Positions 1 to 64,000 of a DNA stretch of 64,000 nt are shown piece by piece. Position numbers and translations under genes: made by a program. Numbering within the stretch: the stretch's first letter is position 1; every line of letters starts with the position of its first letter. Origin of the DNA: Arcobacter sp. CECT 8983 (GTDB taxonomy: Bacteria > Campylobacterota > Campylobacteria > Campylobacterales > Arcobacteraceae); the NCBI RefSeq assembly GCF_004118855.1, contig NZ_PDKF01000008.1:124001-188000 (forward strand). The letters run 5' to 3'. Under the pieces are notes generated by a model that saw only the letters and a list, made by a program, of their open reading frames with translations, was not told the DNA's origin and did not search any database.

Positions 1-60
1 ATATCCGTCAGCACCAGCAAGTGCTTCACCTGAAAACTTTACAAGTACTCTTTTGTTCAT
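1..60 (-). CDS. pyrH: UMP kinase, N-terminal fragment (runs off left edge)
   Basis: Only the first 20 codons are in the window. The peptide begins MNKRVLVKFSGEALAG, which matches the glycine-rich phosphate-binding start of bacterial UMP kinase (UMP to UDP, pyrimidine nucleotide synthesis, cytosolic hexamer). The start codon is the CAT at 58-60 read on the minus strand, and an AAGGA ribosome site lies just upstream of it. The identification rests on this short stretch alone, so related amino-acid-kinase family members cannot be fully excluded, but the N-terminus is characteristic. Confidence 0.8.
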   Translation of the reverse strand, partial: MNKRVLVKFSGEALAGADGY

Positions 61-121
61 TGTGTTCCTTTAATAATTACGGGATTATACCTAAAAATTT
101 CTAAAAAAAAAGTTAATAAAA

Positions 122-1189
122 CTAACTTAATGCCCATTCATAAAATGGTAAAACATTTATTTCAATATTTTCTTTTTTTATTGTTTCATTGTTTGAAACG
201 GTAATTATGTAAATTTCTTTGATATCATGTTCATTTGCTGATTTGATAATTTTTTTAAGTTGAGAGCTCATAAGCATTGAATTAAAAAAAGGAATAGAGC
301 ATATAGCAATATTCTCTTTTGGCAAGTAAAAATCAATATAATCTAAATAAAAAATCTCTTGTTTTTTATTAATTAACTCCTGAAAAACAATATTTGTAAG
401 CTCATTTTTAAATTTCTTTTTATGGGTTATTGCATCTAAAAATGCAGAGTTGTATGAGTATATCTTTTTGGGTGCTTTATCTTGATTATATTTTTTTATA
501 AAATAGATAATCTTTTTATCTTCATACTCTTTGCACTTTGTATAGAATTTATCTTTTGAAATTTTTATATCTTGTTTAAGGTTTAAAAAAAGTTGATTTA
601 ATGATTTTTTTTCATCAATATTTTCAAATAGTATTTTTAATATCATTTCACTTGTTTCATCTTGAGTAAATAGTTTTAATACTTGTTGAAGGTGATAATA
701 GACCTTATATTCTGATAAGTTAACTGTTTGAGGTAAATTTCCATGTTTTAGAAAAGTATTAAAGCTTTGGGTAATATTTTGGTTTTTATTTTCATGGAGT
801 AAATACTCTTCAAAATCTAAAGGACTTAAAAACAAATTTTTATATCCTTTTAACTCCTTTTTTTCATATGTAGAAATTATTACACTATCACAATATGGAA
901 TTTTAAATGAAAAATCAAAGTTTTCAAGTACTAATACTTTGATATTATTTCTAAAGATATACTCTTCAAGATTTTCTTTTATTACTTCATAAGAGTTTCT
1001 AATGTCTTTAAAATCGATATATAAGTAATCTTTTGTATCAAAGTTTGATAGATAATCAAAAATAAGAAATGTTTTTCCTGAACCCATTGGACCAGAAAGT
1101 ATTGTCTTGGGATGAGTAATTCTAATCTTTCTTTCAATAAAATTTATTTTAGAAAGTTCAAACTCATGACAATACTCTAAAGTATTCAT
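122..1189 (-). CDS. AAA-type ATPase of the AAA_14/DUF4143-like class
   Basis: A 355-residue protein with a Walker A motif GPMGSGKT at residues 33-40 and a Walker-B-like hydrophobic strand ending in LENFDF near residue 90. The middle part (SPLDFEEYL, then FNTFLKHGNLP) resembles the signature region of AAA_14/DUF4143 ATPases, proteins of unknown cellular role often described as 'ATP-binding protein'. Its ATG overlaps the pdxA stop (ATGA), so it is probably the last gene of a pdxJ-pdxA-ATPase operon, but I see no biochemical link to vitamin B6. No substrate can be assigned. Confidence 0.7.
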   Translation of the reverse strand: MNTLEYCHEFELSKINFIERKIRITHPKTILSGPMGSGKTFLIFDYLSNFDTKDYLYIDFKDIRNSYEVIKENLEEYIFRNNIKVLVLENFDFSFKIPYCDSVIISTYEKKELKGYKNLFLSPLDFEEYLLHENKNQNITQSFNTFLKHGNLPQTVNLSEYKVYYHLQQVLKLFTQDETSEMILKILFENIDEKKSLNQLFLNLKQDIKISKDKFYTKCKEYEDKKIIYFIKKYNQDKAPKKIYSYNSAFLDAITHKKKFKNELTNIVFQELINKKQEIFYLDYIDFYLPKENIAICSIPFFNSMLMSSQLKKIIKSANEHDIKEIYIITVSNNETIKKENIEINVLPFYEWALS

Positions 1190-2124
1190 TTTCTTTTTTC
1201 GTGAAGGACTACAGCCTCTTTTACTGCATTTACATAACTTTTTATATTTATTTTTCTATTTCTTTTATAGGCAATATCAAATGCAGTTCCATGGTCAACT
1301 GATGTTCTTATAATTGGAAGATTTAAACTTACATTAATACTTTGATCAAAGTATAAAGCTTTTAGTGGAGCTAATCCTTGGTCATGGTACATTGCTACAA
1401 AGTATTTGTAGTTTTTCCTTGACATTGGAGAAAAAGCAGTATCAGGTACTAAAGGACCTTTGAAAATCTCTTTATTTAGTTCTTTATTTGCATTTTTAAT
1501 TGCTTTAAAAATTTCTACTTCTTCATTACCTAAAACGCCATTATCGCTAGCATGGGGATTAAGTCCTAAAACACCTATTTTTTTAGCATTTACACTTTTT
1601 TGAAAATCTAAAAGAAAAGTAGTTAAATCTTTTTCATTTATTTTTTTAGGAACTTTTTTTAAAGCACAATGTTCTGTAAAAAGACCTACAAACATTTTTT
1701 TGCATCCTAGCATCATAATTGCATTTTTACCAAAAAAATCCCTTAGAACTTCTGTATGACCTTTATATTTTATTCCTGCTTTATTCCATGCTTCTTTATT
1801 AACAGGAAGAGTTACAATTGAAGTAACTTTTTTGTTTTTAGCAAGATTAATTGCTTTACAAAATGAGTCATATGAAAATTTACCACTTTTTTTTGTAACT
1901 TGTCCAGGTTTTATTTCAAAATCAGCTTTTACATTATGAATCTTAAACTCTTTTGGAATATCAAGTTCTAAAAGTTGTGAAGCATTTTTTAACATAGTTT
2001 TATTTATACAATAAATAGGTTCACAATATGTAGATATTTTTTCATGGGCACTAAGAGCTATTTCTATACCAATACCATTTAAATCACCTACTGAAATAGC
2101 AATTTTAGGTTTTTTGGTACTCAT
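1186..2124 (-). CDS. pdxA: 4-hydroxythreonine-4-phosphate dehydrogenase
   Basis: PdxA oxidises 4-phospho-hydroxy-L-threonine in the DXP-dependent pathway to pyridoxal 5'-phosphate; PdxJ then condenses the product with deoxyxylulose phosphate. The 312-residue protein shows the family start ISVGDLNGIG, the GHTE motif, NPHASDNG, and MYHDQGLAPLK; the histidines in these motifs are the expected divalent-metal ligands. It overlaps pdxJ by 4 bp at its start and the downstream ATPase gene by 4 bp at its end, so it is translationally coupled on both sides. Slightly shorter than the common ~330 residues, as usual in Campylobacterota. Confidence 0.96.
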   Translation of the reverse strand: MSTKKPKIAISVGDLNGIGIEIALSAHEKISTYCEPIYCINKTMLKNASQLLELDIPKEFKIHNVKADFEIKPGQVTKKSGKFSYDSFCKAINLAKNKKVTSIVTLPVNKEAWNKAGIKYKGHTEVLRDFFGKNAIMMLGCKKMFVGLFTEHCALKKVPKKINEKDLTTFLLDFQKSVNAKKIGVLGLNPHASDNGVLGNEEVEIFKAIKNANKELNKEIFKGPLVPDTAFSPMSRKNYKYFVAMYHDQGLAPLKALYFDQSINVSLNLPIIRTSVDHGTAFDIAYKRNRKINIKSYVNAVKEAVVLHEKRK

Positions 2125-2897
2125 ACTAACTCTTTCATATCTTTAATAGCTTTTTCTAATCCTGTGAAAACAGACCTAGCAATAATACTTTGCCCAATAT
2201 TTAACTCTTCAATTGTTTTGATAGATGAAATAAGTCCAACATTTTGATAGTTTAATCCATGTCCAGCAGCAACTTTTAAATTAAGTTCTTGCGCTAAAGC
2301 AGCAGATTTTTTAATATCTTTTCTACTTTTGTTAAGTAAATCTTTAAGTACTTTTTTAGGTAATTCTAACTCTTTAATACAGTGGTGTGTTTGACTTAAA
2401 TTACTATATAACATTGCATAAATATTTGCAAAAGATCCTGTATGAAGTTCTACCCACTCAACTTTTAGTTTAGAACTTAATTCAATCATCTCTTTAGTAG
2501 GATCAATAAATAGTGAAACTTCAATTTCATTGTCATGCAATTTTTTAATAGCTTTTCTGATTTTAGTATAATATGTATCTAAATTAAGTCCACCTTCTGT
2601 TGTAACTTCTTCTCTTTTTTCTGGAACAAGAGTCGCTCTATTAGGTTTTAACTTACAAACTATATCAATGATTTCTTCATCAATAGCACACTCTAAGTTA
2701 ACTGGAAGTGAACTTTGTTCTATAATTGCTTTTGCATCATTATCATGAATATGTCTTCTATCTTCTCTTAAGTGAATAGTAATTTGATCAGCACCAGCAA
2801 GTTTACAAATTCCTAATGCATCAAGTGGGTTAGGGTCATTTATTTGTCTTGCTTCTCTTAAAACAGCTATATGGTCTATATTTACTCCAAGTAACAT
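2121..2897 (-). CDS. pdxJ: Pyridoxine 5'-phosphate synthase
   Basis: PdxJ is a TIM-barrel enzyme that closes the pyridoxine ring from 1-deoxyxylulose 5-phosphate and the PdxA product. The 258-residue protein has the diagnostic start LGVNIDHIAVLREAR, the GADQITIHLREDRRHI segment, and AAGHGLNYQN near the C-terminus for phosphate binding. It is the first gene of the pdxJ-pdxA-ATPase group. Only 11 bp separate it from the upstream trpE stop, and an AGGAAG ribosome site lies in that gap, so it could be co-transcribed with trpE. Confidence 0.97.
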   Translation of the reverse strand: MLLGVNIDHIAVLREARQINDPNPLDALGICKLAGADQITIHLREDRRHIHDNDAKAIIEQSSLPVNLECAIDEEIIDIVCKLKPNRATLVPEKREEVTTEGGLNLDTYYTKIRKAIKKLHDNEIEVSLFIDPTKEMIELSSKLKVEWVELHTGSFANIYAMLYSNLSQTHHCIKELELPKKVLKDLLNKSRKDIKKSAALAQELNLKVAAGHGLNYQNVGLISSIKTIEELNIGQSIIARSVFTGLEKAIKDMKELV

Positions 2898-2908
2898 AGT
2901 CTTCCTTT

Positions 2909-4321
2909 TTATGATAAATCTTTTAATGTTGCAATATTAGCTGCAAGTTTATTTTGAACTTCTAAATATTCTAGTTCTGGTTTTGAATCAGCAACAACTC
3001 CAGCTCCAGCTTGGAAAATAACTTTATCTTCAGTAAGTAAAGTTGTTCTAATTGTAATACAACTATCCATATTCCCATCAAATCCAAAATAAGCAATGCT
3101 TCCAGAATAGAAGTTTCTTTTGATACCTTCAAACTGGGCAATTAATTCCATTGCTCTAATTTTTGGGGCTCCTGTCATAGTTCCTGCTGTAAATGTTGCT
3201 GCAAATAAGTCAAACATATCATACTTTTCATCATCAATTAATGCTTCAACATCTGAAACAATATGCATAACATGAGAGTATCTTTCAACTCTCATAAGGT
3301 CAGTTACTTTTACTGTTCCTTTTTTAGCAACTCTTCCCACATCATTTCTTCCTAAGTCAATAAGCATGATGTGTTCAGCTCTCTCTTTTTCATCTCCTAA
3401 AAGTTCTTGTTCTAGTTCTAAGTCTCTATCTATGTTTTTCCCTCTTTTTCTAGTACCTGCAATAGGTCTTAAAAGAATATGTCCATCTACAAGTCTTATC
3501 ATAACCTCAGGAGAACTTCCAGCAATTGTAAAATCTTCGTATTCTAAGAATACTAAATATGGGCTTGGATTTTTACTTCTTAATGCTCTATAAAAACTTA
3601 AGTGGTCAACTTTTGCTTTTTGGATAAATCTATTTGACATAAGAATTTGAAAAACATCACCACTTTTAATCATCTCTTTTGATTTTGCAACCATTTCAAA
3701 AAACTCTTCTTTTGAGTAGTTGAATTTACCTTCATCTAAAAGTTCTGCTTTTTTTAGTGGTTGATAAGAGTATGGAGTATAAAGTTTTTCTTCGATTTTT
3801 TCTAAATCATCTTTCTTTTCTTCTAAAGAAGTAACCATTACAAGTTTTGATGTTTTGTGGGAAAATCCTAAAATAATGTTAGGACGAATCAAGTCTAAAT
3901 CAGGAATATTTAGTTGGTCAACTAAGTTATCCATTGATTTTTTCAACTTTGGTTCAAACTCTTTACCTATGTCATAACCAACATTTCCAATAAATCCATC
4001 AACTAAACCAATTCCTAGCTCTCTTGCTTTTTCTTTATAGATGGTTTTGTCAAATTGTTTGTAGTACTTTTGTAAAAATTTTAAGGGGTTTGAATCAACC
4101 TCTTTAGTTTCTCCAGCTTCATTTCTAAAAAAAGTTTGATTATTTTCATGCCAAACTCTTTCTCTTTGTCCAATAAAAATAAATGAATAGTTCCCATCAC
4201 TAGAGTTGATAGTACTTTCGAAAAGAAATGTTAGTTCGTTTGAGTATAGTTCTTTAACTTTTTCGTAGATCGACACCGGAGTGAACTGATCTAGAAAAAG
4301 CTCTTTAGAGTAAAATTGCAT
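2909..4321 (-). CDS. trpE: Anthranilate synthase component I
   Basis: Chorismate-binding catalytic subunit that makes anthranilate from chorismate with ammonia supplied by TrpG. The 470-residue protein carries the chorismate-binding domain with LLRPIAGTRKRG, DLGRNDVGRVA, TFTAGTMTGAPKIRAME and AGAGVVADS. The N-terminal FLFESTINSSDG segment corresponds to the tryptophan feedback site (LLES-type) of TrpE, which favours TrpE over PabB. TrpG is not in this window and trpB lies at 13.1 kb on the other strand, so the trp genes are scattered. No leader-peptide attenuator was seen upstream; a SPOR-domain gene lies 14 bp upstream. Confidence 0.93.
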   Translation of the reverse strand: MQFYSKELFLDQFTPVSIYEKVKELYSNELTFLFESTINSSDGNYSFIFIGQRERVWHENNQTFFRNEAGETKEVDSNPLKFLQKYYKQFDKTIYKEKARELGIGLVDGFIGNVGYDIGKEFEPKLKKSMDNLVDQLNIPDLDLIRPNIILGFSHKTSKLVMVTSLEEKKDDLEKIEEKLYTPYSYQPLKKAELLDEGKFNYSKEEFFEMVAKSKEMIKSGDVFQILMSNRFIQKAKVDHLSFYRALRSKNPSPYLVFLEYEDFTIAGSSPEVMIRLVDGHILLRPIAGTRKRGKNIDRDLELEQELLGDEKERAEHIMLIDLGRNDVGRVAKKGTVKVTDLMRVERYSHVMHIVSDVEALIDDEKYDMFDLFAATFTAGTMTGAPKIRAMELIAQFEGIKRNFYSGSIAYFGFDGNMDSCITIRTTLLTEDKVIFQAGAGVVADSKPELEYLEVQNKLAANIATLKDLS

Positions 4322-4335
4322 TATTTAAATAGCCT

Positions 4336-5292
4336 TTAGAATGTTAAAATAAATGCTCCAGAAATATTAAGTTGTTTTTTAATATTGTCTATAGCAAGTT
4401 TTGCTTGTCCTCTTGAGTTGTATGGTCCAATTAAAACTTTATGGAACATTTTATTGTTTATAGAAACTTTATAAATTTTATATTTGAAACCTTTTTTTGT
4501 AATAGTGTCTAAGTATTTATTATTTGGCATTTTAGAAAAAGCACCAACTTGAACAAAAGTACCTGAAGGTTTTTGTGTTATAGTTGAGTTTGAAGATGAG
4601 CTTGTTTTTCTAACAACAGGCTTTGGTTCTGCTTTTTTAACAACAGGTTTTGGTTCTTGTTTTTTTACAACTGGTTTAGGCTCTTCTTCAACTGTTTCTT
4701 TTACATCAAATACATTTGGTTTTGTTTTAGCAACAGGTTGTTCTTTTACTACTTTTTCTTTCTCTTCTATCTTTTCAAGATCAAGATTAGTTGTTGCCTC
4801 TTTTAAAGTAGTTGCTTCTTTGTTATTTTCTTCTTTAATATTTTTTAATTTTTCATTGATGATTTTTTGGTATTGTTCTTCAATGTTCTCATCTTGTAAG
4901 ATAGTTTGAGTATTCTCTTTTTCTGGTGTTGCATTAGAGAAAGACTTATCTTCATTTGAATCATTTGTTAAAAGGCGAATAATGATAATTGTTAATAAAA
5001 ATAGAATAACAAGAACTAAACCTAATACTAGATATTTCTTTTTGTTATCACTATTTTTTGCTGCAGAAGAGGGAGTTTTCCCCAGCATAATATCACTATA
5101 TTCTTGCTCTTCTTGCATTCTAACTTCTCTATCTAAATCAGGATTTAACTGTGGTTGTGGTTGATCCTGATGATTTTGTTGCTCTTGATAAGCTGACTGA
5201 GCATTTTTAATTTCACTTAGTCTTTGTTCAATTTCAGTTTCTTCTTGCTTTAATTGAACTTTCTTAATAAAATCTTCGCCTTTAATTTCCAT
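4336..5292 (-). CDS. SPOR-domain membrane protein
   Basis: A 318-residue, highly charged protein. Order seen: cytoplasmic Glu/Gln-rich N-terminus (1-84), one transmembrane helix (about 87-108), a long Lys/Glu linker with repeats of the type EPKPVVKK (about 200-230), and a C-terminal SPOR domain (about 243-318) containing TFVQVGAFS and VLIGPYNSRGQA. SPOR domains bind glycan strands lacking stem peptides at division septa, so a cell-envelope or division role is likely. It lies between trpE and glyA with short gaps; the neighbours are metabolic and do not refine the role. Confidence 0.85.
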   Translation of the reverse strand: MEIKGEDFIKKVQLKQEETEIEQRLSEIKNAQSAYQEQQNHQDQPQPQLNPDLDREVRMQEEQEYSDIMLGKTPSSAAKNSDNKKKYLVLGLVLVILFLLTIIIIRLLTNDSNEDKSFSNATPEKENTQTILQDENIEEQYQKIINEKLKNIKEENNKEATTLKEATTNLDLEKIEEKEKVVKEQPVAKTKPNVFDVKETVEEEPKPVVKKQEPKPVVKKAEPKPVVRKTSSSSNSTITQKPSGTFVQVGAFSKMPNNKYLDTITKKGFKYKIYKVSINNKMFHKVLIGPYNSRGQAKLAIDNIKKQLNISGAFILTF

Positions 5293-5325
5293 AATTGATC
5301 CTTATTACTTTCGGTTTGACTCCAG

Positions 5326-6588
5326 TTAGTACGTCGACTTATTGTAAATAACAAAATTAGAAGCTAACTCTTTAAGCTCACCTTTAATTTGTTTTTGTAA
5401 ATCTGTATTGTTAATATCATCTAAAATATCAGCAATTTTATTAGCAATGAATTCAAACTCTTTCTCTTTCATTCCTCTTGCAGTAAGTGCTGGTGATCCA
5501 ATTCTTACACCACTTGTAACAAATGGAGATCTTGTTTCACCTGGTACTGTATTTTTATTTACAGTTATACCTGCATTTTGTAAAGCTGCATCTGCATCTT
5601 TACCAGAAAAATCTTTATTTAAAAATGATACTAATACTAAGTGATTATCTGTTCCACCTGATACTATATCATATCCTCTTGCTACTAATACTTCACCAAG
5701 TTTTTTAGCATTCGCTTTTACTTGTTTTGCATAATCTTTCCAAGAAGGATCTAAAATCTCTTTAAATGCAACTGCTTTTGCAGCTATTACATGAACTAAT
5801 GGTCCACCTTGTAAACCTGGGAAAATAGCAGAATTGATTTTCTTAGCAATATCTTCATCATTTGATAAAATGATACCACCTCTTGGTCCTCTTAAAGTCT
5901 TATGAGTAGTTGATGTAACTACATCTGCATAAGGGAATGGACTCATATGCTCACCTGCAGCAACTAAACCTGCAATATGTGCGATATCAGCAAAAAGATA
6001 AGCTCCTACTTCATCAGCGATTTCTCTAAATCTTTTGAAGTCAATCTCTCTTGCATAAGCTGAAGCACCACATACAATGATTTTTGGTTGAACAATTTTA
6101 GCAATATCTAAAACTCTATCATAGTTGATTCTTCCATCTAATTCTACACCATAATAAAATGCTTGATAGTTCTTTCCAGAGAAACTAGGCTTTGAACCAT
6201 GAGTTAAATGTCCACCATGAGATAAATCCATACCTAAGATTTTATCACCAGCTTTTAATAATGCTGCATATACAGCACCATTAGCTTGGCTCCCTGAATG
6301 TGGTTGAACATTTGCATAAGAACATCCAAAGATTTCACAAGCTCTGTCAATAGCTAATTGCTCAGCTTTGTCAGCAAACTCACATCCACCATAATATCTT
6401 TTATATGGATAACCCTCTGCATATTTGTTTGTAAATACAGAACCCATTGTTTCCATTACTGCTGGTGATGTAAAGTTTTCACTTGCAATCATCTCTAAGT
6501 GTGTTGTTTGTCTTTCTAATTCTGCTTCTACTATATCAAAAATCTCTTTATCTGCTTGTTCTAATCTTGCTTCTGTTATGTAGCTCAT
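5326..6588 (-). CDS. glyA: Serine hydroxymethyltransferase
   Basis: PLP enzyme interconverting serine and glycine with transfer of a one-carbon unit to tetrahydrofolate. The 420 residues match the usual bacterial length. Motifs seen: [15 protein letters not shown], the tetrahydrofolate/PLP segment HSGSQAN, and the PLP-lysine region [14 protein letters not shown]. The start is supported by an AAAGG site just upstream. It sits between lysS and the SPOR gene on the same strand, a gene order familiar from Arcobacter-like genomes. Confidence 0.98.
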
Positions 6589-6648
6589 TTAAAAGTCCTT
6601 TTCAAATATCTTAATTTATCTAATTAGAAGATAATAGTACCTTATATA

Positions 6649-8172
6649 CTATTTTTCTTCCTCTTCATCTGCGTGTAAATCAATCTCATGTTTGATTGGT
6701 TTCATAGCAGGGAATAATAATACATCTCTAATAGAGTGTTCATTTGTTAACATCATTACAAGTCTATCAATACCAATACCTTGACCAGCACAAGGTGCCA
6801 TACCATAAGATAGTGCATTTACAAAATCTTCATCCATTTCATGTGCTTCATCATCACCAGCATCTTTTGCTTCAATTTGACCTTCAAATCTTTGAAGTTG
6901 GTCTAATGGATCATTAAGCTCAGAGAAAGCATTCGCAATCTCTTTTCCAGCAATAAATAATTCAAATCTATCAGTTAAATGAGGCTTTTCATCACTTCTT
7001 CTTGCAAGTGGAGAAATTTCAACTGGATATTCTGTAATAAATGTTGGGTTGATAAGTTTTTCTTCAACATACTCGTCAAATAACTCACCTTGTAATTGAC
7101 CTAAGTTCATTGCTTCATTTACATCAAGATTTTTCTCTTTCATGAAAGCAATAATTTTATCTTTGTCTTCAGTAATATCAGCAGGAACACCACCAATAGT
7201 TGTAAGTGATTCAATTAATGGAACTTCAGAAAATTTATTAAAGTCAATTTCAACATCTCCATAAGGAAGAGTCATTGGTAAATCTAAATGCTCAAATAAA
7301 TATTCAAAATACTCTTTTGTTATTTCAATTAAATCTTTATAAGTTTTATAAGCCCAATAGAACTCAATAGAAGTAAACTCAGGATTGTGAGTTGCATCCA
7401 TACCTTCATTTCTAAAGTTTCTGTTGATTTCAAATACTGCTTCAAATCCACCAACAATTAATCTTTTTAAATATAACTCTGGTGCAATTCTTAAATATCT
7501 ATCTACACCTAAAGCATTGTGATGAGTAACAAATGGTTTAGCATTTGCTCCACCAGGAATTGGGTGCATCATTGGAGTTTCAACTTCTAAGAAACCTTTA
7601 TCTTCAAAAAATCTTCTAGTAAGTGAGATAACTTTTGATCTAATATGAAAAGTTTTTCTAACTTGAGAATTCATAATTAAATCTAAATATCTTTGTCTAT
7701 ATCTTAACTCTTTATCTTGAATACCATGGTATTTTTCTGGTAGTGGAGAAATAGATTTTGTTAAAATTGTAAGGTCATGTACGTGTAATGAAAGTTCACC
7801 TTTACCAGTAATAAATGGATAACCTGTTACTTCAATAATATCTCCAACTTCAATGTTCTTTTTGAAAACATTATTATAAAAACCTTCTGGTAGATTATCC
7901 CTTGCAACATAAATTTGTAAAATTCCACTTTCATCTTCAATTTTAAGAAAAGATGCTTTACCCATAAGTCTAAAGAATTTAATTCTTCCTGCAACTGTAT
8001 AATGTCTATTTTCATCTCTTTTTTCTTCTTTTTGGAAAATATCTGTATTTACATTTAAATATTTACTAATAGTTGTATTTCTTGCACTATTATTTGCGTA
8101 TGGGTTTACCCCTAGTTCTCTTAAAACATTAGCTTTCTCTATTCTTTGTTGTATATATTTATTTTCAAACAA
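6649..8172 (-). CDS. lysS: Lysyl-tRNA synthetase, class II
   Basis: 507 residues. An OB-fold anticodon-binding domain occupies about residues 55-165 ([19 protein letters not shown]), followed by the class II catalytic core: motif 1 around [15 protein letters not shown], motif 2 [15 protein letters not shown], and motif 3 [13 protein letters not shown]. These together distinguish LysRS from AspRS and AsnRS. The start lies 2 bp after the stop of the upstream cvpA gene, implying coupling. The acidic C-terminal tail is ordinary. Confidence 0.97.
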
Positions 8173-8174
8173 TA

Positions 8175-8897
8175 TTAATTTCCTTTTTCCGTATTAGTTG
8201 TATTTTCTTCATTTGAAATTGAATTAGCAATATTTTCTGTTGCTTCTTTTGTTGCTTTTTCAATCTCTTTATTTACTGCTTCTTTTGTAGATTCAATTGT
8301 TTCATTTGTAGTAGTTTTTAAATCTTCAAAAGTTTTTTTTGCTTCTTCTGTAATATTTATTTTTTCACCATTTTCATTAGAGATTTTTTCTTCAATCTTT
8401 TTTGTAAAGTCTGCTGGGTCAAGTTTAATAATAAAATCACCAGTTTTTACAAGAAGAGGGAAAGTTATCGAATTAGAAACTTTATCATCTAAAAGGTTTC
8501 TAAATGACTCAATTTGATAAACAGCATAAGTAATTACTGAAAATATAAAGAATATTTTTGCACTTCCAAATACAAATCCTAAAATTCTATCAAAAATTCC
8601 AAGTCCACTTGCAGAGAAGATGTTACTTAAAATGATTCCAGCTACATATAAAATAATCCAAAAACCAATAAGTCCAACAATAAAACCAATAAGTTTTATT
8701 GTAGCACCGTTTTCAAGTGCTAAAATAGGAGCAATTAAATTTCCAATATCTTCAGAAAGTCTTGAAGCAATAAAAATACCACCTATAATTCCAACTAAAC
8801 CAAAAACCTCTTTTATGAAGCCCTTCATAAGACCTTTTAGACCTAATAAAACAGTAATACTTAAGATTATTATATCAAATGCAGTAAACTCTTGCAT
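8175..8897 (-). CDS. cvpA: CvpA family membrane protein
   Basis: I place the start at 8897 ([11 protein letters not shown]) and not at an ATG 30 bp upstream, because AAGGA sits 7 nt before the 8897 ATG. The resulting 240-residue protein has four predicted hydrophobic helices in the first ~155 residues, including [16 protein letters not shown] and the LGFVFGSAK segment characteristic of CvpA/colicin V production proteins, then a long Glu/Lys/Thr-rich C-terminal tail that is probably coiled. CvpA is linked to envelope stress in other bacteria, but its molecular function is unsettled. Head of the cvpA-lysS-glyA run; divergent from ispG. Confidence 0.88.
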
Positions 8898-8978
8898 AAA
8901 TATCCTTATATTTATAATATGGCGCAATTATATCTTAGTTTTTCTAAAATAAAAGTTTAAGAGATATTAATCTTTTTT

Positions 8979-8987
8979 TGCTAGAAT
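8979..8987 (+). promoter_or_regulatory. Extended -10 promoter immediately before ispG
   Basis: TGC-TAGAAT (TG-N plus a -10 hexamer at 8982-8987) ends 10 nt before the ispG ATG. A transcript from it would start at roughly 8994-8998, leaving zero to four untranslated bases, and no ribosome site is visible before the ATG. This is inference from spacing. Confidence 0.5.
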
Positions 8988-8997
8988 TCTTTCTATT

Positions 8998-10071
8998 ATG
9001 AACAATGTAAAAAGATATCCAACAAAAAAGATTTTCGTAGGTGATGTTGCTATTGGAGGAGACGCTCCAATATCAGTTCAATCTATGACATATAGTAAGA
9101 CTTCCGATGTGGAAGCAACCGTAGAACAAATTAGAGCATTGCACTTTGCAGGGGCAGACATCGTAAGAGTTGCAGTTCCTGACTTAAAAGCAGCAAATGC
9201 ATTAAAAGCTATTAAAGAACAAACTTCTTTACCACTAGTTGCAGATATACATTTTAACTATAAATTAGCACTTATTGCAGCTGAAGTGGTTGACTGTATC
9301 AGACTTAATCCTGGAAATATAGGAGATAAAAAAAGGGTTACTGAGGTTGTAAAGGCTTGTCAACAAAGAAATCTTCCAATTAGAATTGGAGTAAACTGTG
9401 GTTCTTTAGAATCACAATTTGAAGACAAATATGGCCAAACAGCACGTGGTATGGTAGAGAGTGCAGACTATAATATTAAGTATTTAGAGGATTTAGGCTT
9501 TGATGATATTAAAGTATCATTAAAAGCTAGTGATGTTCAACGAACTGTTGAAGCATATAGAATGTTAAGACCTATGAATAATTATCCATTTCATTTAGGT
9601 GTAACAGAAGCTGGAACACAGTTTCACTCAACAATAAAATCTTCAATTGCACTTGGAAGTTTACTTCTTGATGGTATTGGTGATACTTTAAGAGTATCTA
9701 TGACAGGAGAACTTGAAAAAGAGATTGAAGTAGGGCGAGCAATACTTAAAGATGCAGGACTTGTACAAGAGGGCTTAAATATTATTTCATGTCCAACTTG
9801 TGGTAGAATTGAAGCTGATTTAGTCAGTGCAGTAGCAGAAGTTGAAGCAAAAACCAAACATATTAAAACACCTTTAAATGTATCAGTTATGGGATGTGTT
9901 GTAAATGCTTTAGGTGAAGCAAAAGCTGCTGATGTTGCAATTGCATATGGAAAAGGAGTTGGGCTTATCATTAAAAAAGGTGAAACAATAGCAAAACTTC
10001 CAACAGACCAATTATTAGATAGATTTTTAAAAGAAGTAGAATTTGAAGCAAAGAAAGAGGGCAATAATTAG
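8998..10071 (+). CDS. ispG: 4-hydroxy-3-methylbut-2-enyl-diphosphate synthase (flavodoxin)
   Basis: GcpE/IspG is the [4Fe-4S] enzyme that converts MEcPP to HMBPP in the MEP isoprenoid pathway. The 357-residue protein contains the TIM-barrel part with [10 protein letters not shown] and [20 protein letters not shown], and the C-terminal cluster domain with CPTCGR and [12 protein letters not shown], whose three cysteines are cluster ligands. The ATG at 8998 is the only good start but lacks a Shine-Dalgarno sequence. The TAG stop shares its last base with the GTG start of dnaB, so the two are tightly coupled. Confidence 0.97.
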
Positions 10072-11510
10072 TGGATAGTGTATATAGTATAAATATTGAA
10101 AGAGCAGTTTTAAGTTCAGTTCTTTTTAATCCAGAGGAGTTAGAAGATATTTTAGGTGTTTTAAAACCTAAAGATTTCTATTTACCTGCACATCAAAAGA
10201 TTTACGAAATAATGGGAAAACTTCATGATGAAGGCATGCCAATTGATGAAGAGTTTATTAAAAAAAGAGTTAATTCAAAAGATGTTGATGATTCAATATT
10301 ATTAGAAATACTTTCTGCAAATCCAATTACTAATACCTTAGCTTATGTAAAAGAAATAAAAGATGGTTCTGTAAAAAGAGAGCTAGCTACACTTGCAACA
10401 ACAATTAAAAAAGTTGCAATTGAAGATGAAATGAGTGCAAATGAAGCTTTAGATACAGTTCAAGGTGAACTTTATAAAATCTCTACTGATAGTGCTACAT
10501 CTGAGTTAAAAGAGATGGAAACTATTACTTCTGATACTCTTTCATATATAAAAAAGATGAAAGAGTTAGGAAATACACACCTTACAGGTCAAACAACTGG
10601 ATTTTATGATTTAGATAAAAGAACAACAGGATTTAATGAAGGTGACTTAGTAATTATAGCTGCAAGACCAGCTATGGGTAAAACGGCACTTGTTTTAAAT
10701 ATGGCTTTAGCAAATGTTGAAGCTAATAAAGGGGTGATATTTTTCTCTTTAGAAATGCCAGCTGAGCAACTTATGTTAAGGATGCTTGCTGCAAAAACTT
10801 CAATTCCATTACAAAATCTTAGAAAAGGTGATATGGATGATAATCAATGGGCACAGTTAACAGGAGCCTTTGAAGATTTAAATCAAAAAAAGCTTTTTGT
10901 TGATGATGGTGGTAGTATTAATATTAACCAATTAAGAGCAAGAGTTAGAAAACTAGCTCAAAATGAAGATAATAAAATCTCTTTAGTTGTAATCGATTAT
11001 CTTCAACTTATGCAAGGAACTGGAAATAAAGATAGGCACCAAGAAGTTTCTGATATTTCAAGGGGACTTAAAATGCTTGCTAGGGAGATGAAAATTCCTG
11101 TTATTGCTCTTTCTCAGTTAAATAGGGGACTTGAAAATAGACCTGATAAAAGACCTATGCTTTCAGACCTTAGGGAGTCTGGTGCAATTGAGCAAGATGC
11201 GGATATTATTATGTTTGTTTATAGAGATGATGTATATAGAGAAAGAGATGAAGCTAGAAAAGAAAAAGAAGCAAAAGACAAAGGTGAAGAGTACAAATCA
11301 ACATTTGTTAATAAACCAGTAGAAGAAGCTGAAATTATTATTGGTAAACAAAGAAATGGTCCTATTGGTACTGTTAAACTTGATTTCCAAAAACAATTAA
11401 CTAGGTTTATTGATAAAGAAAACTCTAATGATGCTCCTATTGAAGTAGTATTTGAGTCTATTTCTGATTCTGAAAAAGAGTCAAATATAGATGTCCCTCA
11501 GGTTTTATAA
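10071..11510 (+). CDS. dnaB: Replicative DNA helicase DnaB
   Basis: Hexameric 5'-3' fork helicase. The 479-residue protein has the DnaB N-terminal helical domain (about 8-105, SINIERAVLSSVLF), a linker, and the RecA-like C-terminal domain with Walker A RPAMGKTAL, Walker B VVIDYLQLM, the DISRGLKMLAREM segment and IIGKQRNGPIGT. It starts with GTG overlapping the ispG stop; AAGAGGG in the end of ispG serves as ribosome site. No intein or unusual insertion is seen. Confidence 0.97.
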   Translation: MDSVYSINIERAVLSSVLFNPEELEDILGVLKPKDFYLPAHQKIYEIMGKLHDEGMPIDEEFIKKRVNSKDVDDSILLEILSANPITNTLAYVKEIKDGSVKRELATLATTIKKVAIEDEMSANEALDTVQGELYKISTDSATSELKEMETITSDTLSYIKKMKELGNTHLTGQTTGFYDLDKRTTGFNEGDLVIIAARPAMGKTALVLNMALANVEANKGVIFFSLEMPAEQLMLRMLAAKTSIPLQNLRKGDMDDNQWAQLTGAFEDLNQKKLFVDDGGSININQLRARVRKLAQNEDNKISLVVIDYLQLMQGTGNKDRHQEVSDISRGLKMLAREMKIPVIALSQLNRGLENRPDKRPMLSDLRESGAIEQDADIIMFVYRDDVYRERDEARKEKEAKDKGEEYKSTFVNKPVEEAEIIIGKQRNGPIGTVKLDFQKQLTRFIDKENSNDAPIEVVFESISDSEKESNIDVPQVL

Positions 11511-11578
11511 TAATTTTAATTATTAATTTTTAAGAAAGTACTTGACATAATTATAAATCTTATTTTAAGGTTATGATT

Positions 11579-11968
11579 ATGAAAAAGGCTTTCTCCCTAC
11601 TTGAACTTATTTTTGCAATTGTAGTAATTGGTATTATTGCTTCTTTTGCAGTTCCTAAATATATAGACACTAGAGATAGTGCCCTTGCAACTACTATAAA
11701 AAGAGATCTGATTACAGTTATAACTTCAATTCAAAGCTATTATTTGATTAATCAAAAGATAGACAAGATTTCTGATACAGTAAGTGTAAATGACTCAAAT
11801 TGGGTTATAAAAGATAAAAGTATGCTTTTTAATGACAAAAAAGAAGAATGTCTAAGCTTAGAACTAAAAGAGTCTAGTATAATTATTACAATTGATCCAT
11901 CTAAAGGAAATGTTTGTAAAATATTATCACAGATGGGTGTAAAAAATGAAACATTTGATTTAATTTAA
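11579..11968 (+). CDS. Type IV pilin-like / pseudopilin protein
   Basis: A 129-residue protein beginning MKKAFSLLELIFAIVVIGIIA, a class III signal peptide: a short basic leader, cleavage expected after Ala-4 before Phe (in place of the usual Gly-Phe), Glu at +5 of the mature chain, and a single long hydrophobic helix. I chose 11579 over an ATG at 11573 because the TAAGG ribosome site is 8 nt from 11579 and only 2 nt from 11573. The rest is a small globular domain with two cysteines, about residues 82 and 106. Such stand-alone prepilins are common in Campylobacterota; whether it builds a type II secretion, type IV pilus or DNA-uptake structure cannot be told here. Confidence 0.8.
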   Translation: MKKAFSLLELIFAIVVIGIIASFAVPKYIDTRDSALATTIKRDLITVITSIQSYYLINQKIDKISDTVSVNDSNWVIKDKSMLFNDKKEECLSLELKESSIIITIDPSKGNVCKILSQMGVKNETFDLI

Positions 11969-11976
11969 GGTTGTTG

Positions 11977-12501
11977 ATGACAAAAGCTATTTTTTTAGAT
12001 AGAGATGGAGTAGTAAATGTTGAAAAAAACTACTTATACAAAATAGAAGAGTTTGAGTTTATTGATGGAATATTTGAGTCTTTAAAAAAAATACAAAGCT
12101 TAGGCTACAAAATATTTATAATAACAAACCAATCAGGTATTAGTAGAGGGTATTATTCAGTAGATGATTTTGAAAAACTTACTTCATGGATGTTAGAAGA
12201 GTTTAGAAATAATGAAATTGTAATATCGCAAGTAGAGTTTTGTCCCCATGGTCCCAATGACAATTGTCTTTGTAGAAAACCTAAAAGTGGAATGATAGAT
12301 AAAATACTAAAAAACTATGATATTGATTTAAAAAATTCATGGTTAGTAGGAGATAAATCTTCTGACATAGAATGTGCTCAACATGCTGGAATATCTAATA
12401 CAATCCAAGTAAAATCAGGACATAAGTTTAAAAATGATGACTCAAAAGCAGACTATATTTGTGAAAGTATTAAGGATATAGATAAAATTATACAAACATA
12501 A
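11977..12501 (+). CDS. gmhB: D-glycero-beta-D-manno-heptose 1,7-bisphosphate 7-phosphatase
   Basis: HAD-family phosphatase of ADP-heptose synthesis, needed for the LPS/LOS inner core. The 174-residue protein has the catalytic FLDRDGVVN, the TNQSGISRGY motif and the zinc loop CPHGPNDNCLCRKP that distinguish GmhB from histidinol phosphatase relatives lacking this context. Start 11977 is chosen because TAAGG at 11966-11970 is 6 nt upstream. The partner kinase hldA lies at 16452 on the same strand, consistent with heptose pathway use; gmhA, hldC and hldD are not in the window. Confidence 0.92.
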   Translation: MTKAIFLDRDGVVNVEKNYLYKIEEFEFIDGIFESLKKIQSLGYKIFIITNQSGISRGYYSVDDFEKLTSWMLEEFRNNEIVISQVEFCPHGPNDNCLCRKPKSGMIDKILKNYDIDLKNSWLVGDKSSDIECAQHAGISNTIQVKSGHKFKNDDSKADYICESIKDIDKIIQT

Positions 12502-12555
12502 TATTTTTTTAGATAGAATAATTACACTTTGTAAAAAATATTGTTAGGATTTAAT

Positions 12556-13098
12556 ATGGTATTAACTCAAGAAGAGAAAGAAATAATAAATGATTCAATT
12601 AGAGATATCAAAGATTTTCCAAAAGAAGGGATTGTTTTTAAAGATATTACAACACTATTAAATAATAAAGAAGCATACCAAACTTTAATGAATCATTTAG
12701 AGCAAAGGTACAAATCCTATGATTTAGATTATGTTGCTGGAATAGATTCAAGGGGATTTATTTTTGGTGCAGCATTGGCAGATCGTTTAAAGGTTGGTTT
12801 TGTTCCAGTTAGAAAAAAAGGAAAACTTCCTAGTACTACTGTTTGCGAAAAATATGAATTAGAGTATGGTTTTGATGAGGTAGAAATTCACCTTGATGCT
12901 TTTCCAAAGAAAAATGCACGAGTTTTATTAATTGATGATTTAATAGCAACAGGTGGAACAGCAAATGCAGCTTCAAAACTTATTAAACATGTTAATGCTA
13001 ATTTAGTTGAAGTATGTTTTTTATTAAATTTAACATTTTTAAAAGGTGCTAAAAAAGTTGAAGAACATGCACCTGTGTATTCAATATTAGAGATTTAA
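12556..13098 (+). CDS. apt: Adenine phosphoribosyltransferase
   Basis: Salvages adenine to AMP with PRPP. The 180-residue protein has the family N-terminal part [19 protein letters not shown], the [10 protein letters not shown] segment and the PRPP-binding [15 protein letters not shown] place the start at ATG 12556, six bases after an AGGA ribosome site; a TTG 15 bp upstream is less likely. A -10-like AGAATAAT at about 12513-12520 may be its promoter. trpB follows 11 bp after its stop. Confidence 0.96.
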
Positions 13099-13109
13099 GA
13101 GAAGTAATT

Positions 13110-14327
13110 ATGAAAGAAAATAAGATTTATATACCAAAAAAGAGTAAATTTGACCCAGATGAAAATGGACATTTTGGACAGTTTGGAGGAAGATATGTTC
13201 CTGAAACATTAATGCCTATTTTAAAAGAGCTTGAAGAAGAGTATAATAAATATAGATTTGATGAAGCTTTTTGGACTGAAGTTAACGATTTACTTAAAGA
13301 TTATGTGGGAAGAGAAAATCCTTTATATTTAGCAAAAAATATTAGTGAAGAAATAGGTGCAAAAGTATATTTAAAAAGAGAAGATTTAAATCATACAGGT
13401 GCACACAAAGTTAATAATGTAATTGCTCAAGGACTACTAGCTAAGAAATTAGGAAAAACAAAAGTTATTGCAGAAACAGGTGCTGGACAACATGGTGTTG
13501 CTACAGCAACAATAGCAGCTTTATTAGGTTTAGAATGCACGGTTTTTATGGGTGCTAAAGATGTTGCTAGACAAGAATTAAATGTATTTAGAATGAAACT
13601 TCTTGGTGCAAAAGTTGTAGCAGTTGAGTCTGGAAGTAAAACTTTAAAAGATGCAATGAATGATGCTATTAGATATTGGGTAACAAATGCAAGGGATACT
13701 TTCTATATCATAGGAACTGTTGCAGGACCACATCCTTATCCTTTAATGGTTAGAGATTTTCAAGCAATTATTGGTTATGAGTCAAGAAAACAAATCTTAG
13801 AAAAAGAGGGAAAACTTCCTGATTATGTATTAGCCTGTATCGGTGGTGGATCAAATGCAATTGGAATGTTTTCACATTTTTTAGAAGATGAAGAAGTAAC
13901 TTGTGTGGGAATTGAAGCAGGTGGTTTAGGACTTGATACAGATAAACATGGTTGTTCCCTAGAAAAAGGAAAACCTGGGATTTTACATGGACAATGTTCA
14001 TATCTTTTACAAGATGAAAATGGACAAGTTTTAGAAGCCCATTCTATAAGTGCTGGACTTGATTATCCTGGAATTGGACCTGAACACTCTTTCCATAAGG
14101 ATAATAAATCAGTTCAATATGATTCAGTAACTGATGATGAAGCTATGGATGCTTTTGTTTGGCTAAGCAGGAAAGAGGGAATTATTCCAGCTTTTGAATC
14201 TGCACATGCAATAGCATATCTAAAAAAAGCAAAAGAGAAGTTCCAAGGTAAGACTATTATTATAAGTCTTTCAGGTCGAGGTGATAAAGATATGGTGCAA
14301 GCCAAAGAAATTTTACACTTTGACTAA
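13110..14327 (+). CDS. trpB: Tryptophan synthase beta chain
   Basis: PLP-dependent subunit that joins indole and serine. The 405 residues include [12 protein letters not shown], the PLP-lysine motif HTGAHKVNN (Lys near residue 96), the [10 protein letters not shown] loop and [10 protein letters not shown] for phosphate binding. This is the TrpB1 type that pairs with TrpA. It is not next to trpA or trpE here; its operon neighbours are apt upstream and a DedA gene downstream, an arrangement seen in Campylobacterota with scattered trp genes. Confidence 0.97.
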
Positions 14328-14339
14328 CTAAGGCTAGGA

Positions 14340-15014
14340 ATGAAAGAATTTTTAAGAAATAACGCAGGAAAAATACTTTTTGTAGTAGTAGCTTTATTTA
14401 TAACTTTTTTAGGATATAGCCTTTATCAAGCACCTGTAGAGGGAATTGAAAATAGCTTTTTTTATCTTTTAAAAACTTATGGATATATAATTTTATTTGC
14501 TTGGAGTATTTTAGAAGGTGAGGCTGGTCTTATAATGGCTGGTCTTTTATCTCATACAGGCGATATGAATATGTATATGGCAATTTTTATTGCAGGACTT
14601 GGTGGCTTTGTTGGTGACCAAATCTATTTTTATACTGGAAGATTTAATAAATCTTATGTTCATAAAAAGTTTAAAGGTCAAAGAAGAAAATTTGCTTTAG
14701 CACATATCTTATTACAAAAGTATGGATGGCCAATTATTTTTGCCCAAAGATATATGTATGGTATGAGAACAATTATTCCCATCTCTATTGGACTAACAAG
14801 ATATAGTGCAAAGACTTTTGCCTTTATAAATCTTATAAGTGCTTGGTGTTGGGCTGCAATTACTATTGTTCCTACTTGGTATTTTGGGGAAGAGATTTTA
14901 ATTGTGTTAAAATGGTTAAAAGAACATTGGTATTATGCCTTACCATTCGCATTATTGATGGGTGGAAGTATAGTTTACTATTTCCATGTAATGACAAAGA
15001 AAAAGGAGAAATAA
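14340..15014 (+). CDS. DedA family membrane protein
   Basis: A 224-residue integral membrane protein with about five hydrophobic segments. The DedA/SNARE-associated (VTT) signature is present as GLGGFVGDQIYFYTGRF and, in the second half, RYMYGMRTIIPISIGLTRY with the conserved glycine and arginine. DedA proteins act in membrane lipid recycling (undecaprenyl phosphate or phospholipid flipping in characterised members); which substrate applies cannot be inferred. It starts 12 bp after trpB and its stop abuts the GTG start of pepA. Confidence 0.85.
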   Translation: MKEFLRNNAGKILFVVVALFITFLGYSLYQAPVEGIENSFFYLLKTYGYIILFAWSILEGEAGLIMAGLLSHTGDMNMYMAIFIAGLGGFVGDQIYFYTGRFNKSYVHKKFKGQRRKFALAHILLQKYGWPIIFAQRYMYGMRTIIPISIGLTRYSAKTFAFINLISAWCWAAITIVPTWYFGEEILIVLKWLKEHWYYALPFALLMGGSIVYYFHVMTKKKEK

Positions 15015-16421
15015 GTGAAATTAAATTTAATTGAAAAAAATATAAAAAAAGTAAATACTGATTTAGAGATTATAATTGTAGATTCTATTAAAAATTTAAA
15101 AGAAAAAGAGATTTTAGAAAATCTTGGTTTTGAAGCAAAAGATGAGGTATCAGTTTTACTTCCTGAATCAAAAAAGGTTTTTGTAGGTTGTGAAGCAAAT
15201 GATTATGACTCTTTAGCAATAGCAATAGCAACAGCTGTTAAAAAATTTACTTCAACTAAATTTACAAGTGCAAAAGTAAAAGTTGAAAAAGATAGTGTTA
15301 AAGCTTTAGTTGAAGGTGCTATACTTGGAGCTTATAAGTTTGATAAATATAAGTCTGAAAAGAAAAAAGAGAAAGAAAAAGAGCTAAGCTTCTGTATTGA
15401 AAAAGTTACAAAAAATATTAAAAATAGTTTTGAAGAGTCTTTAGAAATTGCAAAAGCTGTAAATAAAACAAGAGATATGGTAAATACTACACCAGATGAC
15501 TTTTATCCAGATGTTATGGCAAAAGAAGCAAAAGATATTGCAAAAGAAGCAAAACTAGAGTGTGTAATTCATGGTGAAAAATATTTAGAAAAAAATGGTA
15601 TGAATGCAATGCTTAGTGTTGGTAGAGCATCAAGACATGAATCTAAACTTATTCATTTATCATATAAACCATCAAATGCTAAGAAAAAAATAGTATTAGT
15701 TGGTAAGGGGTTAACTTATGATTCAGGTGGACTATCTTTAAAACCAGCAGACTTTATGACAACTATGAAATCTGATAAAAGTGGTGGTTGTGCAGTTCTT
15801 GGTATTATGAGTGTTATTTCAAAACTACAACTTCCACTTGAAGTGCATGGTATTATTGGTGCTGTTGAAAATATGATAGGTGGAGATGCTTACAAACCTG
15901 ATGATGTATTAAAAGCAAAAAATGGAACTACTATTGAAGTTAAAAATACAGATGCAGAAGGAAGACTTGTATTAGCTGATTGTTTATGTTATGCACAAGA
16001 TGAAATTAAAGATATAGATTATCTTTTTGATTATGCAACATTAACTGGTGCTTGTGTAGTTGGAGTAGGGGAATATACTTCTGGTATCATGGGTAACAAT
16101 AATGATTTAGCACAAGAAGTTGTAAATCATGCAACTAATGCAGGTGAATATGCTACTGTTTTACACTTCAATAGATTTTTAAAGAAAACTATAAAATCAG
16201 AAGTTGCAGACATAAATAATATTGCAAGCACTAGATATGGGGGGTCTATTACAGCTGGAATCTTCTTAGAAAAATTTATTGCAAAAGAAAATAAAGAAAA
16301 ATGGGTTCACCATGATATAGCTGGACCCGCGTATGTAGAGAAAGCTTGGGGATATAATCCATTTGGTGGAAGTGGTGCAGGAGTTAGAATGACTCTTGAA
16401 TTTTTAAAGAATATTAAATAA
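15015..16421 (+). CDS. pepA: Leucyl (cytosol) aminopeptidase, M17 family
   Basis: Di-metal exopeptidase that removes N-terminal residues. The 468-residue protein has the M17 core: VGKGLTYDSGGLSLKP, the metal-binding SDKSGG segment (MKSDKSGG), and the signature NTDAEGRLVLAD, with ATLTGACVVG further on. The start is GTG at 15015 preceded by AAGGAG, directly after the DedA stop. In other bacteria PepA also binds DNA at recombination and carAB sites; no such role can be judged here. Confidence 0.95.
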   Translation: MKLNLIEKNIKKVNTDLEIIIVDSIKNLKEKEILENLGFEAKDEVSVLLPESKKVFVGCEANDYDSLAIAIATAVKKFTSTKFTSAKVKVEKDSVKALVEGAILGAYKFDKYKSEKKKEKEKELSFCIEKVTKNIKNSFEESLEIAKAVNKTRDMVNTTPDDFYPDVMAKEAKDIAKEAKLECVIHGEKYLEKNGMNAMLSVGRASRHESKLIHLSYKPSNAKKKIVLVGKGLTYDSGGLSLKPADFMTTMKSDKSGGCAVLGIMSVISKLQLPLEVHGIIGAVENMIGGDAYKPDDVLKAKNGTTIEVKNTDAEGRLVLADCLCYAQDEIKDIDYLFDYATLTGACVVGVGEYTSGIMGNNNDLAQEVVNHATNAGEYATVLHFNRFLKKTIKSEVADINNIASTRYGGSITAGIFLEKFIAKENKEKWVHHDIAGPAYVEKAWGYNPFGGSGAGVRMTLEFLKNIK

Positions 16422-16451
16422 TGTTATAGTATATTTTCAATAGGAGAAAAA

Positions 16452-17444
16452 ATGATAGATATTGAGAAAAAGCCTAAGATTTTAGTTATTGGTGACTTAA
16501 TGATTGATTCATACCTTATGGGATCTTGTGACAGAATAGCAACAGATGCTCCTATTCCTGTTGTTGATGTAACAAAAGAAGAGTCAGTTTTAGGTGGTGC
16601 AGGTAATGTTATTAGAAATCTAACTTCCTTGGGTGCGAAAGTTAGTGTTATGTCTGTTGTTGGTAATGATGATAATGCAAAACTTTTAAAACATCTTCTA
16701 GATGAGATTCAGACTAAATCTTTTTTGATTGAGCAAAAAGGAAGAAAAACCTCTAAAAAAACTAGAATTGTTGCAGGTAATTCTCAAGTATTTAGATTTG
16801 ACCATGAAAGTAAAAACAATATCTCTTTTGATAATGTAAAAAGTCTTTACTCTAAATTAGTTGAAAAAATAAAAGCATATGATGCTATTTTGTTAGCTGA
16901 TTATGGGAAAGGGGTTTTAACTAAAGACTTCACTGAAAAAATTATTGCATATGCAAATAAGAACAGTGTTAAAACAATAGTTGATCCATATGGAAGCGAC
17001 TATACAAAATATAAAGGTGCAACTTTAATTATTCCAAATAAAGAAGAAGCACAAGCTGTAACAAACATAGAAATCTCTAATGATGATAAACTATTAGAAG
17101 CTTTAAAGGCTATTAAAAAAGAGTTTGATACAGAATATGCAATTATAACTTTAGCAGAAGAAGGAATTGCAGTACTTAAGGAAAATAAATTATCAGTAAT
17201 GCCAACTGTTCCATTGGAAGTATTTGATGTGACAGGTTCAGGTGATACAGTATTAGCATCAATTGGATTTTCTTTGGGGTTAAATAACTCTATTTATGAT
17301 TCAGTTGAATTTGCAAATTTGGCTACAGGTGTAGTATTAAGAAAAACTGGAACGGCTACAGTTTCGATAGAAGAAATTCAATCTGATCAAGTATATTTAG
17401 ATAGAAAATTGATAGAAAAAAACTTAGCTTGTAAAGTTAAATAA
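16452..17444 (+). CDS. hldA: D-glycero-beta-D-manno-heptose-7-phosphate kinase
   Basis: PfkB-family kinase giving heptose 1,7-bisphosphate, the substrate of GmhB (11977). The 330-residue protein is the kinase half only (the E. coli HldE is a kinase-adenylyltransferase fusion). It shows VIGDLMIDSYLMGSCDRI, GGAGNVIRNL, and the PfkB catalytic motif DVTGSGDTV. The AGGAG site lies 6 nt before the ATG. A separate adenylyltransferase gene (hldC) would be expected elsewhere. Confidence 0.94.
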   Translation: MIDIEKKPKILVIGDLMIDSYLMGSCDRIATDAPIPVVDVTKEESVLGGAGNVIRNLTSLGAKVSVMSVVGNDDNAKLLKHLLDEIQTKSFLIEQKGRKTSKKTRIVAGNSQVFRFDHESKNNISFDNVKSLYSKLVEKIKAYDAILLADYGKGVLTKDFTEKIIAYANKNSVKTIVDPYGSDYTKYKGATLIIPNKEEAQAVTNIEISNDDKLLEALKAIKKEFDTEYAIITLAEEGIAVLKENKLSVMPTVPLEVFDVTGSGDTVLASIGFSLGLNNSIYDSVEFANLATGVVLRKTGTATVSIEEIQSDQVYLDRKLIEKNLACKVK

Positions 17445-17462
17445 AACTATATAGGAATTGAC

Positions 17463-18143
17463 ATGGAAAATAGTTATTCAGTATTATATGCAGAGGATGA
17501 TGAGAACGTAAGGAAAAATTACGTTTTATATTTAGAGCAGTATTTCGATAAGATTTATGAAGCAAGTGATGGATTAGAGGCACTTAATCTATATAAAGAT
17601 AAGAAGCCAAATATTTTACTTCTTGATATTACTATGCCACATTTAAATGGTTTAGAAGTAATTAAAAAAATTAGAGAAGTTGACCAAACTACACCAATCA
17701 TTGTTTTAAGTGCACACTCTCACAAAGAGTATCTTTTTGAGGCTATTAAACTTAATCTTGTTGATTATTTAATTAAACCAATAAATAGAAATGAGTTTAA
17801 AGAGGTTATTGAAAACTCTTTTGAAAGATTAAAAAATGATACTGTAAATGATGAAGATAAAGTTGTAATTAACAATAAATGTTATTGGGATGCTAGATCT
17901 AGGATTTTATTCTTTAAAGATAAGATTGTAGATTTAACTAAAAATGAGAGAATTTTATTTGAATTATTATTAAATAAAAAAAATCAGATTGTAAAACCAG
18001 AAGAAATCTCTTCATATGTTTGGAATACTGAAAACAATGTAAATGATGCTAGTATTAGAAACTTGGTTAAAAGATTAAGAAAAAAACTACCTGTGGATAT
18101 TATTGATAGTATTTATGGTAGTGGATATATTTTAAATTACTAA
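17463..18143 (+). CDS. OmpR-family response regulator (orphan)
   Basis: A 226-residue protein with an N-terminal receiver (acidic pair EDDE near residues 11-14, phospho-acceptor in LLLDITMPHLNG at about residue 56, switch residues LSAHS, lysine in YLIKPINR) and a C-terminal winged-helix DNA-binding domain (about 138-226; ASIRNLVKRLRKKL, YGSGYIL). No histidine kinase gene adjoins it. It lies 18 bp after hldA and just upstream of the surface-adhesion island, so it might also act on the promoter at 18259, but the regulator at 24883 is a better candidate. Confidence 0.9.
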   Translation: MENSYSVLYAEDDENVRKNYVLYLEQYFDKIYEASDGLEALNLYKDKKPNILLLDITMPHLNGLEVIKKIREVDQTTPIIVLSAHSHKEYLFEAIKLNLVDYLIKPINRNEFKEVIENSFERLKNDTVNDEDKVVINNKCYWDARSRILFFKDKIVDLTKNERILFELLLNKKNQIVKPEEISSYVWNTENNVNDASIRNLVKRLRKKLPVDIIDSIYGSGYILNY

Positions 18144-18148
18144 TTAAA

Positions 18149-18189
18149 TATCCTATATCTATAGAAGTAAACTCTTTTGATATAGGATA
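18149..18189. repeat. 11-bp perfect inverted repeat after the response regulator gene
   Basis: TATCCTATATC (18149-18159) and its exact complement GATATAGGATA (18179-18189) flank a 19-base loop. It lies directly after the regulator stop. No U-run follows, so it is not a classical terminator; it could be an RNA processing/stability hairpin or a protein site. Confidence 0.6.
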
Positions 18190-18195
18190 ACTTTC

Positions 18196-18236
18196 AACCT
18201 TTTAAAATCATATACAACTAACCTTTTAAATTCATA
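18196..18236. repeat. 17-bp direct repeat, 24-bp period, upstream of the inverse autotransporter
   Basis: AACCTTTTAAAATCATA at 18196-18212 recurs with one mismatch at 18220-18236. The repeat sits 22 bp upstream of the TAACG box at 18259, in the position of an upstream activator or repressor site. It is absent in front of tpsA, so it would be specific to this gene. Confidence 0.5.
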
Positions 18237-18258
18237 ATAATTATAATTTTATAAAAAA

Positions 18259-18290
18259 TAACGTAAAAAGTAACGCAAGATAGATATAAT
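18259..18290 (+). promoter_or_regulatory. TAACG tandem box plus -10 (promoter of inverse autotransporter)
   Basis: TAACG at 18259-18263, a second TAACG at 18271-18275, then TATAAT at 18285-18290. The spacing TAACG-N7-TAACG-N9-TATAAT is reproduced exactly at 20026-20057 and on the minus strand at 25589-25558. The tandem boxes cover the -35 region, as for OmpR-family activators. The ATG follows 27 bp after the -10, preceded by AAAAGG. Confidence 0.75.
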
Positions 18291-18317
18291 TATTAAATAT
18301 AAAAAAAGGTTTAGATT

Positions 18318-19982
18318 ATGGATGAAAAAAGAACAATAAATTTATTTATATCTTTAATATGGATATTATTAGTAATTACATATGTTCCAGCAGCAGAAAA
18401 AGAGAAAAAATGGGAAGCCTATCTCGATGTGGAAGGAAAACTTGGAAGTCACCGACACTTAGCTGAAGGAGACTTCTTCCTCCCTTTAGTTCAAGATGAC
18501 AACACCCTTTTATATACTGACATCCGATATAGACTGGACAATGAAAGCAGCCGTGAAGGAAACTTTGGCTTAGGTCTTCGAGAGATTTTACCCAGTGATT
18601 GGATTATTGGTGGGTACACTTATTATGATAGACGTAAAACTCCTTATGATAACTACTTTTCTCAAATAACTGCAGGTTTTGAAGTACTCTCAGTTGATTG
18701 GGATTTTCGTGCAAATGTTTATATTCCCATTGGGACAACAAGCCATTTAGAAGACACTTTAAGTTTAGTCGATTTTTCAGGTACCTCTATCATGTACTCT
18801 CAAGGAGAAGAGCGTTCCATGAAAGGGTATGATGCAGAGATTGGTTACAGACTACCTATTTTTGAAGCTCAAGATGAACAACAAATTCGAATTTATGCGG
18901 GTGGATTTCGTTTTTACGAAGATGATGTACAAAGTGTGCAAGGTCCACGAGGAAGAATCGATTTAACTTTCGATGAAGTGCCTTTTTTATGGGAAGGCTC
19001 ACGACTCACTTTAGGAGCCGAGGTACAAAGAGACGATGTGCGAGGCAGACAGAGCTTCGCAACTTTGCGTATTCGTATTCCTTTTGGAAATCAAAAAGAA
19101 AAATCTGCTCCTATTCAAAAGCTCAGTGCCATTGAAAAACGTATGACCACTCCTATTATTCGTGACGTGGATATTGTCTCGCAAGCAGGTGTTTTTGATG
19201 CGCCTAAAGAAGTTACTGCTGATGCCAATGGAAACCGTATTAAATTTGTAAAAAGCGATTCAACAACAGGTGCAAATTTAACAACAACCATTGAAAGTGC
19301 AGGAGAAAACTCTACGGTTGTTTTAAATGGAGATTTCAGTGGTGTTGATTCATACACATCACTCAAAGAGGGACAAACTATTATTGGAGGTGGAAGTATG
19401 GGTATCACCACTCCAGCAGGAAAAAAAGTCTCTGTGCTTATTCCCAATGCATCCATAACAGGAAAAGGTGCGTATTTCGGAAATGCGAACACCTTCTTTA
19501 ATATGGCAAATAACAGCAGTCTTATAGGTATATCCGCCAACCTGAATCATACTGATCCTGCATCAGGGACGAATATGTTTTATATAAATAATGTTAATAA
19601 TGTCACTATCAAAGATAATAACTTCTCTTTGAGTGCATCAGATGGTACAAATTTTTACATGACTACCATCATTGATTCAACAAATGTTTATATTGGAAAC
19701 AATACAATGAATATGAAAAGTGATGGAGATTTCTCATACTTTATGAACGTTTTAGGTCGTCAGAACAAGAATATTACTGTTGAAAAGAATGCTTACAATG
19801 TTTCAGGAACGGCCCTTCCCATTAGAACTTTCTATGTTTATAGAACAACCATTGAAAACTTAAAAGGTTCAGGCAATACAACTAATCTGAATGCTGCTCA
19901 AATGAGGACTTGGGATGGAGATTCAAGTATCATCAATGGAAGTATCAGTTTTACCAATGGGTTTACAGTAACGCTGCCATAG
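18318..19982 (+). CDS. Inverse autotransporter (intimin/invasin-type) with beta-helix-like passenger
   Basis: A 554-residue outer-membrane protein. A signal peptide covers about residues 1-27. Residues ~33-265 match the inverse-autotransporter barrel: WEAYLDVEGKLG, FLPLVQDDNTLLYTDIR, GNFGLGLRE, IIGGYTYYDRRKT, SMKGYDAEIGYRLP, QSFATLRIRIPFG. After a linker (RDVDIVSQAG), residues ~300-554 form a short Asn/Thr/Gly-rich passenger with right-handed beta-helix character (VTIKDNNF, VYIGNNTM, ITVEKNAYN). No LysM, bacterial Ig or C-type lectin domain is seen, unlike classic intimin/invasin. Base use differs from neighbours: many CGA/CGT arginine codons and higher GC, pointing to horizontal transfer. 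Likely an adhesin. Confidence 0.82.
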   Translation: MDEKRTINLFISLIWILLVITYVPAAEKEKKWEAYLDVEGKLGSHRHLAEGDFFLPLVQDDNTLLYTDIRYRLDNESSREGNFGLGLREILPSDWIIGGYTYYDRRKTPYDNYFSQITAGFEVLSVDWDFRANVYIPIGTTSHLEDTLSLVDFSGTSIMYSQGEERSMKGYDAEIGYRLPIFEAQDEQQIRIYAGGFRFYEDDVQSVQGPRGRIDLTFDEVPFLWEGSRLTLGAEVQRDDVRGRQSFATLRIRIPFGNQKEKSAPIQKLSAIEKRMTTPIIRDVDIVSQAGVFDAPKEVTADANGNRIKFVKSDSTTGANLTTTIESAGENSTVVLNGDFSGVDSYTSLKEGQTIIGGGSMGITTPAGKKVSVLIPNASITGKGAYFGNANTFFNMANNSSLIGISANLNHTDPASGTNMFYINNVNNVTIKDNNFSLSASDGTNFYMTTIIDSTNVYIGNNTMNMKSDGDFSYFMNVLGRQNKNITVEKNAYNVSGTALPIRTFYVYRTTIENLKGSGNTTNLNAAQMRTWDGDSSIINGSISFTNGFTVTLP

Positions 19983-20025
19983 TTATATTTTATTATTATT
20001 GATTAGCATAAAGTATTTAAAAAAG

Positions 20026-20057
20026 TAACGATAAAAATAACGCAAGCTTAATATAAT
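20026..20057 (+). promoter_or_regulatory. TAACG tandem box plus -10 (promoter of tpsA-tpsB)
   Basis: TAACG at 20026-20030 and 20038-20042, followed by CAAG and TATAAT at 20052-20057, with spacing identical to the copy at 18259-18290; even the CAAG after the second box is shared. The tpsA ATG is 48 bp downstream, preceded by TAAGGA. Confidence 0.75.
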
Positions 20058-20105
20058 ACTTAAATAAGAAAAAGAAAAAAGTTTTTCTAAGTTTAAGGAT
20101 ATATC

Positions 20106-23100
20106 ATGAAATCAAATCACAACTATTCTTCACGTTTTAGAATCCTAAAAGGTGGAAAGATAAGCTTAGTAGTAAGTGCTTTATTAGGAAGTGTAACTCT
20201 AAGCTTTGCAGCTCCATCTGGAGGAGTAGTTACTTCAGGGTCTGCAACTATTTCTCAAAATGGAAATACAACCAATATAACCCAATCCACACAAAAGGCT
20301 AGTATAAACTGGAATAAGTTTAATATAGCCTCAAATGAAACAGTAAACTTCAATCAACCAAATGTAAATAGTATAACTCTAAATAGAGTAATAGGAAATG
20401 AAAGAAGTATTATAGATGGAGCACTTAATGCCAATGGTCAAGTATGGATACTAAACTCAAACGGAGTACTCTTTGGAAAAAATGCTTCAATAAATACTGC
20501 AGGATTGTTAGCTAGTACTAAAAATATCACAGATACAAACTTTCAAGCAGGTAACTATACTTTTACAGGAGATTCAACAGAATCTGTTATCAATGAAGGA
20601 AGTATAAAAATAAAAGATAATGGATATGTAATCTTAGCTTCAAATGAAGTAAGAAATAGTGGAACAATAGAAGCAGTAAAAGGAAGAGTACAATTAACAA
20701 GTGCAGATGAATATACAATAAACCTAAATGGTAACTCTTTAGTAGATTTAGTTGTAAATAAAGGAACCTTAGATGCACTAGTAGAAAACTCAGGAACTAT
20801 ACTTTCAGATGGTGGAGAGGTTTATCTTACAACACATGCAGTAGATGAACTATTAAGAGGTGTAGTAAATAATACAGGTATCATAGAAGCTAACTCTTTA
20901 GATGGTATTTCAGGACATGTAGAACTATATGCCCATGGAGGAACTGCAAATATAGCTGGAACTATAAAAGCTAAAGGTGGGTTTGTAGAGACTTCAGGAA
21001 AAGAGCTAAATGTATCTTCAACAACTTCAATAGAAACTTCAAAATGGCTTTTAGATCCAGTTAATATGACTATAGAATCTACAGGAGGAACTGACTTAAG
21101 TGGAGGAAGTGTAAGTGCCACAGCAATTCAAAGTGCTCTTTCTTCTGCTGATGTAGAACTTCAAGCAGATGAAGATATAACTGTAAATGAAAATATCACT
21201 TGGGGTGATGCTACAAAGCTTACACTAACAGCTGGTGATGAGATATATGTAAATGCAACTATAGAAAATACCAATAGTACTAATGGTGGAGTTTATTTTA
21301 ATGCAGCAAATAACTATGATAAAGTTATCTTTAATAGCAATGGAAAAGTTATCATCAATAATATCAATCAACTTCAATGGATGAATACCGCTTTAAAAGG
21401 TAAGTATGAACTAGGTTCAAATATTGATGCAAGTGATACAAGAAATTGGAATAGTGATGGAAGTGGTGGTTACTATGGGTTTAAACAAATAGGTTTTTCT
21501 AGCCAATTCTTTGGAAACTTTGATGGTAAAGGCTATGTTATAGATGGTTTGTATATCAATAGAGGCTCTGAAAATGAAGTAGGATTATTTAGTTATGGAG
21601 TGGGAGGAAGTATTATATCCAATGTAGGACTAACCAATGTAGATATTACAGGAAAGGATTATGTTGGAGGATTAGTTGGGAATAATAATCCAACAATCCG
21701 AAACTCATATGTTACAGGGAGTGTAAGTGGAAATAGATATGTTGGAGGATTAGTTGGGTATTTTAGTGGTACAATTACAAACTCCTACACCGCGGTAACT
21801 GTAAATGGAAACGATTCTGTTGGGGGATTAGTTGGATATCTTGACGGAATTAGTGGGGGAAACATTACTAATTCATATGCTACAGGGGCTGTAAGTGGAA
21901 ATACCGATACTGGAGGATTAGTTGGTGGTATTTTTGACACTGGTTATAGTATCTCAAACTCTTATTGGGATATAGACACCACAGGACAAGCCTCAAGTAG
22001 TGGTGGTGGCACAGGCTTAACCACAGTGCAGATACAACAACAAGCAAACTTTACAGGCTTTGACTTTACAAATACTTGGATAATCTATGAAGGACATACA
22101 AGACCTCTTTTAAGAACTTTTATGACAGAACTTACTGTAAAAGCAAATGATGCTACAAGAACTTATGATGGGACTACTTATAGTGGAAGTGGGGGTGTGA
22201 CTTACTCAATTCCAACTTATGATAGCTCTTTATTACAAGGATCTCTTAACTACACTTCAAGTGATGATCTAAAAAATGCAGGAACTGCTACTATAGGTGT
22301 AGATGGGCTGTACTCTTCTCAGCATGGATATATCATAAGCTATGATACTGGTACTTTAATTACCAATAAAAAAGATATCACAGCAAACTACACAGCCGAA
22401 AATAAAATCTATGATGGAACAACAGATGCCATTGTAAATGGAACATTGGCTGGTATCATCTCAGGAGATACGGTAACTGTATCAAATACATCTGCTAATT
22501 TTACAGATAAAAATGCAGGTGAAAATAAAACTGTCAATATAGCAGGGATATCTATAAGTGGAACAGACTCTAGCAATTATTCTATTTCAAATACAAGTTC
22601 AGCAACTGCAGATATCACAAAAAGAGCCTTAAGCCTAGAAGCTACAAAAGATTATGATGGAACAGATGACCTTACAGGCTTTGTAAAGTTTGGAAATCTA
22701 GTAGGAAGTGAAACACTAGAGTATATAGGAGCAAAAGCAAATTCAAGTAATCCAACAGCAGAAAACTTTATAAAAGAGATTACATTGCAAGATGGAACAA
22801 ACGGTGGACTAGCTAGTAACTATGAACTACCTTCACTTTTAGCATATTCAGCTAATAATAGTGTTCAAATAGGAGATATTCCTATAGAACCAACTACAAC
22901 ACCTGATTTAAATTCAATTATTAGTTCAATTACAAATAAAACAGTATTAACAAATAAAGATATAGATACTTTATTCAAAAGTGGAATAGATATAAAAACA
23001 ATCTTTCAACAACTAAATACAAATGAACTAGCTCTTATTCCAGGTGTTGTTTTACAGATGTTAAATGGTGGAATAAATCTTCCCTTTGGAAGTAAACAAC

Positions 23101-23144
23101 AGTTTAATTTCAATGATGAAAATGATGAAGAAAATAGAATCTAA
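20106..23144 (+). CDS. Two-partner secretion exoprotein (TpsA, filamentous-haemagglutinin type)
   Basis: A 1012-residue secreted protein. It has an extended signal peptide (about 1-36, cleavage after LSFA) and then the TPS/haemagglutination-activity domain (about 37-300) with TQKASINWNKFNI and the WILNSNGVLFG motif (family form NPNG). A GLUG-repeat region follows (about 515-620; GGLVG repeated), then MBG/YDG-type domains (TRTYDGTTY, NKIYDGTTDA, TKDYDGTD), and an acidic Asn-rich tail ending in ENRI. No cysteine-rich or toxin C-terminus is visible, so an adhesin or biofilm matrix role is more likely than contact-dependent inhibition. The transporter gene tpsB follows after 16 bp. Expression is predicted from the TAACG promoter. 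Confidence 0.9.
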   Translation: MKSNHNYSSRFRILKGGKISLVVSALLGSVTLSFAAPSGGVVTSGSATISQNGNTTNITQSTQKASINWNKFNIASNETVNFNQPNVNSITLNRVIGNERSIIDGALNANGQVWILNSNGVLFGKNASINTAGLLASTKNITDTNFQAGNYTFTGDSTESVINEGSIKIKDNGYVILASNEVRNSGTIEAVKGRVQLTSADEYTINLNGNSLVDLVVNKGTLDALVENSGTILSDGGEVYLTTHAVDELLRGVVNNTGIIEANSLDGISGHVELYAHGGTANIAGTIKAKGGFVETSGKELNVSSTTSIETSKWLLDPVNMTIESTGGTDLSGGSVSATAIQSALSSADVELQADEDITVNENITWGDATKLTLTAGDEIYVNATIENTNSTNGGVYFNAANNYDKVIFNSNGKVIINNINQLQWMNTALKGKYELGSNIDASDTRNWNSDGSGGYYGFKQIGFSSQFFGNFDGKGYVIDGLYINRGSENEVGLFSYGVGGSIISNVGLTNVDITGKDYVGGLVGNNNPTIRNSYVTGSVSGNRYVGGLVGYFSGTITNSYTAVTVNGNDSVGGLVGYLDGISGGNITNSYATGAVSGNTDTGGLVGGIFDTGYSISNSYWDIDTTGQASSSGGGTGLTTVQIQQQANFTGFDFTNTWIIYEGHTRPLLRTFMTELTVKANDATRTYDGTTYSGSGGVTYSIPTYDSSLLQGSLNYTSSDDLKNAGTATIGVDGLYSSQHGYIISYDTGTLITNKKDITANYTAENKIYDGTTDAIVNGTLAGIISGDTVTVSNTSANFTDKNAGENKTVNIAGISISGTDSSNYSISNTSSATADITKRALSLEATKDYDGTDDLTGFVKFGNLVGSETLEYIGAKANSSNPTAENFIKEITLQDGTNGGLASNYELPSLLAYSANNSVQIGDIPIEPTTTPDLNSIISSITNKTVLTNKDIDTLFKSGIDIKTIFQQLNTNELALIPGVVLQMLNGGINLPFGSKQQFNFNDENDEENRI
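21660..21927 (+). repeat. Tandem GLUG-coding repeats inside tpsA
   Basis: An identical 21-bp sequence (codes YVGGLVG) occurs at 21660-21680 and 21738-21758. Diverged copies lie at 21816-21835 and about 21908-21927. The period is 78 bp (26 codons) for the first three. Identity at the DNA level suggests recent duplication and possible copy-number change by slippage or recombination. Confidence 0.8.
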
Positions 23145-23160
23145 GTAAGGAATATTATAA

Positions 23161-24840
23161 ATGACAAAAACTACAACAGGACTAATTATATCTGCTATTG
23201 CAACACTTCATTTACAAGCTGTAGATGTACCAAACATTAGTGACGCACTTAAAGAGGTAAAACCTCCACAAATAGAAAAGAAGAAAGAAGTTCTTCCTCC
23301 ACTTCAACAAGAGAGTGAGAAGTATAAAAAAAGTTTTGAAGATGGTAAAAAAGTATTTATTAAAAGCTATTTGATTAGTGGAAATACTCAAATAAGCACT
23401 AAAAAGCTACAAACTATTTTAAAGCCTTATGAAGGGAAAGATTTAAGCTTTAAAGAGATTCAAGAGATAGTAGCACTTATTAACAAAGTATATAGAGATG
23501 AAGGATATTTTGTGGCAAGAGCTTATATACCTACTCAAGATTTACAAGCACAAGATGGTGTACTTAAAATAGCAATTATAGAAGGGGAGTATGGAGAATT
23601 TAAACTAGAAAATAGTTCTTTAGTAAAAGACTCTATATTACAAGCCAAACTTGATATTGCAAAAAATAAACAAGTAATAGCCACAAAAGACTTAGAAAGA
23701 TCACTGCTTTTAATCAATGATACTCCAGGAGTAAAAGTAAGTAGTACAAAAATTACTGCTGGAAAAGAAGTTGGTTCGAGTGATTTTATAATAGGTACTC
23801 AAGCGACTGAACCATACAACGGCTATGTTATTGGAGATAATTATGGTTCAGATTATACAGGTAAACACAGACTTATGGCAGGAGTGGATATCAACTCTCC
23901 TTTTAAAATAGGAGATAAGATATCTTTGTCTGCTTTGAGTTCTGAAAATATGGGTTTATTAAATGGAAGAGTAGGATATGGTTTTCCAATATATGACAAT
24001 GGACTAAGGGGTGAAGTAAGCTATTCTAAAACTACTTATGAACTAGGAGATAAATATGAAAATCTTGATGCTTTAGGTCATGCTGATAGTTTTGTGGCTT
24101 TATTTACTTATCCAGTTATCCGTTCTAATGGTGAAAATCTAAACACATACTTAAGAACATCATATAATAAAATGAAAGATGAGATTCGTGCTATTTCATC
24201 AAATGTAGAAAAAAATACACTAGTTTCTAAACTTGGAGTTGACTATTTAAAAAACCATTTTATTTATGACAAGTATTCTCAAACAAAAATAGATACTTCA
24301 CTTAGTTTTGGTAGATTAAACTTTAAAAACTCTGTTGATAAATCAGATGATGAAGAAGGAGCAAATACTAATGGAAACTTCTCAAAAATAAACATTGACA
24401 TAGAAAATAATACTTTACTAAATGAGAAAATAAACTGGAAAAATAAACTTCAACTTCAATATGCTCTTGGAAATAAAAATTTAGATGGAAGTGAAGACTT
24501 AAGTTTAGGTGGAATCAATGGTGTAAAAGTATATCCTTCTGGCGAAGAGAGTGCTGAAAATGGATATATTTATAGCACTGAGTTAACTTATACTTTACCT
24601 TCATTTAATGGCCTAAATTCAAAAATTGGAATGTTTTACGATGTGGGAAGAGTATATATGAGTAGAAATGTCACAAATGAGAAAAGTAGAACTTTGCAAG
24701 ATATTGGAGTGAGTTATAGTGCTTCTTATAAAAGATTTTTTATGAATACTCACTTAGCACACAAGCTTGGAGCTGCTGAAGTTACTAGCAAAAACGATTA
24801 TAATACTAGAGTTATGTTACAACTTGGTATGACATTTTAA
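23161..24840 (+). CDS. Two-partner secretion transporter (TpsB, ShlB/FhaC family)
   Basis: A 559-residue outer-membrane protein that secretes the TpsA next door. It has a signal peptide (about 1-20), a Pro/Lys-rich linker helix, a POTRA domain pair (about 60-205; IKSYLISGNTQISTKKLQ, YRDEGYFVARAYIPTQ, IIEGEYGEF) and a 16-strand-type barrel that ends with VMLQLGMTF, with terminal Phe as expected for BAM substrates. The barrel holds the conserved NYGSDYTGKHR and SALSSENMG-type segments. It starts 16 bp after tpsA, so the two are co-transcribed; a bidirectional terminator follows at 24854. Confidence 0.93.
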   Translation: MTKTTTGLIISAIATLHLQAVDVPNISDALKEVKPPQIEKKKEVLPPLQQESEKYKKSFEDGKKVFIKSYLISGNTQISTKKLQTILKPYEGKDLSFKEIQEIVALINKVYRDEGYFVARAYIPTQDLQAQDGVLKIAIIEGEYGEFKLENSSLVKDSILQAKLDIAKNKQVIATKDLERSLLLINDTPGVKVSSTKITAGKEVGSSDFIIGTQATEPYNGYVIGDNYGSDYTGKHRLMAGVDINSPFKIGDKISLSALSSENMGLLNGRVGYGFPIYDNGLRGEVSYSKTTYELGDKYENLDALGHADSFVALFTYPVIRSNGENLNTYLRTSYNKMKDEIRAISSNVEKNTLVSKLGVDYLKNHFIYDKYSQTKIDTSLSFGRLNFKNSVDKSDDEEGANTNGNFSKINIDIENNTLLNEKINWKNKLQLQYALGNKNLDGSEDLSLGGINGVKVYPSGEESAENGYIYSTELTYTLPSFNGLNSKIGMFYDVGRVYMSRNVTNEKSRTLQDIGVSYSASYKRFFMNTHLAHKLGAAEVTSKNDYNTRVMLQLGMTF

Positions 24841-24853
24841 TTCTTCTTAAAAA

Positions 24854-24879
24854 AAGAGACCTTTCTTTAAGGTTCTCTT
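24854..24879. terminator. Bidirectional terminator between tpsB and the response regulator
   Basis: The stem AAGAGACCTT / AAGGTTCTCTT (one bulged T) has a 5-base loop. It is flanked by an A-run on the left and TTGTTTT on the right, so it can stop transcripts from both converging genes. Confidence 0.75.
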
Positions 24880-24882
24880 GTT

Positions 24883-25551
24883 TTAAACATTTAAAATATA
24901 ACCTTGACCTTTGATAGTTTGAATTTCTAAGTCAGGTATTTTTTTTCTTAGTCTAAAAAGTAGTTGTCTTCTATTTTCATCATAGGTCATACTCTCGTGC
25001 CATAAAATTAAATCTATATACTCATTTGACACTAAAGTGTTTTTATTTTGTATTAATAAATGTAAAAACTGTTCTTCTTTTTTTGTAAGTTTAATTTGTT
25101 TTGTATCTTTAAATAAGGTTTTGTTTTTTGAATCATAAATATAATTGTTTAAGTGAATTGGTTCAATTTTATCACTTAAACCAAAACGAAAAGAAGCAAG
25201 TTTTACTTCCCTTAGTAGGTGACTATCTAAATAAGGTTTAACAATATAGCCTGTAAAATCTACATTAGAAGCTTCTTCCAAAGTTGAGTCATCATGGTAT
25301 GAGGTTAAAAATATCACGGGAACATTAAAGTTTTTTTGAATTAATTGAGCTGTTTGGATACCATTTAGTTCACCTTTAATATTTATATCAGCAATTATGA
25401 GATCAATATCATTGTGCAACATTACTTCAACTGCTTGTTCACTTTTGCTAGCAATTGCAACAACTTGATAACCTGCTAACTGCAAAGTTCTTTTCATTTT
25501 TTGTGCAGTTAACATCATATCTTCTATTATTAATATATTTATTTTTTTCAT
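24883..25551 (-). CDS. Response regulator of the adhesion island (receiver + winged helix)
   Basis: 222 residues. The receiver (1-120) has the acidic pair ED at 10-11, phospho-acceptor Asp in IIADINIKGELNGIQTA (about residue 56), LTSYHD and the lysine in YIVKPYLD. This NGIQTA-type receiver is typical of partners of HisKA_2 kinases. The C-terminal domain (about 135-222) is OmpR-like (TKKEEQFLHLL, RRQLLFRLRKKIPDLEIQ, GQGYILNV). The kinase gene starts 90 bp away on the other strand. Its own promoter contains the TAACG tandem box found before the autotransporter and tpsA, so I infer it controls itself and both adhesin operons. The predicted -10 ends 6 nt before the ATG and no ribosome site is seen, suggesting a leaderless mRNA. 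Confidence 0.9.
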   Translation of the reverse strand: MKKINILIIEDMMLTAQKMKRTLQLAGYQVVAIASKSEQAVEVMLHNDIDLIIADINIKGELNGIQTAQLIQKNFNVPVIFLTSYHDDSTLEEASNVDFTGYIVKPYLDSHLLREVKLASFRFGLSDKIEPIHLNNYIYDSKNKTLFKDTKQIKLTKKEEQFLHLLIQNKNTLVSNEYIDLILWHESMTYDENRRQLLFRLRKKIPDLEIQTIKGQGYILNV

Positions 25552-25557
25552 AAAAAT

Positions 25558-25589
25558 ATTTTACCACTGTAACGTTATATTTACCGTTA
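25558..25589 (-). promoter_or_regulatory. TAACG tandem box plus -10 (autoregulatory promoter of response regulator)
   Basis: Reading the minus strand: TAACG (25589-25585), seven bases, TAACG (25577-25573), nine bases, TAAAAT (25563-25558). The box spacing (12 bp) and the distance to the -10 (14 bp from second box start) equal those of the two plus-strand copies. The inner box is part of an 8-bp palindrome TAACGTTA. Confidence 0.72.
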
Positions 25590-25640
25590 TAAGTTAATCA
25601 AATTATTTTTTTTATGCTAAACTTTTAGAAAAAGAGTATT

Positions 25641-27518
25641 ATGCGACTATTTTTCTTCCTATTTTTTTCTTTTTTAACTTTAAATGCAACAATTATTTTA
25701 GATAAAAAAGAAGTTATTAATCTATTAGAATATTCTGAAATTTACCATGATGTTGGAAATAAAGAAACAATTTTTTCAATCCTTTCAAAAGAAGATAAAT
25801 TTGAAACAACAAAAAAAGAAGCAATAGATTATTGTAATCTTACTCCTGAGGGAGTGTGGCTAAAGTTTAAAATAAAAAATCCAAAAAATAAAACAATAAA
25901 CAAGATATTAACAATAGATAATCTCTCTACTGAAAGAATAGATTTATATAAAATAAAAAATAAAAATGTAGTTTCAAAAAAAACAACTGGAATCTACCAT
26001 CTTAAAAAATTTGATGGAACAATTGCTTTTAGCCTACCTATTTCAATAAAAGCAAATAGTACAGAAAGTTATTATTTAAACGTAAAAAATGAAAAACTCT
26101 CTTTGTGGTTTAAACCACAACTTTATGAGCCAAGAGAGTTTTATAGAAAAGATACTTTAAAACAAATTATGTGGGCACTCTTTTTTGGAGGAATATTTTC
26201 TTTAATTATATATAATATCTTTTTATTTGTATTTACAAGAGATAAAATATATTTATTCTATTTTTTATATTTAATTGCAACACTTATGCAAAGTCAATTT
26301 TCAATTTATGCTAAGTTTTATCTTTTTCCTATGGATAATGCAGACTTTGTAAGGAAAGATTTTTACTTTAATGTTTTTTATGTAAATGTTTTAGTTAGTT
26401 TCACTATGACTCTTTTTATCCGATATTTTTTAAATACAAGACTTTATCCAAAAATTGACTTATCTTTAAAGGTCTTAATTCTTATAATTCCAATTTATTT
26501 TATTTTACAAATTTTTGATACTTTTACTATTCCACAAGTTGTATTATTCCAATTTTTTACGCCTTATTATTTTTTATGGATTGGCTTTTATGCTCTTTAT
26601 AAAAAGAATCCACAAGCTAAATTTTTCTTATTAGGTTGGAGTTTTGGTTTACTTGCTTGGTTATCTTTATTTTTCCAATTTATGGGAATATTCCCAGTTG
26701 AGTATATATATGATTATACTTTTGAAACTCTTATTATGGCAGAAGTTATTCTTTTTGCCATCTCTTTAGCTTATAGAATAAAGAATTTAGAAAAAAAGAA
26801 AAATGATTTAACAGTTGAACTTCTAAAAAAAGAAAAAACAGAGTCAAAACGTCTAGAGAGAATTGTAAAAATTCGTACAAAAGAGTTAAATAATGAGTTA
26901 AAACAAAATGAATTGTTATTAAAAGAGTTACATCATAGAGTAAAAAACAACATGCAGTTTATTACTTCTTTATATGCTTTAAAACTTAATGAAAATGCAG
27001 ATAAAAAAATGGAAGAAAAACTACATGATGTTGAGAGAAAAATTCATGCAATGAGTATTGTTCATCAAATGCTTTATAATCAAAAAAATATTGAGAGTAT
27101 AAATGCAAAAGTCTATTTTGAAAAAGTTATTGAAAATATAAGAGATAGTTTTGAATTAGAAAATATCTCTTTTAAATTAGATATAAATACTATTCTTGAT
27201 ATTGAAGAAGCTATTTATTGTGGTTTAATAGTAAATGAGTTGGTTACTAATGCTATAAAATATGCTTTTGATGGCAAAAAAGGTTGTATTTCTATTTCTT
27301 TAAATAACTATAAAAAAGGAATTTTATTAGAAGTTTCAGATAATGGAAAAGGGTTAATTAAATCAGATAAAATAACTTTTGGACAGATGATGGTTGAGTC
27401 TTTAGCAACTGAACAATTAGAAGGAGATCTTAATATAAAAGTAGAAAATGGAACACATATCTCTCTTTATTTTAAGAATAAAATTAGAAAAAGTATTAGT
27501 GAAAATAATGAGAACTAA
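25641..27518 (+). CDS. 7TM sensor histidine kinase (7TMR-DISM + HisKA_2)
   Basis: A 625-residue kinase. Order: signal peptide (about 1-17), extracytoplasmic beta-sandwich of the 7TMR-DISMED2 type (about 25-155; GVWLKFKIKNP), seven hydrophobic helices (about 178-385), a short coiled coil (385-425), and a HisKA_2 dimerisation domain with ELHHRVKNNMQF (His at 431/432). A HATPase domain with NELVTNAIKYAF and DNGKG completes it. The ligand-binding sandwich resembles carbohydrate-binding folds, so a glycan-type signal is possible but unproven. It is divergent from its likely partner regulator (24883-25551). A -10-like TATGCT is at 25613-25618. Confidence 0.9.
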   Translation: MRLFFFLFFSFLTLNATIILDKKEVINLLEYSEIYHDVGNKETIFSILSKEDKFETTKKEAIDYCNLTPEGVWLKFKIKNPKNKTINKILTIDNLSTERIDLYKIKNKNVVSKKTTGIYHLKKFDGTIAFSLPISIKANSTESYYLNVKNEKLSLWFKPQLYEPREFYRKDTLKQIMWALFFGGIFSLIIYNIFLFVFTRDKIYLFYFLYLIATLMQSQFSIYAKFYLFPMDNADFVRKDFYFNVFYVNVLVSFTMTLFIRYFLNTRLYPKIDLSLKVLILIIPIYFILQIFDTFTIPQVVLFQFFTPYYFLWIGFYALYKKNPQAKFFLLGWSFGLLAWLSLFFQFMGIFPVEYIYDYTFETLIMAEVILFAISLAYRIKNLEKKKNDLTVELLKKEKTESKRLERIVKIRTKELNNELKQNELLLKELHHRVKNNMQFITSLYALKLNENADKKMEEKLHDVERKIHAMSIVHQMLYNQKNIESINAKVYFEKVIENIRDSFELENISFKLDINTILDIEEAIYCGLIVNELVTNAIKYAFDGKKGCISISLNNYKKGILLEVSDNGKGLIKSDKITFGQMMVESLATEQLEGDLNIKVENGTHISLYFKNKIRKSISENNEN

Positions 27519-27583
27519 ATATAACACTTTATCTATTTTTTTGTGTTTATTGCCTATAATCTACTTTTAAAATATATGAACTA

Positions 27584-27604
27584 TATTTATTGATTCAATA
27601 AATA
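27584..27604. promoter_or_regulatory. 21-bp perfect palindrome upstream of ychF
   Basis: TATTTATTGA-T-TCAATAAATA, symmetric over all 21 bases, centred at 27594 and 46 bp before the ychF ATG. A TATAAT at 27555-27560 lies upstream, so the palindrome sits within about 30 bases downstream of that promoter's start. No U-run follows, making a terminator unlikely; an operator is possible. The AT-rich content raises the chance of coincidence. Confidence 0.45.
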
Positions 27605-27639
27605 AAAATATAAAACTTCGAAATAATAAAAGGAAATTA

Positions 27640-28743
27640 ATGGGATTAGGTGTAGGTATAGTAGGGCTTCCAAATGTGGGTAAATCAACAACTTTTAATG
27701 CTTTAACAAAAGCACAAAATGCAGAGGCTCAAAATTATCCTTTCTGTACAATTGAACCAAATAAGGCTATTGTACCAGTACCAGATAAGAGATTAGATGA
27801 ATTAGCAAAAATCGTTGACCCAAATAAAATCCAACACTCAACAATTGATTTTGTTGATATTGCTGGATTAGTTAGAGGTGCTAGTAAAGGTGAAGGTTTA
27901 GGAAACCAATTCTTATCAAATATTAGAGAAGTAGAAGTAATCTTACACATGGTTAGATGTTTTGATGATGGAAATATTACTCACGTAGAGGGTGATGTAA
28001 ATCCTTTGAGAGATATTGAGATTATTGAGACTGAACTTATTTATGCTGATATTACTCAGTGTGAAAAGAAAATCGAAAAACTAAAAAAACAATCAAAAGG
28101 TTCTAAAGAAGCAGCAGCTATGTTAGTTGTAGCAGAGGCATTATTAAAACACTTAGAAGAACTTCAGCCTGTAAAAACTTTTGAAGATATTGAAAATGAT
28201 TTATTTCTTCAAATGGATAAAGAGTTAAGATTTTTATCAAATAAAGATGTAATCTATGGTGCAAACATGGATGAAGACTCTTTAATGGAAGGTACAAATG
28301 AGTATGTAGATGCTTTAAGAGCTCATGCTAATGAAGTAAATGCAGATGTAATCACTCTTTGTGCTAAAATCGAAGAAGAGCTTGTTGGAATGGATGATAA
28401 TGAAGCAAAAGAGCTTTTAACTGATTTAGGTGTTGCTGAATCTGGTTTAGAACAAATCATTCATAAAGCATTTGATAAGTTAGGTCTTCAATCATATTTT
28501 ACTGCTGGAAAAGTAGAAGTTAGAGCTTGGACTATTAGAAAAGGTACAAAAGCTCCTCAAGCAGCAGCTGTTATTCATAATGACTTTGAAAAAGGATTTA
28601 TTAAAGCAGAAGTTATCTCTTACGAGGATTTCGTGTCTTTAGGTGGAGAAGCTAAGTGTAAAGAGGCAGGAAAGCTAAGACTTGAAGGAAAAGAATACGT
28701 TGTTCAAGATGGTGATGTAATGCATTTCAGATTTAACACTTAA
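27640..28743 (+). CDS. ychF: Redox-regulated ribosome-binding ATPase YchF (Obg-like)
   Basis: A 367-residue TRAFAC P-loop protein. P-loop GLPNVGKST (residues 9-17), switch region GLVRGASKGEGLGNQFL, an NMDE motif that replaces NKxD (the reason for ATP preference in the family), and a C-terminal TGS domain (about 283-367; FTAGKVEVRAWTIRKGTKAPQAA) identify YchF/OLA1. It associates with ribosomes and translation stress responses in other bacteria. The ATG has AAAGGAAA upstream. It is a single-gene unit between the sensor kinase and the HDOD gene. Confidence 0.97.
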   Translation: MGLGVGIVGLPNVGKSTTFNALTKAQNAEAQNYPFCTIEPNKAIVPVPDKRLDELAKIVDPNKIQHSTIDFVDIAGLVRGASKGEGLGNQFLSNIREVEVILHMVRCFDDGNITHVEGDVNPLRDIEIIETELIYADITQCEKKIEKLKKQSKGSKEAAAMLVVAEALLKHLEELQPVKTFEDIENDLFLQMDKELRFLSNKDVIYGANMDEDSLMEGTNEYVDALRAHANEVNADVITLCAKIEEELVGMDDNEAKELLTDLGVAESGLEQIIHKAFDKLGLQSYFTAGKVEVRAWTIRKGTKAPQAAAVIHNDFEKGFIKAEVISYEDFVSLGGEAKCKEAGKLRLEGKEYVVQDGDVMHFRFNT

Positions 28744-28795
28744 TTTGATATAATTTTGTTACATAAAATAACCTTTGGTTGCAGGAGAATAAAAA

Positions 28796-29614
28796 ATGAC
28801 TGATACTATAATTGAGAAGATTGAAGCACTACCACCACTTCCTAAAACAGTTTTAGATATAGAAGAATTTAGACAAAAAAATGAAAAAGAGGCTTTTGAA
28901 TTATTACAAATCATCGAAAAAGATGCTTTAATAATATCTACACTTTTAAAAGTTTCTAATTCAGCTATGTTTGGATTTAGAAGCAAAGTTGAAACAGCAA
29001 GTAAGGCTATTAATCTTTTAGGTATTAACTTTACGATATCTATTGCAATTGGTGGTACAGTTCAAAATCTTTTAAAGTCAAATTTATCAGCATATGGAAT
29101 AAATAGTGATGATTTCATGAGAGCATCAAACCTAGCAACTACATTGGCTTCTCTTTGGTTAAATAAAGTATCTTTTGACTTAAAAGAGGAGTTAGTCCTT
29201 CCTGCACTATTACAAGAAGCAGGTAAGTTTGTTCTTGCCGATGTAATAGATAGTGAAGGAAAAACAGAAGAGTTTAAAGCTCTTTTATCTTCGGGGCATA
29301 CAATTGCTCAAGCAGAAAAAGAGACTGTGGGTGTAACAACATCTCAAATTACTGCAAAAATCTTCAGACATTGGAAATTAAGTGAAAATCTTATTTCAGT
29401 TATTGAGCATGTAGATGATTTAGAGAAAAGTGATCCTGAGTGTAGATCAAAATCTGAAATCTTAGATGTAATTAAAACAATTTGTAATGTAATTGATCCA
29501 ATGAGTGTTGAAAATATTGAAAAAGGTATTTCAAAAGCAAATAGTTATGGATTAGATATAAAGAGTTTAAAACAAGCTATTGAAAAACTAGAAGATAGAT
29601 TATTAGACGAATAG
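28796..29614 (+). CDS. HDOD domain protein
   Basis: 272 residues, nearly all an HDOD domain, a degenerate HD-like fold: LPPLPKTVLDIEEF at the start, LLKVSNSAMFGFRSKVETASKAINLLG, and the later LLQEAGKFVLAD and HWKLSENLISVIEHVDD segments. HDOD proteins usually work in signalling (cyclic-di-GMP circuits, competence, chemotaxis-linked systems) without own catalysis. No output domain is fused. The gene is preceded by AGGAGA and stands alone downstream of ychF; the convergent recO gene ends 4 bp after its stop. Confidence 0.88.
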   Translation: MTDTIIEKIEALPPLPKTVLDIEEFRQKNEKEAFELLQIIEKDALIISTLLKVSNSAMFGFRSKVETASKAINLLGINFTISIAIGGTVQNLLKSNLSAYGINSDDFMRASNLATTLASLWLNKVSFDLKEELVLPALLQEAGKFVLADVIDSEGKTEEFKALLSSGHTIAQAEKETVGVTTSQITAKIFRHWKLSENLISVIEHVDDLEKSDPECRSKSEILDVIKTICNVIDPMSVENIEKGISKANSYGLDIKSLKQAIEKLEDRLLDE

Positions 29615-29618
29615 TCTT

Positions 29619-30236
29619 TTATAAACCTTGAAGTAGAATATTCCATAAATATTCTATTTCACTATCATTAAAAAGTATTAAATTTTTATTTAAATATAAC
29701 TCTTCCATCTTTTTCTTATCAAATTTTCTGCTATAACTACAGGTACTATGTGTAGGTACAAAACTTCTAACAAGTGAAAAATTTTTTGTAATTTTTGATT
29801 CACATAAAAAACATTCAAAATCTGGATGAAGTCTTCCTTCATAATCTAAAAGTTCAAGATAGTTATTACAAATAGCTCTTTTAGGGTTTTGTTTAATCAT
29901 TTCGTGGACAAGCTTATCTAAAAGATTAAAATAAAAATCATCAATTATTTCTACATCTCTTAAATGGGGATGAAACAGTTTTATAAACCTTTGCCAACAA
30001 TAAAGTTTTTCAGTATCAAATATCCATTGAAACCCTAATTGAATAACATCTTTAAGTCTTGGAATAGTACTTTTTATATTTGTTTCAAGCTCAAAGTCTA
30101 TTTTATATCCAATATTAATATTAGAATGTCTTGCCCCATAAAATCTATAACATGTATAAACATGGTTTTCAGTTAATATTGTAACTATTAAGTCATCATC
30201 TCTGACTTTTTTTATATCTATTATATAGCCTTGCAT
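29619..30236 (-). CDS. recO: Recombination protein RecO-type
   Basis: I choose the start at 30236 (MQGYIIDIKKV, preceded by AGAAGAGA), giving 205 residues; an ATG 42 bp upstream has no ribosome site. The N-terminal part forms an OB-fold-like region (LIVTILTENHVYTCYRFYGAR) and the C-terminal part a helical domain with a partial zinc-finger pattern CFLC ... C (around 150-175). This matches the short, divergent RecO of Campylobacterota, which loads RecA with RecR. Sequence divergence from E. coli RecO is large, so confidence is moderate. Confidence 0.75.
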   Translation of the reverse strand: MQGYIIDIKKVRDDDLIVTILTENHVYTCYRFYGARHSNINIGYKIDFELETNIKSTIPRLKDVIQLGFQWIFDTEKLYCWQRFIKLFHPHLRDVEIIDDFYFNLLDKLVHEMIKQNPKRAICNNYLELLDYEGRLHPDFECFLCESKITKNFSLVRSFVPTHSTCSYSRKFDKKKMEELYLNKNLILFNDSEIEYLWNILLQGL

Positions 30237-30352
30237 TCTCTTCTTTTTATTAAAATTGAAAAAAATTATATCAAACATAAAATAGATATTTGCTTCAAAT
30301 AATTATTATGTTAGAATAAACCAAAATTTTTTAAAATTGAAAAGGGACATTG

Positions 30353-30664
30353 ATGGATTTTAATAATGTAAGTATTGCTAAAGAAGCAAATATCTTATTT
30401 GATGGAAACATTACTAGTAGAAGTATTACATTTGAAGATGGAAGCAAAAAGACTTTAGGAATTATGTTACCTGGTGAATATGAATTAAATACAGTAAATA
30501 AAGCAACAATTGATATTAATTCGGGAGTTGTAGAAGTTATGTTACCAGCAGAAGACTGGGTTGAATATGTAGCACCTGCAACTATTAAGATTGCTCAAAA
30601 CTCAAAATATAAATTAAAAGTTACATCTTTAGTAGATTATTGTTGTTCTTTTGAAAGAGTTTAA
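30353..30664 (+). CDS. ppnP: Pyrimidine/purine nucleoside phosphorylase
   Basis: A 103-residue cupin-type protein (formerly DUF1255/YaiE). PpnP performs phosphorolysis of several nucleosides. Recognised by NVSIAKEANILFDG, ITFEDGSKKTLGIMLPGEYEF-like residues and the strongly conserved ending SLVDYCCSF. The ATG at 30353 follows AAAGGGA by 6 nt; an upstream TTG is rejected. It is a single-gene unit ending at a bidirectional hairpin (30672). Confidence 0.9.
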   Translation: MDFNNVSIAKEANILFDGNITSRSITFEDGSKKTLGIMLPGEYELNTVNKATIDINSGVVEVMLPAEDWVEYVAPATIKIAQNSKYKLKVTSLVDYCCSFERV

Positions 30665-30671
30665 GTAGAAA

Positions 30672-30693
30672 AGAAAAGGCTTAGTCCTTTTCT
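30672..30693. terminator. Bidirectional terminator downstream of ppnP
   Basis: AGAAAAGG / CCTTTTCT stem with the 6-base loop CTTAGT. It lies between two convergent genes and overlaps the last codons of the minus-strand gene. The run CTATTTCTT follows on the plus strand. Confidence 0.65.
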
Positions 30694-31037
30694 ATTTCTT
30701 CATCCCAAAGAATAGAGACTCCATACTCATAATCAGGGATTACATATTTAAAGTATTCACCTGTACCTCTTTTTCCATGAAGCCTAATTATTGTTTGTTC
30801 ATCTTGAAGTAGTTTTTTCATTTCATATTCTGAAAAAGAACGTTTATTCCATCTTAAAAATGCATTTGAATATACTCTAAATCTACAAGTTGAATCAGCA
30901 GTAAAAACATATTGTTCACTTTCGTCATACTCTTTTTTAGCATTCTCACAAGAGTAAAGTTTAATGTTTTTACCTTTTACATTTATTTTCTTTGATAAAA
31001 CACTACCTTCACAATAAGGACACTTGCCAAGTATCAT
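30681..31037 (-). CDS. Hypothetical zinc-ribbon protein
   Basis: 118 residues, not assigned to a named family. It starts with a zinc-ribbon half KCPYCEGSV and has a further Cys (LYSCEN) about 20 residues on plus a later TCRF, giving a possible four-Cys site, similar in look to C-terminal ribbons of topoisomerase I. The remaining part (FLRWNKRSFSEYEMKKLL, IRLHGKRGTGEYFKYVI) resembles small ribbon-plus-helix accessory domains. No operon partner: the next minus-strand gene begins at 30236, and the ribosome site before it is weak. Confidence 0.6.
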   Translation of the reverse strand: MILGKCPYCEGSVLSKKINVKGKNIKLYSCENAKKEYDESEQYVFTADSTCRFRVYSNAFLRWNKRSFSEYEMKKLLQDEQTIIRLHGKRGTGEYFKYVIPDYEYGVSILWDEEIEKD

Positions 31038-31107
31038 TAAAAACCTTTTTTATTTGTATATTAACAAAAAAGATTTAAGGGATTAAAATAGTTGGCAAAA
31101 TGCAATA

Positions 31108-32829
31108 TTAATCTTTAAATACTGAAAGAATAAGCTCTTTTAACTCACTTTTCATCTCATCATTCATGTGTTTTTTATTTGTATATATATAAAAAGGAAC
31201 AGTATTTCTCATAGATTGTTTTAATCTTTTTCTTAAAGTAGAAATTTCATCAAGACTTATTAAGTTTTCTCCATCATATAAAGAGAAATCTCTTTCAATA
31301 CCTATTTTAAAAGATACTGTTTGGTATGTGAAAAATAACTCTTCTTCTTTCTCTTCCCACTTTTTAATAAATAAATCAAGTAAATTTTGAAGTTTAAATA
31401 GTTTTTTAGAAGTTATATAACCAAAGCTTTCTCTAAATTGATATCTTTCAACAGTTGAAAAACCTAATACTTTATAAAACTCATTTAGATTTTTCCATGG
31501 ACTTCTAAAGAATCTTTTTCCAAATAAAACTTCTTCAAAACAATACTTATATTTCTTTTCTATATGAGATAAAGATTCTTTATTTTTTAGTGAAAAATAT
31601 TCATTTTTAAATAATGAGATTAACCAATTCTCATCTAAAACAGAAATAATATCAAGCCTTTTATCACTATCTTTTTCTTTTTGAAAATTCCAAAGCATAG
31701 AAATAGAGTTTAAAGGATCAGCTTCTGTATCATTTTTGTCAAACCATTTTGAAGAAAGAAATTGAACTACATTTTCAAGTAAAGCATCTGTTTTTGCTAT
31801 ACCATGATTGTAAATTACTTTTTTATATAGATTAAATCTCATTTCTAGCATGTGTTCTATATCAATTAAACCCATATCAAAAAAGCTTAAAAAGTATGAG
31901 TCGTTTTCTTTTACAAGTACTGCTTGTTTTGTAATTCTAATATGGTCTAAAGGACCTGTAATATAACCACTTGCAAGCATGTCTCTATTTATATAATCAA
32001 GTCTATCTGCATCAACAGTTGAATCAATTATTTTATGAATTGTAGAAAAATCAAAATTTTTGTAAACTTTGTCTTCTAAAATATATAAACATAAAGTTTT
32101 AATAAGTTTTAATAACTCTTTTTCTTCATTATCTTTTATAAAATCAAAAATCTCAAACTCAAATAGAAGCTTCACAAGATCTTTTCCAATAGCTTCATGT
32201 AAAACTAAAGTAGAATCTTTTGTTATAGTTTCATATAAAGAGATAAATTCTAACTCTTTTTCTTCAAAAGTCTGTTTTTTTAGTAAATCAGTGTATATCT
32301 TTTTTAATGCATATTCCACTTGATGAGAAAAGGGTAAATGTCCAACATCATGCATAAGTCCTGCTATTCTAATAGTTTGTAAAAGTATTATATAAACAGC
32401 TCTATCTTTTTTATTTTTTGTTGGAATAGTGAATTCATATAAAGCTTTATTATCAAAATAACTTAAATCATCAAGATTGATATTTAGTTTTTGTTCTTTA
32501 ACAATTGCTTTTATAACTTTTTTCAAGTCTTTCAGAAACTGATTTTTTGTCTCTTTATTTGCATTTAGTAAAGCATTTTTAAAAATAAATGAACTTAAAT
32601 GCATGGTCCCTAAAGAGTGAATAAATCTTTTAGTAGTAATTGAAGGATATGAAAAATAGGCTAAAGCATTTTGAGTAATAAACTGTAGCCTATTTAAAAT
32701 TTTTGTTTGTAAAATTTTATCTTCTAATTTTGTATATGCGATGTGATTATATATTGTATCATTAACTAATCTATTTTGGATTTTGATTCCTTTCAAATAT
32801 TCTTTCAGTAAATTCGGCAAATTTACCAC
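31108..32829 (-). CDS. HD-domain phosphohydrolase (SAMHD1/dGTPase-like)
   Basis: 573 residues with the HD metal site pattern: an H in RFIHSLGTMHL, HD in GLMHDVGHLPFSH, and D in DADRLDYINRDM. This arrangement is typical of dNTP triphosphohydrolase-like HD proteins (YdhJ/SAMHD1 type), which hydrolyse nucleotides. The substrate is unknown here. The listed GTG start (32829) overlaps the upstream PIN-PhoH gene by 59 bp; an in-frame TTG at 32796 with GAAAGA upstream is an alternative. The overlap implies co-transcription and perhaps coupled translation with the PhoH gene. Confidence 0.78.
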   Translation of the reverse strand: MVNLPNLLKEYLKGIKIQNRLVNDTIYNHIAYTKLEDKILQTKILNRLQFITQNALAYFSYPSITTKRFIHSLGTMHLSSFIFKNALLNANKETKNQFLKDLKKVIKAIVKEQKLNINLDDLSYFDNKALYEFTIPTKNKKDRAVYIILLQTIRIAGLMHDVGHLPFSHQVEYALKKIYTDLLKKQTFEEKELEFISLYETITKDSTLVLHEAIGKDLVKLLFEFEIFDFIKDNEEKELLKLIKTLCLYILEDKVYKNFDFSTIHKIIDSTVDADRLDYINRDMLASGYITGPLDHIRITKQAVLVKENDSYFLSFFDMGLIDIEHMLEMRFNLYKKVIYNHGIAKTDALLENVVQFLSSKWFDKNDTEADPLNSISMLWNFQKEKDSDKRLDIISVLDENWLISLFKNEYFSLKNKESLSHIEKKYKYCFEEVLFGKRFFRSPWKNLNEFYKVLGFSTVERYQFRESFGYITSKKLFKLQNLLDLFIKKWEEKEEELFFTYQTVSFKIGIERDFSLYDGENLISLDEISTLRKRLKQSMRNTVPFYIYTNKKHMNDEMKSELKELILSVFKD

Positions 32830-34153
32830 GTACTGCTTTTTCTAACTCTATTGCAAACATATTTATTTCATCATGTTCGTGTCTTGTTTGTTTTAATAAA
32901 GTAGTAAGTCCGTTATTATATTTATTTAAATATAAATTATCGATTTGTCTATTTGAACCAATAATAACTGCCATACAAGATTCATCAAGCCTACTTAGTA
33001 TTAATTGTGTTGTTTTTTCTGATGAATTCTGCCATTCATCCATAATAACAATTGCACTAGAAAGTGTTCTACCTCTAGCTTCTCCTGGCCAAAGTGTTTC
33101 AATACAGTATTTTGAAGTAAGTTCAGAAATTTTTGATTCAATGGATTCTTTATTTTCTCTACTTTCACTTTTTTTAAGATGTTTTTTTGCAATAAACTCT
33201 AAGGTATCTTGTAATGCCATATTATAAATTCTAAATTTTTCATCATTTCCAGCTAAATAACCTATATCAGCACCTTTATCAAGTGATTCTATAGAGTTTC
33301 TAACATAAACAATTTTATCATAGTGCCCTAAATCGATTAATCTCATAGCACTTACCATTGACATTAATGTTTTTCCAGAACCAGCTTTTGCGTCAATTAC
33401 AAGTAATTCAAACATATCTGAAAGAATTGCTTTCATAAATAGTTTTTGTTTTAAGTTTACAGGTTTTACTTGTAAAGATTTAAAATCTGATTCTGTTAAA
33501 AGGTTTATTCTTTCATTAATGATAATTCCATGGCAAGAGTTTCCATCTTCACTTTCAAAAATATAAGAGAAGTTTTCTTTTAAATACTCTTTGTCATATT
33601 CTTTTATTTGAGCTTGATCTAATGAATTAAAAAGTGATGAATCAACTTTTATTGTTTTTACAAATCTAAAATCAGGAACTGTAGATTTATCATCATGTAA
33701 AGTTTCTGATTTTATACCTTTAAATAAGGCAAAAGTTCTTGCATAAACATCTAATGATAAGAAAATAGTTTGACTTCCTTTATAGTAGTCTTGAGCAATT
33801 GCAGCGACTTCTATAATTCTTTTATCATTACTTTCACTTAGGTGAGTTTGTTCTATTTCAGATTCATATTTATCTTTTGAGATTATATGTAAAGTAAGTT
33901 CATCGTTGAAAAGCTTTACAACTTTGAAACCTAATTTGTAATCAACTTCTTTAATTTTCATTTTTGCTAAAAGTCTAGCAAACTCTCTAGAATAAAATCC
34001 AAGTTCATTAGTAAGCTTCTTTTTATCCTCAAGCTCTAATAGTACAGTTTCAGGGATTACAATAGTATTTGTGCTATTGTCAGATATTCTATTTAAGTTT
34101 TGCACATTTTGCAAAATAATATTTGTGTCTAATACATATACTTTATCTTTCAT
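32771..34153 (-). CDS. PIN-PhoH fusion protein (ribonuclease/ATPase, PhoH2/YlaK type)
   Basis: 460 residues. An N-terminal PIN nuclease domain (about 1-150) starts VYVLDTNIIL with further acidic residues (PETVLLELEDKK, LSLDVYAR), followed by a PhoH ATPase domain (about 225-455) with Walker A DAKAGSGKT, Walker B IVIMDEWQN and the RLDESCMAVIIGSNRQID segment. PhoH2-type proteins unwind and cut RNA in studied actinobacteria; the role here is inferred from domain order. It is the upstream gene of a two-gene unit with the HD hydrolase. Confidence 0.88.
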   Translation of the reverse strand: MKDKVYVLDTNIILQNVQNLNRISDNSTNTIVIPETVLLELEDKKKLTNELGFYSREFARLLAKMKIKEVDYKLGFKVVKLFNDELTLHIISKDKYESEIEQTHLSESNDKRIIEVAAIAQDYYKGSQTIFLSLDVYARTFALFKGIKSETLHDDKSTVPDFRFVKTIKVDSSLFNSLDQAQIKEYDKEYLKENFSYIFESEDGNSCHGIIINERINLLTESDFKSLQVKPVNLKQKLFMKAILSDMFELLVIDAKAGSGKTLMSMVSAMRLIDLGHYDKIVYVRNSIESLDKGADIGYLAGNDEKFRIYNMALQDTLEFIAKKHLKKSESRENKESIESKISELTSKYCIETLWPGEARGRTLSSAIVIMDEWQNSSEKTTQLILSRLDESCMAVIIGSNRQIDNLYLNKYNNGLTTLLKQTRHEHDEINMFAIELEKAVRGKFAEFTERIFERNQNPK

Positions 34154-34201
34154 AGAATAATTATAACATGTAATAGTTGCAAGTTAATAACAGTTTGTAT
34201 A

Positions 34202-36118
34202 TTAATTATCCCTTGGAAGTTTTATTGTGAAACAAGCACCTTTATAATCAATATCATTATAGTTGTACTCTTTATTTTCTAGAAGAATTTCACCTTGCAT
34301 ATTTTTTCTAATAATTTCTTGACTCATATATAAACCAATACCTGTACCTTGGGATTTGTGTTTTGTAGTAAAATAAGGTTCAAATACTCTATTTAGGATA
34401 TTTTCAGGTACACCACCTGCATTGTCTTTTATAGAAATAGTTATATATTTTTTCTTTTTTACTACATCAATAAATATAACTTTTTCAACATCTAAATCTT
34501 TTTTTACTAATTCATCTCTAGCGTTATTTAAGATATTTATAATTACTTGAATAAACTCATTTTCTAGATTCTTAATCTCTCCATCAGCATTATTTCTAAT
34601 AATTTTAATATTCTTATTGTGAAATTGTACGTAAACAAGAGCTAAGGCTTTATCTAAAGCTTCTTGAATAGAGAAAACCTCTTTTTTCTTATCTGTTTTA
34701 AAAAAGTTTCTAAAGTCATCAATAGTTTTAGAAAGAAATTGAGCGGAGTTATTTATTCCATCAAGGCTTTCAAGTAAAAACTTATCATCTAAAATATCCA
34801 TCTCTTTTTGTAGTTTTAATCCTGTTGCAGTAGTAGAAATAGTTGATAATGGTTGTCTCCATTGATGGGCGATATTTCCAATCATTTCACCCATTGCAGC
34901 CATTTTTGATTGTTGGGCTAAAATGTTTTGTTGTTTAGTGTTTTCTACTAGGTGTTCTCTTATATCTCTTTTATATCTTCTAAACTTTTTCTGTAGTAAT
35001 TTTGAAAAATAGATTGAACTTAGTAATAAAAGGATTAATAAAAATATAGATATTTCAAGAGTGCTTTTCAAACTTTTATGGTATTCATTATCTATCTCTT
35101 CTTTTTTCTTTTTGATAGCTTCTTTTAAATCATCTTCATAAAAACCTGTACCAATTAACCATTGCCAATCTTGTAAACCTTTTACAAAACTGATTTTTTT
35201 TATTGATTTAGCTCCATCTGGTTTTATAAATTGTGTATATTCATAAAAACCTGAACCATTTTTTGATATTTCAATTAAATCTTTTGTAACTTTTTTTATT
35301 TCTTTTGTATCATTATTTGTAATTGCATTTTTGCCAATGTACTCTTTTTTTATGTGACTTAAATAAATAGAATCATAGTTAACTACAAAAATATAACCAT
35401 TTTTCCCAAACTGTAAGTTTTTGATATATTTTAGAACTTTGTCCTTCACTTCTTTTTCATAATCTTCAATATACTCACCAGTTCCTATAAACCAATCAAA
35501 AGGTTTAAAGTTTTTGATATATCCTAATTTTTCTCTCATTACATCTTTTTTGTTAGGGTTATACCAATACCAAGAATAAAAAGTTGACTCTTTTTTAGAT
35601 AAAAGTTCTTTCATCTCTTGGATGATAAAAGTTCCTTTTGAATCTTGATGGTTTATAAAATTAGTTCCTTCTAATTCTTCATTATGAGGTAAAAGAAGGT
35701 TTTTGCCTGATTTTTCATATATAAAATAGTATCCTCTTCCTTTATTAAAACGAACATCTCTTAGGGCATCAATAATAAGTTTTTTTATTAGTTCAGGACT
35801 TTTGTCTTTATTTCTTTTGTAAATAGATTTTGCAATAGAGTGAGCATTATCAACTGCTCCTTTAATAGAGTGCCTTAGTTCTTTTTTTGTGTAATCTCTT
35901 TCTTTTTCAATAAAGTTATAAATTGAGTTAACTCTGGTTTTGATAAGGCTTTTGTTTTTTTCTATGTATTCTTGAGTAATTTTATTTTTTTCTTTTTCAA
36001 AAGTATTATTTCTTGTAGTAAATTGGTATAGAATAATAATTAGTGATACAATAATAATAAAAAAAGAAGGTGCATATTTAATTATTTTTAAAAATTGTTT
36101 TTCATTTTCGAATATCAT
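34202..36118 (-). CDS. Cache-domain sensor histidine kinase (orphan)
   Basis: 638 residues. TM1 lies at about 13-32, then a large periplasmic region with two tandem Cache_2 modules (KGRGYYFIYEKSGKNLLLP ... WFIGTGEYI and FGKNGYIFVVNYDSIYLSH ... WLIGTGFYEDDL), TM2 at about 355-375, HisKA with NIAHQWRQPLSTIS, and HATPase with NILNNARDEL, DNAGGVP and GTGIGLYMSQ. Cache modules sense small organic ligands. No response regulator adjoins, so the partner is unknown. Such kinases are abundant in Arcobacteraceae. It is divergent from the methyltransferase gene. Confidence 0.9.
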   Translation of the reverse strand: MIFENEKQFLKIIKYAPSFFIIIVSLIIILYQFTTRNNTFEKEKNKITQEYIEKNKSLIKTRVNSIYNFIEKERDYTKKELRHSIKGAVDNAHSIAKSIYKRNKDKSPELIKKLIIDALRDVRFNKGRGYYFIYEKSGKNLLLPHNEELEGTNFINHQDSKGTFIIQEMKELLSKKESTFYSWYWYNPNKKDVMREKLGYIKNFKPFDWFIGTGEYIEDYEKEVKDKVLKYIKNLQFGKNGYIFVVNYDSIYLSHIKKEYIGKNAITNNDTKEIKKVTKDLIEISKNGSGFYEYTQFIKPDGAKSIKKISFVKGLQDWQWLIGTGFYEDDLKEAIKKKKEEIDNEYHKSLKSTLEISIFLLILLLLSSIYFSKLLQKKFRRYKRDIREHLVENTKQQNILAQQSKMAAMGEMIGNIAHQWRQPLSTISTTATGLKLQKEMDILDDKFLLESLDGINNSAQFLSKTIDDFRNFFKTDKKKEVFSIQEALDKALALVYVQFHNKNIKIIRNNADGEIKNLENEFIQVIINILNNARDELVKKDLDVEKVIFIDVVKKKKYITISIKDNAGGVPENILNRVFEPYFTTKHKSQGTGIGLYMSQEIIRKNMQGEILLENKEYNYNDIDYKGACFTIKLPRDN

Positions 36119-36200
36119 ATTTTACAACCTATTGAATGTCATAAATTATAACTATTCTGTAGTTAAACTTTGATATACTTTTACTAAGAAATGGAGAAAA

Positions 36201-37130
36201 ATGAAAAAAAACTTTAGTAAAAAATCATTATTAGAAATTTATGCTTATTTTAATAATAAAAAAAATGAAAAAATAATAAAGATTATAGTTTTAAATCCAG
36301 ATATTAGTTCAAATGCTTATGCAGGAGAAAAAATAGTTATCAAAAATGAAGAGTATGTATATAGGTCTTACAAATCATGGGTAGATTTAGCTCAAACTTT
36401 TTATTTTAAGATGTTAACTCCAAAATTAATAGATGATAATTTCATAGAACTAAACTTTATAAAACTTGAAGATAAAACTTTTCATGCAAGCAAAGAAGTT
36501 GAAGAAAAATATGGAAGTGAATCTTTATTTTCAAAGATAAATAAAAATGAAGAGCCAGAATTCTTTCATAGTTTTTTACAAGCATTAAAAAACTCTAAAA
36601 TAAATAAAAGAAAAAGAGTTTTAAATCTTGGTGTTAATAATGCAGAAGAGTTTGAACTTATAAGAGACTCCTTTAGTGAAGAGTTTGATGATATTGAATT
36701 TGTAGGCATTGACTATTGTTCTTCAGCAATTGAAATTGCTAAAAAAAAGTTTCAAAATAATAAAAATGTAAGCTTTTATGCCCATGATATAAATATCTTA
36801 GATGAGTTAAATTTAGGTAAATTTGATATGATAATTTCAATTGGTACTTTGCAAAGTTCTAATTTAGATTTTAATGCTATTTTTATGCACATTGTTCAAA
36901 ACTATTTAGAAAAAACTGGTGCATTAATTTTAGGCTTTCCTAATTGTAGATGGTTGGGTGGAGAGGTTATTTATGGAGCGAAGGCTCCAAACTATAGTTT
37001 TAGTGAGCAGTCTTTACTTTATAAAGATGCTTATTTTTGTAAAAAATATTTACAACAAAAGAAATTTAGAGTAACTCTTACAGGTAAGTATTATACGATG
37101 TTAACAGCTACTTCAATTAGAGCAAAATAA
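36201..37130 (+). CDS. SAM-dependent methyltransferase
   Basis: 309 residues with a Rossmann methyltransferase core in the second half: motif I VLNLGVNNAEEFELI (about 141-155), motif II FVGIDYCSSAIEIAKKKF, then MIISIGTLQSSNLD, and LILGFPNCRWLGGEVIYGA. The first ~130 residues form a separate N-terminal domain I do not recognise. The substrate is unknown; the SFSEQSLLYKDAYFCKKYLQQ-type ending resembles class I enzymes acting on small molecules or protein side chains. Single gene, ribosome site GGAG before the ATG. Confidence 0.75.
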   Translation: MKKNFSKKSLLEIYAYFNNKKNEKIIKIIVLNPDISSNAYAGEKIVIKNEEYVYRSYKSWVDLAQTFYFKMLTPKLIDDNFIELNFIKLEDKTFHASKEVEEKYGSESLFSKINKNEEPEFFHSFLQALKNSKINKRKRVLNLGVNNAEEFELIRDSFSEEFDDIEFVGIDYCSSAIEIAKKKFQNNKNVSFYAHDINILDELNLGKFDMIISIGTLQSSNLDFNAIFMHIVQNYLEKTGALILGFPNCRWLGGEVIYGAKAPNYSFSEQSLLYKDAYFCKKYLQQKKFRVTLTGKYYTMLTATSIRAK

Positions 37131-37155
37131 AAATATGTTTTCTAATAGAGTTTTA

Positions 37156-37187
37156 TTTACACAGACTTTACACAAGAAAATTATAAA
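37156..37187 (+). promoter_or_regulatory. 11-bp-spaced direct repeat and -10 before the DsbB/TlpA operon
   Basis: TTTACACA at 37156-37163 and again at 37167-37174 (11-bp period, one helical turn), then TATAAA at 37182-37187. The repeats cover the -35 region. This geometry is typical for OmpR-family regulators that bind head-to-tail. The regulator is not identified. Confidence 0.5.
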
Positions 37188-37216
37188 ATACAAAAAAATA
37201 TAGGATTAGTTAAATA

Positions 37217-37633
37217 ATGAATAAAGTAAATTCAAGTCTTGTTCTTTTAATGTTTGTGGTAGCTTCTGTTGCTACTTTGGGCTCACTGTTTTTTAGTGAA
37301 GTTATGGAGTTTGTTCCTTGTAGTATGTGTTGGTATCAAAGAATTTTTATGTACCCTTTAGTTTTAATATTCTTAGTTAATCTTTTATATCCTGATGATA
37401 AACTATTTAAGTACTCAGCACCACTTGTTTTTGTAGGTTTAGGTTTTGCTATTTATCATAATTTACTAATGTGGGGAATTATTCCAGAAAGTGCAGTACC
37501 TTGTAAACAAGGTGTTCCTTGTTCAACAGAGTATTTTGAATATTTTGGTTTTATTAATATTCCATTTTTATCATTAGTTGCATATGGATTAATTGCAATA
37601 TTACTATTAAGTTTTAAAAAAAGTAGAGCATAA
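37217..37633 (+). CDS. DsbB-family disulfide bond formation protein
   Basis: A 138-residue membrane protein with four hydrophobic helices. It keeps the two functional cysteine pairs of DsbB: FVPCSMCWYQR after helix 1 (quinone-side CxxC) and AVPCKQGVPC in the second periplasmic loop. DsbB re-oxidises DsbA-type proteins and passes electrons to quinone. It is shorter than E. coli DsbB and closer to the BdbC/DsbI small type. A thioredoxin-fold lipoprotein gene follows 15 bp downstream, forming a thiol-redox pair. Confidence 0.9.
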   Translation: MNKVNSSLVLLMFVVASVATLGSLFFSEVMEFVPCSMCWYQRIFMYPLVLIFLVNLLYPDDKLFKYSAPLVFVGLGFAIYHNLLMWGIIPESAVPCKQGVPCSTEYFEYFGFINIPFLSLVAYGLIAILLLSFKKSRA

Positions 37634-37648
37634 AGGAGAAATTAGTAT

Positions 37649-38206
37649 ATGAAGAAACTATCTTTAATATTTATATCTGCATTAGCAGTATTAGTTTTTG
37701 CAGGCTGTAATTCAAATGATGAAGCAGCAAAAGTTATAGAAGATAATACAAGTTTTGAAGAACTAAAAAAACAAAGTAATAAAACATATAAGTTAAAAAC
37801 AACAGATGGTAAAACAATTACCTTAACAGTTGAAAATGATGTATTGACATCTGAACAATTAAAAGGAAAATATGTATTACTTAATTTCTGGGCAACATGG
37901 TGTCCTCCTTGTATTAAAGAGATGCCTGTATTTAATAAGTTATATGATAAGTATCAAGATAAGTTTGAGCTAATTGGGATTTTATTTGAAAAAGATAAAG
38001 ATTTAGAAGAGTTAGCTTTATTTATGGAAGAGCATAATATTAAATTTCCCGTTGTTACAGGAGATGAAAACTTTAGAATGGCAAAAGCTTTTGATGATGT
38101 AAATAAAATTCCTGAATCTTTTCTTTATGGAACTGATGGAAGATTTTTAAAAAAATATATAGGTGAAGTTGGAGAAAAGGACTTAGAAAGCTATCTTAGT
38201 AAATAG
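37649..38206 (+). CDS. TlpA/ResA-like thioredoxin-fold lipoprotein
   Basis: A 185-residue periplasmic protein with a lipobox (VFAGC, Cys about residue 20), then a thioredoxin domain with LLNFWATWCPPCIKEMPVFNK; the CPPC active site is about residues 87-90. The cis-Pro region IPESFLYG is present. TlpA/ResA proteins normally act as thiol reductants, for example in cytochrome c maturation, whereas the adjacent DsbB is an oxidant. So the pair could be a dedicated oxidation system or two opposing functions under one promoter. Confidence 0.9.
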   Translation: MKKLSLIFISALAVLVFAGCNSNDEAAKVIEDNTSFEELKKQSNKTYKLKTTDGKTITLTVENDVLTSEQLKGKYVLLNFWATWCPPCIKEMPVFNKLYDKYQDKFELIGILFEKDKDLEELALFMEEHNIKFPVVTGDENFRMAKAFDDVNKIPESFLYGTDGRFLKKYIGEVGEKDLESYLSK

Positions 38207-38266
38207 TTTATGAAGTTTATTTTAGTATACTAATAATTATTTTTTACACTTAAAGGACAATATACT

Positions 38267-39475
38267 ATGAGTGACTTCTTAAATCTTATAAAAGAATCAA
38301 ACTATAATTTATTAGAAATTTATAAACAAGCTCCCAATGAAACTTTAATAGTAGTTGCAGTGTTATTAGCTTTAATAGCACTTGCATACTTTTTTATAAA
38401 CCATACTATAAAAAAATCAATTGTTTTAAAAGAGTTAGCAAAAGTTGATGAAATAAATACTTTTGATGAACTAAATGCAAAACTTGTGCTTTTTGTTAAT
38501 GAAGTACCAAAAAGAGGTGAGGTTGTAGCAAAAGCCCTAGATGAAAATAAAGACAAGATATTATTTAGATCATTAAAAATACTTTCAGGTTTTTCTATTA
38601 AAGATAAAATTAAAAAGTATCAAACTATTAGTAAAAGATTTAAACAACTATCAGATAGTACGTCAAAATACAATAACAACAAACTAACTTCTTTTTTTAA
38701 AAACAAGTCTTTACTACTTATAAATAATCATCTAGCTAAAGATATCGATGATTATGCTTCTACAATACATTTTTGTGAAGCTGAGGTAGAAAATGTAAAT
38801 GCAATTGTTCAATATGCTAATAAGCAAAACTCTCCATGGCAGATTTTAGATGTATTATTTAAAAATTTAAATAGCTTCTCTTTTTCTTATAATCTAGAAC
38901 TTTACAAATTCACTGAAAAACTTGATAAAAAGAATTCTAAACAAGTATATGATTATTGTACAGAAAAGATTAAAAATATTTTTACAAGTGGTAAAAATGA
39001 GGTATCAGTTAATATTTTAGAGTATCTTTATGAAAAAGATGAGAAAGAAAAAGTATATGAATATATAAAAACTTTAACTAAAGTTTCTTACTTACAATAT
39101 TTATATAAAGTATTATTTGATAATAAGGATGATTTACATTTAGACCTTGCATTTATTGCGAACCCTACAAAGATTAAAAATGAGTATAAAGAGTATATAG
39201 ATAACTCATTAACTACAAATTGGCGAGATAAAGAACATATAGAGTTTGTTTCAAAATCACCTGGTGTTTTAGAGGTTTTAGGTCATACAGAATTTAGAAG
39301 CTTAATTGAAAGAGTTGATAGAATTAAAACTGATATTGAAAATAATAAAAAAATTGAAGAGGCTTTAACTATTGCAAAAAGAGCAGAATCTATAGCAATA
39401 GAAGCAAAATCTTTTAATCAAGCAGGCTCTAAAAAGAAAAAAGAGAAACCAGTATTTCAGCCAAAAGTTGATTAG
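38267..39475 (+). CDS. Membrane-anchored protein of unknown function
   Basis: 402 residues, not recognised. One transmembrane helix (about 26-44, TLIVVAVLLALIALAYFFI) is followed by a long helical, Lys/Glu/Asn-rich cytoplasmic region with likely coiled segments, ending in a basic tail (SKKKKEKPVFQPKVD). No catalytic motif is seen. The ATG follows AAAGGA. A 97-residue membrane protein is encoded 8 bp downstream, so the two may form a complex. Conserved-looking in amino-acid composition with Arcobacter hypothetical proteins, but no function can be claimed. Confidence 0.65.
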   Translation: MSDFLNLIKESNYNLLEIYKQAPNETLIVVAVLLALIALAYFFINHTIKKSIVLKELAKVDEINTFDELNAKLVLFVNEVPKRGEVVAKALDENKDKILFRSLKILSGFSIKDKIKKYQTISKRFKQLSDSTSKYNNNKLTSFFKNKSLLLINNHLAKDIDDYASTIHFCEAEVENVNAIVQYANKQNSPWQILDVLFKNLNSFSFSYNLELYKFTEKLDKKNSKQVYDYCTEKIKNIFTSGKNEVSVNILEYLYEKDEKEKVYEYIKTLTKVSYLQYLYKVLFDNKDDLHLDLAFIANPTKIKNEYKEYIDNSLTTNWRDKEHIEFVSKSPGVLEVLGHTEFRSLIERVDRIKTDIENNKKIEEALTIAKRAESIAIEAKSFNQAGSKKKKEKPVFQPKVD

Positions 39476-39483
39476 GAGTATTT

Positions 39484-39777
39484 TTGGAAGTTTTACTTGT
39501 TATTATAGGTTTAGCTCTTATCGCTTTTTTAGTATTCCTTTTAGGAAATAATACAAAACAAAAAGAGTATCGTTCAAGTACTTTAAAAAAAGAAGAACTT
39601 ATTCAAAAGTATGAAGATGAGATGAAAACTATAATTGAAAAGTATAAAGATGATCCTGATACTTTAACTATAAAAAAAATAGAGTATCTAAAAAAAGCAA
39701 GTAATAAAATCCACAATAATATATTTTTTAGTGATAGTGAAGCAAAAGCCTTAGTTCAAAGGCTTGCTTCTTTATAG
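39484..39777 (+). CDS. Small membrane-anchored protein of unknown function
   Basis: 97 residues, starting at TTG with AGGAG five bases upstream. The N-terminus (about 3-21) is a transmembrane helix; the rest is a charged helical hairpin (LIQKYEDEMKTIIEKYKDD ... IEYLKKASNKI). It directly follows the 402-residue membrane protein, and both have an N-terminal anchor with a cytoplasmic helical part. Function unknown. Confidence 0.6.
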   Translation: MEVLLVIIGLALIAFLVFLLGNNTKQKEYRSSTLKKEELIQKYEDEMKTIIEKYKDDPDTLTIKKIEYLKKASNKIHNNIFFSDSEAKALVQRLASL

Positions 39778-39778
39778 T

Positions 39779-40246
39779 TTAAAATTCAGCGCTAGCTACC
39801 CAGTTATCTGGTTCTTCTAAAAATAAAACAATCTCTTCTAATACTTTTTTGTGTTTTGTCTCTTCGTGAGCTATCTCAATAAAGATTTGTCTTTCTTCTT
39901 CATCTTCAATATCTTTAGATTTTTCAATATAAAAGTCATGTGATATTTCTTCTCTTTTGATTGCATCTTTGTAGTAGTTTATTTGCTTTTCATCAAAATT
40001 TACATTGTTTTTTTCATTTGAAAGGGTTTCAAAAATGGTTTTAGTATCGGTAATAAGATTTAAATTATCAATATCTAATTTTTCTTTTTTCATCATACTT
40101 TTAAAGATATTGTAATGTTTTACTTCTTCATCTGCAAGCATAGTAAAAATTCTTTTTAATCCAGCATTTGGAGACATGTTAGCCATTTCTCTATAATAAG
40201 ATTCACCTTCTTTTTCTACTTTCATTGCATACTCATAGACATTCAT
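39779..40246 (-). CDS. Ferritin-like di-iron (rubrerythrin-type) protein
   Basis: 155 residues from the ATG at 40246 (GGAGAAGAAA upstream; an in-frame start 24 bp earlier lies before the ribosome site and is rejected). A four-helix bundle is indicated by evenly spaced EExxH-type motifs: EKEGESYYREM, LADEEVKHYNIF, KREEISHDFY and IAHEETKHKKVLEEI, which supply the carboxylate/His di-iron ligands. No C-terminal rubredoxin domain is present, so it is the erythrin or ferritin-like family, probably in peroxide or iron stress. Converges with the 97-residue gene with 1 bp between stops. Confidence 0.82.
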   Translation of the reverse strand: MNVYEYAMKVEKEGESYYREMANMSPNAGLKRIFTMLADEEVKHYNIFKSMMKKEKLDIDNLNLITDTKTIFETLSNEKNNVNFDEKQINYYKDAIKREEISHDFYIEKSKDIEDEEERQIFIEIAHEETKHKKVLEEIVLFLEEPDNWVASAEF

Positions 40247-40324
40247 TTTCTTCTCCTTTATGCGTAACAATTAGTGTTACTATAATATCTAACAAAGAAA
40301 ATAAAGTCAATGAAATATAAAGTT

Positions 40325-41074
40325 TTAATTATAAGGTTGACTAATAGGTGGAAAACTTTCAAAAGATTTTTTTATTGCACTATGAATTGATGCTTTATAT
40401 TTTGAAGTTTGTGATGGTGCTGCAAATTGGATAAAATCTTCAGACCACTCTATCGTTTTTTCTCTTTTATAAACAAAAGCAACATTTTTATTTAGTTCAT
40501 CTTTACATCTTCTATAAATAGTTTGTGCATAGTTATTAATATAAATAAACTCTTTTGGATTTATTTTTTCTCCCCAAGCAAAAAATACAAATTTTCCTTT
40601 TGGAATAATATTTTTACAATCTAAATACATGATATCTCTATCAAATTCTGTATTTTGTTGTGAATAATAAATCTCTAAGTCTTGGTCAAACTTCATAAGT
40701 AAAGAAGAGGCATCTATGTTTTTTTCCATTAGATTAAATAAGTTTACTATTTCTACAAGTTTACCTTCAAATTGATTTCCCATAGCATGTTTAAATAAAG
40801 TGATATAATCTTCACATTTTAATTCTATCATCTCATCATATTGGTCAAAATCTTGGTCTAATAAATATTTATTAGAATCATATCCTACAGGTGTAACAAG
40901 AGGGCTATAAAGAATAATTGTTCCAACTATATTTTTCTTTTTATCTTTATTTGTTTTTATTAGTTGTTTTAATTGCTTAGCATCAATTTGCTCATCTTCT
41001 TTGTTAAAATATAAGTAGCTAGAAGTTAAAAATACTTCTTCATATTTAGTTTCTAAAGTTCCAAAATATTGCAT
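40325..41074 (-). CDS. Hypothetical protein
   Basis: 249 residues, no recognised domain. It is soluble, acidic in the first half, with segments GTIILYSPLVTPVGYDSN, GKFVFFAWGEKINPKEFIYIN and a C-terminal part ending FPPISQPYN. The 'FAWG' plus 'YINNYAQTIYRR' segment faintly recalls DUF1643-type proteins, but I would not assign it. No operon partners: the ferritin-like gene lies 78 bp downstream and a 297-bp intergenic region lies upstream. Confidence 0.5.
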   Translation of the reverse strand: MQYFGTLETKYEEVFLTSSYLYFNKEDEQIDAKQLKQLIKTNKDKKKNIVGTIILYSPLVTPVGYDSNKYLLDQDFDQYDEMIELKCEDYITLFKHAMGNQFEGKLVEIVNLFNLMEKNIDASSLLMKFDQDLEIYYSQQNTEFDRDIMYLDCKNIIPKGKFVFFAWGEKINPKEFIYINNYAQTIYRRCKDELNKNVAFVYKREKTIEWSEDFIQFAAPSQTSKYKASIHSAIKKSFESFPPISQPYN

Positions 41075-41258
41075 AAAAATCCTTGTATTAGTGATGAAAT
41101 AGTATCAAAATAAAGCTCAGACTTAGGTAAAATAGCAATAAAGCTTAAATAAGACTAAAATACTCCTATTTGTTTTAGAGTGTGATTTTTAGTTAAGGGT
41201 AGTTTGATAAGATTTCAATACATTAAAAAATTTTGATGTAAACTACACAGCCAAATTT

Positions 41259-41310
41259 AATGAGAGTTAGCATTTTATTATTCTTCTCCTTCGCTAATGC
41301 TACTCTCATT
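41259..41310. repeat. Long hairpin upstream of the aminotransferase
   Basis: AATGAGAGTTAGCATT (41259-41274 region) pairs with AATGCTACTCTCATT (41296-41310) apart from one bulged T. The plus-strand loop holds CTTCTCCTT; the minus strand reads AAGGAG in the loop, followed by a 16-codon reading frame (41273 to 41223). The 297-bp gap 41075-41371 otherwise shows only a TATAAT at 41340-41345, the probable promoter of the aminotransferase. Confidence 0.6.
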
Positions 41311-41371
41311 AATATATTTAAAACCCAATCTTTTTATAGTATAATCCATTTTTTAATTATTAGGATAACTT

Positions 41372-42487
41372 ATGCGATATGAAAATATGAACTCTTTTAT
41401 TGTAATGGATATAGTTAGAGATGCTTTAAAATATGAAGATACGATACATTTTGAAATAGGGCAACCTGATTTAAATCCAAACCCAAAGGTAAAAGAGGCA
41501 TTAAAGCAAGCTGTTGATGAAAATAGATTTTCTTATACAGAAAGTTTAGGTCTAAAAAGTTTACGTGATAAAATAGTAGCTCATTATAAAAAAGAGTATG
41601 ATGTAAATATTGATTCTTCTCAAGTATTACTTACTCCTGGAACATCAGGAGCATTTTTAATAGCTTATACCTTAACCTTAAAACAAAATGGAAAACTAGG
41701 TCTTAGTGATCCTTCTTATCCTTGTTATAAAAACTTTGCAAATATGCTTGATATTGAGCCTATTTTTATGAATATTGATAAATCCTGTGATTATGAGTTA
41801 AAAGTAGAGCATTTAGTAAAAGAAAAACTAGATACATTACAAATTTCATCTCCTTGTAATCCAACTGGAAATATTTATGGAAATAAAAATTTAAAAGAGT
41901 TAATTGAGTATTGCGATAAAAATAGTATCTCTTTTATTTCAGATGAGTTATATCATGGTTTAGTTTATGAAAAAGATGCTTCTACTGCTTTACAGTTTAG
42001 TGATAATGTATTTGTAGTTAATGGTTTTTCTAAATACTATTGTATGCCAGGACTTAGACTTGGTTGGATTATTGTTCCTAAAAATCTAGTAAGGCAAGCA
42101 GAAATTATAGCTCAAAATATTTTTATTTCTGCTCCTACACTTTCTCAATATGCAGCATTAGAAGCCTTTGATTATAAATATTTAGAAAATATTAAAAACA
42201 GTTTTAAAAAAAGACGTGATTATCTGTATAAAGAGTTAAATGAAATTTTTAGCGTAGATGCAAAGCCTGATGGAGCTTTTTATCTTTGGGTTGATGTTTC
42301 AAAATATACAAATGATAGTTTCTCTTTTGCAAAAGAACTTTTAGAAAATATTCATATAGCAACAACTCCTGGAAAAGATTTTGGTGCTAATCAAACTAAT
42401 AAATATTTGAGATTTGCTTATACAAGAGATATAGAGCATATGAAAGAAGGAATTAAAAGATTAAAAGAGTATTTACAAAGTAGATAA
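41372..42487 (+). CDS. Class I/II PLP-dependent aminotransferase
   Basis: 371 residues of the aspartate-aminotransferase fold I. Seen: IGQPDLNPNP, LLTPGTSGAF, SSPCNPTGNIYG, SDELYHGLVY and the PLP-lysine motif FSKYYCMPGLRLGW, with FLRFAYTRDIEHM near the end (conserved Arg for the substrate carboxylate). The subfamily resembles AspC/alanine or aromatic aminotransferases; the substrate cannot be decided. -10 TATAAT at 41340-41345, AGGA ribosome site before the ATG. The 3' end overlaps the convergent HAD gene by 15 bp. Confidence 0.88.
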   Translation: MRYENMNSFIVMDIVRDALKYEDTIHFEIGQPDLNPNPKVKEALKQAVDENRFSYTESLGLKSLRDKIVAHYKKEYDVNIDSSQVLLTPGTSGAFLIAYTLTLKQNGKLGLSDPSYPCYKNFANMLDIEPIFMNIDKSCDYELKVEHLVKEKLDTLQISSPCNPTGNIYGNKNLKELIEYCDKNSISFISDELYHGLVYEKDASTALQFSDNVFVVNGFSKYYCMPGLRLGWIIVPKNLVRQAEIIAQNIFISAPTLSQYAALEAFDYKYLENIKNSFKKRRDYLYKELNEIFSVDAKPDGAFYLWVDVSKYTNDSFSFAKELLENIHIATTPGKDFGANQTNKYLRFAYTRDIEHMKEGIKRLKEYLQSR

Positions 42488-43123
42488 AAGTTCTTTTAAT
42501 TCATCAAGTTTTTTAATATGATAATTGGCTTTTGAAAAGTCATGACTTTTTGTAAACTCATTATAAACTATAGCACAATCAATGCCTGCATTGTATGCTG
42601 AAGTAAGACCTCTTTGCGAGTCTTCAACTACTAAAGTTTCTCCTTTTTTTGCATTAAATTTTTTAAGTCCTGCAAGATATGGGTCAGGGGCTGGTTTTGC
42701 TTTTGTGTATTCTTCAACACAAAGAGTAAAATCCATAAAGTCAACTATACCTCTATTTTTATGAATTAAATCAAAATCAACCCTTCTAGAAGTAGTAATA
42801 ATAGCCATTTTGTATTTTTGTGATAACTCTTTTAACAAAGGTTTTACCCCTTTGATTTCAATATCTTTAGTTGTAAGAAACTCTTGATAATATTCGTCTC
42901 TTTTTTCTCTTTGTCTATCAACTACTTCTTTTGAAAATCCTTCAGCAAATGCAACTTCCCAAGCTGTACCACCTCTAGCCATGATTTCTAAGTAAGTATT
43001 TAATTCAAGTGTTAAGTTTAACTCTTTTAGTGCTTTAACGTTAGCTTCATAATACCATTTTTCTGTTTCTACTAAAACGCCATCATTATCAAAAAGAATA
43101 AATTTCTTTTTATTTGTCATCAT
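42473..43123 (-). CDS. HAD-family phosphatase (beta-phosphoglucomutase/phosphatase-like)
   Basis: 216 residues from the first of two adjacent ATGs (43123 or 43120). Motif I FILFDNDGVLVETE, motif II IITTSRRV, motif III/IV AKPAPDPYLAGLKKF and VVEDSQRGLTSAYNAG identify subfamily I HAD hydrolases with a helical cap. The start overlaps the end of the 135-residue gene by 14 bp, so they are co-transcribed. Substrate likely a sugar phosphate, but undetermined. The 3' end overlaps the aminotransferase on the opposite strand. Confidence 0.85.
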   Translation of the reverse strand: MMTNKKKFILFDNDGVLVETEKWYYEANVKALKELNLTLELNTYLEIMARGGTAWEVAFAEGFSKEVVDRQREKRDEYYQEFLTTKDIEIKGVKPLLKELSQKYKMAIITTSRRVDFDLIHKNRGIVDFMDFTLCVEEYTKAKPAPDPYLAGLKKFNAKKGETLVVEDSQRGLTSAYNAGIDCAIVYNEFTKSHDFSKANYHIKKLDELKELLSTL

Positions 43124-43517
43124 ACTCTTCAAACTCTTCATCATAGAAGCATCCAAGTTGACAGTGAGTAACTTTTATATCTGAGTTATTGATTGTTGAG
43201 CCTACTTTTCTTAGACTTGCGCCTTTATCTCTTGCTGTGTACCAAGCTATTTCACAATCTATTTTTTTATCTTGCACAAAGTTTCTTGAAAGTTTGTCAT
43301 ATATATTGTCATCAAGTTCAGAAAAAGATATTTTTCCAAATACTCCTAATTCGCAGTTTGTAATTTTTATATTCATTGACTTTGTAACTTGTGCCATATC
43401 TTTAGGTTTCATACCTATTAGTCTTGCAACTTTAAAAGCTTTTAGACAAGATAATTTACCTTCTTCATCAAGATTTGTTAATAGTAATTCTCTTTGAATA
43501 TTGTCAAGTTTTTTCAT
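43110..43517 (-). CDS. Protein with internal duplication of a C(E/Q)LG-x-F motif module
   Basis: 135 residues consisting of two similar halves. Half 1 reads ...AFKVARLIGMKP..., IKITNCELGVFG; half 2 reads ...IAWYTARDKGAS..., IKVTHCQLGCFYD. Each is a helix-turn-helix-like stretch followed by a beta segment with a conserved Cys and the pattern CxLGxF. I recall comparable modules in small proteins linked to molybdenum/formate metabolism regulators, but cannot name a family with confidence. The strand upstream has TATAAT around 43553 and a minus-strand terminator at 43614. Co-transcribed with the HAD gene. Confidence 0.6.
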   Translation of the reverse strand: MKKLDNIQRELLLTNLDEEGKLSCLKAFKVARLIGMKPKDMAQVTKSMNIKITNCELGVFGKISFSELDDNIYDKLSRNFVQDKKIDCEIAWYTARDKGASLRKVGSTINNSDIKVTHCQLGCFYDEEFEEYDDK

Positions 43518-43613
43518 TAAGTTATATTGCCTTAAAATTTTTTGAAATTATATAATTATATCATAACATACATGTAGCAAATGTGATACTTTTGTACAAT
43601 TTTTGAAATATTT

Positions 43614-43650
43614 AAAAAAAAAAGCAGAGCAAGGAGAAAGCTCTGCTTTT
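43614..43650 (-). terminator. Strong minus-strand intrinsic terminator
   Basis: Perfect stem AAAAGCAGAGC / GCTCTGCTTTT with a 9-base loop that reads TTTCTCCTT on the minus strand, followed by ten U in that direction. It ends the predicted small RNA and possibly LOG-gene read-through. Confidence 0.85.
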
Positions 43651-43708
43651 AAGGAGATTGTTTTATTCGCAAAAATGCTATGAGTAGGTTCGCTGCTACT
43701 CATTGCTT
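43614..43708 (-). ncRNA. Predicted ~95-nt small RNA with two CUCCUU sites
   Basis: On the minus strand a TATAAT (43720-43715) is followed by a 5' hairpin (AATGAGTAG ... CTACTCATAGCATT, about 43703-43671), a single-stranded linker containing AATCTCCTTAAAA (about 43658-43646), and the terminator hairpin whose loop is TTTCTCCTT. No reading frame is present. Two exposed CUCCUU stretches would base-pair with Shine-Dalgarno sequences (AAGGAG), as pyrimidine-rich loops do in known trans-acting sRNAs. The start and end are predicted, not observed; it could instead be the 3' UTR of the LOG gene. Confidence 0.45.
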
Positions 43709-43752
43709 AATAAAATTATAATAGTTAAGTATTAATGAGCAGTAACAAAAAA

Positions 43753-44337
43753 TTAACAGTTTGTTAATGCTTTTAAAATCTCCCATTTACTCTTTGGGGG
43801 TTCATAATTAATAAACCCTTTATAAATCTCCTTTATATCATCACTTACTATAATTGAATCGAAATGTTCTTTTAGCATAAAACCTTCATTTACAGCTGTT
43901 TGTAAAAATGCTAATAAATTATCATAATATCCATTTATATTAAAAAAAGCACAAGGTTTTTGTGTATATCCTACTTGAATAGAAGTTAATATTTCAGAAA
44001 TCTCTTCTAAAGTACCACATCCTCCAGGAAAGGCTATAAAAGCATCTGAAAGTTCTTCCATTTGGGCTTTTCTTTCTCTCATATTATTTACTTTAATAAG
44101 ATTTGAAAGTTTTTCATTTTCTAACTCTTTTGTTGCAAGGTCATGGGTTATTACTCCATATACAGAAATATTTTGTTTTAATGCATAGTTTGAAATAATT
44201 CCCATAAGACCAGCTTTACTTCCTCCATAAACTATAGAGCAGTTTTGTTTGGCTAAATAATCAACCATTTGTAAAGCTGTAGTTCTATATATCTCATTTT
44301 TACCAAAATTTGAGCCACAATATATTGCAATATTCAT
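43753..44337 (-). CDS. LOG family protein (nucleotide 5'-monophosphate phosphoribohydrolase type)
   Basis: 194 residues with the 'lysine decarboxylase-like' LOG signature: YCGSNFGKNEIY, GGSKAGLMGIIS, and PGGCGTLEEI (catalytic PGGxGTxxE), with the MRERKAQM arginine motif. LOG enzymes cleave ribose 5-phosphate from nucleotide monophosphates (cytokinin activation in plants, purine turnover in bacteria). The start abuts the stop of the RND gene, so it is the terminal gene of the mla-RND operon. No functional link to lipid transport is known to me. Confidence 0.9.
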   Translation of the reverse strand: MNIAIYCGSNFGKNEIYRTTALQMVDYLAKQNCSIVYGGSKAGLMGIISNYALKQNISVYGVITHDLATKELENEKLSNLIKVNNMRERKAQMEELSDAFIAFPGGCGTLEEISEILTSIQVGYTQKPCAFFNINGYYDNLLAFLQTAVNEGFMLKEHFDSIIVSDDIKEIYKGFINYEPPKSKWEILKALTNC

Positions 44338-46830
44338 TTAGTGGCTATTCCTAGGTTCTTTGTTACCATAAGGCTTTGTAAGAATTAATAATTTTGGAAG
44401 TAAAAGTAAAGCAGAGCTTAAAATAGTTGCCATTACAATAACTGTTAATAATCCAAAATAAATAGTAGGAATAAGGTTAGATAAAACTAATATTGAGAAA
44501 CCAACAATTACTACTAAAGAAGTATAAGTCATAGCATAACCGATACTTTCGTGACTTCTTTTCATAGCTTCCACATAGTTATGGTCTTTTTTATACTCTT
44601 CATGGAATCTGTGAATATAGTGAATTGTATCATCTACACCTATACCAATAGAAATAGCAGCAATAGTAATAGTCATAATATCTAAAGGAATTGTAAGCCA
44701 TCCCATAATTCCAAAGATAATAGAAATAGGAACAATATTTGCTAAAATGGCAATACTTGCTATTTTAAATGACTTAAATAAAATTAAAAACATTATAAAT
44801 AAAATTACAACTACAAAACCTAGAGTTTTAATTTGTGAATCAAATAGTGATTGCAGCATATTGTTATATAAAACCATTAAGTTTGATAATCTAAATTCTA
44901 CACTTGAACTATTTATCACAGCTGGAAGTTCATTGTTTATTCTTTTTAAAAGCTCATCTCTTCTTAATTTTGGATTTGAATCAATAATTCTTGTGGTAAC
45001 CCTTGCTTGATTATGTTCAATATTTATATATGGACTTAAAATTATCTTTTTATATTTTTCAGGAAGTTTTTTATAAAGTAGGGCAAGAGTAAAACTATCT
45101 AACTCTTTTCCTTCATTTAAAGTTTTACCAACTTTTAAAAGGGTTGCTAAAGATTGAACTTTTCCTATTTCATCGATAGATTCTAAATAATTGTGTACTC
45201 TTAAAATTATATTTAGTTTATCTCTTGTAAACCAGTATTGTTCATCATTTTTATCAATGGCAAACTCATCTTCAAAAGAGTCAAAACTAGAATTATCAGT
45301 AGTTTCTTTAGCTTCCTCTTTTTCTTTTTCCTTGAAAGTAATTACAACATCTAAAGGAGTAGTTCCACCTAGCTTTTCATCGATTACTTTCATTCCTTTA
45401 TATATTTGAGTTGATTCTTTAAAATAGTTAATAAAACTATTTTCAACTATAAGTTTAGAAGCTCCTGTTAGTGAAAAAACTACAACTAGAATACTTGCAA
45501 GAATAATTTTTTTACCATGGAATTCTACAAGATATTTTGATAATGCAATTATATTTAGCTTGAAGTTAGATTCTTTTGGACTTTTGATTTTCTTTAATAA
45601 TATCAAGATAGCTGGAAAAACTATAAATGAGATGATTAAAGAAATAGCAATCCCTGTACTCATCATCCAACCTAGATTTTTAACTGGTTGAATACCTGAT
45701 AAAACCAATGAACCAAAACCTGCAATAGTAGTTATAATTGCAAAAAAAGATGGATTTAGTTTTGAAAGAATAGTGTTTATAACTAACTTATATTGTGAAG
45801 AGTTAGGATAGATAGAACTAAGTTCTCTATATCTTACAATTAAGTGTAAAACAATAGATATAGTAATAATTAATTGTAAAGCAATAAAGTTAGAAGAGAT
45901 AACTGTCACTTCCCAAGCAAAGAAACCTAATGCTCCCGTTGTAGAAACTACTGAAAGAGTACAAATTAACAACGGTAAAGTTATCCAAACTATTTGTCTA
46001 AAGATAATCCATAAAATAAGTATTAAAAGTAAAATTAAAGTTGAGCCATAGATAACTAAATCATTTTTTACAAAAGTGATAATATCATCAGCAATCATAT
46101 TTACCCCACCTAAGAAGAGGGAAGCATCATCTTTATATTTTGCAATATTTGCTCTTATGTCTTTTATTGTTTGACTATTTTCTTCTCTTTGTTTATCCCT
46201 AAAGATTTTAAAATCTGCTTGAATTTTATTTAATTGTTCTTCTTCTTTTTGAGATAATGAATGTTCTCTTTTCTTATCTAAAAGTGTTTTTCTTTTATCA
46301 ATAAATTCAAAATACTCTTTATTTTCTTTAAGATTTAAAACAAGAGCAGTTGTTTTAAAATCAGAACTAACTAAGGCGTTTTTATATAATTCAGAGGTTA
46401 AAAACTCTTCTTTTACGAGTTTTTTATCTGGATTACTATTTTCTAAAGTTCTTATGTTATCAACAAGTTTTGTTAACTTTTGAACAGGAGATTCAAGTAA
46501 AGGAACATTTAAAATAGAAGTAACTGAAGCAATATTTTCTATTTGAGTTAGTTCCTCAGATAGTTTTTTTAACTCTTTTAATGTTTCATCATTAAGTAAA
46601 TCTTTTTTTGGAGAATAAGTAACAAGTAAAAAATCAGGATTATAATATAGTTTAGAAACTTTTCTAGCAAATTGTAAATCTTTATCATTATCAAGTAATA
46701 AGGTTTCAGAAGAAGCATCTATTTCTAATTTAGTAGAGTAATATCCTAAGAATATTACTCCTAATAATAATATGAAAACTGTTTTAAATGGATGTTTAAT
46801 AACAGTTAAATCAAAAAACTTTTTGGTCAT
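44338..46830 (-). CDS. RND-superfamily transporter (MMPL/HpnN-like)
   Basis: 830 residues with twelve predicted membrane helices in the RND 1+5+1+5 layout: TM1 at about 16-33, a large periplasmic loop, a five-helix bundle around 255-425, TM7 near 445, a second loop and a bundle near 660-815. The TM4/TM10-type segments (TIAAISIGIGVDDTIHYIHRFHEE) and the SSD-like part match the hydrophobe/MMPL branch, not AcrB. It directly follows mlaC and mlaA genes, so I infer a phospholipid or other lipid transporter that uses MlaA/MlaC-type partners in place of the MlaFEDB ABC complex. Confidence 0.9.
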   Translation of the reverse strand: MTKKFFDLTVIKHPFKTVFILLLGVIFLGYYSTKLEIDASSETLLLDNDKDLQFARKVSKLYYNPDFLLVTYSPKKDLLNDETLKELKKLSEELTQIENIASVTSILNVPLLESPVQKLTKLVDNIRTLENSNPDKKLVKEEFLTSELYKNALVSSDFKTTALVLNLKENKEYFEFIDKRKTLLDKKREHSLSQKEEEQLNKIQADFKIFRDKQREENSQTIKDIRANIAKYKDDASLFLGGVNMIADDIITFVKNDLVIYGSTLILLLILILWIIFRQIVWITLPLLICTLSVVSTTGALGFFAWEVTVISSNFIALQLIITISIVLHLIVRYRELSSIYPNSSQYKLVINTILSKLNPSFFAIITTIAGFGSLVLSGIQPVKNLGWMMSTGIAISLIISFIVFPAILILLKKIKSPKESNFKLNIIALSKYLVEFHGKKIILASILVVVFSLTGASKLIVENSFINYFKESTQIYKGMKVIDEKLGGTTPLDVVITFKEKEKEEAKETTDNSSFDSFEDEFAIDKNDEQYWFTRDKLNIILRVHNYLESIDEIGKVQSLATLLKVGKTLNEGKELDSFTLALLYKKLPEKYKKIILSPYINIEHNQARVTTRIIDSNPKLRRDELLKRINNELPAVINSSSVEFRLSNLMVLYNNMLQSLFDSQIKTLGFVVVILFIMFLILFKSFKIASIAILANIVPISIIFGIMGWLTIPLDIMTITIAAISIGIGVDDTIHYIHRFHEEYKKDHNYVEAMKRSHESIGYAMTYTSLVVIVGFSILVLSNLIPTIYFGLLTVIVMATILSSALLLLPKLLILTKPYGNKEPRNSH

Positions 46831-46835
46831 CTTAT

Positions 46836-47408
46836 CTATTTTTTACTATTTAAGTTTTTGAATAGTTCATCTAAAGATTTATCTTTTAAAAATCCTGCAA
46901 ATTGTTGTCTGTAAGTTTGAATAATACTTACTCCAAGTAGATTGATATCATAAATCTTCCATTCATTTTCTTCTTTTTGATAAAATTTATAGTTGATATC
47001 AAAATTCTCTTTTTCTCCAATAAGTACAGTATTAAGTACTACTCTATTTTTCTTTGGTTCTTCTATTCCAAGAAACTTGATTTTTTGATTTGTATATAAA
47101 TCAAGTTTATGTAAATATGAGTTTTTTAAAACTTTAGTAAATAAAGTTGTAAACTCTTCTTTTTTTCCACTTGAAAGAGTATTCCATTCTTTTCCCAATG
47201 ATAATCTAGCCATTAAAGTATAATCAAAGATAGGGTCCATTATAGAAACTATCTTTTCATTTTTATCTTCTTTTTTTATCTGATCATTTTTTAAAATAGA
47301 AAGTACTTCATTTACTTGTTTAACCATATATGGTTCTATCTCTTCTTTATTTACTGCGAATAGTAATGTTGCAGAAATTAGAAATACTAGAAAATATTTT
47401 TTTAACAT
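46836..47408 (-). CDS. mlaC: MlaC/Ttg2D-type periplasmic lipid-binding protein
   Basis: 190 residues. Signal peptide about 1-18 (LLFA-VNKEE); the mature part shows the MlaC fold features MDPIFDYTLMARLSLGKEWNTLS, FTTLFTKVLKNSYLHKLD and the late IYDINLLGVSIIQTYRQQF that is diagnostic of the family. MlaC shuttles phospholipids between MlaA at the outer membrane and the inner-membrane transporter. It lies 3 bp after mlaA and 5 bp before the RND gene, strong evidence for one pathway. Confidence 0.92.
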   Translation of the reverse strand: MLKKYFLVFLISATLLFAVNKEEIEPYMVKQVNEVLSILKNDQIKKEDKNEKIVSIMDPIFDYTLMARLSLGKEWNTLSSGKKEEFTTLFTKVLKNSYLHKLDLYTNQKIKFLGIEEPKKNRVVLNTVLIGEKENFDINYKFYQKEENEWKIYDINLLGVSIIQTYRQQFAGFLKDKSLDELFKNLNSKK

Positions 47409-47411
47409 CGA

Positions 47412-48143
47412 TTATTCCTTAATTTCTTTTTCTCTTCTTTGATTGTATGCATTTTTAAGTAATGAATACAAGTCTATTGCATCTTTTGTAAATGCTTCAT
47501 ATCTTCCTTGGTTTAAAGAGATATTATTTACAATATTTACTGTTTGAATTCCTATAGTTTTTTCTGTTCTATTTGGTATTTTGTAGTCTAATGAACCTGT
47601 ATCTGTTAATGGAGATATATAACCATCGGCAACTAAACCAAAAGTATCTCTTAGGTTTGATGGGCCTAAAAATGGTAGTACTAAATGGAATCCTTCACCT
47701 GCACCATAAAAACCAAGGGTTTGACCAAAATCTTCATCTCTTTGCTTTAAATTCATTTTTGTTGCAGGATCCATTAATCCAGCTATACCAACAGTAGAAT
47801 TTATTGCAAATCTACCTAATTCTTCCAGTGCATAGTCAAATTTCAATTGAAGAATATTGTTTACAAATCTAATTGGAAATTTAATATTATCAATAAAGTT
47901 TGAAATACCAGTTCTAGCAACCTTTGGTACAACCTTTGCATATCCATCTGCAGTGGGTTCTAATACATTTAAATAAATATAATGATTAAAAGATGTCATT
48001 GCACGATTATATCCTGCAAGTGGATCAAAACTCTCTTTAGGAGTAGTGAATTCACTAAATTCATCGTTTAAATCATCTTTTTCTAATTCTTGAGCAAAAC
48101 TAATGCTAACAACCATTAAAAAAAGTATAATTAACTTTTTCAT
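47412..48143 (-). CDS. mlaA: MlaA/VacJ family outer-membrane lipid asymmetry protein
   Basis: 243 residues with the family landmarks DPLAGYNRAMTSFNHYIYLNV, GISNFIDNIKFPIRFVNNIL, LGRFAINSTVGIAGLMDPA and FGQTLGFYGAGEGFHLVLPFLGPSNLRD. MlaA removes phospholipids from the outer leaflet. The N-terminal signal peptide (about 1-17, SISFA-QELE) has no Cys at the cleavage site, so unlike E. coli MlaA it is not a lipoprotein. First gene of mlaA-mlaC-RND-LOG. Confidence 0.92.
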   Translation of the reverse strand: MKKLIILFLMVVSISFAQELEKDDLNDEFSEFTTPKESFDPLAGYNRAMTSFNHYIYLNVLEPTADGYAKVVPKVARTGISNFIDNIKFPIRFVNNILQLKFDYALEELGRFAINSTVGIAGLMDPATKMNLKQRDEDFGQTLGFYGAGEGFHLVLPFLGPSNLRDTFGLVADGYISPLTDTGSLDYKIPNRTEKTIGIQTVNIVNNISLNQGRYEAFTKDAIDLYSLLKNAYNQRREKEIKE

Positions 48144-48212
48144 TTTAACTTTTCCTTGTGTGTGTGTAAAGAAAGATAGAATAGCTAAAAATATTATAAA
48201 AAAAGCTTAATA

Positions 48213-49058
48213 TTATAAATAGTTATTAAGTAAACTTATAGCTTGTAACGGATCTACTTGAATACCATGTATTCTAAAGGAAAAGTGTAAATGAGGTCCT
48301 GTAACTCTTCCTGTATTTCCACTTAATCCAAGGATTTCTCCTTTTTTTATGTAATCACCTTTTTTATAATTCATTTTACTTAAGTGGTAGTAACCAGAGT
48401 AGATACCATTTCCATGATCAATTACAATAGAGTTTCCAGCATAAAATCTGTGTTTTGCAATGACAACTTTTCCATTATTAATTGCTTTTATTTTTGTACC
48501 TACTTTTGCTCTATAATCTGTTCCACTGTGGTATGATTTTAAACTTCCATTATAAACTCTTTTTTTGCCAAAATCACTTGTAATCTTAGTTTCAAGTGGA
48601 TATATAAACTTATCTTTTATATATAATTTAGGAGTTGTTGTTTTATATATTTTCATTGCTTCTTCATATTCTTTAGAAACGCGTTGTTTATTTTTTTTAC
48701 TTAAAATAACTTTCGAACTATCTACATTTATAACTTCACTTTTATAGTTTCCATCAATTACTTCAATAGGAATACCTTTAAAAACCTTTTTTCTATCTTC
48801 AATATAGGAAATTATTATTTTATATTTTTTAAGTTTTTTGTAATAAGAGATTGGAATTAAAGCATAATAACTATTTTTTTCATTTGGAAAGGCAAAAAAG
48901 TTGATATTATGTTTATCTAGAGTTAATTTAGGGTTTTTGATATTCTTTTTAACAATCTTAAGGAAAATAGTATTTGCATTTTCTACTTTTTTTGAAGAAA
49001 CTTCAATAGCAAATAGGAATTGATTTATTATAAATAAAAGTAAAAGTATTTTTTTCAT
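48213..49058 (-). CDS. M23-family peptidoglycan endopeptidase
   Basis: 281 residues. Signal peptide about 1-17; an N-terminal domain (about 18-150) of beta character; then the LytM/M23 domain with KSYHSGTDYRAKVGTKIKA, IDHGNGIYSGYYHL and GNTGRVTGPHLHFSF. The zinc ligands are His (YHSGTD), Asp in the same motif and His (HLHF). Such proteins cleave peptide crosslinks and set cell shape in Campylobacterota (helical-shape Csd-type). The second catalytic His (GYYHL) is present, so it is likely active. Single gene downstream of nothing; intergenic gap 70 bp from mlaA. Confidence 0.92.
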   Translation of the reverse strand: MKKILLLLFIINQFLFAIEVSSKKVENANTIFLKIVKKNIKNPKLTLDKHNINFFAFPNEKNSYYALIPISYYKKLKKYKIIISYIEDRKKVFKGIPIEVIDGNYKSEVINVDSSKVILSKKNKQRVSKEYEEAMKIYKTTTPKLYIKDKFIYPLETKITSDFGKKRVYNGSLKSYHSGTDYRAKVGTKIKAINNGKVVIAKHRFYAGNSIVIDHGNGIYSGYYHLSKMNYKKGDYIKKGEILGLSGNTGRVTGPHLHFSFRIHGIQVDPLQAISLLNNYL

Positions 49059-49153
49059 GAAATAATCTTATCAAAAAAATATTATTACTATCTTATAAAG
49101 CTATTATAACAAAAAGGGTATAATACGCAAAAATTAAAGTTTATGGAGTTTTT

Positions 49154-49861
49154 ATGGGTAGAGCCTTTGAATATCGAAAAGCAGCAAAAATGAAAAGATG
49201 GGGAAATATGTCAAGAGTTTTCCCAAAACTAGCAAAAGCAATCGAAATTGCAGCAAAAGCAGGAGGTGGTGATCCTGAAATGAACCCAGCATTAAGAACA
49301 GCTATTCTTAATGCAAAAGCGCAAAACTTACCAAAAGCAAATATTGAAGCAGCCATTAAAAGAGCTACAGGAAAAGATGCAAAAAACTATACAGATGTTA
49401 ACTTCGAAGGTAAGGGACCTCATGGTGTTCTTATTTTTGTAGAGTGTGCAACTGATAATAATACAAGAACTGTTGCAAATGTAAAAATGCATTTTAATAA
49501 AAATGGCGGTCAAGTTGTTCCAACTGGTTCTTTAGAATTTATGTTTGATAGACGTGCAATTTTTGAGTTTGATATGCCAGATATGGATTTAGAAGAGTTA
49601 GAGTTAGAACTTATTGATTCTGGTCTTGAAGAGCTTGAAGAAGAGGATGGACTTTGTATTGCACTTGCAGATTATACTGATTTTGGTAATATGAGTACAA
49701 AATTTGAAGAGCTTGGTATTGAACTTAAAAAAGCTGAGTTAAAAAGAATTTCAAACAATCCTCAAACATTTACAGAAGAACAACAAGAAGAGATTGGAAA
49801 ACTATTAGAGAAGCTTGAAGATGACGATGATGTTCAAGCAGTATTTACTAATATGGAGTAA
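49154..49861 (+). CDS. yebC: YebC/PmpR-family protein
   Basis: 235 residues. Recognised by [21 protein letters not shown] (first part), the [18 protein letters not shown] segment, [23 protein letters not shown], and GSLEFMFDR. YebC/TACO1 proteins are DNA-binding-like factors; recent work links them to translation of difficult proline stretches. The variant start GRAFEYRK (not AGHSKW) is the type common in Campylobacterota. Strong promoter-like TATAAT near 49120 and single-gene unit; terminator downstream at 49863. Confidence 0.94.
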
Positions 49862-49862
49862 A

Positions 49863-49892
49863 AAATAACATAGTTTAACTATGTTATTTTTT
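49863..49892. terminator. Bidirectional terminator between yebC and the M48 gene
   Basis: ATAACATAG / CTATGTTAT stem with loop TTTAA, an A-run on the left and T-run on the right, placed between two convergent genes and reaching the stop codon of the minus-strand gene. Confidence 0.8.
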
Positions 49893-50639
49893 TATTTTTA
49901 TATTTTTTATTATATTTTTAATTTTAGTAATTCTAGTTTTTGAACTAGGGTGGGTAGAAAGAAACTCAATAGTATCTTTTTTACCTTCATTCATATTCTC
50001 CCAAAATTTTACAGCTTCATTTAAATCATATCCTGCTTTGTGCATAAGATAAATTCCTATTTCATCTGCTTCATTTTCTTGCATTCTGCCATAGGGCATT
50101 AAAACTCCATATTGAGAACCTAAACCATATGCAATATTAAAAGATTTTGTGTATTCTGGTGCTTGACTTGCAATTGCAATATTTCCTAAAATTTGAATAC
50201 CTTGTGAAACCATATTTGTACTTATTCTCTCTGCTCCATGCCTAGCAAGAGCATGGGCAATTTCATGGGAAATAACTGTTGCAAGTTGGTCATCATTTTT
50301 AGCAACTTCTAAAATACCGGTATAAACAACAACTTTCCCTCCAGGTAAACAAAAAGCATTTTTAGCTTTATTTTCAATTAGGTTAAATTCCCAATCATAA
50401 TTTTTATTAGCTACTTTTGCTATTTTTTTACCAATCTCTTTTACTCTATTTGAATCTTTTGTATTTTTTATAACTTTTGATTCTTTTAAGGTTTTTTCAT
50501 AACTTTGCTCACCTAATGCTAACTCTTTTTCATCAGAGATTAATATCATTTGACTTCTATTAGTATATGGTGTTTTACTGGTACAGCCAACAATTAATAA
50601 TGCTAAAAAAAGTATTGAAACTATCTGTTTTATTCTCAC
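49884..50639 (-). CDS. M48-family metallopeptidase, lipoprotein (LoiP/YcaL type)
   Basis: 251 residues. Lipobox LIVGC (Cys about residue 19), then a periplasmic zinc protease domain with HExxH in TVISHEIAHALARHGAERIS, third ligand Glu in MQENEADEIGIYLMHKAGYD, and FLSTHPSSKTRI. Single-domain M48B proteases of this type work in outer-membrane protein quality control. The start follows AAGGAGAT by about 5 bp. No partner genes adjoin. Confidence 0.92.
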   Translation of the reverse strand: MRIKQIVSILFLALLIVGCTSKTPYTNRSQMILISDEKELALGEQSYEKTLKESKVIKNTKDSNRVKEIGKKIAKVANKNYDWEFNLIENKAKNAFCLPGGKVVVYTGILEVAKNDDQLATVISHEIAHALARHGAERISTNMVSQGIQILGNIAIASQAPEYTKSFNIAYGLGSQYGVLMPYGRMQENEADEIGIYLMHKAGYDLNEAVKFWENMNEGKKDTIEFLSTHPSSKTRITKIKNIIKNIKIKK

Positions 50640-50732
50640 CTTATCTCCTTTTATGTGTTATTTTATCAAAAAGAAAATTATTTTAAGAAAATTAGAGTAG
50701 AATTATTTTTTTATTTAGGGGATATTTATTAA

Positions 50733-51623
50733 ATGAATCATACGTTAGGAAATATTTTAGGTCTTATAACTATTCTATTGTGGGCATCACTGGCATTATT
50801 TACTGTTTATTCAGGAAAAATTCCTGCTTTTTTATTATTAACAATCTCTTTTTCAGTAGCTTCTGTTATAGGGTTATTAATGTTAAAAAAACAAAGAAGA
50901 AAATTAACTGAGTTATTAAATGTACCCTTAAAGGCCTATTTTATTGGAGTAATTGGCTTATTTGGATATCATTTTTTCTATTTTTTAGCTATTAAAAATG
51001 CACCAGCAGTTGAAGCAAACCTCATTAACTATTTATGGCCTTTATTAATTGTTGTTTTCTCTGCTTTTTTACCAAATGAAAGATTAAAATGGTTTCATAT
51101 AGTAGGGACAATATTAGCACTTAGTGGAGCATTTTTATTAGTATTAAAAGATGGAAGTTTAGAGTTTGATGCAAAATATACTTTAGGTTATACTTTTGCT
51201 TTAATTGCAGCGCTTCTTTGGTCTTCTTATTCTGTGATTTCAAAAACATTAACTCATGTACCAACTTTTGCTGTTACTGGATTTTGTCTTTTAACTGCTA
51301 TATTGTCTTTTATTGCGCATTTAATATTTGAACAAATATATATGCCATCTTTTACTGAGTTTATATCTGCACTTATTTTAGGGCTTGGACCTGTTGGTGG
51401 AGCTTTTTATTTATGGGATTTTGCTTTAAAAAATGGAGATATTAAAATTTTAGGTTCACTTGCTTATTTAGCTCCCTTGTTATCAACCTTATTATTAGTT
51501 TTAGTTGGCATTTCAAATATGACAACTACAATTGCAATTGCTTGTATTTTGATTATATTAGGTTCAATAATTAGTTCAAAACAGTATTTAAGACTTATTA
51601 AAAACTATATATTTAAATCTTAA
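50733..51623 (+). CDS. EamA/DMT-superfamily transporter (YddG-like)
   Basis: 296 residues with ten predicted transmembrane helices and two EamA repeats (first starting GNILGLITILLWASLALF, second near YTLGYTFALIAALLWSSY). The NAPAVEANLINYLWPLLIV segment resembles YddG, an exporter of aromatic amino acids; the substrate here is not determined. Ribosome site is weak (GGGGATATT). The 3' end overlaps the convergent thioesterase-like gene by 11 bp. Confidence 0.85.
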   Translation: MNHTLGNILGLITILLWASLALFTVYSGKIPAFLLLTISFSVASVIGLLMLKKQRRKLTELLNVPLKAYFIGVIGLFGYHFFYFLAIKNAPAVEANLINYLWPLLIVVFSAFLPNERLKWFHIVGTILALSGAFLLVLKDGSLEFDAKYTLGYTFALIAALLWSSYSVISKTLTHVPTFAVTGFCLLTAILSFIAHLIFEQIYMPSFTEFISALILGLGPVGGAFYLWDFALKNGDIKILGSLAYLAPLLSTLLLVLVGISNMTTTIAIACILIILGSIISSKQYLRLIKNYIFKS

Positions 51624-52056
51624 TTACATAAATACCTTCAAAGTCAACACATACTTTTTTATCTTCTATAATTTGAGACTTGATTCTTAAAGAAGCACTT
51701 CCTTTAGAATCAAGTTTCTGCTTTAATCTTTCTATCTCTTCTTTATTTGGAAGAGTAGTTTCGCAATATAACTCTTTTGTCACAGGAGCTCTATATGAAG
51801 TATTACTTTTAATTACAGCTATCATTGTATTTTTAAACTCTAATTGTTCTTCTACAAGTAAATAACAAGCACTCCATCCTGAAATGGTAACTAGAGTACT
51901 TAAGCTTCCTGCAAAACCAGTTTTTTTATCATTGATATTTGGTTCTATTGGCGCTGTTGTAATTAATTTATTCTCTCTTATCTCTTTTGGATTTATTTGC
52001 ATATATTTTGTAAGTGGAATTTGTTTATAAAGTTTTTCTTTTAATTTTTCTAGCAA
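51613..52056 (-). CDS. Hotdog-fold thioesterase-like protein (YiiD C-terminal type)
   Basis: 147 residues. The hotdog core is visible: an N-terminal helix (IPLTKYMQINPKEI), the central NINDKKTGFAGSLSTLVTISGWSACYLLVEEQ helix region with FAGS (catalytic loop type), and beta strands NTMIAVIKSNTSYRAPVTKELYCET and ADGKASLRIKS-like strand. It matches the putative thioesterase domain found at the C-terminus of YiiD/FatA-like proteins, here free-standing. The substrate is unknown. The adjacent large intergenic region upstream contains the acnB control elements. Confidence 0.75.
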   Translation of the reverse strand: MLEKLKEKLYKQIPLTKYMQINPKEIRENKLITTAPIEPNINDKKTGFAGSLSTLVTISGWSACYLLVEEQLEFKNTMIAVIKSNTSYRAPVTKELYCETTLPNKEEIERLKQKLDSKGSASLRIKSQIIEDKKVCVDFEGIYVIKI

Positions 52057-52147
52057 CTTAATCCTTTATATATAAATAGAATTTATTAAAATTATATATT
52101 ATTTTAATTATTTAAGGATAATTAAAAAAAATATTTTAAATAATATA

Positions 52148-52366
52148 TGTACAATAATTGTACACCAATGTACCTTAAATTAGCATAGAATATTAAATTA
52201 AAGCTTTTTTACTTAAACTTCAATAACAATTGATATGTGAATAGACAATAAAATAGCCATTTAATGCTTTTTTTATTACTTTTTGTAACTTTTTTTTCAA
52301 GAATAAAAAATTGTCGAATGCTTAACAGAAATTGTACATTAAAGAGAATAAACATTATGCTATACT
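52148..52366 (+). promoter_or_regulatory. acnB upstream control region: TGTACA palindrome, half-sites and promoter
   Basis: The 338-bp gap 52057-52394 has no gene. It contains a perfect 17-bp palindrome TGTACAAT-A-ATTGTACA (52148-52164), a further TGTAC (52170-52174), and ATTGTACA again at 52331-52338, which covers the -35 position of a TATACT -10 (52361-52366). The arrangement suggests a dimeric regulator binding two sites about 175 bp apart. The upstream part is otherwise AT-rich without clear signals. Confidence 0.55.
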
Positions 52367-52394
52367 AGTGCTACAAATTTATTAGGAGATCTAT

Positions 52395-54971
52395 ATGAGT
52401 TTATTAGCTACTTATAAAGCGCATACTGAAGAAAGATTAAATGAAGGTGGATTACCACCATTACCATTAACTGCTGAACAAACTGCAGAATTAGTTGAAT
52501 TATTAAAAGCTAATCCAGTAGAAGAAGCAGAATACTGCTTAGAATTATTTAAAAACAAAATTAACCCAGGTGTTGATGAAGCTGCATACGTAAAAGCTGC
52601 TTTTTTAAATGATATTGTACAAGGGAATGTTGCATGTTCTGTTATTTCTAAGACTGAAGCTGTTGAAATCTTAGGAAAAATGATGGGTGGATTCAATGTA
52701 ACTCCATTAATTGAAGCACTTAAAGTTGAAGAAGTAGCTGATATTGCTGCTACACAATTAAAAAATACTATCTTAGTATATGATGCATTCAATGATGTAA
52801 AAGATTTAATGGATGCTGGAAATGCTAAAGCTAAAGAAGTTATTGAATCATGGGCAAATGCTGAGTGGTTCACTAATAAACCAGCATTAAAAGAAGAAAT
52901 CAAATTAACTGTTTACAAAATTCCAGGTGAAACAAATACAGATGATTTATCTCCTGCAACTGTTGCATTTACAAGACCTGATATTCCATTACACGCAACT
53001 GCAATGTTACAATCAAGAATGGAAAAACCATTAGAAACAATGGAAGAGTTAAGACAAAAAGGTAACCCTTTAGCATACGTTGGTGATGTTGTTGGTACGG
53101 GTTCTTCAAGAAAATCAGGTATTAACTCTGTTCAATGGCACATGGGAAGAGACATTCCAGGTGTACCAAATAAGAGAACTGGTGGTGTTGTAATTGGTTC
53201 TATTATTGCTCCAATTTTCTTTAATACTGCAGAAGATTCAGGATGTTTACCAATTGAAGCTCCAGTTGATGAATTAGAAACTGGTGATGAAATTGTTGTT
53301 AAGCCATATGCTGGACAAATTCTTAAAAATGGTGAAGTAGTTTCTGAATTTAAATTAGCTCCGAATACAATGACTGATGAAATGAGAGCAGGTGGTAGAA
53401 TTCCTTTAATTATTGGTAAAGGATTAACTGCAAAAGCAAGAGAAGTATTAGGATTAGAAGCTTCTGATATGTTCTTAGCACCTGAGCAACCAGCAGATTC
53501 TGGAAAAGGTTATTCTCAAGCACAAAAAATGGTTGGAAAAGCTTGTGGTCTTGAAGGTGTTAGACCAGGTATGTATGTTGAACCAATCGCTACAACTGTT
53601 GGGTCTCAAGATACAACTGGACCTATGACAAGAGATGAGATTAAAGAGCTAGCAGCACTTAGCTTTGGTGCTGATATGGTTATGCAATCATTCTGTCACA
53701 CTGCTGCTTATCCAAAACCAGCAGACATTAAATTAAGACATACTTTACCTGATTTCATCAACTCAAGAGGTGGTGTAACACTTAAGCCAGGTGATGGAAT
53801 TATTCACTCTTGGTTAAATAGACTTTGTTTACCAGATACAGTAGGTACTGGTGGAGATTCACATACAAGATTCCCAATTGGTATCTCATTCCCAGCTGGT
53901 TCTGGTCTTATTGCATTTGCAGGAGTTACAGGGATGATGCCTTTAACTATGCCAGAATCTGTTCTTGTAAGATTTAAAGGTGAAATGCAACCAGGTATTA
54001 CTTTAAGAGACTTAGTAAATGCTATTCCATATCAAGCTATTCAAGATGGATTATTAACTGTTCCTAAGAAAAATAAAAAGAATATTTTTGCTGGTACAAT
54101 TATTGAAATTCAAGGTTTACCACAACTTAAAGTTGAACAAGCATTCGAATTATCAGATGCAGCAGCAGAAAGATCAGCAGCAGCTTGTTCTGTTCAATTA
54201 GACAAAGAACCAATTATTGAATACTTATCTTCAAATATTGCTTTAATCGAAAAAATGATTGAAGAAGGTTATGAAGATGCAAGAACTCTTCAAAGAAGAG
54301 CTGATAAAATGAAAGAATGGATTGCTAATCCTGAATTATTACAGCCTGATGAAGATGCAGAGTACAAAGCTGTAATAGAAATTGACTTAAATACAATTAC
54401 AGAGCCAATTTTAGCTTGTCCAAATGATCCAGATGATGTTGATACTTTAACAAACATCTTAGCTGATGAAAATAGAATCCATAAAATTGACGAAGTATTC
54501 GTTGGTTCTTGTATGACTAACATTGGATTATTCAGAGCTTTAGGTGAAGTTCTTAAAGGTGAGGGTGCAGTTCCTACTAAATTATGGGTTGCTCCTCCAA
54601 CAAAAATGGATGAAGCTCAATTAGTTGAAGAAGGATACTACGCTACATTTGCAGCAGCAGGTGCAAGACTTGAAATCCCTGGATGTTCTTTATGTATGGG
54701 TAACCAAGCTTCTGTTTCTGAAGGTGCAGCAGTATTCTCTACTTCTACAAGAAACTTTGATAATAGACTTGGAAAAGGTTCTCAAGTTTACTTAGGATCA
54801 GCAGAAGTTGCAGCAGTTACAGCACTTTTAGGAAGATTACCATCTAAAGAAGAGTATATGGAAATCGTACCTAAGAAAATCACTGAACAAAATAAAGATG
54901 GAGTTTACAAATACTTAAACTTCAATCAAGTATCTAAAGAACATTTAACTACATTAGTTACTTCTAGATAA
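52395..54971 (+). CDS. acnB: Aconitate hydratase B (2-methylisocitrate dehydratase)
   Basis: 858 residues, the AcnB length and domain order: N-terminal HEAT-like domain (1-160), swivel domain (about 165-370; [49 protein letters not shown]), then the cluster domains with [22 protein letters not shown], and the [4Fe-4S] ligands in SCMTNIG and [11 protein letters not shown]. It interconverts citrate and isocitrate in the (oxidative or reductive) TCA cycle. A hairpin terminator follows at 54982. Preceded by AGGAGATC. Confidence 0.97.
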
Positions 54972-54981
54972 TATTAAATAA

Positions 54982-55010
54982 AGGCAAAAAGGGAAACCTT
55001 TTTGTCTTTT
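54982..55010 (+). terminator. Intrinsic terminator of acnB
   Basis: AAGGCAAAAAGG / CCTTTTTGTCTT stem with loop GAAA (one G-U pair), followed by TTTTACTATTTATTTT. Eleven bases after the acnB stop. Confidence 0.85.
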
Positions 55011-55115
55011 ACTATTTATTTTAATACTATTTCTTCTTAAAATTTTATCTTTCTTAATATTATTTACTGTAATATATTTCTCTACATGACTAAAAAAATA
55101 CATAAAGGATAAAAA

Positions 55116-55295
55116 TTGAGTTTACAAGTAAATGGAATTTTAGGATTTATTTTATTATTCTTAGACATTATAGCAATAATTAAAATAGTAAATAGTGGTG
55201 CTACCACAGTAAGAAAAGCAATATGGATATTAATAATTTTATTCTTACCTTTTATAGGTTTAGTTGCTTGGTATTTTCTTGGGCCAAGAGGGTAG
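55116..55295 (+). CDS. Small PLDc_N-type membrane protein
   Basis: 59 residues from a TTG start at 55116, with AAAGGA about 6 bases upstream. It consists of two transmembrane helices; the second is followed by the PLDc_N (phospholipase D-nuclease N-terminal-like) signature LPFIGLVAWYFLGPRG. Such two-helix proteins occur alone in many bacteria; function unknown. An upstream gene terminator (acnB) and a 100-bp gap make it a separate unit. Confidence 0.7.
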   Translation: MSLQVNGILGFILLFLDIIAIIKIVNSGATTVRKAIWILIILFLPFIGLVAWYFLGPRG

Positions 55296-55328
55296 GTATA
55301 AAAGAAGATATTTTATATCTTCTTTTCC

Positions 55329-56024
55329 CTAGTTATTTTTTCTTTTTTTATAATCAAAATATATAAATATAGTATATATTAAAATTCCAATACCACTTAT
55401 ATAAGATAATCCTTCTTTTAGTTCATTTATATTACTTGAAAAAAATGCTATAGCTACAGCTAAGGGTGTTATTCCAATAATAGTTGCTAAGATAAATTTT
55501 AAATAGTTCATACTTAAAGCACCTGCAATTAGACTTACTCCATCATTTGATAAAAAAGGAGACACTCTAAATATAATTACACTAAAGAAACCATAATTAT
55601 TTATCCAAAAATCTAATTTATCAAAACTTTTTTTACTTATATATTTTTTTAATGTATTTTCACTGATTGTATTTCCTATAACATAAGCCAACGTAGAAGC
55701 CAAAAATACGCCAATTAGACTTATTATAACAGAAGGAATAAAACCATATACTAAAGCAGCAATTATCATAGGTAGCCAAGAGGGGAATACTACTAAAAAT
55801 AGTTGAAAAATCATTATTAAAATTAAAATGATTGCACCCCAGATACCATATGATTTTATATGGTTTGTGATTTCTTCTTTATTCCCCGAACTAAAAACTT
55901 CCCATAATTCATTTATATTATTTTTAAAACTATCATTTATAAAATATAAAATTAATATCAATATTATAAATACAAAACTTGTAATAATTGGAAAATATTT
56001 TATATATTTTTTATTAATACTCAT
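55329..56024 (-). CDS. TVP38/TMEM64 (VTT) family membrane protein
   Basis: 231 residues with about six hydrophobic segments. The VTT signature region is FPSWLPMIIAALVYGFIPS ... LIGVFLASTLAYVIGNT and FRVSPFLSNDGVSLIAGALSMNY. Related to DedA (the gene at 14340) and to eukaryotic scramblases; substrate unknown. Its start overlaps by 11 bp the end of the endonuclease/exonuclease/phosphatase-type gene upstream, so both form an operon on the minus strand. Confidence 0.85.
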   Translation of the reverse strand: MSINKKYIKYFPIITSFVFIILILILYFINDSFKNNINELWEVFSSGNKEEITNHIKSYGIWGAIILILIMIFQLFLVVFPSWLPMIIAALVYGFIPSVIISLIGVFLASTLAYVIGNTISENTLKKYISKKSFDKLDFWINNYGFFSVIIFRVSPFLSNDGVSLIAGALSMNYLKFILATIIGITPLAVAIAFFSSNINELKEGLSYISGIGILIYTIFIYFDYKKRKNN

Positions 56025-57018
56025 TTGTTGTTATCTCTTTCTTTTGCAAAGTAGATAATTCCAAACTTGTTAAAATGGCAAAATGATCAGAACCATAGTA
56101 AGGCAATCTTTCAATTTTATTTACCTTAAAGTGTTTACTATGAAAAAGATGGTCTAAAGGCCATCTAAAAAACCAATATTTCGCATTATAAGTGTTATAA
56201 ATACCTCTTCCAACTCTTGGGTCTAAAAGTTTACTGATCTTTTTGAAAGTTTTTGTAGATCTAGACCAAGCAACATCATTTAAATCTCCAGTAACTATTA
56301 CTGGTAGTTCTTTTTCATTTAAACTTTTAGCTAATATTATTAACTCAACATCTCTATTAGTAGATTTTTCATTTTCAGTAGGACTTGGAGGTTTTGGATG
56401 TAAAAAATATGCTTTGATTTTCTGTTTTGAAGGTAAAATTATTTCTGAGTGTATAGAAGGTACTTTATCTTCAACTAAATATTTTATTTCAGAAAACTCT
56501 ATTTTGAATTTAGAATAAAGGTGCATTCCATAAAGATTATCTAAAGGACATTTTACATTATATATATATTTTGATTCTATTGAAGCTAATTCTTCTTCCC
56601 ACCATTTGTTTGTTTCTAAAGTAATAATAATATCAGGATCATATTTATTTATTAGTTCAATAAACTTTTTTGTATTTTTATTGTGCATTAAAACATTTGC
56701 TGTCATTATCTTTATTAAATTATTTCTTTCTGTTGTATTTTCAACTTCTTTAGGATAGAAAATAGTATAAGGAACAATATATATTGTTTGATACAATAAA
56801 ATAGCGCTTGTAACAATAATTAAAAATATAGAAAGTTCTTTTGACAAGTCTAAGAAGATAATTTCTGTACATAGTAATATAAATGAAGAAAATATAAGAA
56901 TTAGTCTAGGAAATTCCCAAAATCTAACAGTCCAATGTCTATGTTGAAGCAAGGGTAACAAAGTTGCAATTAATAAAAAGAATAAAATCAAAAGAAATGT
57001 TATTTCAACATCAATCAA
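56014..57018 (-). CDS. Membrane-anchored endonuclease/exonuclease/phosphatase (EEP) family protein
   Basis: 334 residues. Three transmembrane helices in the first ~95 residues, then an EEP domain with MTANVLMHNKNTKKFIELI, DIIITLETN (metal Glu), VTGDLNDVAWSRSTK (D-x-N) and the final GSDHFAILTSLEL (catalytic Asp-His). This resembles YafD-type proteins; the substrate may be nucleic acid, inositol phosphate or lipid phosphate. Operon with the VTT-family gene, suggesting membrane lipid chemistry, which is inference. Confidence 0.83.
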   Translation of the reverse strand: MIDVEITFLLILFFLLIATLLPLLQHRHWTVRFWEFPRLILIFSSFILLCTEIIFLDLSKELSIFLIIVTSAILLYQTIYIVPYTIFYPKEVENTTERNNLIKIMTANVLMHNKNTKKFIELINKYDPDIIITLETNKWWEEELASIESKYIYNVKCPLDNLYGMHLYSKFKIEFSEIKYLVEDKVPSIHSEIILPSKQKIKAYFLHPKPPSPTENEKSTNRDVELIILAKSLNEKELPVIVTGDLNDVAWSRSTKTFKKISKLLDPRVGRGIYNTYNAKYWFFRWPLDHLFHSKHFKVNKIERLPYYGSDHFAILTSLELSTLQKKEITTNEY

Positions 57019-57211
57019 AGGTAACCTTTCGTAAATAGAATTTTAAAATATTAGCATAAATACTCTATTATTAAAATATTTGATTTTTATTATTAAAATA
57101 TATTATCTGAAATATTGTAATTTTAAATGTAATGGAAACTGTTTTATGAAAAATCATTCACTATTAATTAGAAATATTGTATTATTAATAAAATAATTCT
57201 AAGGATTTATC

Positions 57212-57805
57212 ATATCAACTATAAAAGAGACTAAAAAAAATAATATTATTGAAAATGCATTAAAGCTTTTTTCTCAAAAAGGTTTTTATAATACAACTAT
57301 TCCTGATATTGCAAAAGCTATGAAGATGAGTGTGGGTAATATGTACAATTACTTTTCTTCAAAAGAAGAATTAGCAAAGTTTGCAATTAAGTATTCAACT
57401 AATATCTTAGCTAATGATTTAAGAGAAATTAATCAAATGGAAATTTCATCTAGGGATAAAGTTTTTTTATTTACAAGAAAATATTTAGAAAATGTTCAAG
57501 ATTCACCAGAAGTAATTGAATATTTTTTAAGGGTTTACTTATCAAATAGAGAAGTATTTAATAAAGATTGTGAAGGTTTTTTATGTGTAAGTGAATTTGT
57601 AACTGAAGTAATGATTTTACTTGATGAAGGAGCTGCTAAAAATGAGTTTAGACAACAAGAGTTCTTTCCTGCTTTTGCAATGATTATGGGAGCATTAGGT
57701 GGTTTTGCTTTTCTTTCAGGAGAAAAGGTTTTAGAAAAAGATATAGCATTTTACTCTGATGACGTTGCTGAAAATATCTACAGAGCTTTAAAGTACGAAG
57801 GTTAA
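57212..57805 (+). CDS. TetR/AcrR-family regulator with apparent ATA start
   Basis: From 57212 the protein has 197 residues: a TetR DNA-binding domain (about 1-55; KNNIIENALKLFSQKGF, TTIPDIAKAMKMSVGNMYNYF) and a ligand/dimer domain ending in NIYRALKYEG. The only ATG/GTG/TTG in the reading frame upstream of the core is the ATG at 57320, which would remove the helix-turn-helix. The frame opens after TAA at 57200-57202. AAGGA (57201-57205) sits 6 nt before ATA 57212-57214; ATC at 57209 is the alternative. I therefore infer a non-standard start, or a base change in this strain. It is followed by a terminator and the sensor-type hydrogenase; likely controls hydrogenase genes through palindromes at 60222 and 60331. 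Confidence 0.8.
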   Translation: MSTIKETKKNNIIENALKLFSQKGFYNTTIPDIAKAMKMSVGNMYNYFSSKEELAKFAIKYSTNILANDLREINQMEISSRDKVFLFTRKYLENVQDSPEVIEYFLRVYLSNREVFNKDCEGFLCVSEFVTEVMILLDEGAAKNEFRQQEFFPAFAMIMGALGGFAFLSGEKVLEKDIAFYSDDVAENIYRALKYEG

Positions 57806-57816
57806 CAAAATTAATT

Positions 57817-57849
57817 AAAAGAAGGTAGTTAACAAACTATCTTCTTTTT
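57817..57849 (+). terminator. Intrinsic terminator after the TetR gene
   Basis: AAAAGAAGGTAGTT / AACTATCTTCTTTT stem (one G-U pair) with loop AACA and a final T-run. It ends only 19 bp before the start of the next gene, so no separate promoter fits between them. Confidence 0.8.
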
Positions 57850-57868
57850 AGAAAGTAGTTTTTTGGTA

Positions 57869-58768
57869 ATGAATAATAAAATTAAAAAACCAAAAATAGT
57901 TTGGCTACAAGCTATAACATGTAATGGCAATACACACTCATTATTAAGTGCAAATGCAAACAGATTAAAACTATTTTTAGATAGTTTTGACTTAGTTTAT
58001 CATCCTTCTTTAACTACTGATACTTTATTAAATGACTTATTAATAGAAAAAAATGAAATTGACTTTTTACTTGTTGAAGGTGCTATTACTTCAAATAAAG
58101 ATTTCTTTCAAATATCAGACCAAGGTATAAATGAAGCTTTAAAAAAGCTTGTTTTAAAATCAAAGTATTTAATAGCAATTGGTTCTTGTGCCTCGTATGG
58201 AGGAGTTCATCAAAAATTTGAACAAAATGATGATATTTGTGGTTTAACTGATGCTTTAGATGAAACAGATATATCATATTTAACCCATCCAATTATAAAT
58301 CTAACTGGTTGTCCTGTTCATCCTGAGTGGATATTTCAAACTTTGTTTTCTCTAAAAGAGTATAAAAAAGTTCCTTTAGATGAAAAAGGAAGACCTAAAG
58401 AGATTTACTCTTATTTAGCTCACCATGGTTGTACTAGAAATGAGTATTTTGAGTGGAAAGTTGAAGCAAAATCCTTTGGACTTAAAGAGGGATGTCTTTT
58501 TTATGAACAAGGATGTCGAGGTCCTATGACTCACTCAAATTGCAATAAAATACTTTGGAATGATGTAAATACAAAAACAAGAGCTGGTATGCCATGTATT
58601 GGTTGTACTGAGTTTGATTTCCCTAGAAATAATATGCTTGAAACAAAAAAGAATATAGGAATTCCTGATGAAGTGCCATTAGGAGTTACTAAAAGGGCAT
58701 ATCTTTCATTAGCTGGTGTTGCAAAGACTTTTAAAATAGATAGATTGAATGAAAAGATTATTAAATGA
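57869..58768 (+). CDS. Cytosolic [NiFe] hydrogenase small subunit, sensor-type (HupU/HoxB-like)
   Basis: 299 residues from ATG 57869. There is no twin-arginine signal peptide, so it stays in the cytosol. Fe-S ligand regions: WLQAITCNGNTHS (proximal), IGSCASYGGVH, TGCPVHPEW, HHGCTRNEYFEW, EGCLFYEQGCRGPMTHSNC and GMPCIGCTE. The usual second Cys of the proximal CxxC is Asn here. Family members are hydrogen-sensing or uptake hydrogenases of group 2. No clear ribosome site precedes the ATG, and the TetR terminator lies just upstream, so expression by read-through is likely. Its stop overlaps the next start by 4 bp. Confidence 0.85.
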   Translation: MNNKIKKPKIVWLQAITCNGNTHSLLSANANRLKLFLDSFDLVYHPSLTTDTLLNDLLIEKNEIDFLLVEGAITSNKDFFQISDQGINEALKKLVLKSKYLIAIGSCASYGGVHQKFEQNDDICGLTDALDETDISYLTHPIINLTGCPVHPEWIFQTLFSLKEYKKVPLDEKGRPKEIYSYLAHHGCTRNEYFEWKVEAKSFGLKEGCLFYEQGCRGPMTHSNCNKILWNDVNTKTRAGMPCIGCTEFDFPRNNMLETKKNIGIPDEVPLGVTKRAYLSLAGVAKTFKIDRLNEKIIK

Positions 58769-60120
58769 AAACTGTAGATATAGTAGAAAGAATAGAGGGC
58801 GAAGCAAAGCTTATTTGCCAATGGGATAAAGAAAAGATATCAGATGTAAAGATACAGTTTTTAAATTTTAGAGGTTTTGAGTTTATATTAAAAGATAAAC
58901 CCATTTTAGATGCATTAGTTTATACTCCAAGAATTTGTGGTATTTGTGGACAAGCTCATTTAAAAGCAACAGTTGAAGCAATAGAAGACATCTATAAAAA
59001 TCATAATGAAGAATTAACTCTAACAAACAAAGCAAAATTGCTTAGAGAGATAGGTTTAAATATTGAAATTATTGATTCACATATAAAGTGGTTTTATATG
59101 TTTATTATGCCTGATATTGTTAAGTTTTCAAATAATAGTTTAGAAGAGTATTCTGCATTAAAAGGAAAAAAATGGTTAGAAGCTTCAAGTATTGCAAGTG
59201 AAACTATCAAGTCTTTAGCTGTTATTGCAGGACAATGGCCTCATACTTCATATATGGTTCCAGGAGGAGTAGTTTCTGATCCTACATTATTAGATTTAGT
59301 AACTATGCAAAACTATATGGACCAAGCAATTAGATTTTATGAAAATAGTTTAATAGGTACTAATTTAGATACTTACCTTAGTTTTAATAAAAGTGAAGAC
59401 TTGTACAAAGTAAAAGGTGATTTAAAAGATTTTATTACAATTTCTTTTGAAAATGGTTTTGAAAAAATTGGAAAATCATACAATAGACATTTGGTATTAG
59501 GAGATTCTCTTTCTTTTGAAAAAGGCAAAATAAGTAGAAAATTAACTAAAAATATTGATTATGAAAACATAGAAGAGTTTACTACAAATAGTTTTGATAT
59601 TGACAAATCAAAAGTATCAAAAGAAGCATATACTTGGTCAAAAACTGCATTATATGCAAATAGTTTTTATGAAACAGGACCTCTTTCAAGAGCCGTAGTT
59701 CAAAATAGAAGTTTTGTAAGTGATATTCATAAACATTATAATGATTCAATGTTTACAAGAGTATTAGCACGAATGGATGAACTAGGCTTTTTACTTTCTA
59801 AAACAAAAGAGTTGATTCAACAAATAAATATAAATGAAGAATCTTTCATAAAACCAAAAGTTTCCCTAAAAGACTTTCATTACGGTATTGGTCAATCATC
59901 AGTAGAAGCCTGTAGGGGGTCTTTATATCATGATGTGGAAATTGAAAATGGAATTATTTCAAAATATGATGTTATAACACCTACTGTTTGGAACCTTGGA
60001 CCTGGGATTGATAATAAACTTTCAACTTCACAAAAAGCAATAGTAGGAATAGACTCTTTAGAAAAAGCAAAGTTGATTTTAAGAAGTTTTGATGTTTGTT
60101 CTGTTTGTACAACTCACTAA
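58765..60120 (+). CDS. Cytosolic [NiFe] hydrogenase large subunit, sensor-type (HupV/HoxC-like)
   Basis: 451 residues with the NiFe site motifs: L1 RICGICGQAH (about residues 56-65) and L2 DVCSVCTTH as the last residues of the protein. Catalytic large subunits normally carry a C-terminal extension after L2 that a protease removes; here translation stops exactly after the His, as in regulatory (H2-sensing) hydrogenases. The L2 is DVC rather than DPC. Partner of the preceding gene (4-bp ATGA overlap). No HupT/HoxJ kinase gene is seen in the window. Confidence 0.85.
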   Translation: MKTVDIVERIEGEAKLICQWDKEKISDVKIQFLNFRGFEFILKDKPILDALVYTPRICGICGQAHLKATVEAIEDIYKNHNEELTLTNKAKLLREIGLNIEIIDSHIKWFYMFIMPDIVKFSNNSLEEYSALKGKKWLEASSIASETIKSLAVIAGQWPHTSYMVPGGVVSDPTLLDLVTMQNYMDQAIRFYENSLIGTNLDTYLSFNKSEDLYKVKGDLKDFITISFENGFEKIGKSYNRHLVLGDSLSFEKGKISRKLTKNIDYENIEEFTTNSFDIDKSKVSKEAYTWSKTALYANSFYETGPLSRAVVQNRSFVSDIHKHYNDSMFTRVLARMDELGFLLSKTKELIQQININEESFIKPKVSLKDFHYGIGQSSVEACRGSLYHDVEIENGIISKYDVITPTVWNLGPGIDNKLSTSQKAIVGIDSLEKAKLILRSFDVCSVCTTH

Positions 60121-60125
60121 TTTTT

Positions 60126-60140
60126 GTTTCACTTTGAAAC
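60126..60140. promoter_or_regulatory. Inverted repeat GTTTCA-N3-TGAAAC after the sensor hydrogenase
   Basis: Perfect 6-bp arms with a 3-base spacer, five bases after the large-subunit stop. Too short for a terminator and without a U-run; possible operator for an unidentified regulator of the downstream hyd operon. Confidence 0.35.
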
Positions 60141-60221
60141 ATATTAATAAAAAATAAAAAAAACTTTAATCGTTATAACACTTATGTATTATTAGAACTA
60201 ATAATTCTCAATTAACGATAT

Positions 60222-60237
60222 AAATGAACGTTCATTT
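60222..60237. promoter_or_regulatory. Palindrome AAATGAACGTTCATTT, candidate TetR operator 1
   Basis: A perfect 16-bp palindrome in the 248-bp gap before hydA. It shares AAATGAA-N2-TTCATTT with the site at 60331-60348, centre-to-centre distance 110 bp. The size and symmetry suit a TetR-family dimer; the regulator gene at 57212 is the obvious candidate. Confidence 0.6.
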
Positions 60238-60330
60238 TATCAATGCTATGTTTATGCTACTAATTCAACAAAAATAATCATTTTTAATAATTTTATATTA
60301 AGTAATTAATAGTTAATTTTACAATGATAA

Positions 60331-60348
60331 TAAATGAATATTCATTTA
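60331..60348. promoter_or_regulatory. Palindrome TAAATGAATATTCATTTA, candidate TetR operator 2
   Basis: A perfect 18-bp palindrome 20 bp upstream of the hydA ATG. A -10-like GATAAT at 60326-60331 abuts it, so a bound repressor would cover the transcription start. Second copy of the site at 60222-60237. Confidence 0.6.
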
Positions 60349-60368
60349 AAACCTAAAAGGAGAAGGGG

Positions 60369-61607
60369 ATGATTGATTCTCAAGAGATGGTAAAAAAAGT
60401 TTTTACCCAAAATTCCGCTAGAATTGATACAAATAAAGGTGATGCTTATTATAATTCACTTTTTGAAAAAGCAAAAAGTAGGTTATCAGCATTAAGAAAA
60501 CAACCTGCACTTAAAGATATTGATCTGATGGAGGTTGTAGAAAGTGAAGGTGTAAATAGAAGAGATTTTATGAAGTGGGCAAGTGCAACAACTGCAACAC
60601 TAATGTTACCTCCTATGTTTACTCCTTTAGTTGCTGAAGCAACAGAACTAATGAATAGAGTTCCTGTTGTATGGATTGAGTTACAAGACTGTGCTGGTAA
60701 CTCAGAAGCTATTTTAAGATCAGCTACTCCAACTGTAGATGATCTACTTTTTGATGTACTATCTTTAGAGTATCATCATACTTTACAAGCTGCTTCAGGT
60801 CATCAAGCTGAACATCAGTTAGAAGATGCAATTCATACTTTTAAAGGGAAATATTTACTATTTGTTGAAGGTGCAATTCCAAAAGCAATGAATGGTCAAT
60901 ATGGAACAATTGGTCCTGGTGGTGAAACTTTTGAAGAGAATCTTAATAGACTATCTAAAGATGCTGCTGCTGTAGTTGCAGTTGGTACATGTGCTACCTT
61001 CGGTGGTATTCCAGCTGCTGCTCCAAATCCAACAGGTGCCGTTGGTGTAATGGATATTGTAAAAGGTAAGCCAATTGTTAATATTCCTGCCTGTCCAGCA
61101 AATCCTGCAAATATGGTTGGTGTAGTATTACACTATGTATTAACAGGTCAAGTTCCTGAGTTAGACTCTTTATTAAGACCTAAATTTGCATTTGGGTATA
61201 GAATTCACGATAACTGTGAGAGAAGAGCACACTTTGATGCAGGTGAATATGTAGAAGAGTGGGGCGATGAAGGTGCTAAAAATAACTGGTGTCTATATAA
61301 AATGGGTTGTAAAGGACCTATGACATTTAATAACTGTTCTATTATTAGATATAACGAAGGTGCAAACTGGCCAATTGGTGTAGGTCGTGGTTGTATCGGT
61401 TGTTCTGAACCAGACTTCTGGGATAAATATGCATATGAAAGACCAATGGCAGATGCAAATATCAAAGCTCCTACAGGTGGAGTAGAAAAAACTGTTGATG
61501 AGTTTGGTCTAGGGTTATTAACAGCTACATCAATTGGTATTGGTGTACATGCAGTTGCTAGTGCGGTTGCAGGGAAAAGAACAGTTCATAGTGAAGATGA
61601 GGAATAA
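60369..61607 (+). CDS. hydA: Membrane-bound uptake [NiFe] hydrogenase small subunit
   Basis: 412 residues. The Tat motif NRRDFMKW has its twin arginines at residues 64-65, after an unusually long N-terminal extension; a hydrophobic stretch and cleavage region follow (LMLPPMFTPLVAEA). Mature part: WIELQDCAGNSEA (proximal site, second Cys replaced by Asn), VGTCATFGGIPAA, IPACPANPANM, HDNCERRAHFD, CLYKMGCKGPMTFNNC and GCIGCSEPDFWD. A C-terminal hydrophobic helix (about 378-398) anchors it to the membrane. It transfers electrons from the NiFe site (HydB) to cytochrome b (HydC). AAAAGGAGAAGG precedes the ATG. Confidence 0.94.
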   Translation: MIDSQEMVKKVFTQNSARIDTNKGDAYYNSLFEKAKSRLSALRKQPALKDIDLMEVVESEGVNRRDFMKWASATTATLMLPPMFTPLVAEATELMNRVPVVWIELQDCAGNSEAILRSATPTVDDLLFDVLSLEYHHTLQAASGHQAEHQLEDAIHTFKGKYLLFVEGAIPKAMNGQYGTIGPGGETFEENLNRLSKDAAAVVAVGTCATFGGIPAAAPNPTGAVGVMDIVKGKPIVNIPACPANPANMVGVVLHYVLTGQVPELDSLLRPKFAFGYRIHDNCERRAHFDAGEYVEEWGDEGAKNNWCLYKMGCKGPMTFNNCSIIRYNEGANWPIGVGRGCIGCSEPDFWDKYAYERPMADANIKAPTGGVEKTVDEFGLGLLTATSIGIGVHAVASAVAGKRTVHSEDEE

Positions 61608-61609
61608 TA

Positions 61610-63346
61610 ATGAGTAAACATGTAGTAATAGATCCAATAACAAGAATTGAAGGACATCTTAGAATTGAAGCTGTAATTGATGATAACAATATTATTCAAG
61701 AAGCTTATAGTTCATCAACGATGTTTAGAGGTATTGAAGAAATTTTAAAAGGTAGAGATCCAAGAGATTGTGGTCTTTTAGCTATGAGAATTTGTGGTGT
61801 ATGTACTGGAACTCACTATCAAAGAAGTATTGAAGCTGTTGAACATGCATTTAATGTAACTATTCCAAAGAATGCAAGGATTGTAAGAAACCTAATGCAA
61901 GGTGGATTATATATTCATGACCATATTGTTCACTTCTATCACTTACATGCTCTTGACTGGGTAGATATTACAAAAGCTTTAGAAGCAGACCCAAAGAAAA
62001 CTGTAGAAGAAGCACAAAAATGGGCTAAACTTTCAGGTCAAAGAGCTTGGAATGCAAGTGAAGATAATTATGCAGCAGTTCAAGAAAGAGTTACGAAGTA
62101 TGTAAAACAAGGAAGACTTGGAATTTTTGGAAATGCATATTGGGGAAGTAAAGCATATAAGTTAACTCCTGAGCAAAATCTAATTGGTCTTTCTCACTAT
62201 TTAGATGCTTTAGACTTACAAAGAGAAGTAGCAAAAGCACAGGCTATTTTTGGTGGTAAAAACCCTCATCCACAATCAATTGTTGTTGGTGGAGTAACTT
62301 GTGTTCAAGATATTAAAAATCCAGTAAGAGTTGCTGAGTTCAAAGATATTATTCAAAAAGCACTTAAGTTTACAAAAGAAGCATATTTACCAGATGTATA
62401 TATGGCAGGAACAATGTATGCTGATGAAGCACTTGAAGGTGTTGGTGCTGGTATTGGTAACTTTATGTCATATGGTGATTTTAATTTAGATGATTTACCA
62501 TTTTATAAGTCATCAAAGCTATTCCCATCAGGTATAGTAATGAATAAAGACTTATCAAAAGTTTATGAATTAGACCAAACAAAAATTACAGAAGATGTAA
62601 CTCATGCTTGGTATGAAGGTACAACAAATAAACACCCATATGATGGTGTTACTAATCCTAAATATACTGGATTTAGAGAGAAAAAAGATGGTATTGCTTA
62701 TTTAGATACTGACAATAAATACTCTTGGATTAAATCTCCATTATATGATGATGAAAGAATGGAAGTTGGTCCATTAGCAAGAATGGTTGTTGGTGTTGCA
62801 AAAGGTGATAAAAAAATCACTGATCACGTAACTAAGTTCTTAAAAAATGGAAACCTTCCTACAAAAGTTCTTTTCTCTACTGTAGGAAGAACAGCTGCAA
62901 GGGCTATTGAAACTGAGTTAATGTGTGAAGAAGTTATCAACTGGTGTGATGAGTTAGCTGTTAATGTTGCAAATGGTGATTTATCTACTTGGACTGAATT
63001 TGATTTTGATAAAGTAGCAAAAGACGCTCAAGGATTTGGGATGGCTGAAGCACCAAGAGGTAGTTTAGGTCACTGGGTTAAAATAAAAGATGGAAAAGTA
63101 GTAAACTATCAAGCAGTTGTTCCTTCAACTTGGAATGCTGCACCAAAAGATTACAAAGGAAGACTAGGAGCATATGAAGCTTCTTTAGTTGGAACCAAAG
63201 TTGTTAATCCTGATGAACCTTTAGAAATTATTAGAACAGTGCATAGTTTTGATCCTTGTATTGCTTGTGCAGTTCATATTGTAGATACGAATGGAAAAGA
63301 ACTGGCAGTTTATAAAGTAGATCCTGTAGGAGGATGCCGTGCCTAA
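61610..63346 (+). CDS. hydB: Membrane-bound uptake [NiFe] hydrogenase large subunit
   Basis: 578 residues. Begins VVIDPITRIEGHLRIE; L1 RICGVCTGTH (about residues 60-69); L2 DPCIACAVH near the end, followed by a 22-residue C-terminal extension (IVDTNGKELAVYKVDPVGGCRA) of the type cleaved by a HydD/HyaD-like protease after NiFe insertion. Contains SGQRAWNASEDNYAAVQ. It starts 2 bp after hydA. The last codons contain the AGGAGG ribosome site and GTG start of hydC, so translation is coupled. Confidence 0.97.
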   Translation: MSKHVVIDPITRIEGHLRIEAVIDDNNIIQEAYSSSTMFRGIEEILKGRDPRDCGLLAMRICGVCTGTHYQRSIEAVEHAFNVTIPKNARIVRNLMQGGLYIHDHIVHFYHLHALDWVDITKALEADPKKTVEEAQKWAKLSGQRAWNASEDNYAAVQERVTKYVKQGRLGIFGNAYWGSKAYKLTPEQNLIGLSHYLDALDLQREVAKAQAIFGGKNPHPQSIVVGGVTCVQDIKNPVRVAEFKDIIQKALKFTKEAYLPDVYMAGTMYADEALEGVGAGIGNFMSYGDFNLDDLPFYKSSKLFPSGIVMNKDLSKVYELDQTKITEDVTHAWYEGTTNKHPYDGVTNPKYTGFREKKDGIAYLDTDNKYSWIKSPLYDDERMEVGPLARMVVGVAKGDKKITDHVTKFLKNGNLPTKVLFSTVGRTAARAIETELMCEEVINWCDELAVNVANGDLSTWTEFDFDKVAKDAQGFGMAEAPRGSLGHWVKIKDGKVVNYQAVVPSTWNAAPKDYKGRLGAYEASLVGTKVVNPDEPLEIIRTVHSFDPCIACAVHIVDTNGKELAVYKVDPVGGCRA

Positions 63347-64000
63347 AATGAAGCGGGTTGAAAGAATGACCCCAATCATGCGAATCATTCACTGGACGAA
63401 TGCTATTTGTATGATTGTTGCGGTTGCAACCGGGCTATATATTGGATATCCATACTATCAAACATTAATTGCTGATCCAGCAGTAGATAAATATGTTATG
63501 GCATGGAATAGATGGGGACATTTCATCGCTGCAATTATTTTTGATGTTACAGCAATCTTAATTGGGTATTTATATCTTTTTTCAAGGTTTGAAAAGCCTT
63601 ATAGAAAGATTTTACCTACAAAGAAAAACTTTATTGAGTTTTGTGAAGTGTTCTTTAACTTAATGACATTCAATAGAAGAAAGAAGTTTGATACGGAGTA
63701 TAGTGATTCATATAATATTATGTTCTTTACTCTATTTCATATTCTATTAGTTTTTATGTTATTAACTGGTCTTCAGATGTATGTTCATGGGTTAGCATCT
63801 GGACATAGTTCTATTGGAGCTTGGTGGCCTTGGATATTACATCTTACAACTGATTGGACTTTAACTGTATTTGGTGGAAATATGGGAGTTAGAATAGCTC
63901 ACCACACAGCCATGTATTTAATTCTTATGTGGGTTATGTGTCATATTTATTATCAAATATGGAGAACAATTTTTTGGAGAGAAGGTGACATCAATATTGT
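63339..64000 (+). CDS. hydC: Hydrogenase cytochrome b subunit, N-terminal part (runs off right edge)
   Basis: At least 220 codons, truncated by the window end. GTG start at 63339, five bases after AGGAGG and overlapping the hydB stop; an ATG at 63348 is 14 bases from that ribosome site and less likely. It begins MPKMKRVERMTPIMRIIHWTNA with the histidine of helix 1 that ligates haem b, and has at least four hydrophobic helices, including LLTGLQMYVHGLASG and VRIAHHTAMYLILMWVMCHI with the later haem-ligand histidines. It anchors HydAB and reduces the quinone pool. Confidence 0.93.
   Translation, partial: MPKMKRVERMTPIMRIIHWTNAICMIVAVATGLYIGYPYYQTLIADPAVDKYVMAWNRWGHFIAAIIFDVTAILIGYLYLFSRFEKPYRKILPTKKNFIEFCEVFFNLMTFNRRKKFDTEYSDSYNIMFFTLFHILLVFMLLTGLQMYVHGLASGHSSIGAWWPWILHLTTDWTLTVFGGNMGVRIAHHTAMYLILMWVMCHIYYQIWRTIFWREGDINI

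Follow-up and report, generated by a model that had tools for sequence, protein, structure and literature searches.

Two near-identical palindromes stand in front of the uptake hydrogenase operon hydABC in the window, by which we mean the whole 64,000-nucleotide stretch of Arcobacter sp. CECT 8983 DNA that was analysed, and a tetR gene lies in the same cluster. The locus therefore raises the question of whether the TetR protein controls this operon through the palindromes and, if so, in response to what. In the window, the genes after tetR are hupS and hupL, for a soluble group 2 [NiFe] hydrogenase, with hydABC coming next, as follows.

57147 to 57160, no strand assigned: degenerate long-spacing site TGAAAAATCATTCA, 5' of tetR
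57212 to 57805, + strand: tetR, probable repressor; start codon ATA behind an AAGGA ribosome-binding site; C120 and C125 near-invariant
57863 to 58768, + strand: hupS, small subunit of a cytoplasmic group 2 hydrogenase and the proposed sensor subunit
58765 to 60120, + strand: hupL, group 2 hydrogenase large subunit, ending CSVCTTH and without a C-terminal extension
60369 to 61607, + strand: hydA1, proposed target operon; encodes the small subunit of uptake hydrogenase 1, exported by Tat
61610 to 63346, + strand: hydB1, large subunit of uptake hydrogenase 1, proposed target
63339 to 64000, + strand: hydC1, cytochrome b subunit, continuing beyond the window end, proposed target

The tetR-hupS-hupL genes, together with downstream hydrogenase genes, were present in nearly all of 66 loci from the family, a few of which end at contig ends and one of which (L135) holds tetR alone. 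The same tetR-hupS-hupL order also holds elsewhere in the class Campylobacteria, in 20 loci of further families.

A sequence-only reading of the window had placed two perfect palindromes 110 bp apart upstream of hydA1. Both are perfect and lie where that reading put them, and their centre-to-centre distance is indeed 110 bp.

60222 to 60237, no strand assigned: predicted distal hyd1 operator, AAATGAACGTTCATTT, with short TGAA-N2-TTCA spacing; spacing kept only in the nearest relatives
60331 to 60348, no strand assigned: predicted proximal hyd1 operator, TAAATGAATATTCATTTA, over the inferred hydA1 transcription start; conserved in nearly all TetR-positive relatives

As about 3.4 perfect palindromes of at least 16 bp are expected by chance in this AT-rich window, palindromy alone is little proof, and we dropped it as evidence. 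Instead, we searched the 2.74-Mb genome for the sequence that the two palindromes share. With no mismatches allowed, AATGAAYRTTCATT occurs exactly five times, always at a hydrogenase promoter and immediately upstream of the operon: twice at hyd1 (window positions 60223 and 60333), twice just 5' of the second hydrogenase operon, hyd2 (contig C8 positions 190345 and 190425, with hydA2 at C8:190459), and once just 5' of hypB (C8 position 205196, with hypB at C8:205224). No copy of AATGAAYRTTCATT arose in 11.2 Mb of sequence simulated with an order-3 Markov model. The sequence shared by the palindromes is far beyond chance.

We then compared genomes that carry TetR with genomes that lack it, scoring a strict hydA1 site as TGAAYRTTCA or TGAAT-N4-ATTCA within 150 bp. 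Such a site precedes hydA1 in 52 of 57 TetR-positive genomes versus 0 of 11 TetR-negative genomes (Fisher 3e-9); with one mismatch allowed and the distance limited to 60 bp, the counts are 57 of 57 versus 1 of 11. One apparent exception with a site and no TetR (G095) was rejected, as hupL adjoins hydA there and tetR was most likely lost to a contig end. On the HydA1 tree, TetR changed at least five times independently, and the site changed in the same direction in 4.1 of 5 pairs on average and never in the opposite direction, five independent pairs being too few for a sign test to reach 0.05. At hypB, which lies apart from tetR, a site was found in 20 of 20 TetR-positive genomes versus 0 of 9 TetR-negative genomes (Fisher 1e-7). 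The sequence-only reading had named absence of the palindromes from related hyd loci as evidence against its proposal; the sites are present in those loci and missing where TetR is missing, which answers that objection. Its prediction that TetR controls the hydrogenase is thus strongly supported by comparative genomics, while the DNA looping that it added as a possibility is unsupported, as described below.

The sites occur with two spacings. The short form at hydA1 of the family is TAAATGAAYRTTCATTT (TGAA-N2-TTCA), and the long form, TGAATRATYATTCA (TGAA-N6-TTCA), is frequent at hydA2, hypB and nrfH and in most other families. Both forms overlap in TGAATGAAYATTCATTT, found in two loci (L197 and L199) about 3.0 and 3.2 kb past the tetR start, and this overlapped site is a possible evolutionary link between them. 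The 18-bp palindrome at 60331 can likewise be read as two overlapping long forms, each with a weak half-site TAAA for TGAA. A relaxed long-form pattern with two mismatches was tried genome-wide and set aside, as its 155 matches versus 139 in the control showed no enrichment.

The sole perfect long-form site in the genome, TGAATGATCATTCA, lies 72 bp before nrfHA, which encodes cytochrome c nitrite reductase (L014 positions 1503-1516, equal to contig C4:113601-113614). A strict site precedes 8 of the 13 nrfH copies found in 12 TetR-positive genomes, and some of the remaining copies have a degenerate site; no site was found before nrfH in the two TetR-negative genomes that have this gene. The sequence-only reading had not recognised that hyd2, hypB and nrfHA carry these sites too, that TetR is linked to HupSL or that tetR lacks a standard start codon. 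Separately, TTGATTTCGGTCAAG, between the two hydA2 operators (L005, about 12367-12381), and TTGATTAATGTCAA, in an nrfH promoter (L207), resemble CRP/FNR-type boxes, which suggests that hyd2 and nrfHA may share an activator.

The palindromes are almost certainly target sites of a TetR-type regulator of H2 use, and we consider it probable that TetR mediates H2-relieved repression of an H2-oxidising regulon through them. In such a scheme, the TetR protein encoded at 57212-57805 would occupy the hydA1 promoter at its transcription start, blocking RNA polymerase, and would likewise repress hyd2, nrfHA and the hyp maturation operon. In the presence of H2, TetR would release its operators and the regulon would be switched on; HupSL, as one unit with TetR, would sense H2 and tell TetR to release.

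Published expression data bear on the proposed H2 response. RNA-seq of a relative, A. butzleri hDNRA1, grown with H2 showed both hynAB sets up 2.3-6.2 fold, nrfA up 4-fold and huaSL down, in a contrast in which the electron donor changed too and 1191 genes were altered in all; in the sections of that report cited here, the authors offer no regulator for the H2-induced operons (PMC12286921). The induction by H2 of two hydrogenases and nrfA in A. butzleri is consistent with the predicted TetR regulon. Counting against H2-relieved repression, hydB of Sulfurospirillum multivorans was expressed in nearly all conditions tested, according to an excerpt of PMC5357620.

Members of the TetR family bind as dimers to palindromic operators that overlap promoters, and the operators described here are predicted from co-occurrence; the protein itself has the sequence and fold of the family. 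Its N-terminal helix-turn-helix matches TetR_N (PF00440) at 56.5 bits versus a cut-off of 24, its AlphaFold model has nine helices (mean pLDDT 77.8, with residues 101-120 of low confidence), and Foldseek matches of the model are TetR proteins with TM scores up to ~0.8. Residues 37-48 take in the expected recognition helix and do not vary across the aligned sample, as the conserved half-site requires. Bacillus FadR and RutR, both of the TetR family, are the nearest folds and give weak profile matches, although Foldseek identity is only 14-22% and the NCBIfam FadR score is 39.6 versus a cut-off of 200, which places the protein outside that group. The FadR operator also has TGAATGA-type half-sites. 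We also considered whether the motif matched that of a known regulator, CemR, and dropped the idea, as its paper gives no motif.

Among 51 close orthologs of tetR, 25, including that of the window, lack any ATG, GTG or TTG in frame ahead of the conserved helix. These 25 orthologs have ATT or ATA at the start position behind a well-placed AAGGA box, a feature noted in the window (57212-57214, where the codon is ATA) and among loci L070-L103, and codons 4-37 of tetR are under purifying selection (pN/pS 0.12). Given this box and this selection, translation of tetR very probably begins at ATT or ATA in these orthologs. An operator-like site precedes tetR in 20 of 26 orthologs with a standard start versus 3 of 25 without one (Fisher 3.5e-6, not corrected for phylogeny). 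In the window, the degenerate TGAAAAATCATTCA upstream of tetR makes autoregulation possible. We speculate that a weak start codon and self-repression are alternative ways to keep the repressor scarce.

How H2 would reach TetR is a separate matter, for which HupSL is the best candidate. Across 397 genomes of the class (thresholds of E below 1e-20 for TetR and 1e-45 for HupS), TetR and HupS are both present in 112 and discordant in 4. Discordance in G298, where TetR is truncated with a stop, and in G379, which we rejected as a real case of HupS without TetR as its HupS runs into a contig end, looks like decay or artefact. Two genomes (G239 and G418) keep TetR and an operator without HupSL, so HupSL is not strictly required. 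Moreover, since TetR and HupSL are lost together, their association alone cannot separate their roles.

HupSL itself was compared with the H2-sensing regulatory hydrogenases (HoxBC/HupUV), whose small subunit is of group 2 and has no Tat signal. Pfam finds TAT_signal in HydA1 and HydA2 and not in HupS, whose nearest solved relative is 7uur/7utd, which we take to be the group 2 enzyme Huc. All complete HupL sequences retrieved finish with CSVCT and two further residues, which are TH except in two sequences; HydB1 and HydB2 carry C-terminal extensions. In the regulatory hydrogenases, the large subunit has no C-terminal extension and the gas channel holds bulky Ile and Phe residues. At these gas-channel positions, HupL has Ile in 61 of 61 sequences and Phe in 49 of 61; as Ile also occurs in the Huc structure and Phe is not universal, this signature is not proof of a sensor. 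The change of CxxC to CxGN in HupS was dropped as a novel cluster feature, the same motif being present in the Huc structure.

The role of group 2 hydrogenases in Campylobacterota has been disputed for years, with sensing, catalytic uptake and ferredoxin-linked functions proposed, and S. denitrificans has no soluble H2-uptake activity despite a transcribed group 2 large-subunit gene (PMC4584964). Cited passages of PMC12286921 call huaSL of A. butzleri group 2d, and the HupSL described here fits the type of the group 2d HuaSL/HupSL of Campylobacterota and of Aquifex hydrogenase III. HupSL is our leading candidate for the H2 input because it forms one unit with TetR, almost never occurs without TetR and lacks a C-terminal extension, and because of the S. 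denitrificans data. The near-inseparability of HupSL from a TetR that appears to control the regulon is new evidence for the sensor view. Even so, that cytoplasmic HupSL is the H2 sensor of the TetR repressor is a proposal to which we give an even chance.

A direct route for such a signal could involve two cysteines of TetR. C120 is present in 85 of 85 and C125 in 84 of 85 aligned orthologs (codons at window positions 57569-57571 and 57584-57586), and this C-x4-C pair is shared throughout the class and falls in the protein's ligand-binding half, where model confidence is low. These residues are a possible redox or metal site. We only tentatively suggest that HupSL signals H2 directly to TetR, for example by passing electrons to C120/C125 as a disulfide or bound metal centre, which would make a kinase-free H2 switch. 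The same near-invariant cysteines also suit a TetR that represses the regulon in response to redox state, nickel or iron, or a small metabolite, sensed through its own pocket or these two residues, with HupSL as another target or a metabolic enzyme. Retention of TetR without HupSL in G239 and G418, and the metal response (Fur, Ni) of further hydrogenase operons in the phylum (PMC6682613), favour a signal of this kind. However, it does not explain why TetR and HupS co-occur almost perfectly in many genera, and in A. butzleri H2 raises both hydrogenase sets that carry operators (PMC12286921, in the part cited), and we consider it unlikely.

The layout of the hydA1 promoter bears on whether TetR acts as a repressor, and one element of this promoter could be proposed.

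60320 to 60325, + strand: inferred -10-like element TACAAT of the hydA1 promoter, found by sequence inspection; weak

No sigma-70 consensus was found on that strand at the hydA1 promoter. The sequence-only reading had the second palindrome overlap the probable hydA1 transcription start; TACAAT would put +1 near 60332, in agreement with that placement, though the element from which it is derived is weak. The operator begins ~6 bp past this element, 30-46 bp 5' of the start codon, and its overlap with the inferred transcription start is a repressor position. A conserved direct repeat, TTAAGT-N5-ATAAGT, lies ~20-45 bp 5' of the hydA1 operator (about 60298-60316 in the window, where it is degenerate) and is in the same place in most of loci L070-L120. 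This repeat may be the site of a second regulator.

That second element, and the fact that linkage is not binding, would allow TetR to be an activator, or the sites to be bound by another regulator lost along with tetR-hupSL. This is very improbable given the operator position at the transcription start, the disappearance of the sites with TetR at unlinked hypB promoters, and the inheritance of a TetR-type palindrome and a TetR gene as one. Also very improbable is a DNA loop that tightens repression, which the sequence-only reading had raised as a possibility: a minority of genomes do have two sites at hydA1, and about half have two at hydA2, ~68-80 bp apart, but 110 bp is 10.48 helical turns, out of phase, and is found only in L005, L070 and L071, the spacing at hydA1 elsewhere ranges from 61 to 228 bp in mostly non-integral turns, many genomes have a single site, and the hydA2 pairs are also mostly out of phase.

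Repression by TetR, relieved by H2, would resemble known systems in part. As in HoxBC/HupUV with HoxJ/HupT and HoxA/HupR, a cytoplasmic group 2 [NiFe] hydrogenase without a C-terminal extension is encoded beside regulators of uptake hydrogenase and hyp genes. The purpose would be like that of HoxBC/HoxJ/HoxA, whereas here a one-component TetR protein has predicted operators at the targets. The sequence-only reading had called the scheme different from HoxA/HupR, and the linked regulator is a TetR protein; no gene for a histidine kinase (HoxJ/HupT) or an NtrC-type regulator (HoxA/HupR) was recognised by eye among open reading frames from window position 50000 to C8:214000. A TetR-like gene lies 5' of hupSL in S. 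multivorans in the same arrangement, and Kruse et al. suggested that it represses hupSL; as excerpted, their account names neither an operator nor a regulon and makes no connection to hydABC, hyp or nrf genes, unlike the analysis presented here (PMC5357620). In the open-access literature that we searched, PMC5357620 was the sole paper to bear on a TetR for H2 sensing; we found no report of the operators or regulon of this TetR, and the papers retrieved hold no binding or expression experiment on it.

Because HupSL is inherited almost perfectly with a TetR whose predicted operators mark nitrite reductase and maturation genes as well as uptake hydrogenases, the sensor idea can be put to a direct test. 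If it is true, H2 sensing in this phylum, which is common at vents and in sediments, would depend on a one-component repressor and not on a HoxJ/HoxA-type relay, and H2 oxidation and nitrite ammonification would have one switch in common.
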